Assembly (NCBI GenBank): GCA_902540235.1
Contig: CACBLI010000002.1
Coordinates: 62,001-126,000 of the forward strand
Direction: 5' to 3'
Origin: an uncultured Pelagibacteraceae bacterium
GTDB taxonomy: Bacteria; Pseudomonadota; Alphaproteobacteria; Pelagibacterales; Pelagibacteraceae
Length of the DNA stretch: 64,000 bases
The notes under the pieces were generated by a model. That model searched no databases. It was not told the origin of the DNA and was given only the letters and a program-made list of their open reading frames with translations. The first letter of the stretch is position 1. The number at the start of each line of letters is the position of its first letter. This document shows positions 1-64,000 of this stretch, in pieces. The translations under genes were made by a program, and so were the position numbers.

Positions 1-198
1 TTAGAAAATACCTGGGGATTTTTAAATTTAGTTTTTATTAATAATTTATGTATTTTTCTATGTAATTTCTATTCGATTAAAATTAATAAAACAGGAGTGA
101 ACGAGAAAACCACAAATGAAGGGATTATTGCACCCTTTGTATTTACAGTTATGAGTGCAATCCTAATTTATGGTCTATCTGATAGAATTTATACTTAA
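1..198 (+). CDS. C-terminal fragment of an unidentified membrane protein
   Basis: The reading frame is open from the first base of the window to a TAA at 196-198 and gives the last 65 residues of a protein whose start lies outside. It has two hydrophobic stretches, roughly residues 4-24 and 44-60, separated by a short polar Lys/Asn/Thr-rich segment, so it is probably a membrane protein ending with a transmembrane helix. Its stop overlaps the next start by one base (TAATG), which suggests co-translation with the DUF1330 gene. I do not recognise the family, and too little is visible to name it. Confidence 0.6.
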   Translation, partial: LENTWGFLNLVFINNLCIFLCNFYSIKINKTGVNEKTTNEGIIAPFVFTVMSAILIYGLSDRIYT

Positions 199-485
199 TG
201 TCTGGATTTGCGATATTCAACATAGATATAAAAAAATCAGAGGAATATAAAGAATACGTAGAAAAAGTTAAGCCGATTGCTGAGAAATTTGGTGGTGAAT
301 ATATTGTTAGAGGTGGTGAAACTAAAGTATTAGAGGGAACCTGGACATATCCTAGAACAGTGGTAATTAAGTTTCCAAGTTATGAAAAAGCTTTAGAATG
401 GTATAACTCTGATGAGTATAAGCCAGTAAAACAAATCCGTTTAGAAAACTCAGTTGGTAACGGAATAATAATTAAAGGAGTATAA
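198..485 (+). CDS. DUF1330 family protein
   Basis: A 95-residue soluble protein that resembles the DUF1330 family, small dimeric ferredoxin-like proteins with no firmly established reaction. The family signature is visible: an N-terminal beta strand (residues 3-11), a Gly-rich YIVRGGETKVLEG segment around residues 35-47, and the FPSYEKALEWYNSDEY helix near 60-74. The ATG overlaps the preceding stop by one base. The next gene starts one base after its stop, so it belongs to a compact run of small, possibly detoxification-related genes. No catalytic residue can be assigned. The family call is fairly sure; the role is unknown. Confidence 0.85.
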   Translation: MSGFAIFNIDIKKSEEYKEYVEKVKPIAEKFGGEYIVRGGETKVLEGTWTYPRTVVIKFPSYEKALEWYNSDEYKPVKQIRLENSVGNGIIIKGV

Positions 486-486
486 A

Positions 487-807
487 ATGTCGATATTAAA
501 AAGATATACTGATGCAATAGACAAGAAGGATGAAGCAACTATGAATGAGCTTTTACATGATGACTTCAAGTTCACAATGCATAAATCTGGAAACTCTTTA
601 GGAAAAGCTGATGTTGTTAAATGGGCAATGAGTGGTGATATAAATCAAGAAAAAGTGAGAATTATTTATGAAAATAATGAAGTGGGTGTGCATCATTCAT
701 TTGTTAAATTTAATGATGGAAACATTGAAGCGGTGATGGCAGTTTATAAATATAAAGATGGAAAAATTATAAGTTTAGAAACTGGTGCAACTCCTATGTC
801 AAAATAA
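487..807 (+). CDS. NTF2-like (SnoaL/DUF4440-type) protein
   Basis: A 106-residue protein with the cone-shaped NTF2-like pattern: an N-terminal helix (LKRYTDAIDKKDEATMNELL), then an FKFTMHKSG strand, and two C-terminal strands around AVMAVYKYKDGKI. Proteins of this fold serve as small-molecule isomerases, hydratases or binding proteins, and no specific substrate can be read here. An AAAGGAG ribosome binding site lies within the end of the upstream gene, 5 nt before the ATG. It sits between DUF1330 and a DsbA-like isomerase in the same orientation, which suggests a shared small-molecule task. The fold call is moderate and the function unknown. Confidence 0.75.
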   Translation: MSILKRYTDAIDKKDEATMNELLHDDFKFTMHKSGNSLGKADVVKWAMSGDINQEKVRIIYENNEVGVHHSFVKFNDGNIEAVMAVYKYKDGKIISLETGATPMSK

Positions 808-813
808 GAGTAA

Positions 814-1398
814 ATGATTGATTTTTATTTTTCAATTGGAAGCACTTATACTTATTTAGCTGTCACTAGAATACTAGATGTCGAAAAAAAACATCAAGTT
901 CATTTTAATTGGAAACCATTTAGTGTTCGGGCAATCATGAAAGAAATGAATAACATTCCATTTCCAAAGGAGAAGCTTAATAAGGTAAATTACATGTGGA
1001 GAGATATTGAAAGACGAGCTGAAGGTTATGGTTTTTTTGCAAAAACACCTGTACCTTACCCATTATCTGAATTTGATTTAGCAAATCAAATTGCGATTCT
1101 TGGATTGGATAAGGGATGGGGTATAAATTATGTTAGACTGACTTATAAAAAGTGGTTTCAAGAAGGAAAGGAACCAGCTATAGAACCAAGTATTTCTGAG
1201 ATATGTAAAGAATTAAAAATGAACAAAGATGATATAATTTCTGAGGCAAAAACAAAATTAATTGAAGATAAATACCTAGCTAATACAAATTCTGCAAGAG
1301 AGAATAAAATCTTTGGTAGTCCAACTTTCGTTATTAACAATGAAATATTTTGGGGTGATGATAGAATGGAAGATGCAATCAAGTTCTTTAAAAAATAA
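814..1398 (+). CDS. 2-hydroxychromene-2-carboxylate isomerase family (DsbA-like/kappa-GST) protein
   Basis: A 194-residue thioredoxin-fold protein of the DsbA/kappa-GST group that includes 2-hydroxychromene-2-carboxylate isomerase, a glutathione-dependent enzyme of naphthalene breakdown. Support comes from the N-terminal DFYFSIGSTYTYL, which matches the family's FxSPYSYL motif with Ser10 in the catalytic position, and from the C-terminal FGSPTFVINNEIFWGDDR cis-proline segment near residues 168-185. No CxxC is present, so it is not a disulfide oxidoreductase. Many homologues occur outside aromatic degradation, so the true substrate is unknown. Its stop overlaps the DUF2798 start (TAATG). Confidence 0.82.
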   Translation: MIDFYFSIGSTYTYLAVTRILDVEKKHQVHFNWKPFSVRAIMKEMNNIPFPKEKLNKVNYMWRDIERRAEGYGFFAKTPVPYPLSEFDLANQIAILGLDKGWGINYVRLTYKKWFQEGKEPAIEPSISEICKELKMNKDDIISEAKTKLIEDKYLANTNSARENKIFGSPTFVINNEIFWGDDRMEDAIKFFKK

Positions 1399-1619
1399 TG
1401 TTTCCTAAAAAATACTTTGATTTTATTTTTATTTTAATTATGGGTTTTGGTATGAGTTTATTAATGACTCTAATTATCACATATATTAATACTGGTATGG
1501 ATAAAGATTATATTAATAGATTCTTAAAAGCATGGGTGGTCAGTTTACCTATAGCTATAATTGCAGCATTAATACTTGGTCCACCAATTAAAAAATTGGT
1601 AGATAAAATTACTAAATAG
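1398..1619 (+). CDS. DUF2798 family small membrane protein
   Basis: A 73-residue protein with two predicted transmembrane helices, about residues 7-28 and 45-63, joined by a short loop. The order of an N-terminal MGFGMSLLMTLIITYINTG segment and a C-terminal LKAWVVSLPIAIIAALILGPPIKKLV segment is that of DUF2798 proteins, which are short inner-membrane proteins without known activity. It overlaps the isomerase stop by one base and precedes an SMR-type gene, so it is probably co-transcribed with both. The family is confident; the function is unknown. Confidence 0.85.
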   Translation: MFPKKYFDFIFILIMGFGMSLLMTLIITYINTGMDKDYINRFLKAWVVSLPIAIIAALILGPPIKKLVDKITK

Positions 1620-1633
1620 TCATAGGTTTGATT

Positions 1634-1969
1634 GTGAGTAATTTATCGGGATATATATTTCTTCTATTGGCTATTATTCTTGGAATAACTTCTAATGGTT
1701 TTTTAAAATCTACAAATGGTTTTACTAATATTGGTCCAACTATTTTTTGTATAGTTTCTATAATTGTTTGTATATTTTGTTTATCTAGGGCTATGAATAT
1801 TATTCCAGTTGGTTTTTCCTATGCAACATATGGAGGATTAACAATCACGGCTGTTACGTTGTTTGGCATATTTAAATATAATCAAATCCCTAACCTATAT
1901 GGAATTATTGGAATAATTTTAATTATTATCGGTGTAGTATTGTTAAATACTCTTGGTAAGACTACTTAG
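1634..1969 (+). CDS. Small multidrug resistance (SMR/EmrE-like) family protein lacking the canonical glutamate
   Basis: A 111-residue protein with four hydrophobic helices and the SMR family C-terminus (GIIGIILIIIGVVLLN). I chose the GTG at 1634 because an AGG lies 7 nt upstream; a TTG at 1628 is the alternative but sits too close. SMR proteins are inner-membrane dimers that exchange protons for cationic drugs or guanidinium through a glutamate in helix 1. By hand alignment with EmrE, that Glu14 position is Gly17 here and Trp63 is Tyr. Drug/proton antiport is therefore doubtful, and a scaffold, lipid-related or different transport role is possible. Its 3' end overlaps the convergent phosphatase gene by 8 bases. 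Confidence 0.8.
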   Translation: MSNLSGYIFLLLAIILGITSNGFLKSTNGFTNIGPTIFCIVSIIVCIFCLSRAMNIIPVGFSYATYGGLTITAVTLFGIFKYNQIPNLYGIIGIILIIIGVVLLNTLGKTT

Positions 1970-2768
1970 AGATAGGCTTAAGAATTTTTAAAAATTTATT
2001 GTGCATGCTTCTATTGGCACTCACAAGAATATTTCCAGCCTTAACAGCACTTTCATTTTTCCAATTTGAAACTACACCACCTGCAGCTTCGATGATTGGT
2101 ATTAATGGATGTATATCCCAAATTTTATTAGCGCATTGAATTACGACATCAATTTTTCCTTCTGCAAAATGAGAATAACTTAATGCATCAGCACAAGGAA
2201 ATTGCATCATCTTTAATATTTTTGGAATTTTCTTTTGTTGATTAAGAGAGATAGTGCCATGAAATGCGGCGGATAATTTAACATTTGAAAATTTTGCTTT
2301 GTAGTTAACTTTAATTTTTCTTTTTTTATTATCCTCAACTACAAAAGCAGACTTTGGAGAAGAATTATAATAATATTTTCTAAGAATTGGAAAATTGGCG
2401 AGACCCAAAACTGGATAACCTTTGTAGTTTAAAGAAATTAAATTACTCCAAGTTGGATTTCCTATAACAAATGATCTCGTTCCATCAATTGGATCAATAA
2501 CCCAAGTAAAATCACTTTTATTTTTCTTCTGTCCAAATTCTTCTCCTTTAATTTGGTGTTTGGGAAATTTTTTTAATATTTCTTTTCTAATAAATTTTTC
2601 GAAAGACTTGTCAGCACTTGTAACTGGATCGTAACCTTTACCTTTTTCCTTATTGGAAACCTTGAAAGGTTTGTTTAATCTCAAATAATAATATTTGGTA
2701 AGTTTCTTGGCTAAATCATTTAGAAATTTAGAAAAAACTTTATAATTTGAAGAATTCAACTTTGACAC
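1962..2768 (-). CDS. hisN: Inositol-monophosphatase family phosphatase, probably histidinol-phosphatase (HisN type)
   Basis: A 268-residue Mg-dependent phosphatase of the IMPase superfamily, starting at GTG. The metal and substrate motifs are in order: GEEFG at residues 75-79, WVIDPIDGTRSF at 89-100, and WDIHPLIPIIEAAGG at 217-231, with Asp92, Asp95 and Asp218 as expected ligands. The GEEFG and WxIDPIDGT pattern and the length fit HisN-type histidinol-phosphatases, the last phosphatase step of histidine synthesis in many alphaproteobacteria. An inositol- or 3'-phosphoadenosine-phosphatase role cannot be excluded from sequence alone. It is convergent with the SMR gene, with overlapping stops, and divergent from the dioxygenase gene. 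Confidence 0.85.
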   Translation of the reverse strand: MSKLNSSNYKVFSKFLNDLAKKLTKYYYLRLNKPFKVSNKEKGKGYDPVTSADKSFEKFIRKEILKKFPKHQIKGEEFGQKKNKSDFTWVIDPIDGTRSFVIGNPTWSNLISLNYKGYPVLGLANFPILRKYYYNSSPKSAFVVEDNKKRKIKVNYKAKFSNVKLSAAFHGTISLNQQKKIPKILKMMQFPCADALSYSHFAEGKIDVVIQCANKIWDIHPLIPIIEAAGGVVSNWKNESAVKAGNILVSANRSMHNKFLKILKPISK

Positions 2769-2833
2769 AAAGGACTAATACTATTTTATTACTATTGATT
2801 AAAGTAAAATTTTAAATAATCATCAATTTAGCT

Positions 2834-3934
2834 ATGAAAATAGAATTAAAAAATAATAAGATATTTTTTGAAAACGAGGGTCAGAAGAAAGAGATTCATC
2901 CATTTTGGTTTAGAGAAAGAGTAAACGGTGAAAGTTTCATAGATGAGGCTACACAGCAAAGGTTATTTGACCCGACAAAATTAGAGGAAGATATTAAGAT
3001 AAACTCTCTTAATCTGTCAGATCAATTTATAGAAATTACTTTTAATGATGGCGCTTACACAAAATTTGCAGTTCAAAATATCTTAAGAGAATTTAGTAAT
3101 GAAGATGAGATTAAAAAAATTAAAAAAGTTGAATGGGATTCGTCTTTTACAAATTTTAAGAATTTTAAATTCGAAGACAATTTTTTTAATGAAAAAGTTA
3201 TGTATGACGCCTTAATAGATTTTTATAAATTTGGGTTTGTAATTTTTAAAGATGTACCAACTAAAAATAATTTTATTACAAATTTTGCAAATTCTATTGG
3301 AAGTATAAGAAGAACAAATTTTGGGGAATTTTTTAATGTTAAATCAAAACCAAATCCAAGCGATTTAGCTTATACTTCATTAGCTTTAGCACCACACACA
3401 GACAACCCTTATAGAAATCCTGTACCATGTATACAAATGCTCCATTGTATTGAAAACGAGGTTAATGGAGGCCTTTCCACTTTAGTAGATGGATATACTG
3501 TGACAGAAAAACTCAAAAAAGATTTCCAGGATTATTACAATATTCTTACTGATGTTAAAGTTAGATTTCAGTTTATAGATCAATCAGTTATTTTAGAAGA
3601 CTGGGCCGAGATGATACAATTAAACGAAAAAGGAGAGTTCAAGCAAGTTAGATTTAGTCCAAGATTAGACTTTGTGCCTTTAATGGAAAAGAATGAACTT
3701 GAACTTTTTTATTCTGCGAGAAAAAAAATATCAGAGCTCTATAATTCAAGTCAATATAGAATTGAATTTAAATTAAATCCTGGAGATTTACTTATGATGG
3801 ATAATCATCGGTTACTTCATGGAAGAACTTCATACGATGCAAATCAAGGTAACAGGTTTCTGCAAGGATGTTATATTGATTACGATAGTACAGAGGGAAA
3901 ACTAAAACACCTAAAAAGAAAATTTAATCTGTAA
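2834..3934 (+). CDS. Gamma-butyrobetaine hydroxylase-like 2-oxoglutarate/Fe(II) dioxygenase
   Basis: A 366-residue two-domain protein. Residues 1-95 match the small N-terminal domain (DUF971/GBBH-like N) of gamma-butyrobetaine and trimethyllysine hydroxylases. Residues 115-350 form a TauD-type jelly roll with the iron ligands His188-x-Asp190 (APHTDNPYR) and the distal His329 (RLLHGR), plus Arg341 placed to bind 2-oxoglutarate. Such enzymes hydroxylate trimethylammonium substrates using O2 and 2-oxoglutarate. In a marine heterotroph it could act on carnitine precursors or related betaines, but the substrate is an inference. Its last 11 bases overlap the convergent 2OG oxygenase gene. Confidence 0.85.
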   Translation: MKIELKNNKIFFENEGQKKEIHPFWFRERVNGESFIDEATQQRLFDPTKLEEDIKINSLNLSDQFIEITFNDGAYTKFAVQNILREFSNEDEIKKIKKVEWDSSFTNFKNFKFEDNFFNEKVMYDALIDFYKFGFVIFKDVPTKNNFITNFANSIGSIRRTNFGEFFNVKSKPNPSDLAYTSLALAPHTDNPYRNPVPCIQMLHCIENEVNGGLSTLVDGYTVTEKLKKDFQDYYNILTDVKVRFQFIDQSVILEDWAEMIQLNEKGEFKQVRFSPRLDFVPLMEKNELELFYSARKKISELYNSSQYRIEFKLNPGDLLMMDNHRLLHGRTSYDANQGNRFLQGCYIDYDSTEGKLKHLKRKFNL

Positions 3935-4520
3935 AGTGAAGCCAACCAGTAATAATATATTTTTCTCCCCCATTAAGAACACTCCCTCGATGTGCATGTG
4001 TCCATTCAGCTGGCCAAATTAATGTTTTTCCAGTTTCTGGCTTTACTTTAACATTATAATAATCAAAATCTGTTGTACCTCCATCATCAACATCATTTAG
4101 ATAGGTCATCCAAGCAAATATTCGATGAATGTGTGCCATATCGGTTCTTTCAGCGTGAAGGCGCCCAAAATGACCACCTGGAAGATATTTTTGAATATTG
4201 AAAGGACCAATGTGAATTTTCTTTACAAAGGTTTTCAAAAAATCGTATTGTTCCTTATAATCAGTAAAACATTGATATAGATTTTCAAAATACTTATTGA
4301 ACACTTTGTACTTTTCATCTTTAAGATTTTCTGGTTTAATAGTTATGTCGGTTGACTTTTTTATACTCTCATCGACACCGCCACCTGTAGTACCTTTAAT
4401 GTGGAGATCAGAATTATTTTCAAAAAAATCAATAATTTCTTTGCACAATTCTTTATTTTCTAAATTCCAATTCCCAATAAAGTTTGGACTGAGGTTATTC
4501 TTAATTTCTAATCTTTTCAT
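3924..4520 (-). CDS. 2OG-Fe(II) oxygenase family protein with an HxE motif
   Basis: A 198-residue protein with the prolyl-4-hydroxylase-like 2OG-Fe(II) oxygenase core: HAERTD at residues 122-127, then AWMTYLNDVDDGGTTDFDYY at 136-155, and the distal His177 in AHRGSV, followed by a GEKYIITGW strand. The usual HxD metal motif reads His122-Ala-Glu124 here. This form resembles a group of marine bacterial and phage oxygenases of unknown substrate. It is the last gene of the minus-strand run beginning with the aldehyde dehydrogenase at 8670 and follows a TPR protein gene by 3 bases, which suggests that the TPR protein could be a partner or target. Confidence 0.82.
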   Translation of the reverse strand: MKRLEIKNNLSPNFIGNWNLENKELCKEIIDFFENNSDLHIKGTTGGGVDESIKKSTDITIKPENLKDEKYKVFNKYFENLYQCFTDYKEQYDFLKTFVKKIHIGPFNIQKYLPGGHFGRLHAERTDMAHIHRIFAWMTYLNDVDDGGTTDFDYYNVKVKPETGKTLIWPAEWTHAHRGSVLNGGEKYIITGWLHFTD

Positions 4521-4523
4521 TTA

Positions 4524-5072
4524 TTAATCTATTTTAAAATCTTTTTCACCAAACTCTATCATACCTGTACTTTCATTCAAATATTTTTGTCCCTCACTAT
4601 GTCTGTTTAATCTTAAAAGATTTTTTCCATAAAAAGTTTTCAAATTTTTATTTTGTGGAAATTTTTTAATTGCTCTTGCACAAAAAGTATCTACAGCCTT
4701 TGTTAGATTAAGCTCAAATAAACATTGAGCAAATACCTCAATAACCGTTTCTTGATCCTCCTTCATAAGCAATGATTTTTCCAGTATTGGCAAAGCTTTT
4801 TTAAATTGTCCAGTACTGTAGTAAAGTTTTCCCAAATTATTGACAGATAATATTGAAACAGGTTCGATTTCTAAACACTTGATATAGCACTTCTCAGCCT
4901 CTTCTATTTTTTTTAGCTCAGTGTAGCATATAGCTAAGTTGTGAAGTGCAGGTGGAAGTTTTGGAAATTGCTCTAAAATTTCATTGAATATATCTATAGC
5001 TTTTTCAAATTCTCTATCAGCACGATATTTTTCAGCTTCTAAAAATTTTTTTTCAGTTTCTCTATCAATCAT
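4524..5072 (-). CDS. Tetratricopeptide repeat protein
   Basis: A 182-residue all-helical protein with tandem TPR units. About four or five repeats can be seen, starting near residues 9, 43, 77, 111 and 143, with the typical small and aromatic residues (for example PALHNLAICYTELKKIEEAE and SVNNLGKLYYSTGQFKKALP). There is no signal peptide, so it is probably cytoplasmic. TPR proteins mediate protein-protein contacts. The neighbouring 2OG oxygenase gene is 3 bases downstream, and TPR segments are often linked to prolyl hydroxylase-type enzymes, so a shared complex is plausible but not proven. Confidence 0.85.
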   Translation of the reverse strand: MIDRETEKKFLEAEKYRADREFEKAIDIFNEILEQFPKLPPALHNLAICYTELKKIEEAEKCYIKCLEIEPVSILSVNNLGKLYYSTGQFKKALPILEKSLLMKEDQETVIEVFAQCLFELNLTKAVDTFCARAIKKFPQNKNLKTFYGKNLLRLNRHSEGQKYLNESTGMIEFGEKDFKID

Positions 5073-5081
5073 TTTTAAGAT

Positions 5082-5663
5082 CTACTTTATATTTGATATT
5101 TGAGTTTCTGCATCTCTAATTGACTTTTCATAATCCAAAGCCATTTGATCAGCGCTAATAATATCGACCTTTTCTATACCGAAAAAATTTAAAATAAACT
5201 TTAACCACGGTGTTAAAAAATCCTCTTTACTATTTAATTTTGTGCCTCCTGAAGTTATGACTAAATAAGCTCTTTTATTTCTTAACAAACCCTCTCTTCT
5301 CCCATTTTCTTTAAATTTAAACGTTTCACCTATTCTTGCTACAAGATCAGACCAAGCTTTTAGGGTTGCAGGAGGACCATAGTTATATATTGGTGCTGAT
5401 ATTATAATGACATCACTTTCTTTAAGCTCTTTTACAAGTTTATCCGATAATTCAAACATTTTTTTATGATGTTCAGTTTGATCTTTCTCTTCAATCTTCA
5501 TCCCTGACTCGGTTAATCCAGATACAAAAACCATCTCATCATCTAAATCTCTGTACACAACTTCGTCATCAGGTTTTTTTATTTTATCTAAAAGTTTCTT
5601 TGCCAGTGCTCTAGAGGTCGATCCCTCTTTTCTAGCACTTGAATCTATTTGATATATTTTCAT
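5082..5663 (-). CDS. azoR: FMN-dependent NADH-azoreductase / quinone reductase (AzoR family)
   Basis: A 193-residue flavodoxin-fold protein. The N-terminal IDSSARKEGSTSRALA (residues 6-21) is the FMN phosphate-binding loop of AzoR/AcpD proteins, and SAPIYNYGPPATLKAWSD (about 98-115) is the family's MYNFxIPxxLKxWxD signature in modified form. VITSGGT near 144-150 binds the flavin ring. The enzyme reduces quinones and azo compounds with NADH through FMN and probably protects against quinone or thiol stress. It lies 8 bases after the ccdA-like gene in the same operon-like run, consistent with a redox-stress function. Confidence 0.87.
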   Translation of the reverse strand: MKIYQIDSSARKEGSTSRALAKKLLDKIKKPDDEVVYRDLDDEMVFVSGLTESGMKIEEKDQTEHHKKMFELSDKLVKELKESDVIIISAPIYNYGPPATLKAWSDLVARIGETFKFKENGRREGLLRNKRAYLVITSGGTKLNSKEDFLTPWLKFILNFFGIEKVDIISADQMALDYEKSIRDAETQISNIK

Positions 5664-5671
5664 AATTATAA

Positions 5672-6379
5672 TTATCCAAAATTTTGTAAAAAGGGTAATA
5701 CATTTAATAAGTAGTATCCTAAAGCTTGTAATTGATTAGTTAATATTAAAATTCCTGTAATTAATAGTATAATTCCACCAGATTTAGAGACTAAATTAAT
5801 ATTCTTTTTAAAATTCTTTGAAAATATTAGAAACTTTTGAATCAAATAGCCAGACAGAACAAATGGTACTGCCAAACCAAATGAGTAAAAGATTAAAAGT
5901 GAAATTCCTCTGTTAACACTTTCCTCAGTTGCAGCTAAAACCAAGATTGATCCTAAAATTGGACCTATACAAGGTGTCCAACCAAAAGCAAATGCCATAC
6001 CAATTAGAATTGGGCTATAAAAACGATTATTTGAATTTGTTTGTATTCTTTTTTCATAATTTAAAAATTTAAGATTGATAATTCCAATTATATGAAGTGA
6101 AAAAAGAATTATTACTAAACCAGCTGCTATTCTAAGTTCATATGAATTTTGCAATAACATTCGTCCTAAAAAAGTTGAGGCGGCTCCAAAAATAATAAAA
6201 ACAATTGAAAAACCAAAAGTAAATAAAATGATCGGAATTAAATTGACATTTTTTTTCTCTAATAACTCATTTAATGAACTACCTGAAATATAGGAGATGT
6301 ACCCGGGAATTAATGGTAATACACACGGAGATAAAAAACTTATCAAACCAGCTCCAAGTGCAATAAATAGTTCTGTCAT
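5672..6379 (-). CDS. ccdA: CcdA-type cytochrome c biogenesis / thiol-reductant membrane transporter
   Basis: A 235-residue integral membrane protein with six hydrophobic helices and the two conserved proline-flanked cysteines of the CcdA/DsbD-beta family: Cys19 in LSPCVLPLIPGY and Cys137 in GWTPCIGPILG. CcdA passes electrons from cytoplasmic thioredoxin across the inner membrane to periplasmic thiol proteins used in cytochrome c maturation. No cytochrome c maturation gene is adjacent, so it may serve other periplasmic thiols. Its ATG overlaps the stop of the FAH-family gene by one base (TAATG), and an azoreductase gene follows. Confidence 0.9.
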   Translation of the reverse strand: MTELFIALGAGLISFLSPCVLPLIPGYISYISGSSLNELLEKKNVNLIPIILFTFGFSIVFIIFGAASTFLGRMLLQNSYELRIAAGLVIILFSLHIIGIINLKFLNYEKRIQTNSNNRFYSPILIGMAFAFGWTPCIGPILGSILVLAATEESVNRGISLLIFYSFGLAVPFVLSGYLIQKFLIFSKNFKKNINLVSKSGGIILLITGILILTNQLQALGYYLLNVLPFLQNFG

Positions 6380-7224
6380 TATTTTTCTTTAACCACTTTT
6401 AACTTTTGTTCACCTAAGTTATCAACTTTCAAAATCATCTCATCTCCATCCTTTAGGTAATCGGGTGGTGTCATCCCCATTCCTACTCCTGCAGGTGTGC
6501 CTGTTGTAATAACATCTCCTGGCATTAAAGTTATAAATTGACTAATATGAGATATTAAAAAATTAAAATTAAATATCATTAAACTTGTATTCCCAGTCTG
6601 TCTTCTTTTCCCATTGAGATCTAAAGTCAAATTTAGATTTGATGGATCTCTTATTTCATCTTTAGTTACAAGATATGGTCCTAAAGGTCCAAATGTATCC
6701 CCAGATTTTCCTTTAACCCATTGACCACCTCTATCTTTTTGCCATTCTCTCTCACTAATATCATTACAAATACAATAACCAATAATGTAATCTTGTGCTT
6801 CTTCCTCTTTTACATACTTAGCTTTTTTTCCAATAACTATTGCAATTTCAACCTCATGATCTAAAGACTTTGAAAACTTAGGTATGACTATGTCATCATT
6901 AGGTCCAACTATACAATTTGGCGACTTATTAAAAACTATTGGTTCTTTGGGAGTGTTCGAATTTGTCTCAGCAGCATGAGCTTTATAATTTAAACCAATT
7001 GCGAAAAAATTTGCTGGTTTGATAACACAAGATCCTATTCTTTGATTTTGATCCAAAAGTGGAAGAGAATTAATATCAAAATTTTTTATTTTATCTAAAT
7101 TTTCAAAATTTAAATTTTCCGGTGTTAAATCTTTAAAAATATTCGATAAATTCCGAATATTATTTTTGTCATCAAGAATTGCGGGTATTTCATTACCACG
7201 CTCACCAACCCTTAAAAATTTCAT
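6379..7224 (-). CDS. Fumarylacetoacetate hydrolase family protein
   Basis: A 281-residue FAH-superfamily enzyme. The metal-binding residues are Glu124 and Glu126 in DHEVEIAIVIGK and Asp155 in CNDISERE, and the C-terminal GDVITTGTPAGVGMG motif is at 237-250. The family includes oxaloacetate decarboxylase/acylpyruvase (FAHD1), ureidoglycolate lyase and 5-carboxymethyl-2-hydroxymuconate isomerase; the sequence does not decide among them. It lies 3 bases after an aldehyde dehydrogenase gene, an arrangement that suggests a short catabolic route in which an aldehyde is oxidised and a beta-diketo or acylpyruvate-like acid is cleaved. The family is sure; the substrate is unknown. Confidence 0.88.
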   Translation of the reverse strand: MKFLRVGERGNEIPAILDDKNNIRNLSNIFKDLTPENLNFENLDKIKNFDINSLPLLDQNQRIGSCVIKPANFFAIGLNYKAHAAETNSNTPKEPIVFNKSPNCIVGPNDDIVIPKFSKSLDHEVEIAIVIGKKAKYVKEEEAQDYIIGYCICNDISEREWQKDRGGQWVKGKSGDTFGPLGPYLVTKDEIRDPSNLNLTLDLNGKRRQTGNTSLMIFNFNFLISHISQFITLMPGDVITTGTPAGVGMGMTPPDYLKDGDEMILKVDNLGEQKLKVVKEK

Positions 7225-7227
7225 TAA

Positions 7228-8670
7228 TTAACCTTTGATGCCAAGATGTGTATATTTTATATTAAGGTAATCTTTAATTGCCATTGATCCGCCCTCACGC
7301 CCATAACCACTTTGCTTTATCCCACCGAAAGGTGCTTCAGCAATCGCTACCATTGGAGTATTTACAGCGACTGAGCCAGTTTCTAATTGTTCTGAAGCAA
7401 GATGAGCAGTTTCCATTGAATTCGTACAAACATAACTGCACAACCCTAATTCATGATTGTTAGCTCTTTCAATTACATCATCAAAAGTTTTAAATGATAA
7501 CATAGGCACTAACGGTCCAAATGGTTCTTGTTTCATTATCGTAAAATCGTCTTTTACTTCGTCAAATACTGTCGGTTCATAATAAAAACCTTTGTTAAAT
7601 CCTGAAGGTCTTTTTCCACCTAATAAAACTTTTGCGCCCTCTTGTTTAGTTTTTTCAACTAATTCCTCTATTTCATTAAGTCTTTTTTTTGTAGTTAACG
7701 GGCCTAATTGAGTTGCTGGATCCATACCATCACCTATTTTTAATTTTTTTGTTTTTTCAATAAATAAATTTACAAATTCATCTTTTTTTCTCTCGTGTAT
7801 ATAAAATCTATTAGGAGATATACAAACTTGACCATTGTTTCTGAATTTAGCAGCTATTGCCATGTCAGCGGCTTTTTTGATATCAGCATCATCAAATACA
7901 ATAAAAGGTGAATGACCTGATAGCTCCATTGTTACTCTTTGAACTTTATCTGCAGCTTGTTTCAATATTATTTTACCTACTCTTGATGATCCAGTAATTG
8001 AAATTTTTTTGACTATATCTGATGCAATTAATTGTTGTGCAATACTAGGTGGATCACCTGACAAAAGATTTACTACGCCTGGTGGCACACCACATTCGTT
8101 ACATATATCAACCATCTCCATTACAATACCGGGTGTAATTACGTCGGGCTTAACTATTACAGAGCAGCCAGCTGCTAGCGCCGTTGAAATTTTTCTTGCA
8201 GACAACACTGCGGGGAAATTCCATGGAGTTAATGCTGCTACAACACCAACTGGTTGATAATAAATATGAACTCTTGTGTCTTCAAACCTGCTTTCAACAG
8301 TTTGTCCGTAAATTCTTTTTGTTTCCTCAGCATTCCATTCGAAAATATCTGCAGCACCATTAACTTCACCTTTAGCTTCTGCAAAAGGTTTTCCAACTTC
8401 AAGTGTCATCCACTTAGCAAGCAGATCTTGCTTCTCTCTCATTTTGTCCGCAATTCTTCTAATGATATAAGATCTTTGCCATGGAGCAGTTTTTTTCCAA
8501 ACTTCTAATCCTTTTGCAGCAGACTTTAATGCTCTTTCAACATCCTGAGTTGTAGCTTTTGAGGCTTTTCCCAAAACTTCTTCATTTGCAGGATTGATTA
8601 CTTCGTAAGTTCCCTCATCTGATGATTTTTGCCATTTACCATCAATGTATTGCCCGAATTTTTCGTACAT
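7228..8670 (-). CDS. NAD(P)-dependent aldehyde dehydrogenase, succinate-semialdehyde dehydrogenase-like
   Basis: A 480-residue class 3-type aldehyde dehydrogenase with all core residues: Asn151 (TPWNFP), the cofactor loop SITGSSRVG at 224-232, Glu249 (MELSGHSP) and the catalytic Cys283 (NNGQVCISPNRF). Length and the GQVCISPNRF context fit succinate-semialdehyde or 2-oxoglutarate-semialdehyde dehydrogenases and related enzymes that oxidise semialdehydes to acids. It is the first gene of a minus-strand run that continues into the FAH hydrolase, CcdA, azoreductase, TPR and 2OG oxygenase genes. It is divergent from the GYD gene across about 100 bp that should hold both promoters. The substrate is inferred only. 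Confidence 0.88.
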   Translation of the reverse strand: MYEKFGQYIDGKWQKSSDEGTYEVINPANEEVLGKASKATTQDVERALKSAAKGLEVWKKTAPWQRSYIIRRIADKMREKQDLLAKWMTLEVGKPFAEAKGEVNGAADIFEWNAEETKRIYGQTVESRFEDTRVHIYYQPVGVVAALTPWNFPAVLSARKISTALAAGCSVIVKPDVITPGIVMEMVDICNECGVPPGVVNLLSGDPPSIAQQLIASDIVKKISITGSSRVGKIILKQAADKVQRVTMELSGHSPFIVFDDADIKKAADMAIAAKFRNNGQVCISPNRFYIHERKKDEFVNLFIEKTKKLKIGDGMDPATQLGPLTTKKRLNEIEELVEKTKQEGAKVLLGGKRPSGFNKGFYYEPTVFDEVKDDFTIMKQEPFGPLVPMLSFKTFDDVIERANNHELGLCSYVCTNSMETAHLASEQLETGSVAVNTPMVAIAEAPFGGIKQSGYGREGGSMAIKDYLNIKYTHLGIKG

Positions 8671-8773
8671 AAGTTCAATTTAGCATTACTATAGGGTGTG
8701 TCTACTATGTAATTTTTACACATTAATAATCTCTAATTAGATGATACTATTTTTAAAAAAAAAGGAGTTCAAT

Positions 8774-9091
8774 ATGAAAGCATATATAATGGGAAATTAC
8801 ACTGAAAAAGCTTTTCAAGGATTTTTAAAAGATCCAACGAGTGATAGAAAAGCAGTTGTAGAACAATTAACAAAAGCTATGGGTGGAACAATGCATAGCA
8901 TGGATATTGTAAGAGGCTCTTATGATTTTGTAGTTGTTACTGATGTTCCAAGCTTTGATGATTTTGCTGCAATTAAATTAGTTGTTGAAGCATCAGGTGC
9001 TGTAAAAAACTTGACAATACTTGAGGCAATTGATTTTACAAAAGCTACAACTAAAGCAAGTAAGATCGGTTACAAAGCACCGGGTCAATAA
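8774..9091 (+). CDS. GYD domain protein
   Basis: A 105-residue protein of the GYD family (small dimeric alpha/beta-barrel proteins of unknown function), recognised from the order of YIMGNYTEKAFQGF, the RKAVVEQLTKAMGG helix and the GSYDFVVVTDVPS strand containing the GxYD motif. I chose the ATG at 8774 because a perfect AAAGGAG lies 5-11 bases upstream; the in-frame ATG at 8741 would add an 11-residue lysine-rich leader and is unlikely. It stands alone, followed directly by a strong hairpin terminator, so it is probably a single-gene transcript. Confidence 0.87.
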   Translation: MKAYIMGNYTEKAFQGFLKDPTSDRKAVVEQLTKAMGGTMHSMDIVRGSYDFVVVTDVPSFDDFAAIKLVVEASGAVKNLTILEAIDFTKATTKASKIGYKAPGQ

Positions 9092-9099
9092 TTTTTGGT

Positions 9100-9142
9100 A
9101 TAACTTCCAGTTGCGGACTGGGAGTTATATTATTTTTTTTTT
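9100..9142 (+). terminator. Rho-independent terminator after the GYD gene
   Basis: A 12-bp stem, 9100-9111 pairing with 9117-9128, is continuous apart from one G-U wobble. The loop is TGCGG, and a run of ten T residues follows closely at 9133-9142. It starts 9 bases after the GYD stop. The convergent thioesterase gene ends at 9130, so the T tract also encodes the lysine-rich C-terminus of that protein, and the hairpin may end transcription from both sides. It is the only classical terminator that I found in the window. Confidence 0.88.
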
Positions 9143-9603
9143 AGTTTTGAAGAAAACTTAAGATCGTCATTTGTAAATTTTGAAGAATTCTCTTTGATAT
9201 AATCGTCCATAATCTTTACTTTTTCATCTTCAAATTCAGATACTTTTCTACTGTTTAGATCAACATATAAAGCTAAAACTTCTATAGTTGATGCAAGAAA
9301 CTTTTTTTCTTTGTGAACCATCTCCATTTTATATTGTAGTCTTTTCTTATCATGGTCAAAATAAACTAGGTTAACATCTACCTCATCACCAAGTTTGAGT
9401 TCTTGATTGTAGGTAATATTTGACTCAACGATCATAGTACTTTTGCCAGTTGTTTTTGCTGAGTGTTCTCCCATTTTGAATATGCTATTTAAAGTATCAG
9501 CGCCATATTTATCAAAAATCAGTAGATAATAAGATACGTTCATATGATCATTATAATCTATCCAATCTTTAATTATTTTTTGTGAGCTCAGAAAGACCGA
9601 CAT
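9130..9603 (-). CDS. Acyl-CoA thioesterase, hotdog fold (4HBT-like)
   Basis: A 157-residue single hotdog domain. The motif WIDYNDHMNVSYYLLIFDKYG (residues 14-34) is the 4-hydroxybenzoyl-CoA-thioesterase-type active site with Asp16 as the expected nucleophile or base, and the helix following HMN is typical. A lysine-rich tail ends the protein. Similar thioesterases act in carnitine and short-chain acyl-CoA metabolism, but the substrate cannot be read here. It is downstream of DUF779 (gap 17 bases) and aldB-like genes in the same direction, so it may be part of the same transcription unit. Confidence 0.82.
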   Translation of the reverse strand: MSVFLSSQKIIKDWIDYNDHMNVSYYLLIFDKYGADTLNSIFKMGEHSAKTTGKSTMIVESNITYNQELKLGDEVDVNLVYFDHDKKRLQYKMEMVHKEKKFLASTIEVLALYVDLNSRKVSEFEDEKVKIMDDYIKENSSKFTNDDLKFSSKLKKK

Positions 9604-9620
9604 TAATGTTTTACTTTTTT

Positions 9621-9974
9621 TTAATGATTTGGATTTTCGTTATCCACTACAAGACATATTTCGGATTTTGTTAAAAATCTTCTTCCCGTTCCATTGTCTA
9701 ATGAAAACATGCCTCCAATTCCCTCTACAGCGTCTATTGTAAGATCTGTATGTTTCCATTTTTCATACTGATCACCATTCATATAAAAAGGAACTCCGCC
9801 TATTTCACCAAGTTTTATATCGTTGTCACCTAGCGGAAATTCTCCTTCTTGAAAACACATTGGTGCACTTCCGTCACAACAACCCCCTGATTGATGAAAC
9901 ATCAATTTTTCTCCATATTTCTTTTTTAATTCCGATAGTAAGTTTAATGCCGAATGTGTTGCAGATACTTTCAT
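9621..9974 (-). CDS. DUF779 family protein, aldehyde dehydrogenase partner
   Basis: A 117-residue protein of the DUF779 family, which very often sits beside acetaldehyde-type aldehyde dehydrogenases and is of unknown function. Diagnostic features are the HQSGGCCDGSAPMCF cysteine cluster and the GEIGGVPFYMNGDQYEKWKHTDLTIDAVEG segment, a likely metal site. I chose the ATG at 9974 (protein starting MKVSATHSALNLL) because it aligns with the family's usual start, and the upstream in-frame ATG at 9992 is buried in a stable hairpin. The neighbouring upstream gene is the matching aldehyde dehydrogenase. Confidence 0.85.
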   Translation of the reverse strand: MKVSATHSALNLLSELKKKYGEKLMFHQSGGCCDGSAPMCFQEGEFPLGDNDIKLGEIGGVPFYMNGDQYEKWKHTDLTIDAVEGIGGMFSLDNGTGRRFLTKSEICLVVDNENPNH

Positions 9975-9983
9975 ATTTTTTCT

Positions 9984-10012
9984 CTGGCCCATGATATCGA
10001 ATCATGGACCAG
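9984..10012 (-). promoter_or_regulatory. Intercistronic hairpin between aldehyde dehydrogenase and DUF779 genes
   Basis: Positions 9984-9987 (CTGG) and 9989-9995 pair with 10001-10007 and 10009-10012 (CCAG) around a 5-base loop, giving 11 base pairs with a single C/A mismatch. It is clearly GC-richer than its surroundings. On the minus-strand transcript it lies 14 bases after the dehydrogenase stop and immediately before the DUF779 start. No T run follows, so it is more likely an mRNA-stability or translation-control element than a terminator. Confidence 0.65.
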
Positions 10013-10026
10013 TATATATTATTTAA

Positions 10027-11766
10027 TTAAAAGAAGCCTAATTTTTTCTCAGCATAAGAAACGTGGAGATTCTTATTCTGTCTGTAATGATTAAGCATCA
10101 TTTTGTGAGTTTCTCTTCCAACTCCAGATTGTTTGTAACCACCAAATGGAGAGTGAGCTGGATAAGCGTGATAGCAATTAGTCCATACTATCCCTGCTTG
10201 TATTGCTCTACCCATTCTGTGAGCTATATTACCATTTCTAGTCCACACAGCTGCGCCTAAACCATAAAGAGTATCATTAGCAATTTTCAATGCCTCTGCT
10301 TCATCTTTAAATTTAATTACAGATACAACAGGTCCAAAGATCTCTTCTTGAGAAATTCGCATGCTGTTATTAGCTTCAAAAATAGTTGGTTGAATATAAT
10401 TACCTTTTTCCAATCCACTATTAAGTTTAGCAGCACTTCCTCCTGTAAGAACCTTAGCACCCTCTTTTTTTCCAAGCTCAAGATAAGATTTAATCTTCTC
10501 CATTTGCTCTACAGATGCTTGAGCTCCAATCATGGTTTCCATTTTTAAAGGATTGTCTTGAACAACAGCTTTTGTTCTAGCAATAGCTCTTTCCATGAAT
10601 TTATCATAGATAGACTCTTGTATTAAAGCTCTACTCGGACAAGTACATACCTCACCTTGGTTAAGATTGAACATTACAAAACCCTCAATACACTTATCAA
10701 AGAAATCATCATCTTTTTCCATGATGTCTTCAAAGAAAATATTAGGGGATTTTCCGCCTAACTCTAAAGTAATTGGAATAATGTTTTGTGCAGCGTACTG
10801 CATAATCAATCTTCCAGTTGTTGTTTCACCAGTAAAGGCAACTTTAGCAACTCTTTTAGATGATGCTAAAGGTTTACCTGCTTCTAGTCCAAAACCACTG
10901 ACGATGTTAACAACTCCAGGAGGTAATAAATCTCCAATAAGTTCCATCATTACCATAATAGAAGCTGGTGTTTGCTCAGCTGGTTTTAATACCGAACAGT
11001 TTCCTGCAGCAAGAGCTGGTGCTAATTTCCATGTTGCCATTAATAATGGAAAATTCCATGGAACTATCTGACCAACAACTCCTAGTGGTTCATGAAAATT
11101 GTATGAGTATTGATTATTAGCAATTTCAGCAATTGATCCTTCTTCTGCTCTAATCACACCAGCAAAATATCTCCAATGATCAATAACCAAAGGTAAATCT
11201 GCTGCCATACATTCTCTTATAGGTTTTCCATTATCTAAACATTCAGCTGTAGCTAATAAGTTTAGATTCTTCTCTAAAACATCAGCAATCTTATACAATA
11301 TGTTAGATCTAGTTGTGATGTCTGTCTTTCCCCATTCAGGAAAAGCTGCGTGAGCTGCATCCAATGCTGCTTCAACGTCTTGTTCATTTGATCGTGCTAC
11401 CGAACAGATTTTCTCATTTGATATCGGGCTAACATTATCAAAATATTTGCCTGATTTTGGTTCCACAAACTTACCGTTTATATAATTTCCATATTTAGCT
11501 TTAAACGGAAATTTAACCTTTAAATGAGAAGTATCTAATACAGATGACACTTTCATTGCTTCTGCACTCATTTTTTTTACTCCTTTTGTTTTTTTTACTG
11601 TTTTTAGCTTATGTTTTTTTCTAGACTTTTTTGAACGCTTCTTAGTCGCAGACTTTTTTGTCACAACTTTTTTTTTCGTTTTTATTTTTTTTCTAGAAGT
11701 TTTGACCAATTTAGATTTTCTTTTTTTGGTCTTTAGTTTTGCTATTTTTTTTCTTTTAATAGCCAT
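10027..11766 (-). CDS. NAD-dependent aldehyde dehydrogenase (AldB/ExaC-like) with lysine-rich N-terminal extension
   Basis: A 579-residue reading frame. Residues 66-579 (514 aa) are a complete aldehyde dehydrogenase: [33 protein letters not shown] with the catalytic Glu, and [15 protein letters not shown] with the catalytic Cys. That form is typical of acetaldehyde/AldB-type enzymes, which oxidise acetaldehyde or similar short aldehydes with NAD. Residues 1-65 are an extreme Lys/Arg/Thr/Ser segment resembling histone H1-like tails and are not part of the family. An internal ATG at 11571 with a perfect AAAGGAG upstream would give the normal-sized enzyme, so two forms may be made. The next gene is its usual companion, DUF779. 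Confidence 0.88.
11569..11586 (-). promoter_or_regulatory. Internal ribosome binding site and alternative start of the aldehyde dehydrogenase
   Basis: On the minus strand AAAGGAG occupies 11586-11580, followed after 8 bases by ATG at 11571-11569. Starting here gives a 514-residue protein beginning [10 protein letters not shown], the normal length for AldB-type enzymes. This is a much better initiation signal than the one before the outer ATG at 11766, where no clear Shine-Dalgarno sequence is present. Confidence 0.75.
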
Positions 11767-11919
11767 TCTTTATTAAACTCGAAAAAATTGGCTGTTGCTA
11801 ATTTTATAATACTTTATTTTCTACTTACGATTGTACGATTACTACATCTTGTGGTTATCATAAAAATCTTTAATATTTTAATTATAAAAAAATCAGCATT
11901 CTTATTTATAAAAAATCAA

Positions 11920-12828
11920 ATGGATATCAATTTCTTTAAAAAAACGAGAATATTAGATGGTGGTATGGGCCAAGAACTTTTAGCCAGGGGAATGAAACCA
12001 CAAGGAACTTTGTGGAGTGCCACCGCAATACTAAACGAAAAATATCATAAGCTGCTATATGATACACATGTTGATTTCATCAAAGCTGGTGCGGAAGTAA
12101 TAGTAACTACCACTTTTGCGTCCAGAAAAATTAGATTAAGAGAAAATAAACTCGAAGATAAATTTGAATATTTAAATAAAACAGCTGGAGAATTAGCAAA
12201 AAAAACAAAAGAAATATATCCAGATATTCTTATTGCTGGATGTTTACCTCCTCAAAATTTAACTTATAAAGAAGATAATAGATCTAGTGATGAGATAAGT
12301 CAGAACTTTTATGAACATGCTAAATTATTAAATCCTTATAGTGATTTTTTCTATCTAGATGTAATTAGCAGTGTCAGAGAACTTGAATTAGCAATCAAAA
12401 GTATTGACGAATTCAAAAAACCATATCTTATTGGGGCGCATATCTCTCAAGGGAAAAATATGCCGAGTGGAGAAAAAATTTCTGATATTATAAGAAAAAA
12501 AAAAGATAAGGATTTACTGGGAATAATACTTTCATGTGTCTCTCCAGAAAATTTTCTATTAAACTTAGACGAATTAAAAAATTTAGGTATACCTTTTGGT
12601 TTTAAATTAAATTCTTACATAAAAACAAACCCATTTCCTAACCTTGATGAACACGAAAAAGATAAAAAATCTGTTGATCCAAAAGAATTTTTAGGCAAAA
12701 GAAAAGATTTAACTCCAAAAAAAATGGCAGAATTTGCTAAAAAATTTAAAGATAGTGGAGCAACTATACTGGGAGGTTGTTGCGAAACCAGTCCTGCTCA
12801 TATAAAAGAGATGTCAAAATTAGTCTGA
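11920..12828 (+). CDS. Homocysteine S-methyltransferase family protein (BHMT/MmuM-like)
   Basis: A 302-residue zinc methyltransferase domain. It starts with KTRILDGGMGQELLARG (residues 8-24), has Cys206 in ILSCVSPEN and the paired Cys287-Cys288 in GGCCETSPAH, the three zinc ligands that activate homocysteine for methylation to methionine. The usual acidic ExxS/ETM motif reads DVISS (Asp148), a conservative change. The methyl donor may be glycine betaine, S-methylmethionine or another methylated compound. I chose the ATG at 11920 because the 44-codon open frame upstream would add an unrelated hydrophobic segment. The upstream 150 bp show no riboswitch that I can recognise. Confidence 0.83.
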   Translation: MDINFFKKTRILDGGMGQELLARGMKPQGTLWSATAILNEKYHKLLYDTHVDFIKAGAEVIVTTTFASRKIRLRENKLEDKFEYLNKTAGELAKKTKEIYPDILIAGCLPPQNLTYKEDNRSSDEISQNFYEHAKLLNPYSDFFYLDVISSVRELELAIKSIDEFKKPYLIGAHISQGKNMPSGEKISDIIRKKKDKDLLGIILSCVSPENFLLNLDELKNLGIPFGFKLNSYIKTNPFPNLDEHEKDKKSVDPKEFLGKRKDLTPKKMAEFAKKFKDSGATILGGCCETSPAHIKEMSKLV

Positions 12829-12853
12829 CTAAGTTTAATATTTAAAAATATAA

Positions 12854-13753
12854 ATGAAAAATATTACAGTTGTTGTTCTGACATTTAATACATCTGAAAA
12901 TATTATTTTAGATTGTTTATCTTCAATTGATAAAGATACAAAGATACTTATTGTAGAAAATTCAAATAAATTTGTTCACGAAAAAAAAATTTTATCAAAA
13001 TTTGATAATGTTACTATCAAATGCACAGGTAAAAATTTGGGCTATGGTGGTGGCAATAATTTTGGAATAACTGAAGCCAAGACAGATTACATCTTAATCT
13101 TAAATCCAGATGTTATTTGTAGTAAGAATTTTTTTTCTAATATTAAAAATGTAATTAAAGAAAATAATGATTTTTCAATAATTGGTTGCCAATATTTATA
13201 TGATAAAGTTTTTATGCCAGCTGGTTTTTTTGATAAAAAAAAAAACAAAAAATTCGTAGAAAATTTTCGAAATGATAAAATAGATGATCTTTCTGAGGTT
13301 GATTGGGTTACCGGTTGTTCTATGCTTTTAAATAATAAGAAATTTAAAAGTAAAAAAATTTTTGATGAAAATTACTTCCTATATTTTGAAGAATTTGATT
13401 TATGTAAATCATTGATAGATAAAGGAGAAAAAATTTTTTCTTCAAAAAAACTTAAAATTCATCACCTTGGATTTAAAAGTTCATTGGATAATAACTCTAC
13501 TTACAAAAATAATATAAATCATATGAGAGAGTGGCACTGGATGTGGTCATCGTTTTATTTTTATAAAAAGAATTTTAATTATCTTCTTGCTCTGAGAAAA
13601 ACAGTTGGAAAATTAATTTCGTCTATTTTTAAAATTGTATTTTATTCACTAACATTTAATAAAATTGAAAAAGAAAAATACAAATATAGATTTTTAGGCA
13701 TGTATAACGCAATTTTAAATAGACCTTCAAGTTTTAGGTTTAATAATGATTAA
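12854..13753 (+). CDS. Glycosyltransferase family 2 (rhamnosyltransferase-like)
   Basis: A 299-residue inverting GT-A glycosyltransferase. It begins ITVVVLTFNTSENIILDCLSSI, the nucleotide-sugar-binding strand, followed by NLGYGGGNNFGI near residue 60 and the metal-site region YILILNPDVI around 75-84. WVTGCSMLLNN near 150 and the acceptor-side YFLYFEEFDLCKSL are typical of rhamnosyltransferase-like members acting on cell-surface polysaccharide or O-antigen. A long aromatic and basic C-terminal segment may attach to the membrane. No other polysaccharide genes are adjacent, so the acceptor is unknown. Confidence 0.85.
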   Translation: MKNITVVVLTFNTSENIILDCLSSIDKDTKILIVENSNKFVHEKKILSKFDNVTIKCTGKNLGYGGGNNFGITEAKTDYILILNPDVICSKNFFSNIKNVIKENNDFSIIGCQYLYDKVFMPAGFFDKKKNKKFVENFRNDKIDDLSEVDWVTGCSMLLNNKKFKSKKIFDENYFLYFEEFDLCKSLIDKGEKIFSSKKLKIHHLGFKSSLDNNSTYKNNINHMREWHWMWSSFYFYKKNFNYLLALRKTVGKLISSIFKIVFYSLTFNKIEKEKYKYRFLGMYNAILNRPSSFRFNND

Positions 13754-13756
13754 TTT

Positions 13757-14629
13757 TTATTTTGCTTTTTTAACAAAGTAAATTCCAACAACGACTGCAA
13801 CTAATGAAACTAATACCTTAACTGTTATTATTTCTTTTAAAAAAATGTAACTTAATATTGTTCCAAATATCGGTATCAAATAAGAAACTTGAGATTGAAA
13901 AATTAATCCATTTTTTACAAGAATTTTAAATCTTAAAAGCCAAGCGATACCTGTTGAAACTAAACCTAGATAAATTACTGAAATTGTTGAGTCTAATCTC
14001 GGCTCTAAGTACCAGGGCTGTTCGATAAAAGCGACTAAAGGAATTAAGATAATCGTCGCCCAAATTAAAATAGATCCTGTTACATTTTCATTTTTCTTTT
14101 TACTTATCTTCAATGTTAAAACGCCACCAATTACATAACAAGTTGAACCCAGTAAAATTAGTAAGGCTGAAAAAAAGTTATTCTCGTCTATCAATAAATT
14201 ATCTGAAAATAAAAATACAATACCAGAAAAACCTATCAATATCCCTATAGTTTTAACAAAATTAAATTTTTCGTTTTTCAGATATAAATGGCCAAGAACT
14301 GTTGAGCTAAGAGGGGTTGTGGACATTAAGATAGCTGCTAGATTGCTCTGAACAGATTTAACTCCATAAGCAATTAAAAAAAAAGGAGCTACTAAATTTA
14401 TAAAACCTATCATTGCAAACCAATGCCAATCATTTGAAAAAGCCTCAATCTTTATATTTTTAAAATAACAAAGTAATAACACAGGTATTGCTCCAAAGAA
14501 TACTCTAAGGAAAGCAATAGTTACTGGGCCGAAAGAATATGTTGCAATTTTTATATTAAAAAAAGCAGATGCCCAAATTAATGCTAAAATAGTAAGTAAA
14601 AAATAATCAAATAATGATGGTTGTTTCAT
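13757..14629 (-). CDS. EamA/DMT-family transporter
   Basis: A 290-residue integral membrane protein with ten predicted helices arranged as two EamA repeats, each of five helices. The first repeat carries LLTILALIWASAFFNIKIA and the second the YLIPIFGTILSYIFLKE motif near residues 249-265, the usual signature of drug/metabolite exporters. Substrates in the family include amino acids and metabolites. Its start overlaps the YbaK stop by 4 bases (ATGA), so both are probably translated together. It ends 3 bases from the convergent glycosyltransferase stop. Confidence 0.88.
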   Translation of the reverse strand: MKQPSLFDYFLLTILALIWASAFFNIKIATYSFGPVTIAFLRVFFGAIPVLLLCYFKNIKIEAFSNDWHWFAMIGFINLVAPFFLIAYGVKSVQSNLAAILMSTTPLSSTVLGHLYLKNEKFNFVKTIGILIGFSGIVFLFSDNLLIDENNFFSALLILLGSTCYVIGGVLTLKISKKKNENVTGSILIWATIILIPLVAFIEQPWYLEPRLDSTISVIYLGLVSTGIAWLLRFKILVKNGLIFQSQVSYLIPIFGTILSYIFLKEIITVKVLVSLVAVVVGIYFVKKAK

Positions 14630-15105
14630 TGAGTTATATCTTTAATAAATCCTTTGGTTATTTTTTGTAAATCATCAAAATTAGTTTTAAATACACAATT
14701 TGGATGTCCAGCAGCAGCATATAAATTTTCAAATCTAGCCAATGAATGATCTATTAATATTTCTATTTTATTTAAATGACCAACAGGTGAAACGCCTCCT
14801 ATTGTGTAACCTGTGATATTTTTTACCTCATCTGGTGAAGCCATTGAGGCATCTTTTATATTTAGGGTTTTTTTAATTTTATTTAATGAAGCTTTTTTGT
14901 CTCCAGAAACTAAAAATAAAGTGAAAGTATTCTCTGTTTTAAAAAGTAAACTCTTCACTATCGCCCCAACCTCACAACCTAAAGAGGAGGCAGCCTCAAT
15001 TGCAGTTTTAGCTGAACTGTCTAAAACTATAACGCTCATTTCACTGTTATATTCTTTAATTGATTTCTCTGCTCTTTTGACCGGTTCTTTCTCTAATAAA
15101 GTCAT
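14626..15105 (-). CDS. YbaK/EbsC-type aminoacyl-tRNA deacylase
   Basis: A 159-residue YbaK/ProX-fold protein. Key features are the LGCEVGAIVKSLLFKTEN segment near residues 41-58 with the catalytic lysine, the LNKIKKTLNIKDASMASPDEVKNITGYTIGGVSPVGH region at 76-110, and a C-terminal AAAGHPNCVFKTNFDDL. These editing proteins hydrolyse misacylated tRNAs such as Cys-tRNA(Pro) or Ala-tRNA(Pro). Specificity within the family is not clear. It is the upstream partner of the EamA transporter gene. The roughly 140 bp between it and glnA must hold divergent promoters. Confidence 0.85.
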   Translation of the reverse strand: MTLLEKEPVKRAEKSIKEYNSEMSVIVLDSSAKTAIEAASSLGCEVGAIVKSLLFKTENTFTLFLVSGDKKASLNKIKKTLNIKDASMASPDEVKNITGYTIGGVSPVGHLNKIEILIDHSLARFENLYAAAGHPNCVFKTNFDDLQKITKGFIKDITQ

Positions 15106-15246
15106 TATTCAACTTCTAATTGTTAGTTATTTTTAAAAATTAGTATTACACTCATGTTAAAATTGCATAGGTGTTATTAAGTAAAAGTGCATTATGTAGC
15201 AGGCTTTTTTTGGTATTACAACGATCTGAATTACAAAGGAGAGAAA

Positions 15247-16653
15247 ATGAGTTCTGATAAGGTTTTAAAGACAATAAAAGATAAAGAAATTGAATACGTT
15301 GATCTTAGATTTACCGATCCCAGAGGTAAACTTCAGCACGTAACAATGGATGCCAAAATGGTAGATGACGATATGCTTAAAGAAGGAATTTTCTTTGATG
15401 GATCCTCTATTGCTGGTTGGAAGGCTATTAACGAGTCTGATATGATATTAAAACCAGACACATCGAGAGCAATTGTAGATCCATTTACATCTCACAATAC
15501 ATTAAATCTCTTTTGTGACGTTTTAGATGCGATTAAAAAAGATCCTTACGAAAGAGATCCTAGGGGAACTGCAAAAAAAGCAGAAGCTTACTTAAAAAGC
15601 TCAGGTATTGGTGACAAAGCTTTTTTTGGTCCTGAAGCAGAATTTTTTGTATTTGATGATGTGAGATTTAAAAATGACATGAATGAGACTGGATTTAAAA
15701 TTGATAGTAAGGAAGGTCCTTACAATTCTGGGAAAGAATATCCAAATGGAAACATGGGACATAGACCAGGAATTAAAGGTGGTTATTTTCCAGTTCCACC
15801 AGTTGATAGTGAACAGGATATGAGAAGTGAATATTTAAAAGCAATGAAAGATATGGGTATTAAGGTTGAGAAACATCATCACGAAGTTGCGCCAAGTCAA
15901 CATGAACTTGGAATGTACTTTGGAACACTTGTAGATCAAGCTGATAATCTACAACTTTATAAATACGCAGTGCAAATGGTATCACACTCTTTTGGTAAAA
16001 CTGCTACTTTTATGCCTAAACCTGTTAAAGGAGATAATGGCTCTGGAATGCATGTTCACCAATCAATTTGGAAAGGAAACACAGCTTTATTCTCTGGAGA
16101 TAAATATGCCGGTCTATCCAATACAGCATTGCATTATATTGGTGGGATTTTAAAGCATGCGAAAGCTATTAATGCATTTTCAAATGCAACAACTAATAGT
16201 TATAAAAGATTAATACCAGGTTTTGAAGCACCTGTCCTTTTAGCTTATTCAGCTCGAAACAGATCTGCTTCTTGTAGAATTCCTATTACTTTGAGTAAAA
16301 AAGCTGCAAGATGTGAAATTAGATTTGGTGATGCTGCTGGGAATCCTTATTTAACATTTGCATCAATGTTAATGGCTGGTCTGGATGGGATTAAAAATAA
16401 AATAGACCCGGGTAAATCATTTGATAAAGATCTTTATGCACTCTCAGAAAAAGAGGTTAAAAAAATTCCAACTGTTTGTGGATCACTGAGAGAAGCAATG
16501 GAAAGCTTAGATAAAGATAGAGACTTTTTAAAACAAGGGAATGTATTTACTGATGATCAAATTGATGCATATATTGCATTAAAGTTTGAAGAAATACATA
16601 ATTTTGAACACACACCTCATCCTATTGAGTTTGAGATGTATTACAGTTGTTAA
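15247..16653 (+). CDS. glnA: Type I glutamine synthetase
   Basis: A 468-residue enzyme, the same length as E. coli GlnA. The start is fixed by AAAGGAG at 15235-15241, 5 bases before the ATG. The N-terminal latch [10 protein letters not shown], the [12 protein letters not shown] catalytic loop, the [10 protein letters not shown] substrate site and the adenylylation loop [15 protein letters not shown] with its conserved Tyr are all present. It condenses ammonia and glutamate with ATP in a dodecamer and is the main route of ammonia assimilation. The Tyr suggests control by adenylylation if GlnE exists elsewhere. The 141-bp leader contains no glutamine riboswitch that I recognise. It ends 6 bases from a convergent small ORF. 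Confidence 0.97.
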
Positions 16654-16659
16654 TTAATA

Positions 16660-16827
16660 TTATCTAGCTCTTGCAATTTTATTTTTGCCAGAGCCTTTTT
16701 TAACAATGTAATCTTGTGTTCCATTTGCTCCAGTTTCGACTGATTTGATAAGAGATCTCAGAAAACTCTTTCTCTTCTCTTTCCTATCTTCGCTACTTAG
16801 CAAATTTCTAAATTCAAAGACATTCAT
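16660..16827 (-). CDS. Small basic hypothetical protein, 55 residues
   Basis: An ORF of 55 codons plus stop on the minus strand, between glnA and sufA, beginning MNVFEFRNLLSSEDRKEKRK and ending GSGKNKIARAR. The product is strongly basic and polar with a predicted N-terminal helix and no membrane segment. I do not recognise a family. Support for coding comes from the fit: its stop lies 6 bases from the glnA stop, as at other convergent junctions here, and without it the 231-bp gap would be unusually long. There is no clear ribosome binding site. It could be a small nucleic-acid-binding protein, but that is only a guess. Confidence 0.55.
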   Translation of the reverse strand: MNVFEFRNLLSSEDRKEKRKSFLRSLIKSVETGANGTQDYIVKKGSGKNKIARAR

Positions 16828-16884
16828 TTAATGTTAGTATCAAATCTATGCATTTTATGCAAATCAGATATGTTCAAAATGGGA

Positions 16885-17217
16885 CTATACCTTAAATGAC
16901 TCTCCACATCCGCATCTCTCTGTTTCATTAGGATTATTGAAAACAAAAGTTGAGGAGAAATCCTCTATTTTATAATCCATTTCTGTTCCCAAAAGATACA
17001 TTACCGCAGCAGAATCAATATAAACTCGGACACCTTTATCTTCTATAACTTCGTCATTAGGATTAACTTCTTTAGAGTATTCCATTACATAAGCCATACC
17101 AGCACACCCACCTGATTTTACAGATACCCTAACACCTATAGCATTTTTTTCTGCATTAGACATAATCTCTTTAATTCTTGTTGCGGCGCTATCACTTAGT
17201 TTAATTATTTTATCCAT
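16885..17217 (-). CDS. sufA: A-type iron-sulfur carrier (SufA/HesB family)
   Basis: A 110-residue A-type carrier with the three conserved cysteines: Cys38 in VKSGGCAGMAY and Cys102/Cys104 in the C-terminal ERCGCGESF. It accepts iron-sulfur clusters from the SufBCD scaffold and delivers them to target proteins. I chose the ATG at 17217 because it overlaps the sufT stop (TAATG) and gives the family's normal length; a longer frame to 17268 would add 17 residues encoded within sufT. It is the last gene of the SUF operon. Confidence 0.93.
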   Translation of the reverse strand: MDKIIKLSDSAATRIKEIMSNAEKNAIGVRVSVKSGGCAGMAYVMEYSKEVNPNDEVIEDKGVRVYIDSAAVMYLLGTEMDYKIEDFSSTFVFNNPNETERCGCGESFKV

Positions 17218-17513
17218 TATAAGTTTAGTTCCAATTTTGCTGCATCCGACATCATATCTTTTGACCAAGGCGGGTCCCAGACCAACTCTAAATCAACATC
17301 TTCAATACCTTCAACTTGCATAGCTCCCTCTTTTACTTCTTTTGGTAAACTTTCGGCAACAGGGCAGTTTGGAGTAGTCAATGTCATTTTAATCTTTGCT
17401 TTTTTTTCATTAACTTGAACATCATAAATTAAACCAAGGTCATAAATATTTACTGGCAATTCAGGGTCATAAATTTTTTTGATTTCATCAATTATTTTTT
17501 CTTTTAATTCCAT
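17217..17513 (-). CDS. sufT: SufT/MIP18 family (DUF59) iron-sulfur maturation protein
   Basis: A 98-residue DUF59 protein. The hallmark DPELPVNIYDLGLIYDV is at residues 16-32, and the conserved cysteine is in TLTTPNCPVAESLP near 43-56, followed by a VDLELVWDPPWSKDMMSDAAK tail. SufT-type proteins help to mature iron-sulfur proteins downstream of the SUF scaffold, especially under high demand. It lies 5 bases after the SufU-like gene, and its stop overlaps the sufA start by one base, consistent with one polycistronic mRNA. Confidence 0.92.
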   Translation of the reverse strand: MELKEKIIDEIKKIYDPELPVNIYDLGLIYDVQVNEKKAKIKMTLTTPNCPVAESLPKEVKEGAMQVEGIEDVDLELVWDPPWSKDMMSDAAKLELNL

Positions 17514-17518
17514 AAAAA

Positions 17519-17980
17519 TTATTCTGTAGTAATTTCTTTTCCATCATTTTCCATAGCAGACACTAAAGTATGCCAAGACAACGTAGCACATTTAACTCTC
17601 ATTGGATACTGCTTTACTCCTGAAAGACACATTAGCTTTGTTTTATCATCTTCTTCTAAAATATTGTTTTTTAATATAGGATTTTCTTTTATCATTCCTA
17701 AAAAATCCTCAATTATTTCTTTTGCTTCATTATCGCTTTTGCCTTTAATTAAATCAGTCATGATTGAAGCTGAAGCCATTGATATTGCACATCCACTCCC
17801 TTCGAAAGAAATACCCTCTATTTTTCTCTGTTCGTTTAATTTCAAATACACATGTACGTTATCTCCACATAATGGATTATTTCCTTTAGCATCCTTATTA
17901 AAATTTTCTGTTTTTCCTAAGTTTCTAGGATTTTTACCGTGCTCTAAAATTATTTCTTGATATAGTTCTTTTAAGTTCAT
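17519..17980 (-). CDS. sufU: SufU-type iron-sulfur scaffold / sulfur-transfer protein
   Basis: A 153-residue NifU-N/IscU-fold protein with Cys38-x-Asp40 (NPLCGDNV), Cys64 (SGCAISMASAS) and Cys131 (VKCATLSWHTL). An insertion of about 20 residues between the second and third cysteines, relative to IscU, and the MASAS context mark it as the SufU type. In Firmicutes, SufU is a zinc protein that takes sulfur from SufS rather than a true scaffold. No sufE is seen in the operon, so this protein may fill the SufE role. It overlaps the sufS stop by 4 bases. Confidence 0.9.
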   Translation of the reverse strand: MNLKELYQEIILEHGKNPRNLGKTENFNKDAKGNNPLCGDNVHVYLKLNEQRKIEGISFEGSGCAISMASASIMTDLIKGKSDNEAKEIIEDFLGMIKENPILKNNILEEDDKTKLMCLSGVKQYPMRVKCATLSWHTLVSAMENDGKEITTE

Positions 17981-19197
17981 TTTAAATCAAAAATTTTTTT
18001 ACAATTATTAATTCCATCATTCAATTTGTCTAAATCATCTTTAGTATTATAAACTCCTAAAGAAGCTCTTGCGCTTGCAGGTATTCCTAACTTTTCATGA
18101 AGTATTTGACAACAATGATGTCCAGCTCTTATAGCAACTCCAGTTTCATCTAAAATAGTTGCAATATCATGTGGGTGAACTCCTTCAACAGTAAAAGATA
18201 GCACACCTCCTCTTTCTTTTGGACTTCCGATTAGTTTTACAGAATTATTTTTTTTTAAAATTTCTTGACCATATTCTATAAGATCTTTTTCATGCTTAAT
18301 TATGTTTTCAATTCCAATACTTTCCAAAAATTTTATTGATTGATCAAAAGCTATTACTTGTGCTGTAGCCATTGTTCCAGCCTCATACTTATTGGGAAGT
18401 TCGCCATAAGAAATTCTATCTTTTTTTACTTCATTTATCATTCCTCCACCCCCTTGATATGGTGGTAGTTGCTCTAACCATTTCTTTTTTCCATATAAAA
18501 CTCCAAGTCCAGTTGGTCCATACATTTTATGACATGAAATTGCATAAAAATCGCAATCTAAGTCCTGCATATCTAGTTTTAAATGTGGTCCTCCTTGACA
18601 TCCATCTACAACTACAACGATGCCCTTTGAATGGGCTAGTTGAGTTATCTCTTTAATTGGTAAAACTGCACCAGTAACATTTGATAAATGAGTTATAGCT
18701 ATCACTTTGGTTTTATTTGTAATTTCTTTCTCTATATTTTCAATCGGTATGTCTCCATCTTCATTTACCTCTGCAAACTTTATTTTGATATTTTTAGATT
18801 TTCTTAAAAAATGCCATGGAACATAATTTGAATGATGTTCTAATTCAGTAATTAAAATTTCATCATTTGGCTCTAAGATTTCTTGACCTAGAGTATTTGC
18901 AACTAAATTTAGAGCCTCAGTGGCACCTTTTGTAAATACGATTTCATTTTTATCTTTCGCATTAATGTACTTTTGTACTGAAGATCTTGTATTTTCATAT
19001 AAATTAGTGGCTGCAACTGCCAAATAATGAATGCTTCTTCCTACATTTGAAAATTGTTTAGAGTAAAAGTCATTAATTCTATCTAGAACTACCTTTGGTT
19101 TTTGAGATGAATTGGCACTATCTAAATAAACCAAATCATTATTTTGGATTTTTTCATCAAAAATTGGAAATTCTTTTTTAATATTATTTATATTCAT
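17977..19197 (-). CDS. sufS: Cysteine desulfurase SufS
   Basis: A 406-residue PLP-dependent group II cysteine desulfurase. The PLP lysine is in AISCHKMYGPTGLGVLYG, the ELEHHSNYVPW and VDGCQGGPHLKLD motifs bind the cofactor, and the active-site region is RAGHHCCQILHEKLG with the catalytic Cys on the short SufS-type loop, followed by ARASLGVYNT. It removes sulfur from cysteine to give alanine and an enzyme persulfide for SufU/SufBCD. The gene overlaps sufD and the SufU-like gene by 4 bases each, indicating tight translational coupling. Confidence 0.95.
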   Translation of the reverse strand: MNINNIKKEFPIFDEKIQNNDLVYLDSANSSQKPKVVLDRINDFYSKQFSNVGRSIHYLAVAATNLYENTRSSVQKYINAKDKNEIVFTKGATEALNLVANTLGQEILEPNDEILITELEHHSNYVPWHFLRKSKNIKIKFAEVNEDGDIPIENIEKEITNKTKVIAITHLSNVTGAVLPIKEITQLAHSKGIVVVVDGCQGGPHLKLDMQDLDCDFYAISCHKMYGPTGLGVLYGKKKWLEQLPPYQGGGGMINEVKKDRISYGELPNKYEAGTMATAQVIAFDQSIKFLESIGIENIIKHEKDLIEYGQEILKKNNSVKLIGSPKERGGVLSFTVEGVHPHDIATILDETGVAIRAGHHCCQILHEKLGIPASARASLGVYNTKDDLDKLNDGINNCKKIFDLK

Positions 19198-20441
19198 TCT
19201 TTTAATCCAATAATATTTTTAACTAAATTTCTAATTTCTGAATCTGTTATTTTTTCAACAACATCGAGTAAAAATCCATTTATTAAAAGTTCTTTAGATT
19301 GTTGATAGTTTAAACCTCGAGACATTAAATAAAAGATTGAGTTTTCATTTAAACTTCCTGACGCTGATCCGTGGGAGCATTTTACATCATCAGCATAAAT
19401 TTCTAATTCTGGTTTTGCATTAAACTCAGAGGTTTCATCTAATAATATTGCTTTACTTAACTGATAGCCGTCGGTTTTTTGAGCTTTAGAGTCTACAAAA
19501 ATTCTTCCTTGATACGCAGATTTTGAATTTTTTCCAAGTACGCTTTTAATAAGTTGATAACTTTTGGTGTTCTCGACCAAATGATTTATTGTAGATCTAA
19601 TTTCATGCTGTTGATTTTCTTTTAATGAAAAAACCCCATTAATAAAAGCAGATGAATACTCGCCATTTAAATTGCAATTAACTTCATTTTTAAAATAGTC
19701 TGAACCAGCAGACAATATAAATGTTTCTGAAATACTATTATCGTCTTGCTCAATATTATTAAATGAGTACTTTAGATTGTTATTTCTAAACTTATCAAGT
19801 TTATAATTTTTAAGAATTGAGTATTTTTTTAAATTAAAATTATACAAAATATTTACAAAATTTTTGTCTGTATTGTCACTAAAATAGTCAATAAGTCTTA
19901 GGCAACTATTTTCCTCTAATTCAAAATTCAAACTTAAATTTACATTTTTTGAATTAATCTTATTATTTGTTGAATGATAGATTATTAAGGGTTTCTTTAA
20001 AGAATAATTCTTTTTGATTAAAATTTTATAAACTTTATTAGTGAAAGCATTATTCAAATCAATTAAAGAATTTTCATAATCAAATTTAATATTTTTTCCA
20101 ATTTCGTCATTTATTTCAATTTGACTTTGATCTTCATAGCTAAAATCAATTTTTTCAATTCTACCATTGATAAAAATAATCTTATTGTGCTCTAAACCAT
20201 CAACAAAAATAGATGGATCAATTTTATTTGGTAATGAGTAATCGTTAAAGAAGGTCAATTCACCAATATTTTTTTTAATGATTTGACTGATATCTAAAAA
20301 TTTCCAATCTTCTTGTTTTCTATTTGGAAAACCGTTTTCAATAAATTTTTTTAAAAAACTTTTTTTTAATTGAATTTCCTTTTCTGGAATTTTTAAAGTC
20401 TTTATTATTTTATCAAAATCTAATTGCAGTTGTTCATTCAT
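19194..20441 (-). CDS. sufD: SufD, SufBCD scaffold subunit
   Basis: A 415-residue protein of the SufB/SufD family. The right-handed beta-helix core is followed by the C-terminal KPELEIYADDVKCSHGSASGSLNENSIFYLMSRGL segment, where the conserved Cys-Ser-His (KCSHG) near residue 353 is typical of SufD. It is poorer in conserved residues at the N-terminus, as is usual for SufD. SufD joins SufB and the SufC ATPase to form the SufBC2D scaffold that builds iron-sulfur clusters. It starts one base after the sufC stop and overlaps the sufS start by 4 bases. Confidence 0.92.
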   Translation of the reverse strand: MNEQLQLDFDKIIKTLKIPEKEIQLKKSFLKKFIENGFPNRKQEDWKFLDISQIIKKNIGELTFFNDYSLPNKIDPSIFVDGLEHNKIIFINGRIEKIDFSYEDQSQIEINDEIGKNIKFDYENSLIDLNNAFTNKVYKILIKKNYSLKKPLIIYHSTNNKINSKNVNLSLNFELEENSCLRLIDYFSDNTDKNFVNILYNFNLKKYSILKNYKLDKFRNNNLKYSFNNIEQDDNSISETFILSAGSDYFKNEVNCNLNGEYSSAFINGVFSLKENQQHEIRSTINHLVENTKSYQLIKSVLGKNSKSAYQGRIFVDSKAQKTDGYQLSKAILLDETSEFNAKPELEIYADDVKCSHGSASGSLNENSIFYLMSRGLNYQQSKELLINGFLLDVVEKITDSEIRNLVKNIIGLKE

Positions 20442-21176
20442 TTAATTAAAACTTTCATAACCTTTTTTTTCTAACTCAATTGCTAATTCTGAACCACCAG
20501 ATCTAATTATTTTTCCATTCATTAAAACATGGACAAAGTCTGGTTTTATGTAATCTAATAATCTTTGATAGTGAGTTATTATCAAAAAAGAATTATCTTT
20601 ATTTCTTAAAGTATTAACTCCATCGGCTACTATTTTTAAAGCGTCAATATCTAAACCTGAGTCAGTTTCATCTAAAATTGATAATTTCGGAGCCAACATT
20701 GACATTTGTAGAATCTCGTTTTTCTTTTTTTCCCCTCCAGAAAAACCAACATTTAATTGTCTATTTAGTTTTTCTTCATCAAATTTTAATTCTTTAGCTT
20801 TTTGTTTAACAAGCTTTAAAAACTCAATTGCATCTAATTCTTTTTCTCCACGTGCTTTTCTGATTGCGTTTAATGATGTTTTTAAAAATATATTTGTATT
20901 TACTCCTGGAATTTCTAATGGATATTGAAAAGCTAAAAATATCCCTTTATGTGCTCTTTCCTCTGTCTCAAGTTCAAATAAATTTTTATTTTCAAATAAG
21001 ATCTCACCAGACACCTCGTACCCTTTTTTACCTGATAAAATGTTTGATAATGTGCTTTTACCCGACCCGTTTGGACCCATAATTGCGTGAACTTCTCCAG
21101 GATTTATGTCTAAAGAAAAACCCTTTAATATTGTCTTATTTTCAACGTTAGCATTTAAATTATTGATTTTAAGCAT
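20442..21176 (-). CDS. sufC: SufC, iron-sulfur assembly ATPase
   Basis: A 244-residue ABC-type ATPase. It has Walker A GPNGSGKST near residues 35-43, a Q-loop (LAFQYPLEIPGV), the signature NVGFSGGEKKKNEILQM, and Walker B LSILDETDSGLDIDALK, where the family's LDE(T/I)DSGLD pattern is diagnostic for SufC. It hydrolyses ATP in the cytoplasm to drive conformational change in SufB-SufD. Its start overlaps the sufB stop by one base. Confidence 0.96.
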   Translation of the reverse strand: MLKINNLNANVENKTILKGFSLDINPGEVHAIMGPNGSGKSTLSNILSGKKGYEVSGEILFENKNLFELETEERAHKGIFLAFQYPLEIPGVNTNIFLKTSLNAIRKARGEKELDAIEFLKLVKQKAKELKFDEEKLNRQLNVGFSGGEKKKNEILQMSMLAPKLSILDETDSGLDIDALKIVADGVNTLRNKDNSFLIITHYQRLLDYIKPDFVHVLMNGKIIRSGGSELAIELEKKGYESFN

Positions 21177-22618
21177 TAGCCAACACTCCCCTCTAAACTA
21201 ATACCTACAAGTTTCTGAGCTTCGACCGCAAACTCCATTGGTAATTGTTGTAATACTTCCTTGCAAAAACCATTTACAATTAATCCTACAGCTTCCTCGG
21301 GATTCAGTCCTCTTTGTTGACAATAATGTAATTGATCCTCACTTATTTTTGATGTCGTGGCTTCGTGTGCAATATTTGAGTCAAAATTCTTATTTTTAAT
21401 ATAAGGCACTGTATGTGCGCCACACTTATTTCCCATAAGTAATGAGTCACATTGTGTATAGTTACTGGAATTTTTAGCTTTTGAATTAATATCTACTAAA
21501 CCTCTGTAAGTCATATCAGAAAATCCAGCACTTATACCTTTGGAAATAATTTTACTTTTAGTATTTTTTCCTAAATGAATCATCTTAGTTCCAGTATCTG
21601 CTTTTTGATGATTGTTTGTAATTGCTATAGAGTAAAATTCTCCAATTGAATTATCACCTTTTAATATACAGCTTGGATATTTCCAAGTTATAGCTGAACC
21701 TGTTTCAACTTGCGTCCAAGAAATCTTAGAATTTTTTCCCTTACATAACCCTCTTTTAGTTACAAAATTATAAATTCCTCCTTTACCATTTTCATCACCT
21801 GGATACCAATTTTGTACTGTTGAATATTTTATTTCTGCATCGTCTAAAGCAATTAATTCTACATTCGCGGCATGTAATTGATTTTCATCCCTCATTGGCG
21901 CAGTACATCCCTCAAGGTAACTCACATAACTACCTTCATCAGCAATAATTAATGTTCTTTCAAATTGACCTGTTTGAGAAGCATTTATTCTGAAATAAGT
22001 TGATAGTTCCATGGGGCACTTAACACCTTTTGGAATATAAACAAATGATCCATCTGTAAATACAGCGGAGTTTAATGTAGCAAAGAAATGGTCTGTTACT
22101 GGTATTACTGTACCTAAATATTTTTTTACAAGCTCTGGATGTTTTTGAATTGCCTCTGACATTGAACAAAAAATTATACCGTGTTTTGTTAATTCACCTT
22201 TAAAGGTAGTTGCTACTGAAACAGAGTCAAATACTGCATCAACAGCAATTCCATTTAGTCTTGCTTGCTCTTGTAATGGAATTCCAAGCTTTTTATATGT
22301 TTCCAAAAGTTTAGGATCAAGCTCGTCTAAACTTTTAGGCTTATCCTTCATACTTTTTGGTGCCGAATAATAGTATAAATCTTGATAATCAATTTTAGGA
22401 TACTTTGGCTTTTGCCAATTTGGCTCTTTTAAAAGTTTTAATCGCTCATAAGCTTTTAATCTAAATTCTAACATCCACTGTGGTTCTTTTTTAATATTAG
22501 AAATAAACTTGATCACATCTTCGTTTAAACCTTTTGGAGCTTTTATATTCTCAATATCAGTGGTAAAACCGTATTTGTAATCCTTTAACTTTTCTATATC
22601 TTTTTCTCTTGTGTCCAT
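21176..22618 (-). CDS. sufB: SufB, iron-sulfur scaffold core subunit
   Basis: A 480-residue SufB of normal length. Family hallmarks are [21 protein letters not shown]-type residues near 174-192, [15 protein letters not shown], the central [19 protein letters not shown] region, and the C-terminal CGAHTVPYI and [13 protein letters not shown] segments, which contain the cysteine used to receive sulfur and hold the nascent cluster. It is the first structural gene of the operon, 2 bases after the IscR-type regulator gene. It acts in the cytoplasm with SufC and SufD. Confidence 0.96.
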
Positions 22619-22620
22619 CT

Positions 22621-23046
22621 TTAAATTCTTCTTTCGGCATTTTCTTTAACAAGATCTTCTAAACTCTTTTTTTCAAAAAAATCATTGATGTGGTTTTCGA
22701 GCTCGTCCCATAAATTATGGGTTAAACATTTTGTAGATCTACCATTACAACTTTTTTTAGACTCTTTTTTACATTGAACAGTTTTTATTTTTTCATCGAC
22801 AGCATCAAAAATGTTCGTAAGTTTAATTTCTTTAGCTTTTTTATTTAAAACATAGCCACCTTGATTTCCTCTAACACTAAGAACAATTTCTTTTTTTCTA
22901 AGTTTAGAAAAAATTTGTTCTAAGTAATCAAGAGATATTCCCTGTCTTAGTGATATGTCTCTCAGAGAAACTGGATTTATACTGTCAAACCTTGCCAGAT
23001 CAACTAAAGCCATTACCGCATATCTGCCCTTAGATGTTAATTTCAT
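22621..23046 (-). CDS. iscR: Rrf2/IscR-type iron-sulfur-sensing transcriptional regulator
   Basis: A 141-residue Rrf2-family regulator. The start at 23046 gives the canonical [19 protein letters not shown]-terminus; a longer frame to 23100 would run through the promoter. A winged helix-turn-helix (residues 1-65) is followed by a dimer helix and three cysteines, Cys92, Cys100 and Cys107, with His110 in CLTH, matching the cluster-binding arrangement of IscR with slightly wider spacing. It heads the SUF operon and probably represses it when clusters are sufficient. A palindromic operator overlaps its promoter. Confidence 0.92.
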
Positions 23047-23065
23047 AATTGTTAATTTTATTGGG

Positions 23066-23093
23066 TATATATAAACCCGACTAAAATAGTCAA
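23066..23093 (-). promoter_or_regulatory. SUF operon promoter with IscR/Rrf2-like operator
   Basis: On the minus strand a -35 hexamer TTGACT (23093-23088) is followed after 16 bases by TATATA (23071-23066), about 20 bases before the iscR start. The perfect inverted repeat GACTA-TTT-TAGTC at 23079-23091 overlaps the -35 box and resembles IscR/Rrf2 sites described in alphaproteobacteria. Binding here would block RNA polymerase, which suggests autorepression of the operon. The motif is seen directly; the regulator assignment is inference from its position in front of an IscR-type gene. Confidence 0.7.
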
Positions 23094-23156
23094 GTATCAT
23101 CTATAAAAAAAAGACTAACATTTTGTCACCCACTTGTGATAAACCTAATTTTTTTT

Positions 23157-23176
23157 TGAGAATGATAATCAGTAAC
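23157..23176 (+). promoter_or_regulatory. Fur-box-like sequence upstream of the alpha/beta hydrolase gene
   Basis: The 19 bases at 23158-23176 match the classical Fur box consensus GATAATGATAATCATTATC at 16 positions by direct comparison. The element ends 4 bases before the ATG at 23181, so it would overlap the hydrolase ribosome-binding region, and it is 110 bases from the iscR start on the other side. It could be a Fur-, Mur- or other metalloregulator site, or a chance match in AT-rich DNA. Confidence 0.5.
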
Positions 23177-23180
23177 AATT

Positions 23181-23837
23181 ATGGATAATAAAATTTTAGA
23201 AATATTCATACCTGGGCCAGCTGGAAGACTTGAAGCAAAATATTATAAAAGTAAAAAACCGACATCTCCAATTGCATTAGTTTTACAACCACACCCTCAA
23301 TATGGCGGTACCATGAACAATAAAGTGGTTGTAGAAACTTTTCAAACATTTATGGAAAACGACTTTTCGGTTTGTAGAGTAAATTTTAGAGGAGTAGGAA
23401 AAAGTGATGGAGAATTTGATAATGGTCAAGGAGAACTTGCTGATGCTGCTGCTGCACTTGATTGGTTAGAAAGAGAAAATTTTGACAATTCTCAATGTTG
23501 GGTATCTGGTTTTTCTTTTGGATCTTTAATTGCAATGCAGCTTTTAATGAGACGACCAGAGATAAACAGATTTATTGCTATCTCTCCTCAGCCAAATGCA
23601 TATGATTTTTCTTTTTTATCTCCCTGTCCAACCTCAGGTTTAATGATATATGGCAAGAAAGATGAATTAGTACCAGTTGAATATATTAATGAATTAAATA
23701 AAAGATTAAGTTCTCAAAAAGGTATCAAAGTTGAATTTCAATCAGTTCAAGATGCTAATCATTTTTTTTCAAAAAATGAAAATTCTTTGGTTAAAGAACT
23801 TAACAAATACATCAAAAAAGAAATTGCTCTTTATTAA
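23181..23837 (+). CDS. Alpha/beta hydrolase (COG2945-like)
   Basis: A 218-residue compact alpha/beta hydrolase. The oxyanion-side motif is LQPHPQYGGTMNNKV (residues 34-48), the nucleophile elbow is GFSFGS with Ser at about residue 113, an Asp is in GKKDELVP, and the catalytic His is in DANHFF near 193. This arrangement fits the small COG2945 group of predicted esterases or dienelactone-hydrolase-like proteins. No specific substrate is evident. The gene is divergent from the SUF operon and has a Fur-like box directly before its start, hinting at iron-linked control. Its stop overlaps that of anmK by 4 bases. Confidence 0.86.
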   Translation: MDNKILEIFIPGPAGRLEAKYYKSKKPTSPIALVLQPHPQYGGTMNNKVVVETFQTFMENDFSVCRVNFRGVGKSDGEFDNGQGELADAAAALDWLERENFDNSQCWVSGFSFGSLIAMQLLMRRPEINRFIAISPQPNAYDFSFLSPCPTSGLMIYGKKDELVPVEYINELNKRLSSQKGIKVEFQSVQDANHFFSKNENSLVKELNKYIKKEIALY

Positions 23838-24979
23838 TAATTCTCAACTGAAATACCTCCAGTTGATGCTTCATTACATCTTGTTGTGCTTGGAAAAGAA
23901 ATAGGTAATCCTTCTACAGACCTAATTGCTAAAAAAGCAAAAGCCTGTGACTCAATATAATCTCCATTAATTTCATATTTATCTATTGGATCAATATCTA
24001 TTTTATCAAAATTATTTTTAATACATTCTAATAAATACTCATTTTTTCTTCCGCCTCCACAAACCAACCATTGAAATTTAAAAGATTTATTTTTTCTGTG
24101 AATAAAACTCATTCCATTAGAAATAAGTTTTGAAGTAAAATCTGTAATGGTTGCAGCACCATTTTCTAAAGAAAGACCTTTTGAAAAAAAAATATCAAAA
24201 TCTTTAATGTCTAAAGATTTTTCGTACTGAGAGTGATTGTTAAAATTTTCTAAGGCTTGATTCAAAATTAGTTTGTCAATCTTACCAGATCTAGCTATGG
24301 AGCCTTTATTGTCATATTCGCTTTTTGAATTTTTTCTAATCCACTCGTCTATTAAACAATTGCCTGGACCTATGTCATAAGCATAAATTTTTTCAGATTG
24401 CCACAAATTTTTCCAACTAACTGTTGATGTTATATTTGCGATCCCACCAATATTCAAAATAAATATTGGAAAATCTAAATTAAATTTTTTATGTATTTTA
24501 TTTGCTAAAGCGTTATGAAAAATAGGTGCAAGAGGTGCTCCTTGACCACCATTTTTTAAATCATTTTGTCTAAAATTATATACTACTTTTTTTTTTGTTA
24601 ATTGCGATAATAGCTTTCCATCACCTAGTTGTTTAGAAATTTTTTTTTTTGGGTCATGAAATATTGTTTGTCCATGAAAACCTATTAAATCTATATTCGA
24701 ATTAAATTTTTCAATCGTCTCATTTACTGCATGAAAATGGAATAATGTAACCTCTCTTTCTAGATCTTTAATCTCAGAAAAATACCTTTCTAAATCCTCT
24801 GAATTTAAAATTTTATCCCTTATCTCTAACAATTTTTGAACCAATTTTTTATCATATTCAAAATATCTATCTAATTCAGATGAATACTCTTTGTTTCCAT
24901 CAGATTTAATTATAGAGACGTCTATTCCGTCTAATGAAGTACCGCTCATAAGACCCATTGAAGTATAAATTTTACCCAT
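23834..24979 (-). CDS. anmK: Anhydro-N-acetylmuramic acid kinase
   Basis: A 381-residue sugar kinase of the AnmK family. It shows GLMSGTSLDGIDVSII at the N-terminus, GFHGQTIFHDP near residues 99-109, ILNIGGIANIT and AYDIGPGNCLIDEW in the ATP and sugar sites, and VCGGGRKNEYLL near the C-terminus. AnmK opens and phosphorylates 1,6-anhydro-MurNAc from peptidoglycan turnover to MurNAc-6-phosphate for cell wall recycling. It is transcribed divergently from tyrS, with 47 bases between starts. Confidence 0.94.
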   Translation of the reverse strand: MGKIYTSMGLMSGTSLDGIDVSIIKSDGNKEYSSELDRYFEYDKKLVQKLLEIRDKILNSEDLERYFSEIKDLEREVTLFHFHAVNETIEKFNSNIDLIGFHGQTIFHDPKKKISKQLGDGKLLSQLTKKKVVYNFRQNDLKNGGQGAPLAPIFHNALANKIHKKFNLDFPIFILNIGGIANITSTVSWKNLWQSEKIYAYDIGPGNCLIDEWIRKNSKSEYDNKGSIARSGKIDKLILNQALENFNNHSQYEKSLDIKDFDIFFSKGLSLENGAATITDFTSKLISNGMSFIHRKNKSFKFQWLVCGGGRKNEYLLECIKNNFDKIDIDPIDKYEINGDYIESQAFAFLAIRSVEGLPISFPSTTRCNEASTGGISVENY

Positions 24980-25026
24980 TCTTATTTTTTTTTATCAAAT
25001 ATTGTATATTGTAGAACTATAGACTC

Positions 25027-26256
25027 ATGAATAAATTTTTAAAAGAATTTAAAGATAGAGGATATTTCTATCAATGTACAAATGAAAAAGAATTAACCGA
25101 ATTATTAAATAAAAAAAAAATTAAAGCTTATATTGGATTTGATTGCACTGCACAAAGTCTTCATGTTGGAAGTCTTCTTCAAATTATGTGTTTAAGATTA
25201 TTGCAACGTCATGGACATCAGCCAATAGTTTTATTAGGTGGTGGAACAACAAGGATTGGTGATCCATCAGGTAAAGATAAAACGCGAAAAATTTTATCAG
25301 AGAATGAAATTGAAAAAAATGCAAAAAATATAGAGAAAATTTTAAAAAATTATTTAGAAACATCAGATAAAAAAGTAAAACCTATTTTTGTAAATAATTA
25401 TAAATGGCTTAAAAATTTAAATTATATTTCTTTTTTAAGAGATATAGGAAAACATTTTACAATAAACAAGATGCTAACATTTGAAAGTGTTAAAAATCGA
25501 CTGGATAGAGAGCAATCGCTAAGTTACATGGAATTTAATTATATGATTTTACAAGCTTACGATTTTTTAGAATTAAATAAAAAAGAGAATTGTATTTTAC
25601 AGATTGGGGGATCTGATCAGTGGGGAAATATTGTTAATGGAGTTGAGTTGATAAAAAGACATTCTGATAATCAAGTTTTTGGTTTAACAACCCCTTTAAT
25701 CACATTGGCCTCAGGTGCAAAAATGGGCAAAACTGCAGATGGTGCAATATGGTTAGATAAAAAATTACTATCTCCATACGACTATTGGCAATTTTGGAGA
25801 AATACAGATGATAATGATGTTATTAAATTTTTAAAATTTTTTACAGATGAAAAAATAGAAAGTATTCAAAATTTAAAAGATGTTAATATTAATAATTTAA
25901 AAGTTTTACTAGCTAACAAAACAACTGAAATGCTTCATGGTAAAAAAGAGTCAAAAAATTCAGAAAAAATTGCTAAAGAAACTTTTTCAAATAATTCTAC
26001 AGGATCAAATCTACCATCAATTAAGATAAATGCATCTTCGTTAAAAGATAAATTGAATATCATTGATATAGTTATTATCTCAAAATTAGAGAATTCTAAA
26101 AGTGAAGTAAGAAGATTAATTAATGGTAAAGCCATCAAAATTAATAATGAAATCATTCTCAATGAAAAAACAATTGTCGACAAAAGTTTTTTTAATAAAA
26201 ATTATCTTAAACTTTCAATTGGAAAAAAAAGACATATTAAAATTGAATTAATTTAA
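25027..26256 (+). CDS. tyrS: Tyrosyl-tRNA synthetase
   Basis: A 409-residue class I aminoacyl-tRNA synthetase. It has the HIGH-equivalent HVGS at residues 46-49 within DCTAQSLHVGSLL, the tyrosine-binding MEFNYMILQAYDF and QIGGSDQWGN motifs, and a KMSKS-equivalent KMGKT at 232-236. A C-terminal S4 RNA-binding domain (about 345-409) contains the SEVRRLINGKAIKIN pattern. It charges tRNA-Tyr in the cytoplasm. The last 4 bases overlap the convergent AsmA-like gene. Confidence 0.97.
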   Translation: MNKFLKEFKDRGYFYQCTNEKELTELLNKKKIKAYIGFDCTAQSLHVGSLLQIMCLRLLQRHGHQPIVLLGGGTTRIGDPSGKDKTRKILSENEIEKNAKNIEKILKNYLETSDKKVKPIFVNNYKWLKNLNYISFLRDIGKHFTINKMLTFESVKNRLDREQSLSYMEFNYMILQAYDFLELNKKENCILQIGGSDQWGNIVNGVELIKRHSDNQVFGLTTPLITLASGAKMGKTADGAIWLDKKLLSPYDYWQFWRNTDDNDVIKFLKFFTDEKIESIQNLKDVNINNLKVLLANKTTEMLHGKKESKNSEKIAKETFSNNSTGSNLPSIKINASSLKDKLNIIDIVIISKLENSKSEVRRLINGKAIKINNEIILNEKTIVDKSFFNKNYLKLSIGKKRHIKIELI

Positions 26257-28445
26257 TTCTTTTTAATTTTTTCTAAAGTTCTAGTTATAAAACGAGGAGT
26301 TAAAGTTTTAATGGGATTTACTGTAGTTTCTAACTTTTTTGGTGGTCCTTTGATTTTAAAACTTACGCCAAATACCCCTTCCCCAGTTTTTTTTCCTACA
26401 AGAATATCTCCAAGGATTGGTATTGAACCAATGGCTTTATTAATTGTTGTCGCTGGAACTAAAGTTCCTCTGAGACTTGCTAGTTTGTTTTTTTCAATAT
26501 ACCCTTCCATTAAAATTGAAATTGCTGGACCGATAGCGTAAATTTCATCAATCGTCATTAGTTTATCTTTATTTTGAAAACTCATCTCAAATTCAGAAAA
26601 TCCAATACCTTCTCCTGATAATAAATCCGCTATACCTTGTAGGGAGGCTAAAGTTAAAATCTTAGTCAGAGCTGGAAGTTCTTTCAAATTAAAATCATAA
26701 ATCTTTAATTTTGAATTTGAAATATCTTTAGATTTAACTGAGTAAAAATCTAATGATCCTTTTTCAAAACCTTTAATAAAATTGAATTTTTTAACAAAAG
26801 GCTTTGCTTGATCTGTGTAAAAAGTTGTTACTTTTTGATTGTTTTTACTGATTAAAGTAAAGGAAACTTTTTCTTTATCATCAAATTTAGCATTGATATT
26901 TGCATTTATTATTTTGTTATTAACGAAATTTAACTTTCCTGTAAGAGCATAAACAACATCTTCATCATGTAAGTAAACTTCATCTAAATCTATTTTAAAA
27001 GAGAAGTTTTTTTTAAAAATATTTTTATTTTTAGTATCTTCAAAAATTAAGTCTTCAATTAATTTACTTGCATTAAAAATTTTCCCAGAAATAATAAATT
27101 TTTCTCCATCTTGTTTAGCTTGAAAATTATTCTTTTTATTTTGTGCATCTGTATAATTGAAAAATGCAGACTTTAGTCCTAAAATCTTCAGATCATTAGA
27201 TAATTCGAAGTTTTTTAAACTTATTAAATTAGAATTATTTTCAAATTTAATATTTTCTAAGTGTAGAATCTTATTCTTATCGAATTTACCGTCAAATTTT
27301 AAAATTACCGTGGAATTATCATCCGATTTATAGTTTAAAAAATTAAAATTAATAGGATTTTTTATAAAATCTAACCTAGTATCAAATAAATATTCATCAC
27401 CTTTTTTTTCAATTTTATAATAAGCTTTATCAAAGTTTTTTTGGATTAAAAATTCACCATTACCATCTAAAGAAAAATTATTATCTTTAAAAGTAATCTC
27501 AGTTTGATGGTCTTTAAAACTAATTTCTGATTTTAAATTAGGAAAAATTTCTCTTAAATTTATATCACTATTTATTAACAATTCGTCAATGTCAAATGAG
27601 GATTTAATTTCATAATCTGAAACTTTAAATTTATTATTCATTTTAATCAAAAATTTATTTTCAGATGAGAACTTTAAATTTTTAAAGTCTAATTTTGAAA
27701 AAGGCTCCAAAAAGCTTTTTAACGATTCTTCTGATAGACTAATTTTATTACTATTAATATTTCCTTTTATCTCGGTAAAATTATCTCTATTTTCAATTTC
27801 AATTTTTTCTGAAGTAAAATCTATATTTGAATATGACAATGTAAGATCATTTAAATCTAACTTTTTATTTTCTGACTCAAAGATAAAGTTAATCTTATCA
27901 ATTTTTTGTTTATTTAATATGTTTAATGAGCCATCTCTAACAAAACCGTTTATTTTAAAGTTGTCCTTTAATTTACCTTGATCGTCAAAATTTAAGAGAA
28001 TATCTGCTGTCAGATAACCTTTGTTTATAAAATTTTCCAATATAAAAAGTTCAGCTTTATTATTTTTATTTATAGACCTGTAAAATCCAATCACTTCTTT
28101 GATTTTAATCGATTTTGTCGAAACAAATAAATCTGATAATTGAAATTTGTTATTTATCAAATTTAATAAAGATATTTCAGATTTAATTACTTCCAAGTCA
28201 ATTGATTTGTTATTATAGGAAATAATTGGGCCTAATGTCTGTGTGTTTATTTTTAATTTAAATAAGTCTAAAATAATTTTTACATCATTTATTTTAACAT
28301 CAAGTTTTGAGTCAATTTTTTTTAAATTTTCTTTAATCTGATTATTAAAACTTTTTGTTTCAAAACCAATTAAACTGAAATATCCAACAAAACTTACAAT
28401 TAAAAAAAATATTATTGTAAATAATTTTAAAATAATTTTTGTCAT
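26253..28445 (-). CDS. AsmA-like / DUF3971 family protein
   Basis: A 730-residue protein with one N-terminal membrane anchor (residues 5-25) and a long beta-rich region outside the cytoplasm. The C-terminal part, about 600-725, carries the AsmA-like signature GIGFSEFEMSF, AIGPAISILMEGYI, LRGTLVPATTIN and IPILGDILVGKKTGEGVFGVSFKIKGP. AsmA/YhdP-type proteins are thought to form lipid-conducting bridges between inner and outer membranes. The middle is low-complexity in Asn, Lys and Asp, as is typical in this genome. Its start overlaps the prfB stop by one base. Confidence 0.86.
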   Translation of the reverse strand: MTKIILKLFTIIFFLIVSFVGYFSLIGFETKSFNNQIKENLKKIDSKLDVKINDVKIILDLFKLKINTQTLGPIISYNNKSIDLEVIKSEISLLNLINNKFQLSDLFVSTKSIKIKEVIGFYRSINKNNKAELFILENFINKGYLTADILLNFDDQGKLKDNFKINGFVRDGSLNILNKQKIDKINFIFESENKKLDLNDLTLSYSNIDFTSEKIEIENRDNFTEIKGNINSNKISLSEESLKSFLEPFSKLDFKNLKFSSENKFLIKMNNKFKVSDYEIKSSFDIDELLINSDINLREIFPNLKSEISFKDHQTEITFKDNNFSLDGNGEFLIQKNFDKAYYKIEKKGDEYLFDTRLDFIKNPINFNFLNYKSDDNSTVILKFDGKFDKNKILHLENIKFENNSNLISLKNFELSNDLKILGLKSAFFNYTDAQNKKNNFQAKQDGEKFIISGKIFNASKLIEDLIFEDTKNKNIFKKNFSFKIDLDEVYLHDEDVVYALTGKLNFVNNKIINANINAKFDDKEKVSFTLISKNNQKVTTFYTDQAKPFVKKFNFIKGFEKGSLDFYSVKSKDISNSKLKIYDFNLKELPALTKILTLASLQGIADLLSGEGIGFSEFEMSFQNKDKLMTIDEIYAIGPAISILMEGYIEKNKLASLRGTLVPATTINKAIGSIPILGDILVGKKTGEGVFGVSFKIKGPPKKLETTVNPIKTLTPRFITRTLEKIKKN

Positions 28446-29537
28446 TAAATTTGATACAATGATTTTTCTAAAAATTCATCGATATCACCGTCTAAAATTT
28501 TTTTTGGGTTTGTGCTCTCAAAATTTGTTCTATTATCTTTCACTAATTGATAAGGTTGTAATATATAAGATCTAATTTGATGCCCCCATCCTATTTCAGA
28601 CTTCGACGACTGCAATGTTTCACTTTCTTCCTCTTTTTTTTTTAATTCATAATCATAAAGTCTGGCCTTAAGCATATTCAAACATGTTTCTTTATTTTTA
28701 TGTTGAGACCTCTCATTTTGACATTGCACAACAATTTTAGAGGGCAAATGAGTTATTCTCACTGCGCTATCAGTTGTATTTACATGTTGTCCTCCTGCCC
28801 CACTCGATCTATAAGTATCTATTCTTAAATCTTTATCCAAGATTTCAATTTTAATGTTTTCATCGATCACAGGATAAACCCAAACACTAGCAAAGCTTGT
28901 ATGTCTTCTTGCACCAGTATCAAAAGGAGAAATCCTGACTAATCTATGAATACCAGACTCTTTTTTTAACCAACCAAAAGTATAATCCCCCTCAACTTTA
29001 ATTGTTGAAGATTTTATTCCAGCCTCTTCTCCCTTGTGCTCACTTATTAAATCATATCTAAATTTTTTACTTTCAGCCCACTTAAGATACATTTTTCTGA
29101 GCATACTGGCCCAATCTTGACTTTCTGTTCCACCAGCTCCTGCATGAATTTCGATATAACAATCAAGGGAGTCACCATCATTTGATAAGAAACATTTTAT
29201 TTCTGTTTTTTTTATCTCACTTTTTAATTGTTTTAAATTATTTGATAATTCAAAAAGTAAATCATTATTACTTTCTTCTATTGCTAATTTATATAATTCT
29301 TTGAAGTCTGCTAAGTTTTTTTCGGAATTCTTAAATGAATTCGTTAAATCCTCAAATAATTTTTTTTCTTTTAAGATTTTTTTTGATCGAGACTTATCTT
29401 GCCAGAAGTTAGCTTCTAACATTTTTTCATTTAATACTTTTAGTTGCTCAAAGATATTTTTCTTTTCAAAGAAACTCCTTAACTCTTAAATTTATTTTTT
29501 GAACTTCTTCTATGTAAGTTGATATTGAATTTTCCAT
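28445..29537 (-). CDS. prfB: Peptide chain release factor 2 with programmed +1 frameshift
   Basis: Two frames join to give a 363-residue RF2. The first (ATG at 29537) encodes 23 residues and ends at an in-frame TGA (29468-29466). Skipping the T at 29468 continues into the long frame, which ends at 28445. The full product places SPF at 203-205 and GGQ at 248-250, within two residues of E. coli RF2. It recognises UGA and UAA and releases the finished peptide from the ribosome. The start overlaps the PBP1A stop (TAATG). A start at the inner ATG (29422) would remove the first 38 residues. Confidence 0.95.
29466..29480 (-). promoter_or_regulatory. prfB programmed +1 frameshift site
   Basis: Read on the minus strand, the sequence is AAGGAG (29480-29475), TTT, CTT, TGA (29468-29466). 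The Shine-Dalgarno-like hexamer ends 3 bases before the CTT slippery codon and is followed by a TGA, the same geometry as the E. coli prfB site. Low RF2 would slow termination at the TGA and favour slippage, so RF2 controls its own synthesis. Confidence 0.93.
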
Positions 29538-31876
29538 TAATAAAATTTAAATATATTATTTGAGTCTTTTATATTTATATTAGTATTTAAAACTTTATTA
29601 TTAGCAATATCTTTTTTTTTAAAATTTTCGATAATGGTATCTTTCGTTGAAAATTTAACTCTTTGCCCTGTTTTTGGATCTACAACCATCATAATTATTC
29701 CCTCTGGAACTTTAAAAGGTCTCGACTCAGATTTTAATATTGTTTTTTCTACAAAACTTCTAAAAATTGGTAATGCAGTTTTAGCTCCAGTTTCGTACTT
29801 GCCTAAAGGTTCGGGATTATCGGAGCCAGCGTAAACACCTATTACAAGATTTGAGGTAAATCCAATAAACCATGTGTCTGTATTTTTATTTGTAGTTCCA
29901 GTTTTACCACCAATATTTAAATTTAAATCTTTAAGTTTTTTTCCAGTGCCCCTCGATATAACACCCTCTAAAATTGATGTCATTTGATAGGCTGTTTGTG
30001 AAGAAAAAATTTGTTGATAACTATCAGTGATTTCTGGATACTTTTCACTAGAGTAAGATATCTGATCACAATTTTTGCATTTTCTAATTTCATTATTTAA
30101 TATTGTATTTCCCTCACTATCTTGAATTCTGTCTATTAAAATTGGACCTACTAACTTTCCACCATTAACAAAAGCTGAATAAGCTGATGTCAACTTTATT
30201 AAAGTTGTCTCTGCTGACCCTAGAGATATTGACAATAGTTCATCAGGGTTATCATAAATGCCTAGCCGCTCTGAAAAGTTGACGATCTTGTTCAATCCTA
30301 GATTTTGAGCAATTCTAACTGTCATTAGATTTCTAGATTTTTCAAGACCCGTTCTCAGGGTTGATGGTCCATAAAATTTTTTTCCATAGTTTTCAGGTTT
30401 CCACTGTTTTAAATCTTCCCCTTGATCTAAAACTAATGGAGCATCTAATATTAATGATGATGGAGAATAACCATTTTCTAAAGCTAAAGCATAAACAAAA
30501 GGTTTAAAAGCAGAACCTGGCTGCCTTAATGCTTGAGTTGCTCTATTAAATTCACTCCTCTTAAAACTAAAACCACCACTCATTGCTAATACTCTTCCAG
30601 TATAAGGATCCATCACAACTATCGCTCCATTTATTTTTGGTAATTGTTTTAGAGAAAAAAAATTATCATCAATTTTTTTTACATAAATTACATCTCCAAT
30701 TTCAAAAATTTCATTAAATTCTTTTTTGGTCCAAGAAATATTATTGTATCTGATTATTCCTTTTTCATTATCTTCGGTCTCAATGTAAGTTGAAAATTTA
30801 TCAATCTTTTTTACAATAGCTAACTTCCAATTGATTGATTTTTCTAATTTGTAATTTAACAAGTCTTTTGACCAGTCTTTTTTATATTTTTTTATATTAG
30901 TTAAAGGACCTCGCCACCCTTTTCTTTTGTCATACGAAGATAATCCGTCTCTGAGAGAATTAGTTGCGATCTTTTGTAGCTTTAGGTCTATTGGAGTATT
31001 TATATTAAATCCTTGTTTATAAACTTTATCATAAGTTAGATCTTCTATGATTTTTTTTCTTACATCTTCTATAAAATATTGCGCATCCTCTAAAAAGACT
31101 TTTTCCTTTTTTCTTAAAGATATCCTTTTATTAATTAATTTTTGATAAACTTGATTATTAATATATCCATTTTCTAATAAATTATTTAGAACCAAATCTC
31201 TTCTAAATTTTGCCAATTCGATATTTTTGTAAGGATTATATCTACTGGGTGCTTTAGGAAGAGCAGCTAACAATGCAGACTCTTCATAACTCAAATCTTT
31301 AATTGATTTGTCAAAATATTCCAAACTTGCAGCAGCTACACCATAAGCTCCGCCACCTAAATATATTTGGTTCAAATATAGCTCTAAAATTCTCTCTTTT
31401 GTTAAGGCTCTTTCAATCCTAAAAGCTAGGATTGCTTCTTTAATTTTTCTATTAATACTAACTTCATTAGTTAGTAAAAAATTTTTAGCCACTTGTTGAG
31501 TAATGGTGGAAGCTCCCTCTAACCTTCTTGATTTAATAATATTTGATATATTCTTAATAATTGCTCTCAAAACTCCCTTAGCATCAACTCCTGGGTGTGT
31601 AAAAAAATTTTTGTCCTCTGCTGATAAGAAAGAATTAACAACATTTAATGGTATAGATTCGTAAGGAACAAAAATTCTTTTTTCTCTGGAAAAATCTGCA
31701 ACTAACGTTCCGTCTCCAGAATAAACTTTGCTAGAAACGGGAGGCTTATAGTTTTTTAAGAATTTATAATCAGGAATATTATTAGAAAAACTCCATAAAA
31801 TACTTAGAATTAATGCTCCCGAAAGTAGTATAGAACAACTTATCACCACAATTAAATTTTTGAAAAACTTACTCAT
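29537..31876 (-). CDS. mrcA: Penicillin-binding protein 1A (bifunctional transglycosylase/transpeptidase)
   Basis: A 779-residue class A PBP with an N-terminal signal anchor (about residues 8-30). The GT51 domain has the catalytic Glu87 in SAEDKNFFTHPGVD, the GASTITQQVAKN motif near 121-132 and the ERILELYLNQIYLG stretch. The transpeptidase domain has Ser455-x-x-Lys458 (GSAFKPF), SRN at 514-516 and KTG at 658-660. It polymerises and cross-links peptidoglycan in the periplasm. It is the first gene of a minus-strand run continuing into prfB and the AsmA-like gene. Confidence 0.95.
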   Translation of the reverse strand: MSKFFKNLIVVISCSILLSGALILSILWSFSNNIPDYKFLKNYKPPVSSKVYSGDGTLVADFSREKRIFVPYESIPLNVVNSFLSAEDKNFFTHPGVDAKGVLRAIIKNISNIIKSRRLEGASTITQQVAKNFLLTNEVSINRKIKEAILAFRIERALTKERILELYLNQIYLGGGAYGVAAASLEYFDKSIKDLSYEESALLAALPKAPSRYNPYKNIELAKFRRDLVLNNLLENGYINNQVYQKLINKRISLRKKEKVFLEDAQYFIEDVRKKIIEDLTYDKVYKQGFNINTPIDLKLQKIATNSLRDGLSSYDKRKGWRGPLTNIKKYKKDWSKDLLNYKLEKSINWKLAIVKKIDKFSTYIETEDNEKGIIRYNNISWTKKEFNEIFEIGDVIYVKKIDDNFFSLKQLPKINGAIVVMDPYTGRVLAMSGGFSFKRSEFNRATQALRQPGSAFKPFVYALALENGYSPSSLILDAPLVLDQGEDLKQWKPENYGKKFYGPSTLRTGLEKSRNLMTVRIAQNLGLNKIVNFSERLGIYDNPDELLSISLGSAETTLIKLTSAYSAFVNGGKLVGPILIDRIQDSEGNTILNNEIRKCKNCDQISYSSEKYPEITDSYQQIFSSQTAYQMTSILEGVISRGTGKKLKDLNLNIGGKTGTTNKNTDTWFIGFTSNLVIGVYAGSDNPEPLGKYETGAKTALPIFRSFVEKTILKSESRPFKVPEGIIMMVVDPKTGQRVKFSTKDTIIENFKKKDIANNKVLNTNINIKDSNNIFKFY

Positions 31877-31971
31877 TTTGTTTCCATTATATAAAGGAAT
31901 TTGTTAAATATAAGGCTTAAAACACAAAATTTTATGAAATTAAAATCAACAAAAAAATTATCTAAAATAAT

Positions 31972-33771
31972 ATGGAAAAAAATTTATATATTGATGCATC
32001 GCATCCAAATGAAACTAGGGTTGTTCTTAAATCAGGTGATCATATTGAAGATTATGAATATGAAGGTTTAAAAAATAATTTAATAAAAAATAATATTTAT
32101 CTTGGTAAAGTAAGTAGGATCGAACCCTCTCTTCAAGCTGCTTTTGTTGATTTTGGTAGAGAGAGACACGGTTTCTTATCTTTTAATGATATTCAATCAG
32201 ATTATTATCAAATACCTCAAAGTGATTTAGAAAAAATAAAGTTAGAAGAGGAAAGGATTAGAGAAGAATTATCAAAAAAAGTTGAGGCAATTGATAACGA
32301 AAATTTAGCCGATGGTAAACTTGAAGCTAATGACCCGGTAGAGCCAATTGTAAAAGTTGAGGATGAGAGTAAATATACTCAAAAAGTAAATCAAGAAAAA
32401 GATTTGGAAAATAGAACAGAAAATAGACCTAAATTTAAAAGATATAAAATCCAAGAGGTTATTAAACCTAATCAAGTAATTTTAGTTCAAGTAATAAAGG
32501 ACGAGCGTGGTCAAAAAGGAGCAGCTCTGAGCACTTTTATTTCTATTGCTGGAAAATATATAGTTCTTATGCCAAATACACCTAAAGGTGGAGGTATATC
32601 TAGAAAGATTTTTAATCCTGCGGAAAGAAAAAAAATAAGAATTATTTTAAACGAGATTGAAATTCCCAAAGAAATGGGCCTTATAGTTCGAACTGCAGGA
32701 AGCAATAAAACAAAAAATGAAATTAATCATGATCTTGAAACGCTTAAAAATACATGGAATCAAATCAAAGACGTAGCCATAAACTCAATTGCACCTTCGC
32801 TCATTCATCAAGAAAGTGAAATTATTAAAAGAACTTTAAGAGATATGTACGATGAGAATACAAAAAATATTATAGTTGAAGGAAATGAAGGATACAAAAA
32901 AGCACAATCATTTATGAAAATGTTAATACCTTCGCATGTTAAAAAAGTAAAAAAATATAGAGGTAAAATTCCACTTTTTATCAATGAAAATATTGAGCAA
33001 AAATTGAATCAAATTTTTGAGTCAGAAATAAAACTAAATTCTGGAGGATATCTAGTCATTAATCCAACTGAGGCTTTAGTATCGATCGATATTAATTCAG
33101 GGAGCTCTATCAAACAAAAAAATATAGAAAGTACAGCACTTGATACTAATTTAGAGGCCGCAGAGGAGATTGCTAGACAAATTAAGATTAGAGACTTGTC
33201 TGGTTTAATAATAATTGATTTTATTGATATGCTAAGTTATGGAAATAGAAAATTGGTAGAAAGAAAGCTAAAAGAAAAATGTAGGTTAGATAGAGCTAGA
33301 ATCCAAATAGGTAGAATTAGTAATTTTGGATTATTAGAAATGTCTAGACAAAGACTTAGGGAAAGTGCGATCAAATGGAAAATTTCTTTAACTGATGAGT
33401 CTTTTGCACAAAAAATTTTAAAAATTGTTGAAATTAAATCAGTTCTAAATAAAGCAAAATTTGTTGAATTAAAAGTTTGCGAAAAAATTTCAAACTTTTT
33501 AAAAGAAAATTTCATTGAAGACTTAACTTATTTTGAAAAAAAAAATAAAATAAAAATTGATATTGTTACCGATAATAAATTGATTATTCCTGAATATATA
33601 ATTGATTTTAAAAATAAATCAAAAAAAACACTTGAATTATTAGAGCATTATGAAAAATTAAAAAATCTCGACCTTCAAAGTAAAAATGAAAATATAATTG
33701 ATTTTAAAGAAAAGAAAAAATTTAAAAAAAAATCGTTTAAAAGAAAAAAATTTTTTAAAAAAGCTAAATAA
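31972..33771 (+). CDS. rne: Ribonuclease E/G family protein lacking the zinc-link
   Basis: A 599-residue Rne/Rng-family endoribonuclease. An S1-like domain (about residues 35-185, with an acidic insertion at 75-155) precedes GQKGAALSTFI and the catalytic aspartates Asp373 (SIDINSGSS) and Asp416 (IIIDFIDM). The family's CPxC zinc-link should follow MSRQRLR (457-463), but the sequence reads ESAIKWKISLTDESF with no cysteine pair. The C-terminus is only about 130 residues beyond this point and ends in a Lys/Phe-rich basic tail, so the long degradosome scaffold of E. coli RNase E is absent. It processes and degrades RNA. Whether it is closer to RNase E or RNase G is uncertain. Confidence 0.9.
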   Translation: MEKNLYIDASHPNETRVVLKSGDHIEDYEYEGLKNNLIKNNIYLGKVSRIEPSLQAAFVDFGRERHGFLSFNDIQSDYYQIPQSDLEKIKLEEERIREELSKKVEAIDNENLADGKLEANDPVEPIVKVEDESKYTQKVNQEKDLENRTENRPKFKRYKIQEVIKPNQVILVQVIKDERGQKGAALSTFISIAGKYIVLMPNTPKGGGISRKIFNPAERKKIRIILNEIEIPKEMGLIVRTAGSNKTKNEINHDLETLKNTWNQIKDVAINSIAPSLIHQESEIIKRTLRDMYDENTKNIIVEGNEGYKKAQSFMKMLIPSHVKKVKKYRGKIPLFINENIEQKLNQIFESEIKLNSGGYLVINPTEALVSIDINSGSSIKQKNIESTALDTNLEAAEEIARQIKIRDLSGLIIIDFIDMLSYGNRKLVERKLKEKCRLDRARIQIGRISNFGLLEMSRQRLRESAIKWKISLTDESFAQKILKIVEIKSVLNKAKFVELKVCEKISNFLKENFIEDLTYFEKKNKIKIDIVTDNKLIIPEYIIDFKNKSKKTLELLEHYEKLKNLDLQSKNENIIDFKEKKKFKKKSFKRKKFFKKAK

Positions 33772-34534
33772 TTCCTTTAATAGGTGAAGAAGGTTTTCCG
33801 ATTAAGCTTTTTTCCATTCTTCCTGAAAGATAGGATTGCCTTCCAGCTATAACCGCATTTTTAAATGCTAATGCCATATCATATGGTTTTTTTGCTTTAG
33901 CAATCGCAGTATTAACTAATACTCCATCACATCCCAATTCCATTGCAATAGTTGCGTCTGATGCTTGTCCTAATCCGGCATCGATTATTAATGGTAATTT
34001 AGTTTGATTTCTAATAATCTTTATATTAGTGGTATTTAAAATACCCAATCCTGAACCTATAGGTGCTGCTAACGGCATTATGGCTGAGGCACCAGCATTT
34101 TCCAATCTTTTAGCCATAAGAGGATCATCATTGCAATAAACCATTACTTGAAAACCTTCTTTTGTTAAAATTTCTGTAGAGCTAAGTGTTTCAATCATTT
34201 CAGGAAATAAATTTTTTTTATCTCCAAGCACCTCTAATTTTACTAATTTCCATCCTCCAATTTCTCTTGCAAGTCTTAATGTTCTTAGCGCTTCTTTAGA
34301 GTTAAAACATCCTGCAGTGTTAGGTAAATAAGTAATTTTTTTAGGATCAATGTAGTCCATAAGAAGGGGTTTTTTTTTATCTGAAATATTAACTCTTCGA
34401 ACAGCTACAGTCACAATATCAGCTCCAGATAATTTTACAGCTTTAGCACATTCATACATGTTCCTATACTTTCCTGTGCCAACAATTAATCTAGATTTAA
34501 ATTTTTTTTTTGCAATTATAAATTGATCTCTCAT
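33764..34534 (-). CDS. thiG: Thiazole synthase
   Basis: A 256-residue TIM-barrel enzyme. It has RLIVGTGKYRNMYECAKA at the N-terminus, VTVAVRRVN near 40-48, YLPNTAGCFNSKEALRTLRLARE at about 69-91, VMVYCNDDPLMAKRLENAGA near 130-149 and a phosphate-binding PLIIDAGLGQASDA segment. ThiG forms the thiazole phosphate of thiamine from deoxyxylulose phosphate, an imine and sulfur carried by ThiS. It follows thiS by 5 bases. Pelagibacter-type organisms are known to lack pyrimidine (ThiC) synthesis, so this may be a thiazole-only branch; that context is not visible here. Confidence 0.95.
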   Translation of the reverse strand: MRDQFIIAKKKFKSRLIVGTGKYRNMYECAKAVKLSGADIVTVAVRRVNISDKKKPLLMDYIDPKKITYLPNTAGCFNSKEALRTLRLAREIGGWKLVKLEVLGDKKNLFPEMIETLSSTEILTKEGFQVMVYCNDDPLMAKRLENAGASAIMPLAAPIGSGLGILNTTNIKIIRNQTKLPLIIDAGLGQASDATIAMELGCDGVLVNTAIAKAKKPYDMALAFKNAVIAGRQSYLSGRMEKSLIGKPSSPIKGII

Positions 34535-34539
34535 AATTT

Positions 34540-34758
34540 TTAACCACCTCCAATAAAATGGACAATTTCAACTTTATCATTTTTTTTAAGTTTAATTTTA
34601 CTCAGTTTCTTTTTATCTAATATTTCTTGATTTAATTCTATGGCAACTTTTTTAATTGGTATCTTTAAATCATTTATTAGTTTATCAATTTTGAAATCCT
34701 TAGGTATTTGCTTATCTTTTCCATTTAATTTAATTTTTATTTTTTTTATTTTTTTCAT
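34540..34758 (-). CDS. thiS: ThiS sulfur carrier protein
   Basis: A 72-residue ubiquitin-like sulfur carrier. It ends in the required Gly-Gly (VEIVHFIGGG), whose C-terminal carboxylate is adenylylated and converted to thiocarboxylate to supply sulfur to ThiG. The PIKKVAIELNQEIL segment is the family's conserved VAVExN region. The N-terminus is very lysine-rich. Its start is only 16 bases from the divergent aroQ start, so its promoter must lie partly inside aroQ. Confidence 0.9.
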   Translation of the reverse strand: MKKIKKIKIKLNGKDKQIPKDFKIDKLINDLKIPIKKVAIELNQEILDKKKLSKIKLKKNDKVEIVHFIGGG

Positions 34759-34774
34759 CGTATATAAGAGTTTA

Positions 34775-35221
34775 ATGAATAATAAAATTATTATTATTAA
34801 TGGTCCAAATCTTAATCTATTAGGAGAAAGAGAACAATCTCAATATGGATCAATAACTTATACGGAATTAAAAAAAAATTGTATAAATAAATCAAAAGAA
34901 TTGGGTTTAAATATAGAATTTGCTCAATCTAATGTTGAGGGTGAAATTGTTAATTTAATTCAAAATTCAATCAAAAAATTTGATGGTATAATTATTAACG
35001 CTGCAGCCTTTACCCACACTTCGATTGCGATCAGGGATGCCTTGAGTATATTTAAAAAACCAATAATAGAGATTCATATATCTAATATTTATAAAAGAGA
35101 AGAATTTAGACATAAATCTCTTATTAGTGATATTGTAACGGGAGGCATTTTTGGTTTGGGTAGTCATGGTTATATTTTAGCCATAATTTCAATGCAAAAA
35201 CTTTTGAAAAATGAAAATTAA
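34775..35221 (+). CDS. aroQ: 3-Dehydroquinate dehydratase, type II
   Basis: A 148-residue type II dehydroquinase, normal size. It has INGPNLNLLGEREQSQYGS near the N-terminus with the active-site Tyr in QYG, FAQSNVEGEIVNLIQ, IINAAAFTHTSIAIRDAL and the C-terminal EIHISNIYKREEFRHKSL with the catalytic His. It dehydrates 3-dehydroquinate in the shikimate pathway. I chose the ATG at 34775; the longer frame to 34640 would overlap thiS on the opposite strand. It overlaps accB by 11 bases, as aroQ-accB-accC is a common alphaproteobacterial cluster. Confidence 0.95.
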   Translation: MNNKIIIINGPNLNLLGEREQSQYGSITYTELKKNCINKSKELGLNIEFAQSNVEGEIVNLIQNSIKKFDGIIINAAAFTHTSIAIRDALSIFKKPIIEIHISNIYKREEFRHKSLISDIVTGGIFGLGSHGYILAIISMQKLLKNEN

Positions 35222-35645
35222 TAAAAAAATTATTAAAGAATTAAGTGATTATCTTGATGAATTTAATCTCACAGAGCTAGAATATACCGATAAAGATACA
35301 AAAATAAAAGTTTCAAAAAATAGCGTTCAAATAAGCAATCAATCACCATCTTCGAACACACCCCTTGATCAAATTTTAAAAGATAAAGAGGATAGTATTC
35401 TTGATAAACCTGGAATTAAAGTAACCTCACCAATTATAGGAACCGCATATCATGCTCCTGAACCTGGAGCAAAAAAATTTGTTGAAATTGGAAAAAAAAT
35501 AAAAAAAGGTGACACTGTTATGATTGTTGAGGCAATGAAAACAATGAATCATGTGCCTTCATCTGCAGACGGAGTTGTTAAAGAGGTCTGTGTTGAGGAT
35601 GGTCAACCAGTTGAATTCGGACAAACAATAATCATTTTAGAATAA
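35211..35645 (+). CDS. accB: Biotin carboxyl carrier protein of acetyl-CoA carboxylase
   Basis: A 144-residue BCCP. The N-terminal helix (residues 1-30) binds the carboxylase, a Ser/Pro/Asp-rich linker follows, and the C-terminal barrel (about 68-144) carries the biotinylated Lys in VEAMKTMNHVPS; the usual AMKM reads AMKT. The thumb-like region SPIIGTAYHAPEPGAKKFVEIG is typical. It carries carboxybiotin between AccC and the carboxyltransferase in fatty acid synthesis. It overlaps aroQ by 11 bases and accC by one. Confidence 0.95.
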   Translation: MKINKKIIKELSDYLDEFNLTELEYTDKDTKIKVSKNSVQISNQSPSSNTPLDQILKDKEDSILDKPGIKVTSPIIGTAYHAPEPGAKKFVEIGKKIKKGDTVMIVEAMKTMNHVPSSADGVVKEVCVEDGQPVEFGQTIIILE

Positions 35646-36982
35646 TGTTTAAAAAAATCTTAATCGCTAACCGTGGCGAGATTGCAGTAAGAATAATCAG
35701 AGCTTGTAAAGAATGGGGAATTTCTACTGTAGCAGTTCATTCAGATGTAGATAGACAAAGTATGCATGTAAAATTAGCAGATGAAAGTGTCTGTATAGGA
35801 TCTCATCAACCAGCAAATAGTTATTTAAATATTCCAGCTTTATTATCAGCAGTCGAATTAACAAATGCAGAGGCAGTTCATCCAGGATATGGTTTTCTAT
35901 CTGAAAATGCAAATTTTGCGCGAATTTTAGAAGAAAACAAAATTAAATTTATCGGCGCGTCCTCGAAACATATAGAAATGATGGGTGACAAAATTCAAGC
36001 AAAAAAAATAGCAAAAGAAAATGGGTTACCAATAATTGAGGGTTCCGAGGGTGGCATTAATGATATCACTGAAGCAAAGACACTATGTAAAAAAATCGGA
36101 TTTCCTGTGTTGATTAAAGCAGCTGGTGGTGGTGGAGGAAAAGGTATGAAAATTGTAAATAAAGAAGAAGAATTTGAAAATCTTTTTTCAACAGCAAAAT
36201 CAGAAGCAAAAAAATATTTTGGTAACGATCAAGTTTATATAGAAAAATTTTTTCAAAACCCAAGACATATTGAGGTACAAATTTTATCTGGAAAAAATAC
36301 TACAGTGCATTTACATGAAAGAGATTGTTCGGTACAAAGAAGACATCAAAAATTAATTGAGGAAACACCCAGTCCAGTTTTGAACGATGAAATAAGAAAA
36401 GATCTTTTTGAAAAAACAGTGAATATGGTAAAAAAAATCGGTTATGAAGGTGCAGGTACAGTAGAATTTATTTATGAGGATGGGAAGTTTTACTTTTTAG
36501 AGATGAACACAAGAGTTCAAGTTGAGCATCCTGTAACAGAAATGGTTACAGGTATAGATATTATTAAAGAACAAATATGGATTGCATTCTCTGGCGAAAC
36601 AGCACTTAAACAAAGTGATATTAATCCTAGAGGCCATGCGATAGAATGTAGAATAAACGCGGAGGATCCAAGTAAAAATTTTCAACCCTCGCCAGGGACC
36701 ATTGGAATGTGTCATCAGCCCTCTGGATTTAGAACAAGGGTAGACGGAGCAATATTTCAAGGACTTAAAGTAACCCCTTACTACGATAGTATGGTTTGTA
36801 AGCTTATTTGTCATGGTAGAAATAGAATTGAGGCAATTCAGAGAATGAATAGATCTTTAGATGAGTTTGTAATAGAAGGCATAAAGACTACAATTCCTCT
36901 TCATAAAAAGCTACTTAATCATAATAAATTTTTAAAGTCTGATTTTAACGTTAGTTGGCTCGATAATGAAAAAATAATTTAG
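35645..36982 (+). CDS. accC: Biotin carboxylase subunit of acetyl-CoA carboxylase
   Basis: A 445-residue ATP-grasp enzyme of normal length. It has ILIANRGEIAVRIIRACKE at the N-terminus, VHPGYGFLSENANFA near residues 79-93, the glycine-rich ATP loop KAAGGGGGKGMKIV, RDCSVQRRHQKLIEE, and the metal and catalytic EMNTRVQVEHPVTEM segment near 287-301. It carboxylates biotin on AccB using bicarbonate and ATP. The start overlaps the accB stop by one base. Its last 4 bases overlap the convergent DUF2155 gene. Confidence 0.97.
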   Translation: MFKKILIANRGEIAVRIIRACKEWGISTVAVHSDVDRQSMHVKLADESVCIGSHQPANSYLNIPALLSAVELTNAEAVHPGYGFLSENANFARILEENKIKFIGASSKHIEMMGDKIQAKKIAKENGLPIIEGSEGGINDITEAKTLCKKIGFPVLIKAAGGGGGKGMKIVNKEEEFENLFSTAKSEAKKYFGNDQVYIEKFFQNPRHIEVQILSGKNTTVHLHERDCSVQRRHQKLIEETPSPVLNDEIRKDLFEKTVNMVKKIGYEGAGTVEFIYEDGKFYFLEMNTRVQVEHPVTEMVTGIDIIKEQIWIAFSGETALKQSDINPRGHAIECRINAEDPSKNFQPSPGTIGMCHQPSGFRTRVDGAIFQGLKVTPYYDSMVCKLICHGRNRIEAIQRMNRSLDEFVIEGIKTTIPLHKKLLNHNKFLKSDFNVSWLDNEKII

Positions 36983-37386
36983 TCACATCCGGTCAGCCAG
37001 ATATCATATACAGGATGGTCAAAAGGATTAATCGAGGGACTAGACGAGAACATCCAGCCATTAAAAACAAATACCTCATCATTTTTTTTATTACTTAGAT
37101 CTCTTACTTGAACATAAGCAATAATTTCTGGATCATCATCAAATTCAGAATGTTTGCATTTTATACTTTTAATTTGTAGATCAGAATACTTAAAATTTTC
37201 TCCATTAATAAGATTTACAGAAATATTCTTTGAACTAATTTTGTCTAGTATTTTAATTTTTGTATATTTTTTGATTATCTCATCTTTATTTGAGGAGATT
37301 AAGTTTGGAGTAAAATAAAAAAAAACTAATAAAAAATAAATCAGAAAATTAACTTTTCCAAGTTTTGTATTTTTTCGAAATTTCAT
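36979..37386 (-). CDS. DUF2155 family exported protein
   Basis: A 135-residue protein with a basic N-terminus and a hydrophobic stretch (about residues 12-30) that should act as a signal peptide. The mature part has the DUF2155 features: TKIKILDKISSKN, an internal Cys in KSIKCKHSEFDDDPEI, and the ending FNGWMFSSSPSINPFDHPVYDIWLTGCD. The two cysteines may form a disulfide. The function is unknown. It overlaps the NDUFA12-like gene by 38 bases, an arrangement common in alphaproteobacteria. Confidence 0.87.
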   Translation of the reverse strand: MKFRKNTKLGKVNFLIYFLLVFFYFTPNLISSNKDEIIKKYTKIKILDKISSKNISVNLINGENFKYSDLQIKSIKCKHSEFDDDPEIIAYVQVRDLSNKKNDEVFVFNGWMFSSSPSINPFDHPVYDIWLTGCD

Positions 37387-37708
37387 TATTATTTTTGTTT
37401 GGATAATAAGCTTTTTTTGTCCCAGTTAAATTAGGCTTATGAGGCTTTTGCCAATCATGCTTATCAGGATCTTGATTATTTTGTAAGTTATTTGGGGTGT
37501 GATGTATCCATGAATACCATTCAACTGGAATTTTAGATGCATCAATTTCATCTGAGTATATAACCCATCTTTTCCCTTTTTTGTTTTCGTAGTATTTGTT
37601 TCCGAAATTATCTTTACCTTTAAATTTTCCAAAAAAAATTGTTTGAATTCTTGTTCCAAAAGTATCTTGATTCCACCAGGTGAAAATTTTTTTTAAAAAT
37701 GTCAACAT
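37349..37708 (-). CDS. NADH:ubiquinone oxidoreductase accessory subunit, NDUFA12 type
   Basis: A 119-residue protein with the NDUFA12/B17.2 pattern: FTWWNQDTFGTRIQTIFFGKFKGKDNFGNKYYE at the N-terminus, then GKRWVIYSDEIDASKIPVEWYSWIHHTPN near residues 45-73 and a basic C-terminal tail. This accessory subunit of respiratory complex I is shared by mitochondria and alphaproteobacteria and points to the latter lineage. It is followed by, and overlaps, the DUF2155 gene. The subunit sits on the matrix/cytoplasmic side of complex I. Confidence 0.92.
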   Translation of the reverse strand: MLTFLKKIFTWWNQDTFGTRIQTIFFGKFKGKDNFGNKYYENKKGKRWVIYSDEIDASKIPVEWYSWIHHTPNNLQNNQDPDKHDWQKPHKPNLTGTKKAYYPNKNNNEISKKYKTWKS

Positions 37709-37823
37709 ATAAAATTATTAATGTTCAATTCAAAATTGTATAAATTAAATTAGACTAAAATTTGATTTTGTATATAAATAATTTGATTCATTTACAAAAA
37801 AAAATTAATAAAATTAGATTAAA

Positions 37824-38645
37824 ATGGCAAAATATTTAGTTGAAACTTATTACACTTGTACATTTAAAGTTAACCATTATTTAGATGATATAAATGAAGC
37901 TGAGCTCAAAAGTCTTGAAAAGAGAGATGATGGAAAATTTGAGGTTTTAGATGTCAAACTCGACAATAGAAAAACAAAAAATTTAGATCCAAAAAGTAAT
38001 AAAGTTATTGATAGTCAAGTTGAAATTTCTCAAAACAGTCAAAAAAATCAAAAGAATGATTTAGAAAATATCATTAAATCAAAAAAAATGAGTTTAGAAA
38101 ATAATGGCAAGAGATTTAGTATGCCAGATAGAAGAAAAGGATACATTCAGAAAGCTACAATTGGAGACCATAAGGTTTATTTGCATACAGGAGAATATGA
38201 AGATGGTAAAATTGGAGAAATTTTCATTGATACAAGTAAAGAAGGAGAGTTAGTAAAAGCACTAATGAATAATTTTGCTATAGCCGTCTCTTTAGGTCTT
38301 CAATATGGAGTTCCACTAGATGAATTTATAAGTGCGTTTGTAGGAACAAAGTTTGAGCCTTCTGGTAAAGTTCACGGTAATGACAGAATATTGACCGCCT
38401 CATCTATTCTTGATTATATTTTCAGGGAGTTAGCTATTTCTTATCAAAATCGTGAGGATCTTGCCCATACACCTGCTATAGGATCCTCAGATAATTCAAT
38501 GCTGGGTGAGCAAAACTTAGATGACCAAAATAATTTATTAAAAATTGTTAAAGATATGACAAGTAAGGGCTTCGTTAGAAACAATTATAAAAAGAATTTA
38601 GTAGACCTGACTGATGTTAAAATTGGTCTCAAGGGAAAAAAATAA
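37824..38645 (+). CDS. TSCPD domain protein (ribonucleotide-reductase C-terminal-like)
   Basis: A 273-residue protein with two parts. The first 75 residues (including [16 protein letters not shown] and [14 protein letters not shown]) are an unnamed N-terminal module, followed by a polar Gln/Asn-rich linker. Residues about 105-215 match the TSCPD domain found at the C-terminus of B12-dependent class II ribonucleotide reductases ([22 protein letters not shown] and [15 protein letters not shown]). The catalytic reductase barrel is missing, so this is a stand-alone member common in alphaproteobacteria and of unknown role. It ends one base from the convergent aspS stop. Confidence 0.8.
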
Positions 38646-38646
38646 A

Positions 38647-40425
38647 TCATTTTTTTAATTTTAAAGATAAGTTTAATTCCTTAAGTTGATTTTCGCTTAC
38701 ATCTGACGGAGCTTGCATCATCAAATCTTGAGCATTTTGATTCATTGGAAACATTGTTACCTCCCTTATATTTTTTTCATTAGCTAAGAGCATAACAATT
38801 CTATCAATTCCAGGAGCTATCCCACCATGAGGTGGTGCACCGAAACTTAATGCATTAATCATACCACTAAATTTTTCATTCACTTCCTCTTTATTGTATC
38901 CAGCAATCGAAAAGAGTTTATACATTAATTCTGGTATATGATTTCTTATGGCTCCAGATGAAAGCTCTATTCCATTACAGACAATATCGTATTGATATGC
39001 AAGAATATCTAATGGCTTTTCAAAATTTATTTTTTTTAGATCTCCCTGTGGCATGGAAAATGGATTATGACTGAATTTAATCTTATTGCTTACTTCATCT
39101 TTTTCATACATCGGATAATCAACTATCCAACAAAAAGCAAACATATTTTCATCAATCAATTTTAAATCTTCACCAAGTTTGTCTCTTGCTAAAGAGGTAA
39201 TCTTTTCTACTTCAGTTTTTTTTTCACATGCTAAAAAAATGCTATCACCTATTTTTGCTTTAGTTTTTTTCATTATCTCTTCTAAAGCTGCTTTAGAAAA
39301 AAATTTTCCAATTGGTCCTTTTGCTGAAATTCCCTCTTCAAAGCTAAAATAAGCTAGTCCTGAGGCACCTTGTTCTTTCGCCCATTTATCAATACTATCA
39401 AAGAAACTCCTTGGTTTATTTTTTGTATTTTCAGTAATAATGCATCTTACTTTTGATCCTGATTTCACAAGTTTTTTGAATAAGTCAAAAGATACATCAT
39501 CTCTCATAAAAATTTCAGTAATGTCATTAATGATTAATGGATTTCTTAAATCAGGTTTATCATTACCATATTTTAATAATGCCTCAGAGTAAGAAATTTT
39601 AGGAAACTTATCTGTTTTAATTCTTTTGTTAGAAAATTTTTTAAAAGTATTAAACAATAATCTCTCAACAACGTTAAAAATATCTTGTTGTTCGACAAAT
39701 GACATCTCTAAGTCTAATTGATAAAACTCTCCAGGACTTCGGTCGGCTCGAGCATCCTCATCTCTAAAGCATGGAGCAATTTGAAAATATTTGTCAAAAC
39801 CCGAGACCATTATTAATTGTTTGAATTGTTGTGGAGCTTGTGGAAGAGCATAAAATTTTCCTGGATTTAATCTACTCGGTACAAGAAAGTCTCTTGCACC
39901 CTCTGGACTTGAAGAGGTTAAAATAGGTGTTTGAAATTCTAAAAAACCCATTTTATTCATTTCATTTCTTATATGTGAAATTACTTTAGACCTAAGTAAA
40001 ATATTTTCATGAATCTTTTTTCTTCTTAAGTCTAAAAAACGATATTTTAATCTAATCTCTTCGGCATATTCTTGATCACTAAAAACAGGTAATGGTAACT
40101 CTTTGCATTTACCTAAAATTTCATAACTTTTTATATTCACCTCTATTTCACCAGTTTCAATTTCTTTATTAATCGTCTCAGTCGACCTATCAATTACATT
40201 TCCATTAATCTTTATTACAGTTTCTAATTGAATTTTTTCAAGATTATTAAATTGGGGATTTTTTTTATCAATTATGCACTGAGTTATTCCATAATTATCT
40301 CTTAAATCTATAAAAAGTAAATTACCATGGTCACGCTTTTTATTAATCCAGCCTGACAATAAAACTTCACTACCTACATCTTTTTTTCTTAAAGCATTAC
40401 AATTATGACTTCTATATTTATTCAA
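38647..40425 (-). CDS. aspS: Aspartyl-tRNA synthetase
   Basis: A 592-residue class IIb synthetase of the bacterial type. An N-terminal OB-fold anticodon domain (about residues 1-105, with LSGWINKKRDHGNLLFIDLRD) precedes the catalytic core with FLEFQTPILTSSSPEGARDFL (motif 2-adjacent), FRDEDARADRSPGEFYQLDLEMSF, a bacterial GAD insertion near 290-415, and the C-terminal motif 3 GIAPGIDRIVML. It charges tRNA-Asp and possibly tRNA-Asn, as in many alphaproteobacteria. It starts one base before the hda gene stop. Confidence 0.96.
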   Translation of the reverse strand: MNKYRSHNCNALRKKDVGSEVLLSGWINKKRDHGNLLFIDLRDNYGITQCIIDKKNPQFNNLEKIQLETVIKINGNVIDRSTETINKEIETGEIEVNIKSYEILGKCKELPLPVFSDQEYAEEIRLKYRFLDLRRKKIHENILLRSKVISHIRNEMNKMGFLEFQTPILTSSSPEGARDFLVPSRLNPGKFYALPQAPQQFKQLIMVSGFDKYFQIAPCFRDEDARADRSPGEFYQLDLEMSFVEQQDIFNVVERLLFNTFKKFSNKRIKTDKFPKISYSEALLKYGNDKPDLRNPLIINDITEIFMRDDVSFDLFKKLVKSGSKVRCIITENTKNKPRSFFDSIDKWAKEQGASGLAYFSFEEGISAKGPIGKFFSKAALEEIMKKTKAKIGDSIFLACEKKTEVEKITSLARDKLGEDLKLIDENMFAFCWIVDYPMYEKDEVSNKIKFSHNPFSMPQGDLKKINFEKPLDILAYQYDIVCNGIELSSGAIRNHIPELMYKLFSIAGYNKEEVNEKFSGMINALSFGAPPHGGIAPGIDRIVMLLANEKNIREVTMFPMNQNAQDLMMQAPSDVSENQLKELNLSLKLKK

Positions 40426-41088
40426 TTAATCTCCTAGTGCCTCTTTAATAATCTTAAAATCAATAGATTTTTTTTTTTTTAAACTTAATTGGTCAATTGT
40501 ATATATGAAATCCGATATATTACTATAAGATCTATCAATTCGTTTTATTATGTAATCAATTAATTTTTTATCGATAGTTATTTGTCTATCTGATAAATTT
40601 TTTAATATTAAAGCAAAAATTAGATCATCATCAGGACTCTCAATACTTGTAAGAGTAAATTTTTTTGATCTAGATTTTAAATCACTTAGTTTAAAGTTTA
40701 TTTTAGTAATAGAAACCCGAGAAGTGACTATTAAATTTTTATTTTCAGACTCTAATATATTAATTAGACTATATAATATTTGCTCATTAATTTGGGATGT
40801 TAAATCCTCTAATATGATATTCTTATATAATCTTATTTTTTTCAAAAAATTATTATCCAATTCATTCGAAATTATTTTAAGACCTTTATTTGCCTCTAAA
40901 AAAATATTAATTAGATGAGATTTGCCAGAAAATTTTTCACCAATAATATTTAAAAATTTTTCATTTTGAAAAGACCAATTATTAATTAATTTAAAAACGT
41001 GAGCATTACTTTTAGATACATAAAAATCTAAATTTTTAAAATTTTGCTCGTAATCAAACCCCAAAATTAGCTGATTAAGATCACTCAT
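40426..41088 (-). CDS. hdaA: HdaA-like DnaA regulatory inactivator
   Basis: A 220-residue DnaA-family AAA+ protein. Its N-terminal SDLNQLILGFDY (QLILGF at residues 5-10) is a sliding-clamp-binding motif, the P-loop is GEKFSGKSHL near 50, and the AAA+ lid region follows. It lacks the DnaA DNA-binding domain, as Hda/HdaA proteins do. They bind the replicase clamp and stimulate DnaA-ATP hydrolysis after initiation. I chose the ATG at 41088 because it overlaps the DUF2066 stop as ATGA; an ATG 12 bases upstream is the alternative. Confidence 0.85.
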   Translation of the reverse strand: MSDLNQLILGFDYEQNFKNLDFYVSKSNAHVFKLINNWSFQNEKFLNIIGEKFSGKSHLINIFLEANKGLKIISNELDNNFLKKIRLYKNIILEDLTSQINEQILYSLINILESENKNLIVTSRVSITKINFKLSDLKSRSKKFTLTSIESPDDDLIFALILKNLSDRQITIDKKLIDYIIKRIDRSYSNISDFIYTIDQLSLKKKKSIDFKIIKEALGD

Positions 41089-42152
41089 TTCAAAACCCAA
41101 ATTTTTTTTTTTGTATCTAATGTATATCCTGAACTTCTCATTCTAAAAATAAATGCTTGAGGAGCACCGTTAAAAATCACTTTATAATAAATTTTATTAT
41201 TATCTATTTTATAGACATTGAATGAGGATACTAAATCAAATTTTTTAATAAAATTTTCAAAACTGTCAATTTTTTTTTCATCTGAAATGTTTATGGCAAT
41301 GGTTAAAGGTAATTTTATAGAGGTATTAATTTGATTTTCTTTTTTCCAATTATCCTCGTAAATTATTTTCAATTTATTAATAACGTTCATTAAACTTTTA
41401 TCATCAAAACTTTTGAAAACTCTATTATCCAAAACCATTTTATCAGACAATTTTATTTTAGATAAAACTCTTAAATCATTATTATTTTTATAGATTAAAC
41501 AAATTATATAATTATCTAAAGAATACTTATTAATTATTTCTTTGAAATCATATTCCTCTAAAGAATCATATTTAGATTTGATTATTTGAATATCATCTAA
41601 ATCTTCTGAAGGTAAAACATAAATCAAATGATTTTTATCATCTGAATTAGAGAACCAGTTTTTATAAAAAATATTTTCAGAAAATAAAATAATATCATTT
41701 TGTTCTTCTTCAATAATTAATGGGATAAATAATATTTTTTCATTTTTGGGAAGTGATGGAAAAATATTTTTTTTTTCTAAAAATAAAAATATCTTTTTTT
41801 TGTTAAATGATACGTCTAAATTGACGTAATAAATATTATTAATAAACTTTTCCTCTTTAATTGAAAAATTATCTATCATTGTTTTAATATTAAAAAGTGG
41901 TAAATTTTTTAATTTTTCTTGATCATTAGATTTAGTTATATCTAAAATTAAGTTTCGATAAGCAATTTTAAAACCCTCATTTAGCACATCTGTTTTTTGA
42001 AAATTCATATTAAATTTCTTCGAAATTTCGATATTTCTAATATCAAAACTCTCCGCGTTAGAAATAGCTGTGGAAAAAAAAATTTTAAATAAGGTCAATG
42101 TTAAAATAATCGGATATAAAATTAATTTAATTAATAAAATTGTTCTTTTCAT
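41085..42152 (-). CDS. DUF2066 family exported protein
   Basis: A 355-residue protein with a signal peptide or anchor (about residues 5-34, ending near NAES). The body has the DUF2066 features of GFKIAYRNLILDITKS near residues 60-75 and NNIYYVNLDVSFNKKKIFLFL near 100-122, followed by Asn/Asp/Lys-rich beta segments. The family is found just upstream of hdaA in many alphaproteobacteria and has no known function. The start is 14 bases from the divergent purM start, across a perfect palindrome. It overlaps hdaA by 4 bases. Confidence 0.82.
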   Translation of the reverse strand: MKRTILLIKLILYPIILTLTLFKIFFSTAISNAESFDIRNIEISKKFNMNFQKTDVLNEGFKIAYRNLILDITKSNDQEKLKNLPLFNIKTMIDNFSIKEEKFINNIYYVNLDVSFNKKKIFLFLEKKNIFPSLPKNEKILFIPLIIEEEQNDIILFSENIFYKNWFSNSDDKNHLIYVLPSEDLDDIQIIKSKYDSLEEYDFKEIINKYSLDNYIICLIYKNNNDLRVLSKIKLSDKMVLDNRVFKSFDDKSLMNVINKLKIIYEDNWKKENQINTSIKLPLTIAINISDEKKIDSFENFIKKFDLVSSFNVYKIDNNKIYYKVIFNGAPQAFIFRMRSSGYTLDTKKKIWVLK

Positions 42153-42164
42153 ATTTATAAATAT
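42151..42164. promoter_or_regulatory. 14-bp perfect palindrome in the DUF2066/purM divergent gap
   Basis: ATATTTATAAATAT is its own reverse complement and fills almost the whole 14-bp space between the starts of DUF2066 (42152) and purM (42167). It is pure A and T, so it may simply be a melted or symmetrical -10-like region, but it could also be an operator shared by both genes. Confidence 0.4.
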
Positions 42165-42166
42165 TT

Positions 42167-43195
42167 ATGAATAAAAAAAATCTAACCTATAAAAAAAGTG
42201 GAGTAAACATTACTGCTGCTGATAATTTTGTGAAATTCATATCTTCATTAAGTACAAAAGATAAAGGCAAAAAAAAGTTCTCAAATATTGGAGGATTTGG
42301 ATCAGTCACAAATATACCTAAAAATTTCAAAAAACCAAAAATAGTAGCTTGCACAGATGGTGTCGGAACCAAATTAGAAATAGCTAATTTACTCAACAAA
42401 TTTGATACCATTGGTATAGACTTAGTTGCAATGAGTGTGAATGACCTCATAGTTCAAGGGGCTAAACCTTTAATATTTTTAGACTATATATCTATCAACA
42501 AAATCAAGGCTTCAAAATTAAAATCGATTATTAAAGGTATTTATGAAGGTTGTAAAATTTCTGATTGTGAGCTGGTTGGAGGTGAAACTGCTGAAATGCC
42601 AGATACATTCGAAAAAAATAAATTTGATATCGCTGGTTTTGCAGTTGGATTAGTTGAAGAAAGCAAAATTTTAAAAAATAATAGAGTTAAAAAAAATGAC
42701 CTTGTTTTAGCTGTGCCCTCCAGTGGACTTCATTCAAATGGCTACTCTCTTGTGAGGTATATATTAAAAAAAAACAAAATTAATTTAAAAAAAAATAATA
42801 AATTAAAAAAATTTTTATTGGAGCCAACTAAAATTTATGTTGAAGAGGTTTTAAAACTTAATAATAAGGGATTGATTAATGGATGCGCAAATATAACTGG
42901 GGGTGGAATTGTAGATAATATTAAAAGAATTATTCCGAGTAATTTAAATGTTGAAATTGATTTGAATAAGATAAAAATCTCTGAAGTTTTTAAATGGCTA
43001 AAAAAAAATAATATATCAAATAGAGAGATGCTTAAAACATTCAATTGTGGGGTTGGATTTTGTTTAATAATTAATCCAAAAAATTTAAATAAAGTCAAAA
43101 AATTTTTTACAAAAGAATATATGCCATATATTATTGGGCAAATATCTAGTGGAAATAAGAAGGTGATATTAAATGGCACCATTAATTGGAAATAA
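42167..43195 (+). CDS. purM: Phosphoribosylformylglycinamidine cyclo-ligase (AIR synthetase)
   Basis: A 342-residue PurM-fold enzyme. It has YKKSGVNITAADNFV at the N-terminus, CTDGVGTKLEIA near residues 61-72, the VGGETAEMPDTF motif near 137-148 and PSSGLHSNGYSLVR near 184-197. It closes the imidazole ring of purines using ATP. The gene overlaps purN by 23 bases, so the two purine enzymes should be translated together. The promoter must lie inside or across the DUF2066 gene start. Confidence 0.96.
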   Translation: MNKKNLTYKKSGVNITAADNFVKFISSLSTKDKGKKKFSNIGGFGSVTNIPKNFKKPKIVACTDGVGTKLEIANLLNKFDTIGIDLVAMSVNDLIVQGAKPLIFLDYISINKIKASKLKSIIKGIYEGCKISDCELVGGETAEMPDTFEKNKFDIAGFAVGLVEESKILKNNRVKKNDLVLAVPSSGLHSNGYSLVRYILKKNKINLKKNNKLKKFLLEPTKIYVEEVLKLNNKGLINGCANITGGGIVDNIKRIIPSNLNVEIDLNKIKISEVFKWLKKNNISNREMLKTFNCGVGFCLIINPKNLNKVKKFFTKEYMPYIIGQISSGNKKVILNGTINWK

Positions 43196-43754
43196 AAAAA
43201 TTAAAACCGCAGTTTTTATTTCTGGGACTGGTAGCAATCTAAAGAACCTTGTTCTATTCTCAAAAAAAAAATTATCCCCAATTTCAATTGATCTAATCGT
43301 TTCAAATAATCCTAAATCCAAAGGGCTTGTTTATGCAAAAAAATTCAAAATAGAAAAAAAAGTTTTTAATTTTAAAAAGAGGGTTTTTGATGAAAAAAGA
43401 TTGCTAAAAACATTAAAAGATAGAAAAATAAACGTTATTTGTCTAGCTGGGTATATGAGAATTTTATCCAAAAATTTTATTAAAATTTTTAAGGGTAAAA
43501 TATTAAATATTCATCCCTCTCTTCTACCTAAATATAAAGGTCTTAACACACATAAAAGAGTTTTAGAGAATAAAGAAAAATATACTGGATGCACAGTTCA
43601 TTTCGTCTCTTCCAAGTTAGACTCTGGAAAAATAATAATTCAAAAAAGGATTAAGATCAAAAAAAAAGACACTCCAAAAAGAATTGCAAAAAGAGTTTTG
43701 ATGGAGGAGCATAAACTTTACCCAAAAGCTATATTAAAAATCTTCAATCTTTAA
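43173..43754 (+). CDS. purN: Phosphoribosylglycinamide formyltransferase
   Basis: A 193-residue GAR transformylase. It has FISGTGSNLKNLVLF near residues 15-29, the SNNPKSKGLVYAKKF loop, LAGYMRILSKNFI, the catalytic NIHPSLLPKYKGLNTHKRVL motif with its His, and VSSKLDSGKIIIQ with the conserved Asp. It transfers a formyl group from 10-formyl-tetrahydrofolate to GAR in purine synthesis. It starts 23 bases inside purM. The 3' end overlaps the convergent ndk gene by 11 bases. Confidence 0.94.
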   Translation: MAPLIGNKKIKTAVFISGTGSNLKNLVLFSKKKLSPISIDLIVSNNPKSKGLVYAKKFKIEKKVFNFKKRVFDEKRLLKTLKDRKINVICLAGYMRILSKNFIKIFKGKILNIHPSLLPKYKGLNTHKRVLENKEKYTGCTVHFVSSKLDSGKIIIQKRIKIKKKDTPKRIAKRVLMEEHKLYPKAILKIFNL

Positions 43755-44154
43755 AAAAAAAATTTATTTCAACTTTCGCATTTTCAACACTATCAGAGCC
43801 ATGAACAGAATTTTTATCAATTGAAATCCCATATTTCTCTCTAATTGTGCCCTCTTTAGCATCTTTAGGATTAGTTGCACCCATTAATTTTCTATTTTCT
43901 AAAACTGCATTTTCTTTCTCAAGAACCATTGCAACTATTGGACCAGAGGAAAGATAATTACATAAATCATTATAAAATGGCTTAGTTTCATGAACTTTAT
44001 AAAATTTTTCTGCCTCAGTCTTTTCTATTTGAATTTTTTTTGCCTTTTTAATCACAAAGCCTTTTTTTTTGAAAATTTCTTTAATTTCATTATCCAAGTT
44101 TCTTTCTACAGCATCTGGTTTTATAATTGATAATGTTTGCTCTAACTTATTCAT
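43744..44154 (-). CDS. ndk: Nucleoside diphosphate kinase
   Basis: A 136-residue NDK. It begins EQTLSIIKPDAVERN, has the nucleotide-binding region and SSGPIVAMVLEKENAV, LMGATNPKDAKEGTIREKYG and the active-site NSVHGSDSVENAKVEI with the phosphorylated His near residue 118. It equilibrates nucleoside di- and triphosphates. It overlaps the pepA stop by 8 bases and is convergent with purN. Confidence 0.97.
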   Translation of the reverse strand: MNKLEQTLSIIKPDAVERNLDNEIKEIFKKKGFVIKKAKKIQIEKTEAEKFYKVHETKPFYNDLCNYLSSGPIVAMVLEKENAVLENRKLMGATNPKDAKEGTIREKYGISIDKNSVHGSDSVENAKVEINFFFKD

Positions 44155-45604
44155 AATAATCCTCGATTAATTTATTTAGCAACCTTACCCCGTAGCCAGT
44201 TGCACCTCCTGAATTTAATGCACCCCCATATTTAGAAAATGCCATGCCTGCGATATCAAGATGGGCCCATGGTGTTTTGTTTAAAATAAATCTTTGTAAA
44301 AACTGAGCAGCTGTTGTAGATCCAGCTCCTCCAACATAATTTATATTTTGCATGTCTGCATTTTTAGAATTAATTAATTTATCAAAGTTCTTATTTAGGG
44401 GCATTCTCCATAATTTCTCTTGAACTTTATTACCAGCATTAATTAATTCTTTTGATAGTTTATCATTATTAGAAAAAAGTCCTGCATATTCTGAACCTAA
44501 AGAAACTATAATGGCTCCTGTTAGAGTTGCTAAATCAATCATAAATTTTGGCTTAAATTTTTTTTCAGTAAAAGTAATAGCATCTGCTAAAACCAATCTT
44601 CCCTCAGCATCTGTATTAAGTATCTCTATAGTTTTACCACTAAAAGATTTCACAATATCTCCTGGTCTCTGTGCGTTTCCACTTACCATATTCTCTACGA
44701 GCCCAACAACACCTACTGCATTAATTTTTGCTTTCCTTAAAGCTAAGCTTTTCATTAAACCTACGACTGCAGCTGAACCTGCCATGTCATAAGTCATATC
44801 CTCCATAAATTTTGCAGGTTTCAAAGAATAACCACCTGTATCAAAACATACTCCTTTACCAATAAAAGCTAAAGGTTTAGAATTATTTTTTAAACCTTTC
44901 CACTCAATAGTCACTAGATATGACCCTCTAACACTTCCTTGCCCTACGCCAAGTAATGCGTTCATACCTAATTTTTTTAGTTTTTTTTCATCATATACAT
45001 TTACTCTTAAACCATTCTTTTTCAGTGACCTTAATCTTTTTGCATATTCATCTGGATGTAATATATTTCCAGGTTCAGAAACTAAATCCCTAGCAAAAAA
45101 AGTTCCATCCTCTAACGCTTTAAATTTTAAATTTTGTTTATCCAACAATTTATTTTTATTTCCGATTATATTAATTGTTATAAGCCTTATTTCCTTTTTA
45201 GATTTGTATTTATTAAATTCGTATGATTTTAATTTTAATCCATGAAGAAAGTGGCCTATAAAATCTTTATGTTTACCAAAAAAACTATCAATATTTATAA
45301 AATACTCACAATTTTTTCCGTAATTTATTCTCCCATAAAGTTCAGCTCCTAAATTTTCTACGTTTGAAGAGGAGATGTTTTTTTTTAATGAAACTAAAAC
45401 AATCTTTTTTTTTGAACTTAATTCAAAAATAAATAAATTCTTTTCTAAGTCACTTGTTTTTAATAAATCATTGACATAAGAAAATTCAAAACTAGAAATA
45501 TATTTTCTTAGAGGACTTAAGCTAAATTTTTCATCTGTAAACAAAACAAGATTATTTGAGGATCTTTTGAAACTATTGTTTTTATAATTAATTTTTATAG
45601 GCAT
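44147..45604 (-). CDS. pepA: Leucyl aminopeptidase (M17)
   Basis: A 485-residue M17 zinc aminopeptidase. A divergent N-terminal domain precedes the catalytic core, with LAFIGKGVCFDTGGYSLKP, KFMEDMTYDMAGSAAVVG, the signature NTDAEGRLVLADAI and PKFMIDLATLTGA. It removes N-terminal residues from peptides in the cytoplasm, and in some bacteria also binds DNA. It is divergent from lptF, with about 110 bases between starts, and its last 8 bases overlap the following ndk gene. Confidence 0.95.
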   Translation of the reverse strand: MPIKINYKNNSFKRSSNNLVLFTDEKFSLSPLRKYISSFEFSYVNDLLKTSDLEKNLFIFELSSKKKIVLVSLKKNISSSNVENLGAELYGRINYGKNCEYFINIDSFFGKHKDFIGHFLHGLKLKSYEFNKYKSKKEIRLITINIIGNKNKLLDKQNLKFKALEDGTFFARDLVSEPGNILHPDEYAKRLRSLKKNGLRVNVYDEKKLKKLGMNALLGVGQGSVRGSYLVTIEWKGLKNNSKPLAFIGKGVCFDTGGYSLKPAKFMEDMTYDMAGSAAVVGLMKSLALRKAKINAVGVVGLVENMVSGNAQRPGDIVKSFSGKTIEILNTDAEGRLVLADAITFTEKKFKPKFMIDLATLTGAIIVSLGSEYAGLFSNNDKLSKELINAGNKVQEKLWRMPLNKNFDKLINSKNADMQNINYVGGAGSTTAAQFLQRFILNKTPWAHLDIAGMAFSKYGGALNSGGATGYGVRLLNKLIEDYYE

Positions 45605-45717
45605 TGCTTAATTTTTTAAAGATTTCTCTTTATTTCACATAGAAAGATACATTATCTAAATTTTTTATACAATCTATGCGTGATAATGTTATATAAGTGT
45701 TAATAGTTTTAAATTCA

Positions 45718-46839
45718 ATGAAAAAAACAATATTTAACAATCTCTTTAGTGAAGTTACTATCTTTTTTTTGGTGTGCTCTTTCACGCTCACATTGATAGT
45801 ATGGATTATCCAAGCAGTAAATTTTATTGATATAGTCTCAGAAGATGGACATAGCATATCTACATATTTCTCATATGCTATTTTAAATTTACCAAAAATT
45901 TACAGCAAACTTTTGTTATTATCTTTTTTTTTATCAATTTATTATATTTTAGGTCTTTATGAGGATAAAAATCAATTGATCATTTTTTGGGTGAATGGAA
46001 TAACCAAAAAAGAATTTCTCAACAAGTTGATTTATCTATCATTTTTTTTTGCAATATTTTCATTAATATTATCTTATTTTATTGTTCCTTTTACCCAAGA
46101 CAAGGCCAGGTCATTTATAAGGGATTCAAATCTCGATTTCTTTCCGTCATTAATCAAACCAAAAAAATTTATCGATACTGTTGAAAATTTAACGATTTTT
46201 TTAGATGAAAAAAATAATGACTCGATGAAAAATATATTGATTAAAGACTCAAGTATAGTTGGAGGTTCTCAGTTGATAATTTCAAAGTCTGGAAATATTA
46301 TTGGAAATAATCAAGCGAAATATCTAAGTCTGAACGATGGGATTATAATAAACTATGGAAAAGGTAAAAAATTAACATCATTTAATTTTGAACAATCTAA
46401 TTTCAATTTAAATAAATATAAAACAAAAACTACGGTCACTCCTAAAATCCAAGAAACAGGTAGTGAAGTTATAATAAAATGTTTAAAAAATCTTGGATCA
46501 AATATTAACGATAAAATTTTAATTGAAAAATTAAATTGTGAAAAATCGTTTTTAAAAAATTTAGTTCAGGAAATTTATAAGAGAACTATATTACCATTCT
46601 ATATTCCAGTAATATGTATAATTGCATCTCTGGTTGTCCTTAAATCAAGTAATAATGATAAGTTTAAAAATTTCAAAGTAAAAGTATTTTTAAGTGGTAT
46701 AATTATTATTATTTTTTCTCAAATTTCTATTAACACAGTAAGTATTAATATTCAGGCTGGCATAATTACTTTATGTATACCATTTATATTATTGTTAACT
46801 ACATATTTATTTTTTTTAAATGAAAACAAAAAATTTTAA
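45718..46839 (+). CDS. lptF: LptF, LPS export permease subunit
   Basis: A 373-residue YjgP/YjgQ permease. Three N-terminal helices (about residues 10-120) and three C-terminal helices (about 285-370) flank a periplasmic beta-jellyroll, the LptF/LptG architecture. The ATG at 45718 is chosen over 45697 because it begins at the family's KKTIFNNLFSE-type basic helix. With LptG and LptB it extracts lipopolysaccharide from the inner membrane. It is followed after 5 bases by lptG. Confidence 0.88.
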   Translation: MKKTIFNNLFSEVTIFFLVCSFTLTLIVWIIQAVNFIDIVSEDGHSISTYFSYAILNLPKIYSKLLLLSFFLSIYYILGLYEDKNQLIIFWVNGITKKEFLNKLIYLSFFFAIFSLILSYFIVPFTQDKARSFIRDSNLDFFPSLIKPKKFIDTVENLTIFLDEKNNDSMKNILIKDSSIVGGSQLIISKSGNIIGNNQAKYLSLNDGIIINYGKGKKLTSFNFEQSNFNLNKYKTKTTVTPKIQETGSEVIIKCLKNLGSNINDKILIEKLNCEKSFLKNLVQEIYKRTILPFYIPVICIIASLVVLKSSNNDKFKNFKVKVFLSGIIIIIFSQISINTVSINIQAGIITLCIPFILLLTTYLFFLNENKKF

Positions 46840-46844
46840 TTAAG

Positions 46845-47927
46845 ATGGTTCTAAAAATTTACCAAAAATATCTTATCAAAGAATTTACACTTATAATTTC
46901 TAAAATTACTTTCATTTTTTTAATATTGGGTTTGATAATGGGGTTACTTGAAGAAATTAATTTTTTTTCAGATTTTGATGTAGAATATTTCTATCCAATT
47001 TATCTAGTATTTTTAAACGTACCTTCATTAATTTATGAGATTTTTCCTTTTATTTTTTTACTCTCTTCCCAATTTTTATTTTTAAAATTAATTGATAGTG
47101 GTGAATTGAATACTTTTAAAAATAGCGGACTAAACAATTTAAAAATTTTAAAGTTAGTAACATCTCTCTCATTAATAATTGGGCTTTTTATTGTTATCGT
47201 ATTTTATAATCTATCTGCAATTATGAAATTTGAGTATTTGGATATTAAAAAAAATTTTACTAAAGATAATAAATATTTGGCAACTATCACTGAGAATGGA
47301 CTGTGGATAAAGGATGAAATTAATGATCAAATTAATTTTATAAACGCTAAAAAATTTACTGTTAATACTTTAAATGATGTTGATATTATTCAACTCAACA
47401 AAAACTTTGAATTTCAAAATAATATCAAAGCTGACAGTGTAAATATTCAAGAAAATGACTGGGGTCTTTATAACGTCAAAATTATTGATAAAAATAATAA
47501 TATTGAGACAATAAATACGATGAATTTTTTTTCAAATTTTAACTATGAGGAGATAAATAACCTTTTTTCAAACCTTGCGTCACTCACTATTTGGAATTTA
47601 TTTGAATTAAAAAAAAATTATACATCAGTTAATTACTCAACTACTGAAATAGATTATCACTTACAAAGAATTATAGCTTATCCTTTTCTAATTACAATTA
47701 TAACAGCTTTATCTGCAATTTTGATGTTAAATTTAAACGTTCAAAAACCTAAAATTTTTTTTATCGTAATAGGCATACTGTTATCAGTAATTATATATTA
47801 TATAAATTTCTTTTTTGGAACTATGGGTAAAAATGAAAAAATACCTTTATTAGTCTCAATATGGACACCAATTATAACTTTAAGTATAATTACCTTGATT
47901 GGAATAATTAGGATTGATGAAAAATAA
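46845..47927 (+). CDS. lptG: LptG, LPS export permease subunit
   Basis: A 360-residue YjgP/YjgQ family permease with the same six-helix plan as LptF. The N-terminus IYQKYLIKEFTLIISKITFIF carries the coupling helix, and a periplasmic domain spans about residues 130-265. It is the LptB2FG partner of LptF. The start is 5 bases after the lptF stop, and its last 14 bases overlap lptD. LptF-LptG-LptD-SurA adjacency shows an outer-membrane assembly block. Confidence 0.88.
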   Translation: MVLKIYQKYLIKEFTLIISKITFIFLILGLIMGLLEEINFFSDFDVEYFYPIYLVFLNVPSLIYEIFPFIFLLSSQFLFLKLIDSGELNTFKNSGLNNLKILKLVTSLSLIIGLFIVIVFYNLSAIMKFEYLDIKKNFTKDNKYLATITENGLWIKDEINDQINFINAKKFTVNTLNDVDIIQLNKNFEFQNNIKADSVNIQENDWGLYNVKIIDKNNNIETINTMNFFSNFNYEEINNLFSNLASLTIWNLFELKKNYTSVNYSTTEIDYHLQRIIAYPFLITIITALSAILMLNLNVQKPKIFFIVIGILLSVIIYYINFFFGTMGKNEKIPLLVSIWTPIITLSIITLIGIIRIDEK

Positions 47928-50292
47928 ATTTAAATTTTATATAACAGTTTTTTTTTTATGGATTTCATTAACTAATACTTTTGCGGTTGAAGATTTTATT
48001 TTTAAAAGTAAGTCAATCGAAATAGAGAATAACATAAAAATAATTGCTAAAGATGGGGTGAAAGCTACAACTTCAGATGGGTTAGAAATATCTGCTGATA
48101 AGTCTGAGTATAATAAAAATACAAAAATTTTAAATTTAAAAAACAATGTCAAAATCTTAGATCAAATACAAAATTTTGAAATTACTAGTAACAATATCAT
48201 TTATGATAAAAATCTAGAAAAAATTATAACAAAAGATAACTCAAAAATAAAATTGGACGACTCACATATAATTTCTGGTGAAAATTTTACTTTCTTCAGA
48301 ACAAAATCAATCATAAAGTCTGATAAACTTACGACTCTAAAAGATAAGTTTGGCAATGTGCTTAAGCTCTATGGTTTTAATTATACAATTAAGACTAAAA
48401 TGCTTAAAACAACTCGAATGGAATTTATAGATAGAGATCAGAACATTTATAAAACTACTAATTCGATTATAGACTTAGGAAATGAAAGATTAGCTGCAAA
48501 AGATATTCAAGTTTATTTTGCTGAAGGTGAATTGGGAAAAAACGCTAGACTAAAAGGAAGTTCTTTAATATCAGAAAAAAATATTTCTATTATTAAGAAT
48601 GGAATTTTTACCGCTTGTAAAATAAGAGATAGTTGCCCTCCTTGGAGTTTAAAATCGAAGGAAATAAAACATGATAAAAATAAAAAAAATATCAGCTATA
48701 GGGATTCATGGTTGCAATTATATGACGTTCCAATATTTTACTTTCCAAAATTTTTTCATCCAGACCCAACAATAAAAAGACAATCAGGTTTTTTAATCCC
48801 AACTTTATCAACTTCATCTACAACTGGAGGGTCAGTTAATATACCATATTATAAAGTAATTTCAGAAAATAAAGATACTACCTTTACTCCAAGAATTTAC
48901 TTAAATGGTGACTTTTTGCTTCAAAACGAATACAGGCAGGTTGAAAAAAATACTAACCATATATCTGACTTTAGTTTAAAAAAATTAGATAAATCTACTA
49001 AATCACATTTTTTTTCTAACACAAAACATATTTTAGAAAATAATTTTGATTTTTCAGAAATTGAATTAAATTTAGAAAAAACTTCCAGTGATACTTATCT
49101 GAAAGGGGATAATATAGTTAGTGACACAAGAAAATCTAATAATCAAAGCTTATTAAATTCCTACGTTAAATTTGATGCAAGTAGTGAAGATTTGGATGTA
49201 TTTGCCGAATTATCAGCTTATGAGGATTTAACAAAGGAAAAGGACTCGGATAAATTCCAGTATATATTTCCAAATTTTACTATATCTAAATTATTAAATA
49301 ATGATCCTGATATTAAAGGAAATTTAAATTATAAAATTTCTGGATCAAGTCAAAAAAAAAATACTAATGTTACTGAGACCTTGCTTGTAAATGACTTGAT
49401 TTATAAATCTAATTCTTTTTTTTCAAAGTACGGTACAATTTCTAGTTACGAATTAGATTTTAAAAATTCATTAAAAAAAGGAAATAATTCAAGTAAGTAT
49501 AAAGATAATACTCAATCTGAAAATTTTTCAGCTTTCATTTTAAATTCTTCAATACCTTTAAGAAAAAGTTATAAAAATTATATAAGTAATTTAAGTCCAA
49601 AAATTAGCGCTAGGTATAGTCCTAACAAATCTGAAAATCTGTCTGATTTAGATAGAAAAATCAATATTACAAATGTTTTTTCAAAAAACAGACTAGGAAT
49701 AAAAGATTCGATTGAGGGTGGTCAATCAGTAACTATTGGCTTTGACTATAATTTAAAAACATTGGAAAATGATGATTTTTTAGGATTTAGTCTGGGGCAA
49801 ATATTTAGGGATACAAAAGATACAAGACTCCCTGTAAAATCTAAAATGCAGAATAAGTCTTCAGATATAGTTGGAAATTTTAATTTAAAAACTGATGATA
49901 ATTTTAAAATTAATTATGATTTTTCATTTGATAACAACTTGGAAACTGTAAATTATACGAAGATTGAAACGCAATTAAAAATTAATAATTTTTTAACCTC
50001 ATTTGACTTTCTTGAAGAGAATGACGATATAGGTTCAGACAGTTATTTACTAAGCGATGTAAGTTACAACTTTAATAAAAATAATTCTATTTCTTACAAT
50101 ACAAGAAGAAATCGAAAAACCGATTTAACAGAATATTATAACCTAATATATGAATACAAAAATGATTGTTTGATTGCAGCAGTCAAATATAATAAAGAAT
50201 ATTATCAGGATAGAGATTTGAGACCTGCTGAGCAAATCTTTTTTTCTTTAACATTTACTCCTTTTACATCTATTTCTACTCCAAGCTTTTAA
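47914..50292 (+). CDS. lptD: LptD, LPS-assembly outer membrane protein
   Basis: A 792-residue protein with a signal peptide (about residues 1-24), then an OstA/LptA-like beta-jellyroll (about 25-165) with repeating KDGVKATTSDGLEISADKSEYN strands. The LptD barrel follows from about 250, recognised by SYRDSWLQLYDVPIFYFPKFFHPDPTIKRQSGFL. Cysteines occur near residues 232 and 239 and at about 753, possible disulfide partners. It inserts LPS into the outer leaflet. Two ATGs in tandem (47914, 47917) may both serve as starts. Confidence 0.93.
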   Translation: MMKNKFKFYITVFFLWISLTNTFAVEDFIFKSKSIEIENNIKIIAKDGVKATTSDGLEISADKSEYNKNTKILNLKNNVKILDQIQNFEITSNNIIYDKNLEKIITKDNSKIKLDDSHIISGENFTFFRTKSIIKSDKLTTLKDKFGNVLKLYGFNYTIKTKMLKTTRMEFIDRDQNIYKTTNSIIDLGNERLAAKDIQVYFAEGELGKNARLKGSSLISEKNISIIKNGIFTACKIRDSCPPWSLKSKEIKHDKNKKNISYRDSWLQLYDVPIFYFPKFFHPDPTIKRQSGFLIPTLSTSSTTGGSVNIPYYKVISENKDTTFTPRIYLNGDFLLQNEYRQVEKNTNHISDFSLKKLDKSTKSHFFSNTKHILENNFDFSEIELNLEKTSSDTYLKGDNIVSDTRKSNNQSLLNSYVKFDASSEDLDVFAELSAYEDLTKEKDSDKFQYIFPNFTISKLLNNDPDIKGNLNYKISGSSQKKNTNVTETLLVNDLIYKSNSFFSKYGTISSYELDFKNSLKKGNNSSKYKDNTQSENFSAFILNSSIPLRKSYKNYISNLSPKISARYSPNKSENLSDLDRKINITNVFSKNRLGIKDSIEGGQSVTIGFDYNLKTLENDDFLGFSLGQIFRDTKDTRLPVKSKMQNKSSDIVGNFNLKTDDNFKINYDFSFDNNLETVNYTKIETQLKINNFLTSFDFLEENDDIGSDSYLLSDVSYNFNKNNSISYNTRRNRKTDLTEYYNLIYEYKNDCLIAAVKYNKEYYQDRDLRPAEQIFFSLTFTPFTSISTPSF

Positions 50293-50296
50293 TTAA

Positions 50297-51238
50297 ATGA
50301 AAAAAATTTTTATATGCACATTTATAATTTATTTTCAAATATTATTAAATAGTGTTTCTAACGAAATAAAAATATTGTACAAAATTAATGATAGTATAAT
50401 TACTAATCAAGACGTTCTGGAAGAAATAAATTACTTAGTTGCACTAAATAAAAATTTATCACAATTAAATAATGAGCAACTCTCATCAAATGCACAAAAA
50501 TCTTTAATTAGAGAAATAATAAAAAAAGATGAAATAAAAAAATTTTATGAAATTAATTATAATGAAGCAATTAAATCAGAAGAAATAATAGAAATTATAA
50601 AAAAATTTCGGGAAAATATAGGTTTTAACTCAAAACAAGAATTTGAAGATTATTTAAAAGTAAAAAATATTAACTTGGATGAATTAAAAAAAAAATTTAT
50701 TATAGAAAAACTTTGGAATCAACTTGTTTTTGAAAAATATAAAAATTTTGTAAAAATAGACTCAAATAAAATTGATATTGAGTTAGAAGAATTAATAAAA
50801 AATAATCCAGAAATATTAACTTTTAATTTGTCAGAAATAATTTTTTTAGAAAAAAATAAGGATAAAATAGAAAAAAAAACTCAAGAAATCATTAACTCGA
50901 TTCAAACTATTGGTTTTAAAGATTCTGCTGTGATCCATAGTATATCTGAAAGTGCAAAATTGGGTGGGGAAATAGGCTGGATAAATCAGAACCAAATGCC
51001 AAAAAAAATTTTTTCTATCATTAAAAATTTAGAGATTGGAGAGTTTTCAAAACCAATAATCACTGCAGGTGGAATAATTATACTTAAAATAAATGACAAA
51101 AAAAAAGTAAGTTCAAAAATTGATAAAAAAAATGAAATGAAAAGATTGATTTCGTTTGAGAGAGATAGGATACTCAATGAATATTCAATGATTTATTATA
51201 AAGAAATAGAAAATAAGGCATATATTGAGAAATTTTAA
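50297..51238 (+). CDS. surA: SurA-like periplasmic peptidyl-prolyl isomerase
   Basis: A 313-residue protein with a signal peptide (about residues 1-20), a SurA N-terminal helical chaperone region (LYKINDSIITNQDVLEEINYL) and one PPIC-type parvulin domain near residues 175-270, marked by LGGEIGWINQNQMPKKIF and FSKPIITAGGIIILKI. SurA escorts outer-membrane proteins through the periplasm. Its position after lptD is the classical imp-surA-pdxA-ksgA order. Its last 14 bases overlap pdxA. Confidence 0.88.
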   Translation: MKKIFICTFIIYFQILLNSVSNEIKILYKINDSIITNQDVLEEINYLVALNKNLSQLNNEQLSSNAQKSLIREIIKKDEIKKFYEINYNEAIKSEEIIEIIKKFRENIGFNSKQEFEDYLKVKNINLDELKKKFIIEKLWNQLVFEKYKNFVKIDSNKIDIELEELIKNNPEILTFNLSEIIFLEKNKDKIEKKTQEIINSIQTIGFKDSAVIHSISESAKLGGEIGWINQNQMPKKIFSIIKNLEIGEFSKPIITAGGIIILKINDKKKVSSKIDKKNEMKRLISFERDRILNEYSMIYYKEIENKAYIEKF

Positions 51239-52169
51239 ACCAATTTTGATAATAGCAGGAGATCCAAAAAGTATTTTTTTAGAAATTTACTTTAAATCTT
51301 TAAAAAATAATAGATTTAAAAGTCCACTTATTTTGATTGTTAACGAAGATATATTATTAAAACAGATGAAAGCTCTTAAATATAATTTTAAAATAAATAA
51401 ATTAAGCTTCAAAAATTTAAATTATAAAAAATTGACTAATAAAAAAATTAATATTTTAAACGTTCCTTTTGATAGAAAGTTTTTATCTAAATACATTTAT
51501 CGGTCATTTGAAAAGGCATTGTTGCTTATAAATAAAGATAAAAATATTAATCTAATTAACGGACCCATCAACAAGAAAAAAATTTTAAAAAAAAATTTTT
51601 TAGGTGTTACTGAGTACCTAGATTTTAAAACAAAAAGTAAAAATAAAGCAGTTATGCTTATTTACAATAAAAATTTGTCTGTCAGCCCACTAACAACTCA
51701 TATACCCTTGAAAGATGTCCACAACTATATAAATAAAAAAAAAATAATTAACCATGTTGAACTAATTACTAAATTTTATAAAAAAAAATTCGGTTTAAAA
51801 CCTAAAATTGGTATTACTGGTCTAAATCCCCACTGTGAGAGCAATTTTCAAAATAGTGAGGAGGACAAAATTATAGTACCAGCAGTAAAATATTTATCAA
51901 AAAAAAAATTTAAAGTTACAGGACCGTATGCTGCAGATACTATTTTTTTGAAAGACAAGATAAAGAATTTTGATGTTATAATTGGAATGTATCATGATCA
52001 GGTTTTAGCCCCTATCAAATCAATATTTGGTTTTAATGCAATTAACATTACTTTAGGTTTGCCTTTTGTAAGAATATCACCAGATCACGGGCCAAATGTA
52101 GAAATGTTTTTAAAAAACAAGTCTGACCCTAGTAGCTTAGTCAAAGCCATAAAATTTTTAGATAAATAA
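51225..52169 (+). CDS. pdxA: 4-Hydroxythreonine-4-phosphate dehydrogenase (PdxA)
   Basis: A 314-residue PdxA homologue starting at TTG inside surA. The metal ligands are visible: a His in SPLTTHIPLKDVHNYI, the His of GMYHDQVLAPIK and the DHGP region at the end. The N-terminal loop, usually GDPAGIGPE, reads GDPKSIFLE here, a clear divergence. It oxidises 4-phosphohydroxythreonine in vitamin B6 synthesis. It sits one base before rsmA, as in the usual pdxA-ksgA pair. Confidence 0.9.
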   Translation: MRNFKPILIIAGDPKSIFLEIYFKSLKNNRFKSPLILIVNEDILLKQMKALKYNFKINKLSFKNLNYKKLTNKKINILNVPFDRKFLSKYIYRSFEKALLLINKDKNINLINGPINKKKILKKNFLGVTEYLDFKTKSKNKAVMLIYNKNLSVSPLTTHIPLKDVHNYINKKKIINHVELITKFYKKKFGLKPKIGITGLNPHCESNFQNSEEDKIIVPAVKYLSKKKFKVTGPYAADTIFLKDKIKNFDVIIGMYHDQVLAPIKSIFGFNAINITLGLPFVRISPDHGPNVEMFLKNKSDPSSLVKAIKFLDK

Positions 52170-52958
52170 GTGTTAATTAAAGCAAAAAAAAGTTTAGGAC
52201 AGAATTTTTTAGTTGATAAGAATATATTAAAAAAAATAGTATCTATTTCAAATATTTTGCATAAAGACGTGCTAGAAATAGGTCCTGGCACTGGAAATTT
52301 AACAGAATACATTTTACAAGAAAAACCTAATAAAATATTTTTAATTGAGAAGGATAAAATTTTATTTGATCAACTCCAATTAAAATTTCAAAATAGAGTT
52401 GAAATTAAAAATGAAGATATTTTAAAAATTGATGAAAAAAATATTTCTAATAAAAAATTAATAGTATTTGGCAACTTGCCTTATAATATTTCAACTGAAA
52501 TTATTTGTAATTGGATTTTAAGATTAAAAAAGGATTTTTGGTTCTCTGAATTAATTTTGATGTTTCAAAAAGAAGTTGCTGATAGAATAGTATCTAAAAC
52601 TAATACACCAAATTATGGTAGATTGTCTATACTTCTAAATTGGAAAATGAACGTATCAAAAGTTTTCGATATCAGTCCAAATTGTTTTTTTCCGAAACCA
52701 AAAGTTTATAGTTCGCTAATTCATTTCACACCAAAAAAAAATTATTTTCGTATAAATAAAAGTTCAAATTTAGAGATGATCACAAGAGTTTTTTTTAATC
52801 AAAAAAGAAAAATGATTAAAAACCCCTTGAGACAAATATTCATTAATTATCGAGAAATATCTAACAAATTAAAACTTGATTTAAATTCGAGACCACAAAA
52901 CTTATCATTAGAAACCTACTGTAATATTGTTCGAGAATATGAAAAATTAAAAAGTTAA
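52170..52958 (+). CDS. rsmA: 16S rRNA dimethyladenosine methyltransferase
   Basis: A 262-residue KsgA/RsmA starting at GTG. It has [20 protein letters not shown] at the N-terminus, the SAM motif [11 protein letters not shown] near residues 38-48, an acidic END-type residue near 85, and the catalytic [10 protein letters not shown] motif (about 100-109). [14 protein letters not shown] segment binds RNA. It dimethylates two adenines near the 3' end of 16S rRNA. The stop region overlaps the convergent gmk gene by 12 bases. Confidence 0.96.
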
Positions 52959-53579
52959 TTTTTCAACGTGTTTTCTAATATAATTTTTATCATAATCTTT
53001 AGGTCCATTACTTAACTCAGCATTAATTAAACTTTCAATTCTTTTATAACAAATTTCGAGATTATCATTTATAATGACATAATCATAATTAATCCAATGA
53101 AGTACATCCCTACTAAACTCTTTCATTCTTTTTTCCACAATAAGTTTATCTTTCATATCTCTATTGGACAGTCTTTCAAAAAGTATTTCTTTGCTAGGCG
53201 GTAGTAAGAAAAATGTTATTAATTTATAGTCTAATTTCTTGTTTCTGATTTGGTCAGCACCCTGCCAATCAATATCAAATATTACATTTTTTCCTTTTTC
53301 TAAATTGCTTATAACAGGAGATCTGCTTGTACCATAAAGGTGATTGAAAACTTTTGCATATTCTAAAAACTCCTCATTTTTAACAAGCCTCTTGAATTCA
53401 GTGTCATCAACGAAAAAATAATCCTTGTTAGGTATTTCACTAGCTCTGGGTTTTCTAGTTGTGTGAGAAATTGAAATTATAAAGTTTTTTCTTTTAGATA
53501 AAAGTTTTACAAGGGTTGTTTTACCTGCCCCCGATGGAGATGACAAAATCACCATTATTCCATCATTGTTCAATGGCAT
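52947..53579 (-). CDS. gmk: Guanylate kinase
   Basis: A 210-residue P-loop kinase. It has [17 protein letters not shown] at residues 12-28, [22 protein letters not shown] in the GMP-binding region (about 36-57), and a [14 protein letters not shown] Walker B-like segment. It phosphorylates GMP to GDP. It follows acpP by 9 bases, so the fabD-fabG-acpP-gmk group is probably one transcript. Confidence 0.96.
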
Positions 53580-53588
53580 TAAAATATT

Positions 53589-53828
53589 TTAATTTCTTTT
53601 ACCTTCAATAAATTTAACAGCATCACCGACTGTTAATATCTTTTCAGCCTCACTATCTGAAATTTCTGAACCAAATTCTTCCTCAAAAGCCATTACCAAC
53701 TCAACTGTATCTAGACTATCTGCTCCAAGATCATCAATAAAACTCGAGTCATCTGTAACTTTCGCTTCGTCAATCCCTAAATGATCAGCAACTATTTTTT
53801 TAACTTTACTTGAAATATCCTCAGACAT
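53589..53828 (-). CDS. acpP: Acyl carrier protein
   Basis: A 79-residue ACP. The phosphopantetheine serine is in [16 protein letters not shown] (Ser37), flanked by the acidic helices typical of type II fatty acid synthesis. It carries acyl chains between the Fab enzymes. It is preceded by fabG after 49 bases and followed by gmk after 9 bases; no fabF lies in between. Confidence 0.97.
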
Positions 53829-53877
53829 ATTAATCCTTTATAGTTATAATTTGTTCTTAGATGAAATTGTTTTTTTG

Positions 53878-54618
53878 TCAACCAAAATACAGGCCACCAT
53901 TAACATGAATTGTTTCGCCATTTATGTAGTCTGATTTTGATGAAACCAAAAAAACTACAGCATTTGCTATATCTTCTGGTTTACCTAATCTACCAGAAGG
54001 TATTTTTTGTATAATTGATTCTTTAAATTTTTCATTAATTTTATCTGTCATTGCAGTATTTATGAATCCTGGAGAGATACAATTAACATTTATATTTTTT
54101 TTTGAATATTCAATTGCTAAACTCTTAGACATCGCAACAATCCCTGCTTTTGAGGCAGTATAGTTTGTTTGACCAATATTTCCTGTGTGCCCAACAACTG
54201 AAGTAATATTAATTATTTTTCCAAATTTATTTTTTAACATTTTTTTGATAGCAAATTTACTCATTAAAAATGTTGAGGTAAGATTCAAATCTATTACTTT
54301 ATTCCATTCATCTATATTCATTCTGATTGCTAAGTTATCTTTTGTAATCCCAGCATTGTTTACTAAACAATTTAGCTCTCCACCTAACATTTCACTCGCT
54401 TCATTAATAAAATTTTCAATTTTATCATGTTTTGAGATGTCGAAAGGTAAGGTCTTTAATTTTTGAAATTTACTTTTTAATTGATCCAATTTTTCAATTC
54501 TTGTCCCAGTGGCTAAAACATTTGCACCTGCACTGTGAAGATGTTCGACTATTGAATATCCTATTCCACCAGAGGCTCCAGTTACTATAATATTAAGCTC
54601 CTTTAAATTTGTCATCAA
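53878..54618 (-). CDS. fabG: 3-Oxoacyl-ACP reductase
   Basis: A 246-residue short-chain dehydrogenase. It has VTGASGGIGYSI at the N-terminus (NADP loop), VNNAGITKDNLAIRM near residues 86-100, the catalytic ITSVVGHTGNIGQTNYTASKAG (Ser, Tyr, Lys) near 137-158 and NCISPGFI. It reduces 3-oxoacyl-ACP with NADPH in each elongation cycle. It overlaps fabD by 4 bases (ATGA). Confidence 0.96.
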   Translation of the reverse strand: MMTNLKELNIIVTGASGGIGYSIVEHLHSAGANVLATGTRIEKLDQLKSKFQKLKTLPFDISKHDKIENFINEASEMLGGELNCLVNNAGITKDNLAIRMNIDEWNKVIDLNLTSTFLMSKFAIKKMLKNKFGKIINITSVVGHTGNIGQTNYTASKAGIVAMSKSLAIEYSKKNINVNCISPGFINTAMTDKINEKFKESIIQKIPSGRLGKPEDIANAVVFLVSSKSDYINGETIHVNGGLYFG

Positions 54619-55541
54619 AAAGTTAAATTATTTATATCTTCTACATTATTAATTGATTGAACTTTTACTTGCTTGTTTATTCTTTTTATTAAGCCAGATA
54701 AAACCTTGCCAGGTCCTATTTCAATAAAATTATTAACTCCATTATTTATCATGTTAATTACAATTTCTCTCCATCTAACCCTGCTTTCAATTTGTTTAAT
54801 CAATAAATATTTTATTTCTGAAATATTATTGATCTTATCAGCTGTCACATTAGACATCAAAACATTATATCCTTCATTAAACTCTAGCTTATCTACTTCT
54901 TGCTTCATTATTTTTGTTGCATTGCCCATTAATTCACAATGAAATGGTGCACTTACTGGAAGTTTAATGTTCCTAATTCCTTGAGATTTTAAAATTTTTA
55001 CAAAATTTTCTAGATCGTCTAATTTTCCACTCACTACTATTTGACCATCTGAATTATCATTAGCGATTTGCACCTTAAAATTCTCTTTATTATTAAGTAT
55101 TAAATCCTCAACTTTTTTTATTGTGGTCCCTAAAATAGCAACCATTCCACCAATTCCTCTTGGAACAGAGTTTTGCATCGCTTCGCCCCTTACTTTAAGG
55201 ATTTTTAAGGTATCAGAAAATTTAATATATCCAGCACATGATAAAGCGGAATATTCTCCAAGTGAGTGTCCTGCAAAAAAATCAGCTTTATTTAAGTCTA
55301 TATTAAATTCTTTTTTGATAACGTTAAAAATAGAGTAGCTAATTAAAAAAATTGCTGGCTGAGTATTAAATGTTAAGTCTAAATCAGATTTAGGTCCTTC
55401 TAGTATAAGCTTAGATAAAGGAAAATCTAAAGTTTCATCAGCATCTCTAAAATAATTTTTTACTAAGTCATATTTTTCATATAACATTTTTCCCATTCCC
55501 ACTTCCTGTGAACCTTGTCCTGGAAAAACTACTGAAAACAT
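54615..55541 (-). CDS. fabD: Malonyl-CoA:ACP transacylase
   Basis: A 308-residue FabD. It has VFPGQGSQEVGMGKMLYE at residues 5-22, the nucleophile elbow FAGHSLGEYSAL near 89-100 with the catalytic Ser, SAPFHCELMGNAT with the catalytic His near 200, and EIGPGKVLSGL near the C-terminus. It loads malonate onto ACP. It is the first gene of the fabD-fabG-acpP-gmk run and is divergent from rpsF. Confidence 0.96.
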   Translation of the reverse strand: MFSVVFPGQGSQEVGMGKMLYEKYDLVKNYFRDADETLDFPLSKLILEGPKSDLDLTFNTQPAIFLISYSIFNVIKKEFNIDLNKADFFAGHSLGEYSALSCAGYIKFSDTLKILKVRGEAMQNSVPRGIGGMVAILGTTIKKVEDLILNNKENFKVQIANDNSDGQIVVSGKLDDLENFVKILKSQGIRNIKLPVSAPFHCELMGNATKIMKQEVDKLEFNEGYNVLMSNVTADKINNISEIKYLLIKQIESRVRWREIVINMINNGVNNFIEIGPGKVLSGLIKRINKQVKVQSINNVEDINNLTF

Positions 55542-55565
55542 TTAAATTTCTTAATTTTTTTATTA

Positions 55566-55594
55566 TTTAGCTATTGTAATTAAATTATTATAAT
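55566..55594 (+). promoter_or_regulatory. Candidate promoter of the rpsF-rpsR-rplI operon
   Basis: A perfect TATAAT lies at 55589-55594, 32 bases before the rpsF start, with a weak TTTAGC 17 bases upstream as a possible -35. The rest of the 85-bp divergent space to fabD is plain A/T. A full -10 match with poor -35 is expected for chance as well, so this is only a candidate. Confidence 0.4.
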
Positions 55595-55626
55595 AGTATA
55601 TCCACACTTTTTATTAAAGAACAAAT

Positions 55627-55983
55627 ATGAATTTATACGAACATACTATTATTGCTAGACAAGATACGTCTCCAAACGAGATAAAGCTTTTGACTGAAAA
55701 GTACTCAGAAATAGTTGAAAAGAACAAAGGTAAAATAATTAAAACTGAAAATTGGGGTTTAATAAATCTATCTTATCTTATAAAAAAAAATAGAAAAGGA
55801 AGTTATATTCACTTTAAAATCAAGGGTGATGGAAAAATGATAGATGAATTAGAAAAAAATGAAGCTATAGATAAAAAACTTTTGCGTTACTTAACTATAA
55901 AAGTTAAAAAATTTGACTTAGATACTAACTATTTTAATTCAAAAAAAGAGGAAAGTGAAAAAAAAAAGGACAAAAATAATTAA
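55627..55983 (+). CDS. rpsF: Small ribosomal subunit protein bS6
   Basis: A 118-residue bS6 with the family pattern [13 protein letters not shown] at the N-terminus, [31 protein letters not shown] in the middle and YLTIKVKK. The C-terminal 20 residues are a Lys/Glu-rich tail, as in many bacteria. It binds bS18 in the 30S platform. It begins the rpsF-rpsR-rplI operon and is 2 bases before rpsR. Confidence 0.96.
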
Positions 55984-55985
55984 TT

Positions 55986-56258
55986 ATGCCGAAAAGACAA
56001 AGTGGAAACAAAAAAGGTAAACAAAGTAATTTTGCTAAGCTAAGTATTTTTCAACCTAATAAGTATAAATTTAAAAAAACTTGCCCACTCTCAATTAAAG
56101 GTGCACCAGAAATAAATTATAAGAATATTAAACTATTAAAGAAATATATATCAGAGAACGGAAAGATATTACCTTCTAGAATAACTAACGTCAGCCAAAA
56201 AAAGCAAAGAGAATTGTCATTGTCAATTAAAAGGGCAAGAAATCTTGCATTGATATAA
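55986..56258 (+). CDS. rpsR: Small ribosomal subunit protein bS18
   Basis: A 90-residue bS18 with the core [35 protein letters not shown] and the C-terminal [19 protein letters not shown] rRNA-binding helix. The N-terminus is basic and low in complexity. It forms a heterodimer with bS6. Its stop overlaps the rplI start by one base. Confidence 0.96.
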
Positions 56259-56716
56259 TGAAAGTAATTTTATTAGAAAATATAAAAAGAATAGGTAAAA
56301 TAGGCGAAATTATAGATGTTAAAAGAGGATTTGCTAGAAATTATTTAATAGTTAACAAAAAAGCTTTATACGCATCTAAGCAAAATATTTCTGAGGTTAG
56401 AAAAATAAAGACTGAACTTTCAAGAAAAGATAATGAAAAAAAACAACTCGCAAAATCTCTTTATGAAAAAATTAATAATAAACAATACTCTGTCAAAAAG
56501 TTATCCACTGAAAACAATGAGCTTTATGGATCAGTTAAACCGACAGAGATTTCAAAATTAATTTTTAACACAGATAAAGTTGAAATAAAACCATCAACAA
56601 TCCAGCCAATAATTGAAATTAAATCACTTGGAAAATTTAAAGTAAAAATTAATTTACACTCAGAGGTTGACGCAGAAATTTTAATTAATGTCGAGTCTTC
56701 AGAGACAATTCAGTAA
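56258..56716 (+). CDS. rplI: Large ribosomal subunit protein bL9
   Basis: A 152-residue bL9 with the N-terminal [31 protein letters not shown] domain, the long connecting helix and the C-terminal KVKINLHSEVDAEILINV. It binds 23S rRNA at the base of the L1 stalk. It follows rpsR in the standard operon. The 66 bases to dnaB show no terminator hairpin. Confidence 0.96.
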   Translation: MKVILLENIKRIGKIGEIIDVKRGFARNYLIVNKKALYASKQNISEVRKIKTELSRKDNEKKQLAKSLYEKINNKQYSVKKLSTENNELYGSVKPTEISKLIFNTDKVEIKPSTIQPIIEIKSLGKFKVKINLHSEVDAEILINVESSETIQ

Positions 56717-56782
56717 TTATACAATTTTCTCCCCAAGATATATTGTTAATTTTTTTAAACTGAATTTTTGGTATAAATTAAA

Positions 56783-58201
56783 ATGGATAGCAATCTAAGT
56801 ATTGTAAAAGAAAATTTTAAAGAACTTCCTAATAATATTGAAGCTGAACAAGCGGTCATAGGTTCTATATTAGTTTCCAACGAGTTATTTGACGAAATAA
56901 ATACGATTGTATCTAGTGTAAATTTTTATGATCCAATGCATCAAAAAATTTTTAATTCTATTGAAAATTTAATTTATAAAGGAATGTTAGCTAACCCTAT
57001 AACTTTAAAGAACTATTTTGAAAATGAAAAAGATGATTTAAATATTCCAGAATATTTAATTAAGATTACAAAATTTTCTACCTCAAGTAGACAAGCTATT
57101 GAATATTCTAAGATTATATATGATATGTTTGTGAGAAGAGAGTTAATCAAAATTTCTGAACAAACTATCGATACAGCTAAACAAAATCATTTAGATACCA
57201 ATGGCCAAACAATTATTGAGAATTCTGAAAAATTACTATTTGATTTAGCAGAAAAAGGCTCGTTCAACTCCTCACTGATAAAATTTGATGAAGCCATGAA
57301 ACAAACTATAGAAATGGCTTCAGCAGCATTCAAAAATGAAGATGGTATCGTTGGTGTACCAACAGGATTAAGAGATTTAGATGACAGACTTGGAGGTCTC
57401 CATCAATCAGATTTAATTATTATAGCTGGACGTCCCTCTATGGGTAAAACAGCACTTGCAACTAACATTGCATTTAACGCAGCTCAAAAGTTACAAGATA
57501 ACCGAAAAAAATCATCAATTGCTTTTTTTTCATTAGAAATGTCATCTGAACAATTGTCTACAAGAATATTAGCAGAACAGTCCAGAATTAAATCAAATGA
57601 TATTAGAAGAGGTAGAATTTCAGATGACCAATTCGACAAATTTATAGAAACTTCAAAAAATATTTCTGAATTACCATTATATATCGATGAAACTCCAGCA
57701 ATTAGTATTGCAGCAATGAGCAACAGAGCAAGACGAATAAAAAGATTATTTGGACTAGATATGATTGTTGTAGATTATATTCAATTAATGAGAGGAAATT
57801 TGAATAATAAAGATGGACGAGTACAAGAAATATCAGAGATAACTCAAGGGTTAAAGGCGATTGCTAAAGAATTATCAGTACCTGTTGTAGCTCTTTCACA
57901 ATTATCAAGAGCAGTGGAACAAAGAGATGATAAAAAACCACAATTATCAGATTTAAGAGAGTCAGGTTCGATTGAACAAGATGCAGATGTTGTTATGTTT
58001 GTATATAGAGAGGCCTACTACCTAGAAAGAAAAGAACCTAGACCAGCAACGGTTGAACATGCTGAATGGCAGGCTAAAATGAATGAAGTATCAAACCTAG
58101 CTGAAATTATAATAAGTAAACAAAGACACGGACCTACAGGAAATATAACGTTAGAATTTGAGGCTATGTTTACTAAATTTAAGGATACTCAAATTAGTTA
58201 A
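56783..58201 (+). CDS. dnaB: Replicative DNA helicase
   Basis: A 472-residue DnaB. The N-terminal helical domain begins NNIEAEQAVIGSILV (residues 17-31). The RecA-like C-terminal domain has Walker A GRPSMGKT at 216-223, FFSLEMSSEQLSTRI, MIVVDYIQLMRG and the family-typical VPVVALSQLSRAVEQRDDKKPQLSDLRESGSIEQDAD. It unwinds DNA at the fork as a hexamer. It follows the ribosomal trio, as in many alphaproteobacteria. Confidence 0.97.
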   Translation: MDSNLSIVKENFKELPNNIEAEQAVIGSILVSNELFDEINTIVSSVNFYDPMHQKIFNSIENLIYKGMLANPITLKNYFENEKDDLNIPEYLIKITKFSTSSRQAIEYSKIIYDMFVRRELIKISEQTIDTAKQNHLDTNGQTIIENSEKLLFDLAEKGSFNSSLIKFDEAMKQTIEMASAAFKNEDGIVGVPTGLRDLDDRLGGLHQSDLIIIAGRPSMGKTALATNIAFNAAQKLQDNRKKSSIAFFSLEMSSEQLSTRILAEQSRIKSNDIRRGRISDDQFDKFIETSKNISELPLYIDETPAISIAAMSNRARRIKRLFGLDMIVVDYIQLMRGNLNNKDGRVQEISEITQGLKAIAKELSVPVVALSQLSRAVEQRDDKKPQLSDLRESGSIEQDADVVMFVYREAYYLERKEPRPATVEHAEWQAKMNEVSNLAEIIISKQRHGPTGNITLEFEAMFTKFKDTQIS

Positions 58202-58223
58202 AGTAAAATATAAAAGAGCTATA

Positions 58224-60611
58224 ATGATAGCTCGTTTATATCAAAATCTTATTCTCAAAAACCCAAAAATAATTTTTCTTTTATTAATAGTTGTATTAAT
58301 GAGTTTTGGAAATTATTCAAAAGATTTTAGATTAGATGCTTCTTCAGAAACTTTATTAATAGAGGGTGATCCAGATTTAGAATATCTACGAGAAATTACT
58401 GATAGGTACGGATCAAAAGAATTTTTAGTTCTAACTTATACTCCAAACGAAGATATGATCTCAGAAAACTCAATAAATAATTTACTGAGTTTAAAATATA
58501 AAATTCAAAGTTTAGATTGGGTTTACAGTGTTGTCACTCTCTTAGATATACCACTTTTGAATAGTTCTGATGAATCTCTACAGGAAAGATTAGAGAATTT
58601 TAAAACACTCAAAGACGAGGGTGTAGATAGAGAAAGGGGTTTTAAAGAAATCCTAGATAGTCCTGTATTTAGGAATTTTGTTATTAGCGAAGACGGTAAA
58701 ACAAGCGGGATCATTGTGAATTTAAAAAAAAGCAAAGAACTAAAGGACATCAAAAGCAAGACAAAAAAAGAAATAGAAGACTTTAAAGATGAAATAAAAA
58801 AACAAAACCATAAAAACATAGTTGAAATAAGAAATGTAATTAAAAGCTATGAAAATATAGGAAAAATCTTTTTAGGTGGGATCCCAATGATTGCTGATGA
58901 CATGATGACATTTATAAAAAGTGACATTATAGTTTTTGGTTTGGGTGTTTTCGTATTTATTGTTTTTACCTTATGGTTTGTATTTAGAAAATTAATTTGG
59001 ATTATTGTTCCAATAAGCAGTTGTTTTTTTTCTGTCATAATAATGATGGGGATACTTGGATTACTTAATTGGAAAGTTACAGTAATTTCATCAAACTTTA
59101 TTGCTCTTATGTTAATTTTAACTATGGCAATGAATATTCATATGAGTACCCGTTTTTTGCAGTTAAGAGAGACCTTTCCTAAAAAAAATTTTTTTGAACT
59201 AATTTCATTAACTACAGAAAAGATGTTTTGGCCTATTTTATATACAGTTCTTACTACAATAATTGCTTTTTTATCTTTAATATTTAGTGAAATAAAACCA
59301 ATTATAGATTTTGGATGGATGATGACGTTTGGCTTAATAACCTCTTTCGTAATTACTTTTACATTACTTCCTACACTAATTAATTTTGTTCCAGAGGGAA
59401 ATATTTCTTTGGATAAATATAAAGAGTCAAAAATAACTAGTTTTTTTTCTAAAATTTCACAAAACAATCAAATAACAATTTTTATTATTACTGGAATAAT
59501 AATAATTATAAGTTTAATTGGTATAAGCCGTCTAGAAGTTGAGAATAGTTTTATTAATTACTTCAATAAAAAAACTGAGATATACAAAGGGATGAAGCTA
59601 ATAGATGAAAAACTAGGTGGAACTACACCGCTAGAAGTAATTTTAAAATTTCCAAAACAAGAGGACGAAAAAAATGAGGAAGATGATGAGTTTGAGGATT
59701 GGGAAGACGATAATGAAAATGATAAAGAGAAATATTGGTTTACTAAAGATAAAATAGATAAAATAGCTTCAGTGCACAATTATTTAGATAGTCTTCCACA
59801 GATAGGTAAGGTTTTATCTTTTTCCTCTATAATTGATGTTGCAACAATGCTCAACAACAATAAGCCACTAGGAAGTTTAGAATTGGGCGTACTGTATTCT
59901 AAGATACCTGATAATATAAAAACAGAAATTGTTGATCCGTACATCTCTATAAATGATAATGAAGCTCGAATTAGTCTAAGAATAATTGACTCGCAAGAAA
60001 ATTTGCGAAGAAATGATTTATTAAAAAAAATTAACTACGACCTCAAAAATAAAATTGGTTTAAAGGAAAATGAATTCAAGCTTGCAGGTGTTTTAATTTT
60101 ATTCAACAATTTACTTCAGAGTCTCTTTAAGTCCCAAATATTAACTTTAGGTTTAGTTATAATTGGTATATTTGCAATGTTTTTAATTCTTTTTAGAAAT
60201 ATTAAATTATCTTTCATTGGAGTTGTACCAAATTTTATAGCTGCATTTTTTATATTAGGTATAATTGGTTTGTTAGGAATCCCGTTAGATATGATGACAA
60301 TTACCATAGCTGCAATTACTATTGGTATTGCTGTAGATAATAGTATTCATTACATATATAGATTTAAGGAGGAATTTAGTGTTTTAAGAGATTACAAATC
60401 GACTATCAAAACTTGTCATGCTACAGTGGGTAAAGCTATTTTGAATACTTCAGTGACAATAGTTTTTGGTTTTTCAATATTAGTTTTATCTAAATTTATT
60501 CCAACAATTTACTTTGGTATCTTTACAGGTCTTGCTATGTTGTTGGCGATGGTATCAGTTTTGACTTTATTGCCATCTTTAATACTTTTTATAAAACCTT
60601 TTGGAAAATAA
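58224..60611 (+). CDS. MMPL/RND-superfamily membrane protein
   Basis: A 795-residue protein with twelve predicted helices and two large periplasmic loops, the RND/MMPL plan. The first helix is near residues 14-28, a set lies at 235-390, another begins at 418, and the last set is near 630-790. The second loop contains an extreme acidic run of Asp/Glu with few other residues (about 480-502). Family members export lipids, hopanoids or sterol-like molecules. The ATG at 58224 is chosen because an upstream start at 58158 lies in dnaB and adds no conserved sequence. The substrate is unknown. Confidence 0.85.
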   Translation: MIARLYQNLILKNPKIIFLLLIVVLMSFGNYSKDFRLDASSETLLIEGDPDLEYLREITDRYGSKEFLVLTYTPNEDMISENSINNLLSLKYKIQSLDWVYSVVTLLDIPLLNSSDESLQERLENFKTLKDEGVDRERGFKEILDSPVFRNFVISEDGKTSGIIVNLKKSKELKDIKSKTKKEIEDFKDEIKKQNHKNIVEIRNVIKSYENIGKIFLGGIPMIADDMMTFIKSDIIVFGLGVFVFIVFTLWFVFRKLIWIIVPISSCFFSVIIMMGILGLLNWKVTVISSNFIALMLILTMAMNIHMSTRFLQLRETFPKKNFFELISLTTEKMFWPILYTVLTTIIAFLSLIFSEIKPIIDFGWMMTFGLITSFVITFTLLPTLINFVPEGNISLDKYKESKITSFFSKISQNNQITIFIITGIIIIISLIGISRLEVENSFINYFNKKTEIYKGMKLIDEKLGGTTPLEVILKFPKQEDEKNEEDDEFEDWEDDNENDKEKYWFTKDKIDKIASVHNYLDSLPQIGKVLSFSSIIDVATMLNNNKPLGSLELGVLYSKIPDNIKTEIVDPYISINDNEARISLRIIDSQENLRRNDLLKKINYDLKNKIGLKENEFKLAGVLILFNNLLQSLFKSQILTLGLVIIGIFAMFLILFRNIKLSFIGVVPNFIAAFFILGIIGLLGIPLDMMTITIAAITIGIAVDNSIHYIYRFKEEFSVLRDYKSTIKTCHATVGKAILNTSVTIVFGFSILVLSKFIPTIYFGIFTGLAMLLAMVSVLTLLPSLILFIKPFGK

Positions 60612-60617
60612 TTATTT

Positions 60618-61163
60618 ATGATTGAAATTTTGAGGGAATTTTATAATTCCATATCAATTATAGATTTAATTTACTTAATTTTAACAATTTTGTCTCTAGT
60701 CAAATGTTATAGAAAGGGATTTGTGCTTAGTATTTTGGCAATGAGCAAATGGTTATTTGCATATATCATAACACTAATCATTTTTCCAAAGGCAAAACCT
60801 TACGTAAAAAATATAATTGATAGTGAATATATTTTAGATATTGTTTTGGGCCTTCTGATTTTTGTAATTATAATATTTCTTGTTTTGCTTATTAGTAAAG
60901 GGATAAGTAAAGCAATTAAGTATACAGGACTTGGAACATTGGACTCTATATTTGGATTCTTTTTTGGTTTTGTAAGATCATATATAATAGCTACTTGCCT
61001 ATTTTCAGCTATACACATAGTCTATAACTATGATAAATGGCCGACTAATTTAAATAAATCATACATCTTTCCATATTTAGAAAAAGGTAGTAATTATTTG
61101 ATAAAAGAATTTCCTAATGAAAAAAGTTATCAAGACTCAAAAGAAAAAATTGAAGAGCTTTGA
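60618..61163 (+). CDS. cvpA: CvpA family membrane protein
   Basis: A 181-residue protein with four hydrophobic helices, roughly residues 14-30, 34-53, 70-95 and 112-135. It has the CvpA features LVKCYRKGFVLSILAMSKWL and TGLGTLDSIFGFFFGFVRSYII. CvpA affects colicin V production and the cell envelope in enterobacteria; the precise role is unknown. It is placed before purF, the classical cvpA-purF order. The last 47 bases overlap purF. Confidence 0.9.
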   Translation: MIEILREFYNSISIIDLIYLILTILSLVKCYRKGFVLSILAMSKWLFAYIITLIIFPKAKPYVKNIIDSEYILDIVLGLLIFVIIIFLVLLISKGISKAIKYTGLGTLDSIFGFFFGFVRSYIIATCLFSAIHIVYNYDKWPTNLNKSYIFPYLEKGSNYLIKEFPNEKSYQDSKEKIEEL

Positions 61164-62598
61164 CTCAAAATTTAAAGAGGAGTGTGGTGTATTTGGCATA
61201 AGCAATGCTAAAGATGCTTCAGCTTTGACTGCGCTTGGTCTTCACGCTCTCCAACATCGTGGACAAGAAGGATGTGGTATAGTTACTTTTGATGGCAAAA
61301 AATATTTTTCAGAAAAAAGATTTGGTTTAGTTGGTGATAATTTTAATAAAGAAAAAGTACTAAATAATCTTAAGGGTGATTATGCTATTGGTCATAATCG
61401 ATATAGTACAACTGGTAATAATACTCTTAGAAATATTCAGCCTTTTTTTGCTGATACCAACGCTGGTGGTATCGGGGTTGCCCACAACGGAAATTTAACA
61501 AATTCAATTTATCTGAGAAATAAACTAGTTGAAGATGGTGCAATATTTTATACTACCTCAGATACTGAGACCATTGTTCAATTAATAGCTAAATCAAAAA
61601 GATCTAAAACAATTGATAAGGTTGTAGATGCAATATTTCAAATACAAGGTGGATACGCTTTAGTCATGTTAACACAAACTTCTTTAATTGGAGTAAGAGA
61701 TCCTTATGGAATTAGACCGCTAGTAATAGGCAAATTAGGAAGTAGCTATGTGTTAGCATCAGAGACCTGTGCTTTAGATATTATTGGAGCAAAATTTATA
61801 AGAGAAGTAGAAAATGGTGAAATTGTTTTAATAGAAAATAATCAACTATCAAGTATCAAACCTTTTCCCCCAAAAAAAATTAGACCATGTGTATTTGAAT
61901 ATATTTATTTTGCAAGACCAGACAGTCTTATAAATAATAAAACCGCTTATGAACATAGAAAAAATTTAGGAAAAGAACTTGCTGAAGAAAATGATATTGA
62001 TGCAGATATCGTTGTACCTGTTCCTGACTCAGGAAATGCAGCAGCTTTGGGATTTTCCCAAAAATTAAAGATTAATTTTGAACATGGATTAATAAGAAAT
62101 CATTATGTGGGCAGAACTTTTATTGAGCCAAGTCAGAAAATTAGAAGCTTAGGTGTTAAACTAAAGTTAAATGCTAATGAAACAACAATTAAAAATAAAA
62201 AAATAATTCTAGTAGACGACTCTTTGGTTAGAGGAACAACATCTCTTAAGATTGTTAAAATGCTTTATGATGCTGGTGCAAAAGAAGTCCATGTAAGAAT
62301 AGCTTGTCCAGAAATTAAATACCCAGATTTTTATGGAGTTGACACACCAACTAAAAAAGAATTGTTAGCTGCAAATAAATCAAATGATGAGATTTGTGAG
62401 TATATTGGGGCTAAGTCTTTAAAGTTCTTATCTATAAATGGTTTATACAGAGCTATTGGCTTTGACAAGAGAAATGAAACTTATCCTCAATTAACTGATC
62501 ATTACTTCACAGGTGACTACCCAATTAAACCTGTTGATGAACTTGGTGACAGTAAGATTACTCAGTTATCTTTATTAAGCACGGTATCAAACAACTAG
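61117..62598 (+). CDS. purF: Amidophosphoribosyltransferase
   Basis: A 493-residue PurF. A short propeptide ends before the nucleophile Cys23 (KEECGVFGIS), followed by ALQHRGQEGCG, HNRYSTTG, the phosphoribosyl-binding IILVDDSLVRGTTSLK near residues 366-381 and the DYPDF/YGVD-type region CPEIKYPDFYGVDTP. It makes phosphoribosylamine from PRPP and glutamine, the first purine step. The start overlaps cvpA by 47 bases; a TTG at 61150 would reduce this to 14. Confidence 0.95.
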   Translation: MKKVIKTQKKKLKSFDSKFKEECGVFGISNAKDASALTALGLHALQHRGQEGCGIVTFDGKKYFSEKRFGLVGDNFNKEKVLNNLKGDYAIGHNRYSTTGNNTLRNIQPFFADTNAGGIGVAHNGNLTNSIYLRNKLVEDGAIFYTTSDTETIVQLIAKSKRSKTIDKVVDAIFQIQGGYALVMLTQTSLIGVRDPYGIRPLVIGKLGSSYVLASETCALDIIGAKFIREVENGEIVLIENNQLSSIKPFPPKKIRPCVFEYIYFARPDSLINNKTAYEHRKNLGKELAEENDIDADIVVPVPDSGNAAALGFSQKLKINFEHGLIRNHYVGRTFIEPSQKIRSLGVKLKLNANETTIKNKKIILVDDSLVRGTTSLKIVKMLYDAGAKEVHVRIACPEIKYPDFYGVDTPTKKELLAANKSNDEICEYIGAKSLKFLSINGLYRAIGFDKRNETYPQLTDHYFTGDYPIKPVDELGDSKITQLSLLSTVSNN

Positions 62599-62601
62599 AT
62601 T

Positions 62602-63159
62602 ATGAAAAAAGTTAGTTTTACAGAAATGAAAAAGGGAACTAAGGAGGACTACCTTTTTTTAGATAAACACGAAAAGGATTTTGCAAATAAGACTGCCGAA
62701 AGAATATTAAAATTTATGTCTAATCTCACTGAAACTTTAGAGGGTTATCAAATTTCCAGATTAGAGCACTCTCTTCAAAGTGCAACAAGAGCTTATAAAA
62801 ATAAAGAAAGTGAAGAGTTGGTAGTTGCTGCTTTATTACATGATATTGGAGATGAATTAGCACCAATGAATCATTCTGAGTACGCTGCTGCAATTTTAAA
62901 ACCTTATGTTTCAGAAAAAACCCATTGGATAATAGAAAAACATGGTGAATTTCAAATGTACTATTATGCTCACCACCTAGGGGGTAATAGAAATAAGAGA
63001 GATAAATATAAAGGTCATAGATTTTACCAAGCCACTATTGATTTTTGTGAAAAATACGATCAAATTTCTTTTGACCCAAACTATAAATCACTTCCTTTAG
63101 AATTTTTTAGGCCAATGGTAAAAAAAATTTTTTCTAGAAAGCCATATTCTTTACTTTAA
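62602..63159 (+). CDS. HD-domain protein (COG4341-like)
   Basis: A 185-residue HD-domain protein. The metal residues are His56 (RLEHSLQSATRAY), His80-Asp81 (ALLHDIGDELAPMNHSEYAAAIL), with further histidines at 91 and 114, and a C-terminal LPLEFFRPMVKKIF motif. The LEHSLQ context resembles PhnZ/TmpB-type diiron oxygenases, which cleave phosphonates such as 2-amino-1-hydroxyethylphosphonate, but the PhnZ Tyr24 and Glu27 equivalents are Leu and Tyr here. It may be an ordinary phosphohydrolase. It lies between purF and gshA without phosphonate genes. Confidence 0.78.
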   Translation: MKKVSFTEMKKGTKEDYLFLDKHEKDFANKTAERILKFMSNLTETLEGYQISRLEHSLQSATRAYKNKESEELVVAALLHDIGDELAPMNHSEYAAAILKPYVSEKTHWIIEKHGEFQMYYYAHHLGGNRNKRDKYKGHRFYQATIDFCEKYDQISFDPNYKSLPLEFFRPMVKKIFSRKPYSLL

Positions 63160-63191
63160 ATCTATTCATAAAGTATTATTAAGAGAGACTA

Positions 63192-64000
63192 ATGATTACC
63201 TCGAAAGAAAAAATAATCGAATATTTCAAATCTGGAATAAAAGACTCTAAAAATTTCAAAATTGGAATTGAACATGAAAAATTTTTATTCAATAAAAATA
63301 ATAATAAAAGAATTAACTATATGAAAATTAAAGAAATGTTTAATGCCTTAATGGAATTTGGCTGGAAACCAATTTCTGAAAAAGGCAATATAATTGGTTT
63401 AAATAAAAAAGGTAAAAATATTACACTTGAACCTGGAAATCAGATTGAATTATCTGGAGATAAATTAAATAATATACATGAAGCCTGTGCAGAGTCTCAA
63501 GACTACCTGTTTGAATTAAGACAAGTAACAAAAAAACTAAACATAAATATTGTGAGTGCTGGTTTTGATCCAATTTCAAAGCTTAATGAGATTCCAAATA
63601 ATCCAAAGGAACGTTATAAATTAATGACTAAGAGTATGCCAGAAGGTGGAGAATTAAGCCTAGATATGATGTATAGAACTTGTGGGACACAAATTAATAT
63701 TGATTATGATTCTGAAAATGATTTTATTAAAAAATTTAAGATTGTTAATTCAATCGTTCCCATCACTATTGCTTTGTTTGCTAACTCTTCAATTGTAGAG
63801 CAAAAGAAAAGTAATTATTTATCATATAGGTCTAAGGTTTGGCAAAACACTGCTAGAGGTGGTCTACCAAAAATTTTTTTTGAGGAATTAAATTTTGAGA
63901 AATATGCTGATTTTGTAATAAACTTTCCAATTTTATTTATTAATGATAATGAAAAATATGTATCTGGCAAAAAGTATATCTTTAAAGATTTTATGGATGG
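63192..64000 (+). CDS. gshA: Glutamate-cysteine ligase, N-terminal part
   Basis: An ORF from ATG 63192 that is open to the end of the window (about 269 codons), starting MITSKEKIIEYFKSGIKDSK. The GCS2/plant-like family signature is present: KIGIEHEKFLF near residues 23-33, ITLEPGNQIELSG near 76-88, SLDMMYRTCGTQINIDYD near 157-174 and RGGLPKIFFEEL near 221. It makes gamma-glutamylcysteine, the first glutathione intermediate. The C-terminal part is missing because of the window edge. An AGAGAG just before the start is a possible weak ribosome binding site. Confidence 0.92.
   Translation, partial: MITSKEKIIEYFKSGIKDSKNFKIGIEHEKFLFNKNNNKRINYMKIKEMFNALMEFGWKPISEKGNIIGLNKKGKNITLEPGNQIELSGDKLNNIHEACAESQDYLFELRQVTKKLNINIVSAGFDPISKLNEIPNNPKERYKLMTKSMPEGGELSLDMMYRTCGTQINIDYDSENDFIKKFKIVNSIVPITIALFANSSIVEQKKSNYLSYRSKVWQNTARGGLPKIFFEELNFEKYADFVINFPILFINDNEKYVSGKKYIFKDFMD

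Follow-up and report, generated by a model that had tools for sequence, protein, structure and literature searches.

Hydroxylases that combine a 2OG-Fe(II) oxygenase with a TPR part are known from animals. In AspH the TPR domain lies N-terminal to the oxygenase, and a report on this enzyme describes that its iron is held by two His only and that without the TPR domain 2OG turnover remains while the protein substrate, EGF domains, stays unhydroxylated (PMC6817910). The peptide-binding domain of collagen prolyl 4-hydroxylase (C-P4H) is likewise a TPR domain (PMC12433258). The C-P4H alpha subunit (PSB-TPR plus catalytic domain) and P3H1/CRTAP both have a P4H-type catalytic domain together with a TPR peptide-binding part. 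C-P4H uses HxD as its metal motif, as do Pseudomonas PPHD and the PBCV-1 enzyme vCPH, and in P4Hs a lysine 10 residues beyond the distal His anchors 2OG. A Glu in the metal motif (HxE) is described for clavaminate synthase (PMC6097109) and for JmjC oxygenases (PMC4233403). Cyanophages are reported to carry multiple 2OG-Fe(II) oxygenases per genome whose roles are speculative (PMC3037559), and those of pelagiphages are in many cases located close to ferrochelatases and were considered unsuitable for phylogenetic work (PMC9599517). For a pair of a TPR protein and an HxE oxygenase no publication was found in the open-licence PMC literature.

Such a pair is present in the window, by which we mean the whole stretch of 64,000 nucleotides that was analysed. 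The source assembly comprises 1.16 Mb over 22 contigs, the genome is SAR11-like and its closest homologues belong to uncultured Pelagibacteraceae with 95–96% identity. The TPR gene is the upstream and the oxygenase gene the downstream member (Table 1), the stop codon TAA of the former being followed by a spacer that again reads TAA; both ORFs and their distance of 3 bases were found as given in the initial annotation. Purifying selection against near relatives is likely for both genes, with dN 0.015–0.072 and dS 0.14–0.90 for the oxygenase (six comparisons) and dN 0.024–0.052 and dS 0.23–0.43 for the TPR gene (four comparisons). A scan for promoters and terminators gave a count no higher than in shuffles.

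Table 1: Position of the gene pair and its predicted functional residues in the window (residue numbers refer to the respective protein).
Feature	Position	Strand	Basis
2OG-Fe(II) oxygenase gene, 198 aa	3924..4520	minus	ORF; PF13640; P4H-type double-stranded beta-helix
TPR-repeat gene, 182 aa, dedicated partner	4524..5072	minus	ORF; several TPR families above cut-offs in a Pfam scan; adjacent in 75/79 testable loci
3-base TAA spacer separating the TPR stop from the oxygenase ATG	4521..4523	minus	sequence
His122-Ala123-Glu124 codons, predicted metal motif HxE	4149..4157	minus	H122, E124 in 147/147; aligned with HxD of relatives
His177 codon, predicted distal metal ligand	3990..3992	minus	147/147; starts predicted strand 177-179
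Lys187 codon, predicted 2OG-anchoring lysine	3960..3962	minus	147/147; 10 residues past distal His, as in P4Hs
Asp127 codon, rival acidic residue, unconserved	4140..4142	minus	Asp in 6/80 bacterial, 0/67 viral
TPR C-terminal cap, residues 149-174, approximately GxxLLxLNxHxEGLxxxxxGxGxIxF	4551..4628	minus	Gly170 in 73/73; precedes oxygenase in fusions

In a Pfam scan the oxygenase matched PF13640 with 40.9 bits (gathering cut-off 27, E 4.2e-10), and its residues 13–196 matched the phage family phrog_61 in a profile comparison (E 2.7e-44). It is the sole homologue of its kind in its own genome at E ≤ 0.01. Among its Pfam matches at E ≤ 1 there was none to PF05118, which we take to be the AspH-family oxygenase domain. 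Clavaminate synthase and the JmjC proteins share the Glu in the metal motif with our oxygenase and are other branches of the superfamily; a match of our oxygenase to the TauD/CAS-type family PF02668 was not found at E ≤ 1. The neighbouring gene at 2834–3934 does match PF02668 (E 2.3e-42). As for the features of the described enzymes, the HxD...H of canonical P4Hs is absent, the window oxygenase and 147 of 147 homologues having HxE...H, the lysine about 10 residues past the distal His (K187) is present in all 147, and the AspH-like two-His site without a carboxylate is absent, as E124 is invariant. Because defining features of both enzymes were looked for and found to be absent, the oxygenase is, judged by these comparisons, a member of PF13640 and of the phrog_61 subfamily and neither a prolyl 4-hydroxylase nor an AspH; most likely it works in the manner of the P4H and AspH enzymes.

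To describe the metal site we used two sets of homologues, the best 80 of the 208 bacterial relatives found in genome contigs and all 67 viral loci found in IMG/VR. The loci were fetched with six peptide patterns, none of which contains H122, E124, H177 or K187 (H175 is part of one). The residues His122-Ala-Glu124 and His177 described in the initial annotation are present, along with Asp127, His175 and Lys187. All 80 bacterial and all 67 viral homologues share H122, E124, R133, H177, K187, T191 and W193. The HxE form had been regarded as rare; here it is instead universal in the subfamily and fixed throughout a large clade of bacteria and phages. Of 386 alphaproteobacterial genomes searched, 28 contain a relative (29 matches at E ≤ 1e-10), and the 27 relatives aligned from this class sample, the window itself and the truncated match L177 being left out, comprise 11 with HxE...H, 14 with HxD...H and two with a damaged triad (L175 and L176). 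The latter two are TPR-paired, and the degradation of their triads is clearly visible. In the HxD relatives the Asp stands in the Glu124 column; no more than one gap lies between the Gly-rich stretch ahead of the motif and the motif itself. Since the Asp shares this column, we predict Glu124 to be the third iron ligand. In these alignments Glu124 is homologous to the usual Asp and fixed across this subfamily. The earlier preference for Glu124 over Asp127 as the ligand thus holds at the level of alignments and predicted strands, as the HxD Asp aligns with the invariant E124 and position 127 is variable, for which reason Asp127 is rejected.

The phrog_61 oxygenases of cyanophages and pelagiphages belong to the same subfamily, and all 67 viral contigs have the same HxE...H and Lys. 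In phages 461 records gave a match, and the family proteins of the phage isolates HTVC008M, S-B64 (two copies) and S-WAM1 all show HxE. The phage enzymes differ from the bacterial ones in their position in the tree and in their surroundings: a bacterial branch with the TPR-paired enzymes (58 rows) is separated from a phage-like branch (46 rows) with SH-aLRT values of 87 and 100, in a tree that was built without columns 122–124 by a quick method and in which several long branches were flagged, and profiles detected no TPR partner in any of the 67 viral loci, more than 400 bases being available upstream in 58. On this tree E and D need two changes.

In bacteria, by contrast with these phages, the pairing as such is well supported by gene order. 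A TPR gene is adjacent to the oxygenase gene in 75 of the 79 testable loci, with 72 upstream, two fused and one directly downstream (L049), and the 72 and the two fusions have the TPR unit N-terminal to the oxygenase as in AspH and C-P4H. The TPR gene is detectable by BLAST directly upstream and within 40 bases in 65 of the 80 loci, and profiles added seven more upstream genes (L004, L053, L062, L066, L069, L072 and L081), that of L004 being truncated and 82 bases away. L013, whose contig starts inside the gene, was left out of the pairing count; in L056 all that is left of the TPR gene is a remnant encoding its C-terminus, and no TPR neighbour was found in the gammaproteobacterial loci L071, L075 and L077. 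These three have a different downstream gene and no TPR gene, so the oxygenase can apparently work without the TPR protein. The distance between the two genes ranges from -8 to +29 in 71 loci, and the commonest value, -4 (29/71), is the size of an ATGA-type overlap. The two natural fusions, L063 (481 aa) and L067 (384 aa), come from unrelated genomes and were confirmed by Pfam.

The same picture emerged from whole genomes. An oxygenase match is present in 13 of 197 genomes of the family. Each of the ten best TPR matches (E ≤ 2.9e-13) lies directly beside an oxygenase match, while the weaker ones, from 3.2e-13 on, are nearly all located in long frames of 433–723 aa (the exception being one of 119 aa, G122:C32). 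In the independent class sample a close HxE match (E ≤ 4e-61) occurs in five other genomes, all with a TPR gene alongside. A phylum-wide search of 398 genomes gave matches at E ≤ 1e-20 in two, namely the genome of the window and another that has a relative of 33% identity. The distances between TPR proteins and between oxygenases correlate (Mantel r 0.77, 0 of 2000 permutations, 44 dereplicated pairs), as is expected of a pair inherited together. From its position in the genomes the TPR protein therefore appears as a near-obligate, dedicated partner of the bacterial enzyme. Two outcomes had been named beforehand as speaking against the initial annotation, Asp127 as the ligand and an unconserved gene pair, and the sequences point the other way for both, the pair being conserved with two natural fusions among the 75 loci.

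The usual TPR positions aside, conservation in the TPR protein is highest in its C-terminal cap. In 73 rows, counted with the window and without the truncated TPR proteins of L004, L034 and L064, Gly170 is the sole residue kept throughout, followed in the cap by Leu152 (95%) and Gly161 (93%). Outside the cap Asn79, at an ordinary TPR consensus position, is conserved to 95%. In both fusions a short linker connects the cap to the oxygenase behind it. An AlphaFold model of the fusion L067 reached a pLDDT of 94.1 and a pTM of 0.87 from 57 rows, including nine pairs of neighbouring genes that were joined by reading stops through; this alignment replaced a first one that was dropped as its TPR-only rows fell on the oxygenase half. 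A fixed arrangement of TPR part and oxygenase is predicted by this model, since a pTM of 0.87 would be hard to reach with freely placed halves. Cap residues 173–175 of L067 form a strand, and because this is the only one in the TPR half, its partner strand should lie in the oxygenase. The rows listed in a fold search with the fusion model were single TPR domains or single oxygenases, and the lack of AspH and C-P4H as two-domain matches among them excludes nothing.

The AlphaFold2 model of the oxygenase itself (pLDDT 95.0, pTM 0.92) shows a prolyl-hydroxylase-type fold. It was calculated from an 89-row alignment of 88 homologues and the window, from which rows at least 90% alike, short or fused had been removed. 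H122 ends the predicted strand 117–122, H177 starts 177–179 and K187 starts 187–195, and these strand ends are the usual places of the metal His and the Lys in the double-stranded beta-helix. Among the matches listed the nearest folds are an algal P4H with (Ser-Pro)5 (3gze, Z 20.1) and the Pseudomonas P4H PPHD with EF-Tu, on which it acts (4iw3, Z 20.1), along with the PBCV-1 enzyme vCPH (5c5t, Z 19.4) and PHD enzymes (PHD2) with HIF peptides (Z 18–20); P3H1/CRTAP/PPIB (8k0m, Z 17.2) is also among the matches. The identity to the listed structures is 11–22%, by which, together with its HxE, our oxygenase differs from C-P4H. Unlike the bacterial pair, PPHD and vCPH have no TPR partner in their entry titles. 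Function does not follow from a common fold, and small molecules are the substrates of some enzymes with the P4H fold.

With somewhat more confidence than doubt we propose a two-subunit Fe(II)/2OG hydroxylase whose dedicated TPR subunit would bind to the catalytic one and offer it a polypeptide. The catalytic subunit would be a small P4H-type enzyme that holds iron via His122, Glu124 and His177 and binds 2OG via Lys187. The TPR protein would dock on it through its C-terminal GxGxIxF cap, and the groove of the repeats would hold a substrate polypeptide in such a way that one of its residues comes to the iron. A docking role of the cap, a polypeptide as the substrate and hydroxylation as the reaction are what we infer from the comparisons above. 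The flanks of the pair show 35 different neighbour combinations over the 65 loci with both neighbours known, and a conserved third gene that could be the target was not found among them. As no third gene stays with the pair, the substrate is probably encoded elsewhere in the genome. The initial annotation had suggested a protein-hydroxylating module whose TPR protein either presents the target or is the target; presenting appears as the best-supported role, because the design matches that of AspH and collagen P4H and because docking is predicted, and being the target is less likely. The order of the bacterial pair and the architecture of the two fusions are those of AspH. Differences remain, as AspH is one protein with a two-His iron site and a PF05118 domain that our oxygenase does not match at E ≤ 1, while nearly all bacterial loci have two separate genes and the invariant HxE...H.

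A reading in which the TPR protein itself is the substrate, and hydroxylation tunes its binding to something else, would fit the one-to-one gene pairing and co-evolution as well as the conservation of Asn79, and FIH is known to hydroxylate ankyrin repeats. We consider it rather improbable, as Asn79 sits at an ordinary TPR consensus position, the sole invariant residue is the cap Gly, an unusual target of hydroxylation, and the cis fusions L063 and L067 fit a subunit better than a substrate to be turned over. Far less probable still is that Glu124 is no ligand and that the protein has a two-His AspH-like or metal-poor site, uses Asp127 or another residue, or is a non-catalytic scaffold. The degraded triads of the TPR-paired L175 and L176 would agree with this, and a phmmer alignment set the His-Tyr-Asp of the Bacillus anthracis P4H opposite H117-F-G119. 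An HxG motif at H117-x-G119 is nevertheless countered by position 117, where all 80 bacterial but none of the 67 viral homologues have His, and by the alignments with the HxD relatives and with vCPH 5c5t, which set H122/E124 on HxD, the latter being the only one of five printed profile alignments to do so. The variable D127 and the invariant H122, E124 and H177 speak against this reading as well.

A small-molecule substrate (an amino acid, sugar, lipid or secondary metabolite), with a TPR subunit that has a structural or regulatory role or recruits the enzyme to another protein, appears unlikely to us and yet deserves appreciable weight. Sulfotransferase genes lie near the pair in 20 of the 80 loci, in 18 of them as a TPR-sulfotransferase (PF13469) that is directly downstream in L015, and Sulfotransfer_1-type genes are nearby in 15 loci. 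This link is weak, because 18 of the 20 loci represent one SAR11 synteny block. A tryptophan halogenase gene was identified by Pfam downstream in L077, and L071 and L075, equally gammaproteobacterial and TPR-less, show the same cluster. Sulfotransferases and halogenases are both common tailoring enzymes and would fit a small-molecule pathway too; for this reason we keep that weight on the reading. The TPR-less phage homologues retain the same triad. It is contradicted by the lack of a third gene kept over the neighbour combinations, unlike in a biosynthetic cluster, by the nearest folds, which are protein and peptide hydroxylases, and by the near-obligate and sometimes fused TPR partner. Pfam scans of 20 neighbouring genes gave mostly unrelated families, the exceptions being a sulfotransferase (L019) and an OGT-like TPR-GT41 protein encoded 59 bases downstream of the pair in L055. 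These neighbours hint weakly at chemistry after hydroxylation. Speculatively, hydroxyls might be put on a cytosolic protein and then be capped by the TPR-sulfotransferases of the 18 SAR11 loci or by the OGT-type TPR-glycosyltransferase of L055, a scheme for which we see little probability. Skp1 is an example of a hydroxylation-then-glycosylation pathway, and with the same small probability the system of these marine bacteria might be its Glu-ligand counterpart, of which the phages carry the catalytic half alone.

In summary, by analogy the oxygenase and TPR partner of this abundant ocean bacterium look like a bacterial version of the animal two-part hydroxylases that act on collagen and similar proteins. 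Many marine phage and bacterial genes bear no annotation beyond '2OG-Fe(II) oxygenase' or the like and lack an assigned substrate, and the TPR partner, the two fusions and the likely docking element offer a handle for pulling out the substrate of this large orphan enzyme family. Under the presenting-subunit model, free-living bacteria would share with AspH and collagen P4H the combination of a TPR part and an oxygenase, with Glu replacing Asp at the iron.

A sulfotransferase gene that itself carries TPR repeats lies downstream of the oxygenase gene in L015 and in 17 other SAR11 loci, where it is often followed by another sulfotransferase-type gene, and in an alphaproteobacterial locus (L055) a glycosyltransferase gene is found downstream of the oxygenase gene (see table). 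In the window the oxygenase gene is convergent with a TauD-family gene, overlapping it by 11 bases at the oxygenase 3' end. The closest NCBIfam model for this neighbour is TmpA, with a score of 343 bits that stays below the model's cut-off of 400.

Genes by the oxygenase and TPR-paired relatives with altered triads
Feature	Location	Strand or position	Basis or source
TPR-paired oxygenase relative, damaged iron triad	L175:1483-2103	-	alignment with window oxygenase relatives
TPR-paired oxygenase relative, damaged iron triad	L176:1486-2091	-	alignment with window oxygenase relatives
TPR-sulfotransferase, 546 aa	L015:4632-6272	downstream of oxygenase gene	PF13469 (scanned in L015)
OGT-like TPR-GT41 glycosyltransferase	L055:4654-7146	59 bases downstream of oxygenase gene	alphaproteobacterium MED-G100
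Second 2OG oxygenase, unrelated to window oxygenase	window, 2834-3934	+	TauD family, E 2.3e-42

Three gammaproteobacterial homologues (L071, L075 and L077) have no TPR gene and are followed by a tryptophan halogenase gene (PF04820, scanned in L077) and then by a gene which, judged by eye, resembles a TonB-dependent receptor. The contig of L056, binned as Chlamydiae, is probably chimeric or misbinned: at its end it carries an oxygenase gene of SAR11-like type together with the remnant of a TPR gene, and the genes next to these are unrelated. As the triads of L175 and L176, both from one alphaproteobacterial family, read HxD...N and FxD...Y, these two proteins may be pseudoenzymes that still hold their TPR partner.

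In the Pelagibacter phage HTVC008M (L225, KC465899.1) four genes in a row adjoin a neck gene and a ferrochelatase gene, each of the four bearing the annotation 2OG-Fe(II) oxygenase or phytanoyl-CoA dioxygenase, and in the phages S-B64 and S-WAM1 the gp5 baseplate hub gene is a few genes at most from the relatives. The phage family profile phrog_2297 matches the window oxygenase at E 1.4e-21, yet the family is named 'DNA endonuclease'. Since oxygenase matches also coincide with RefSeq features of that name in NC_031944, NC_031900 and NC_026926, the label is likely a misannotation propagated via the family name.
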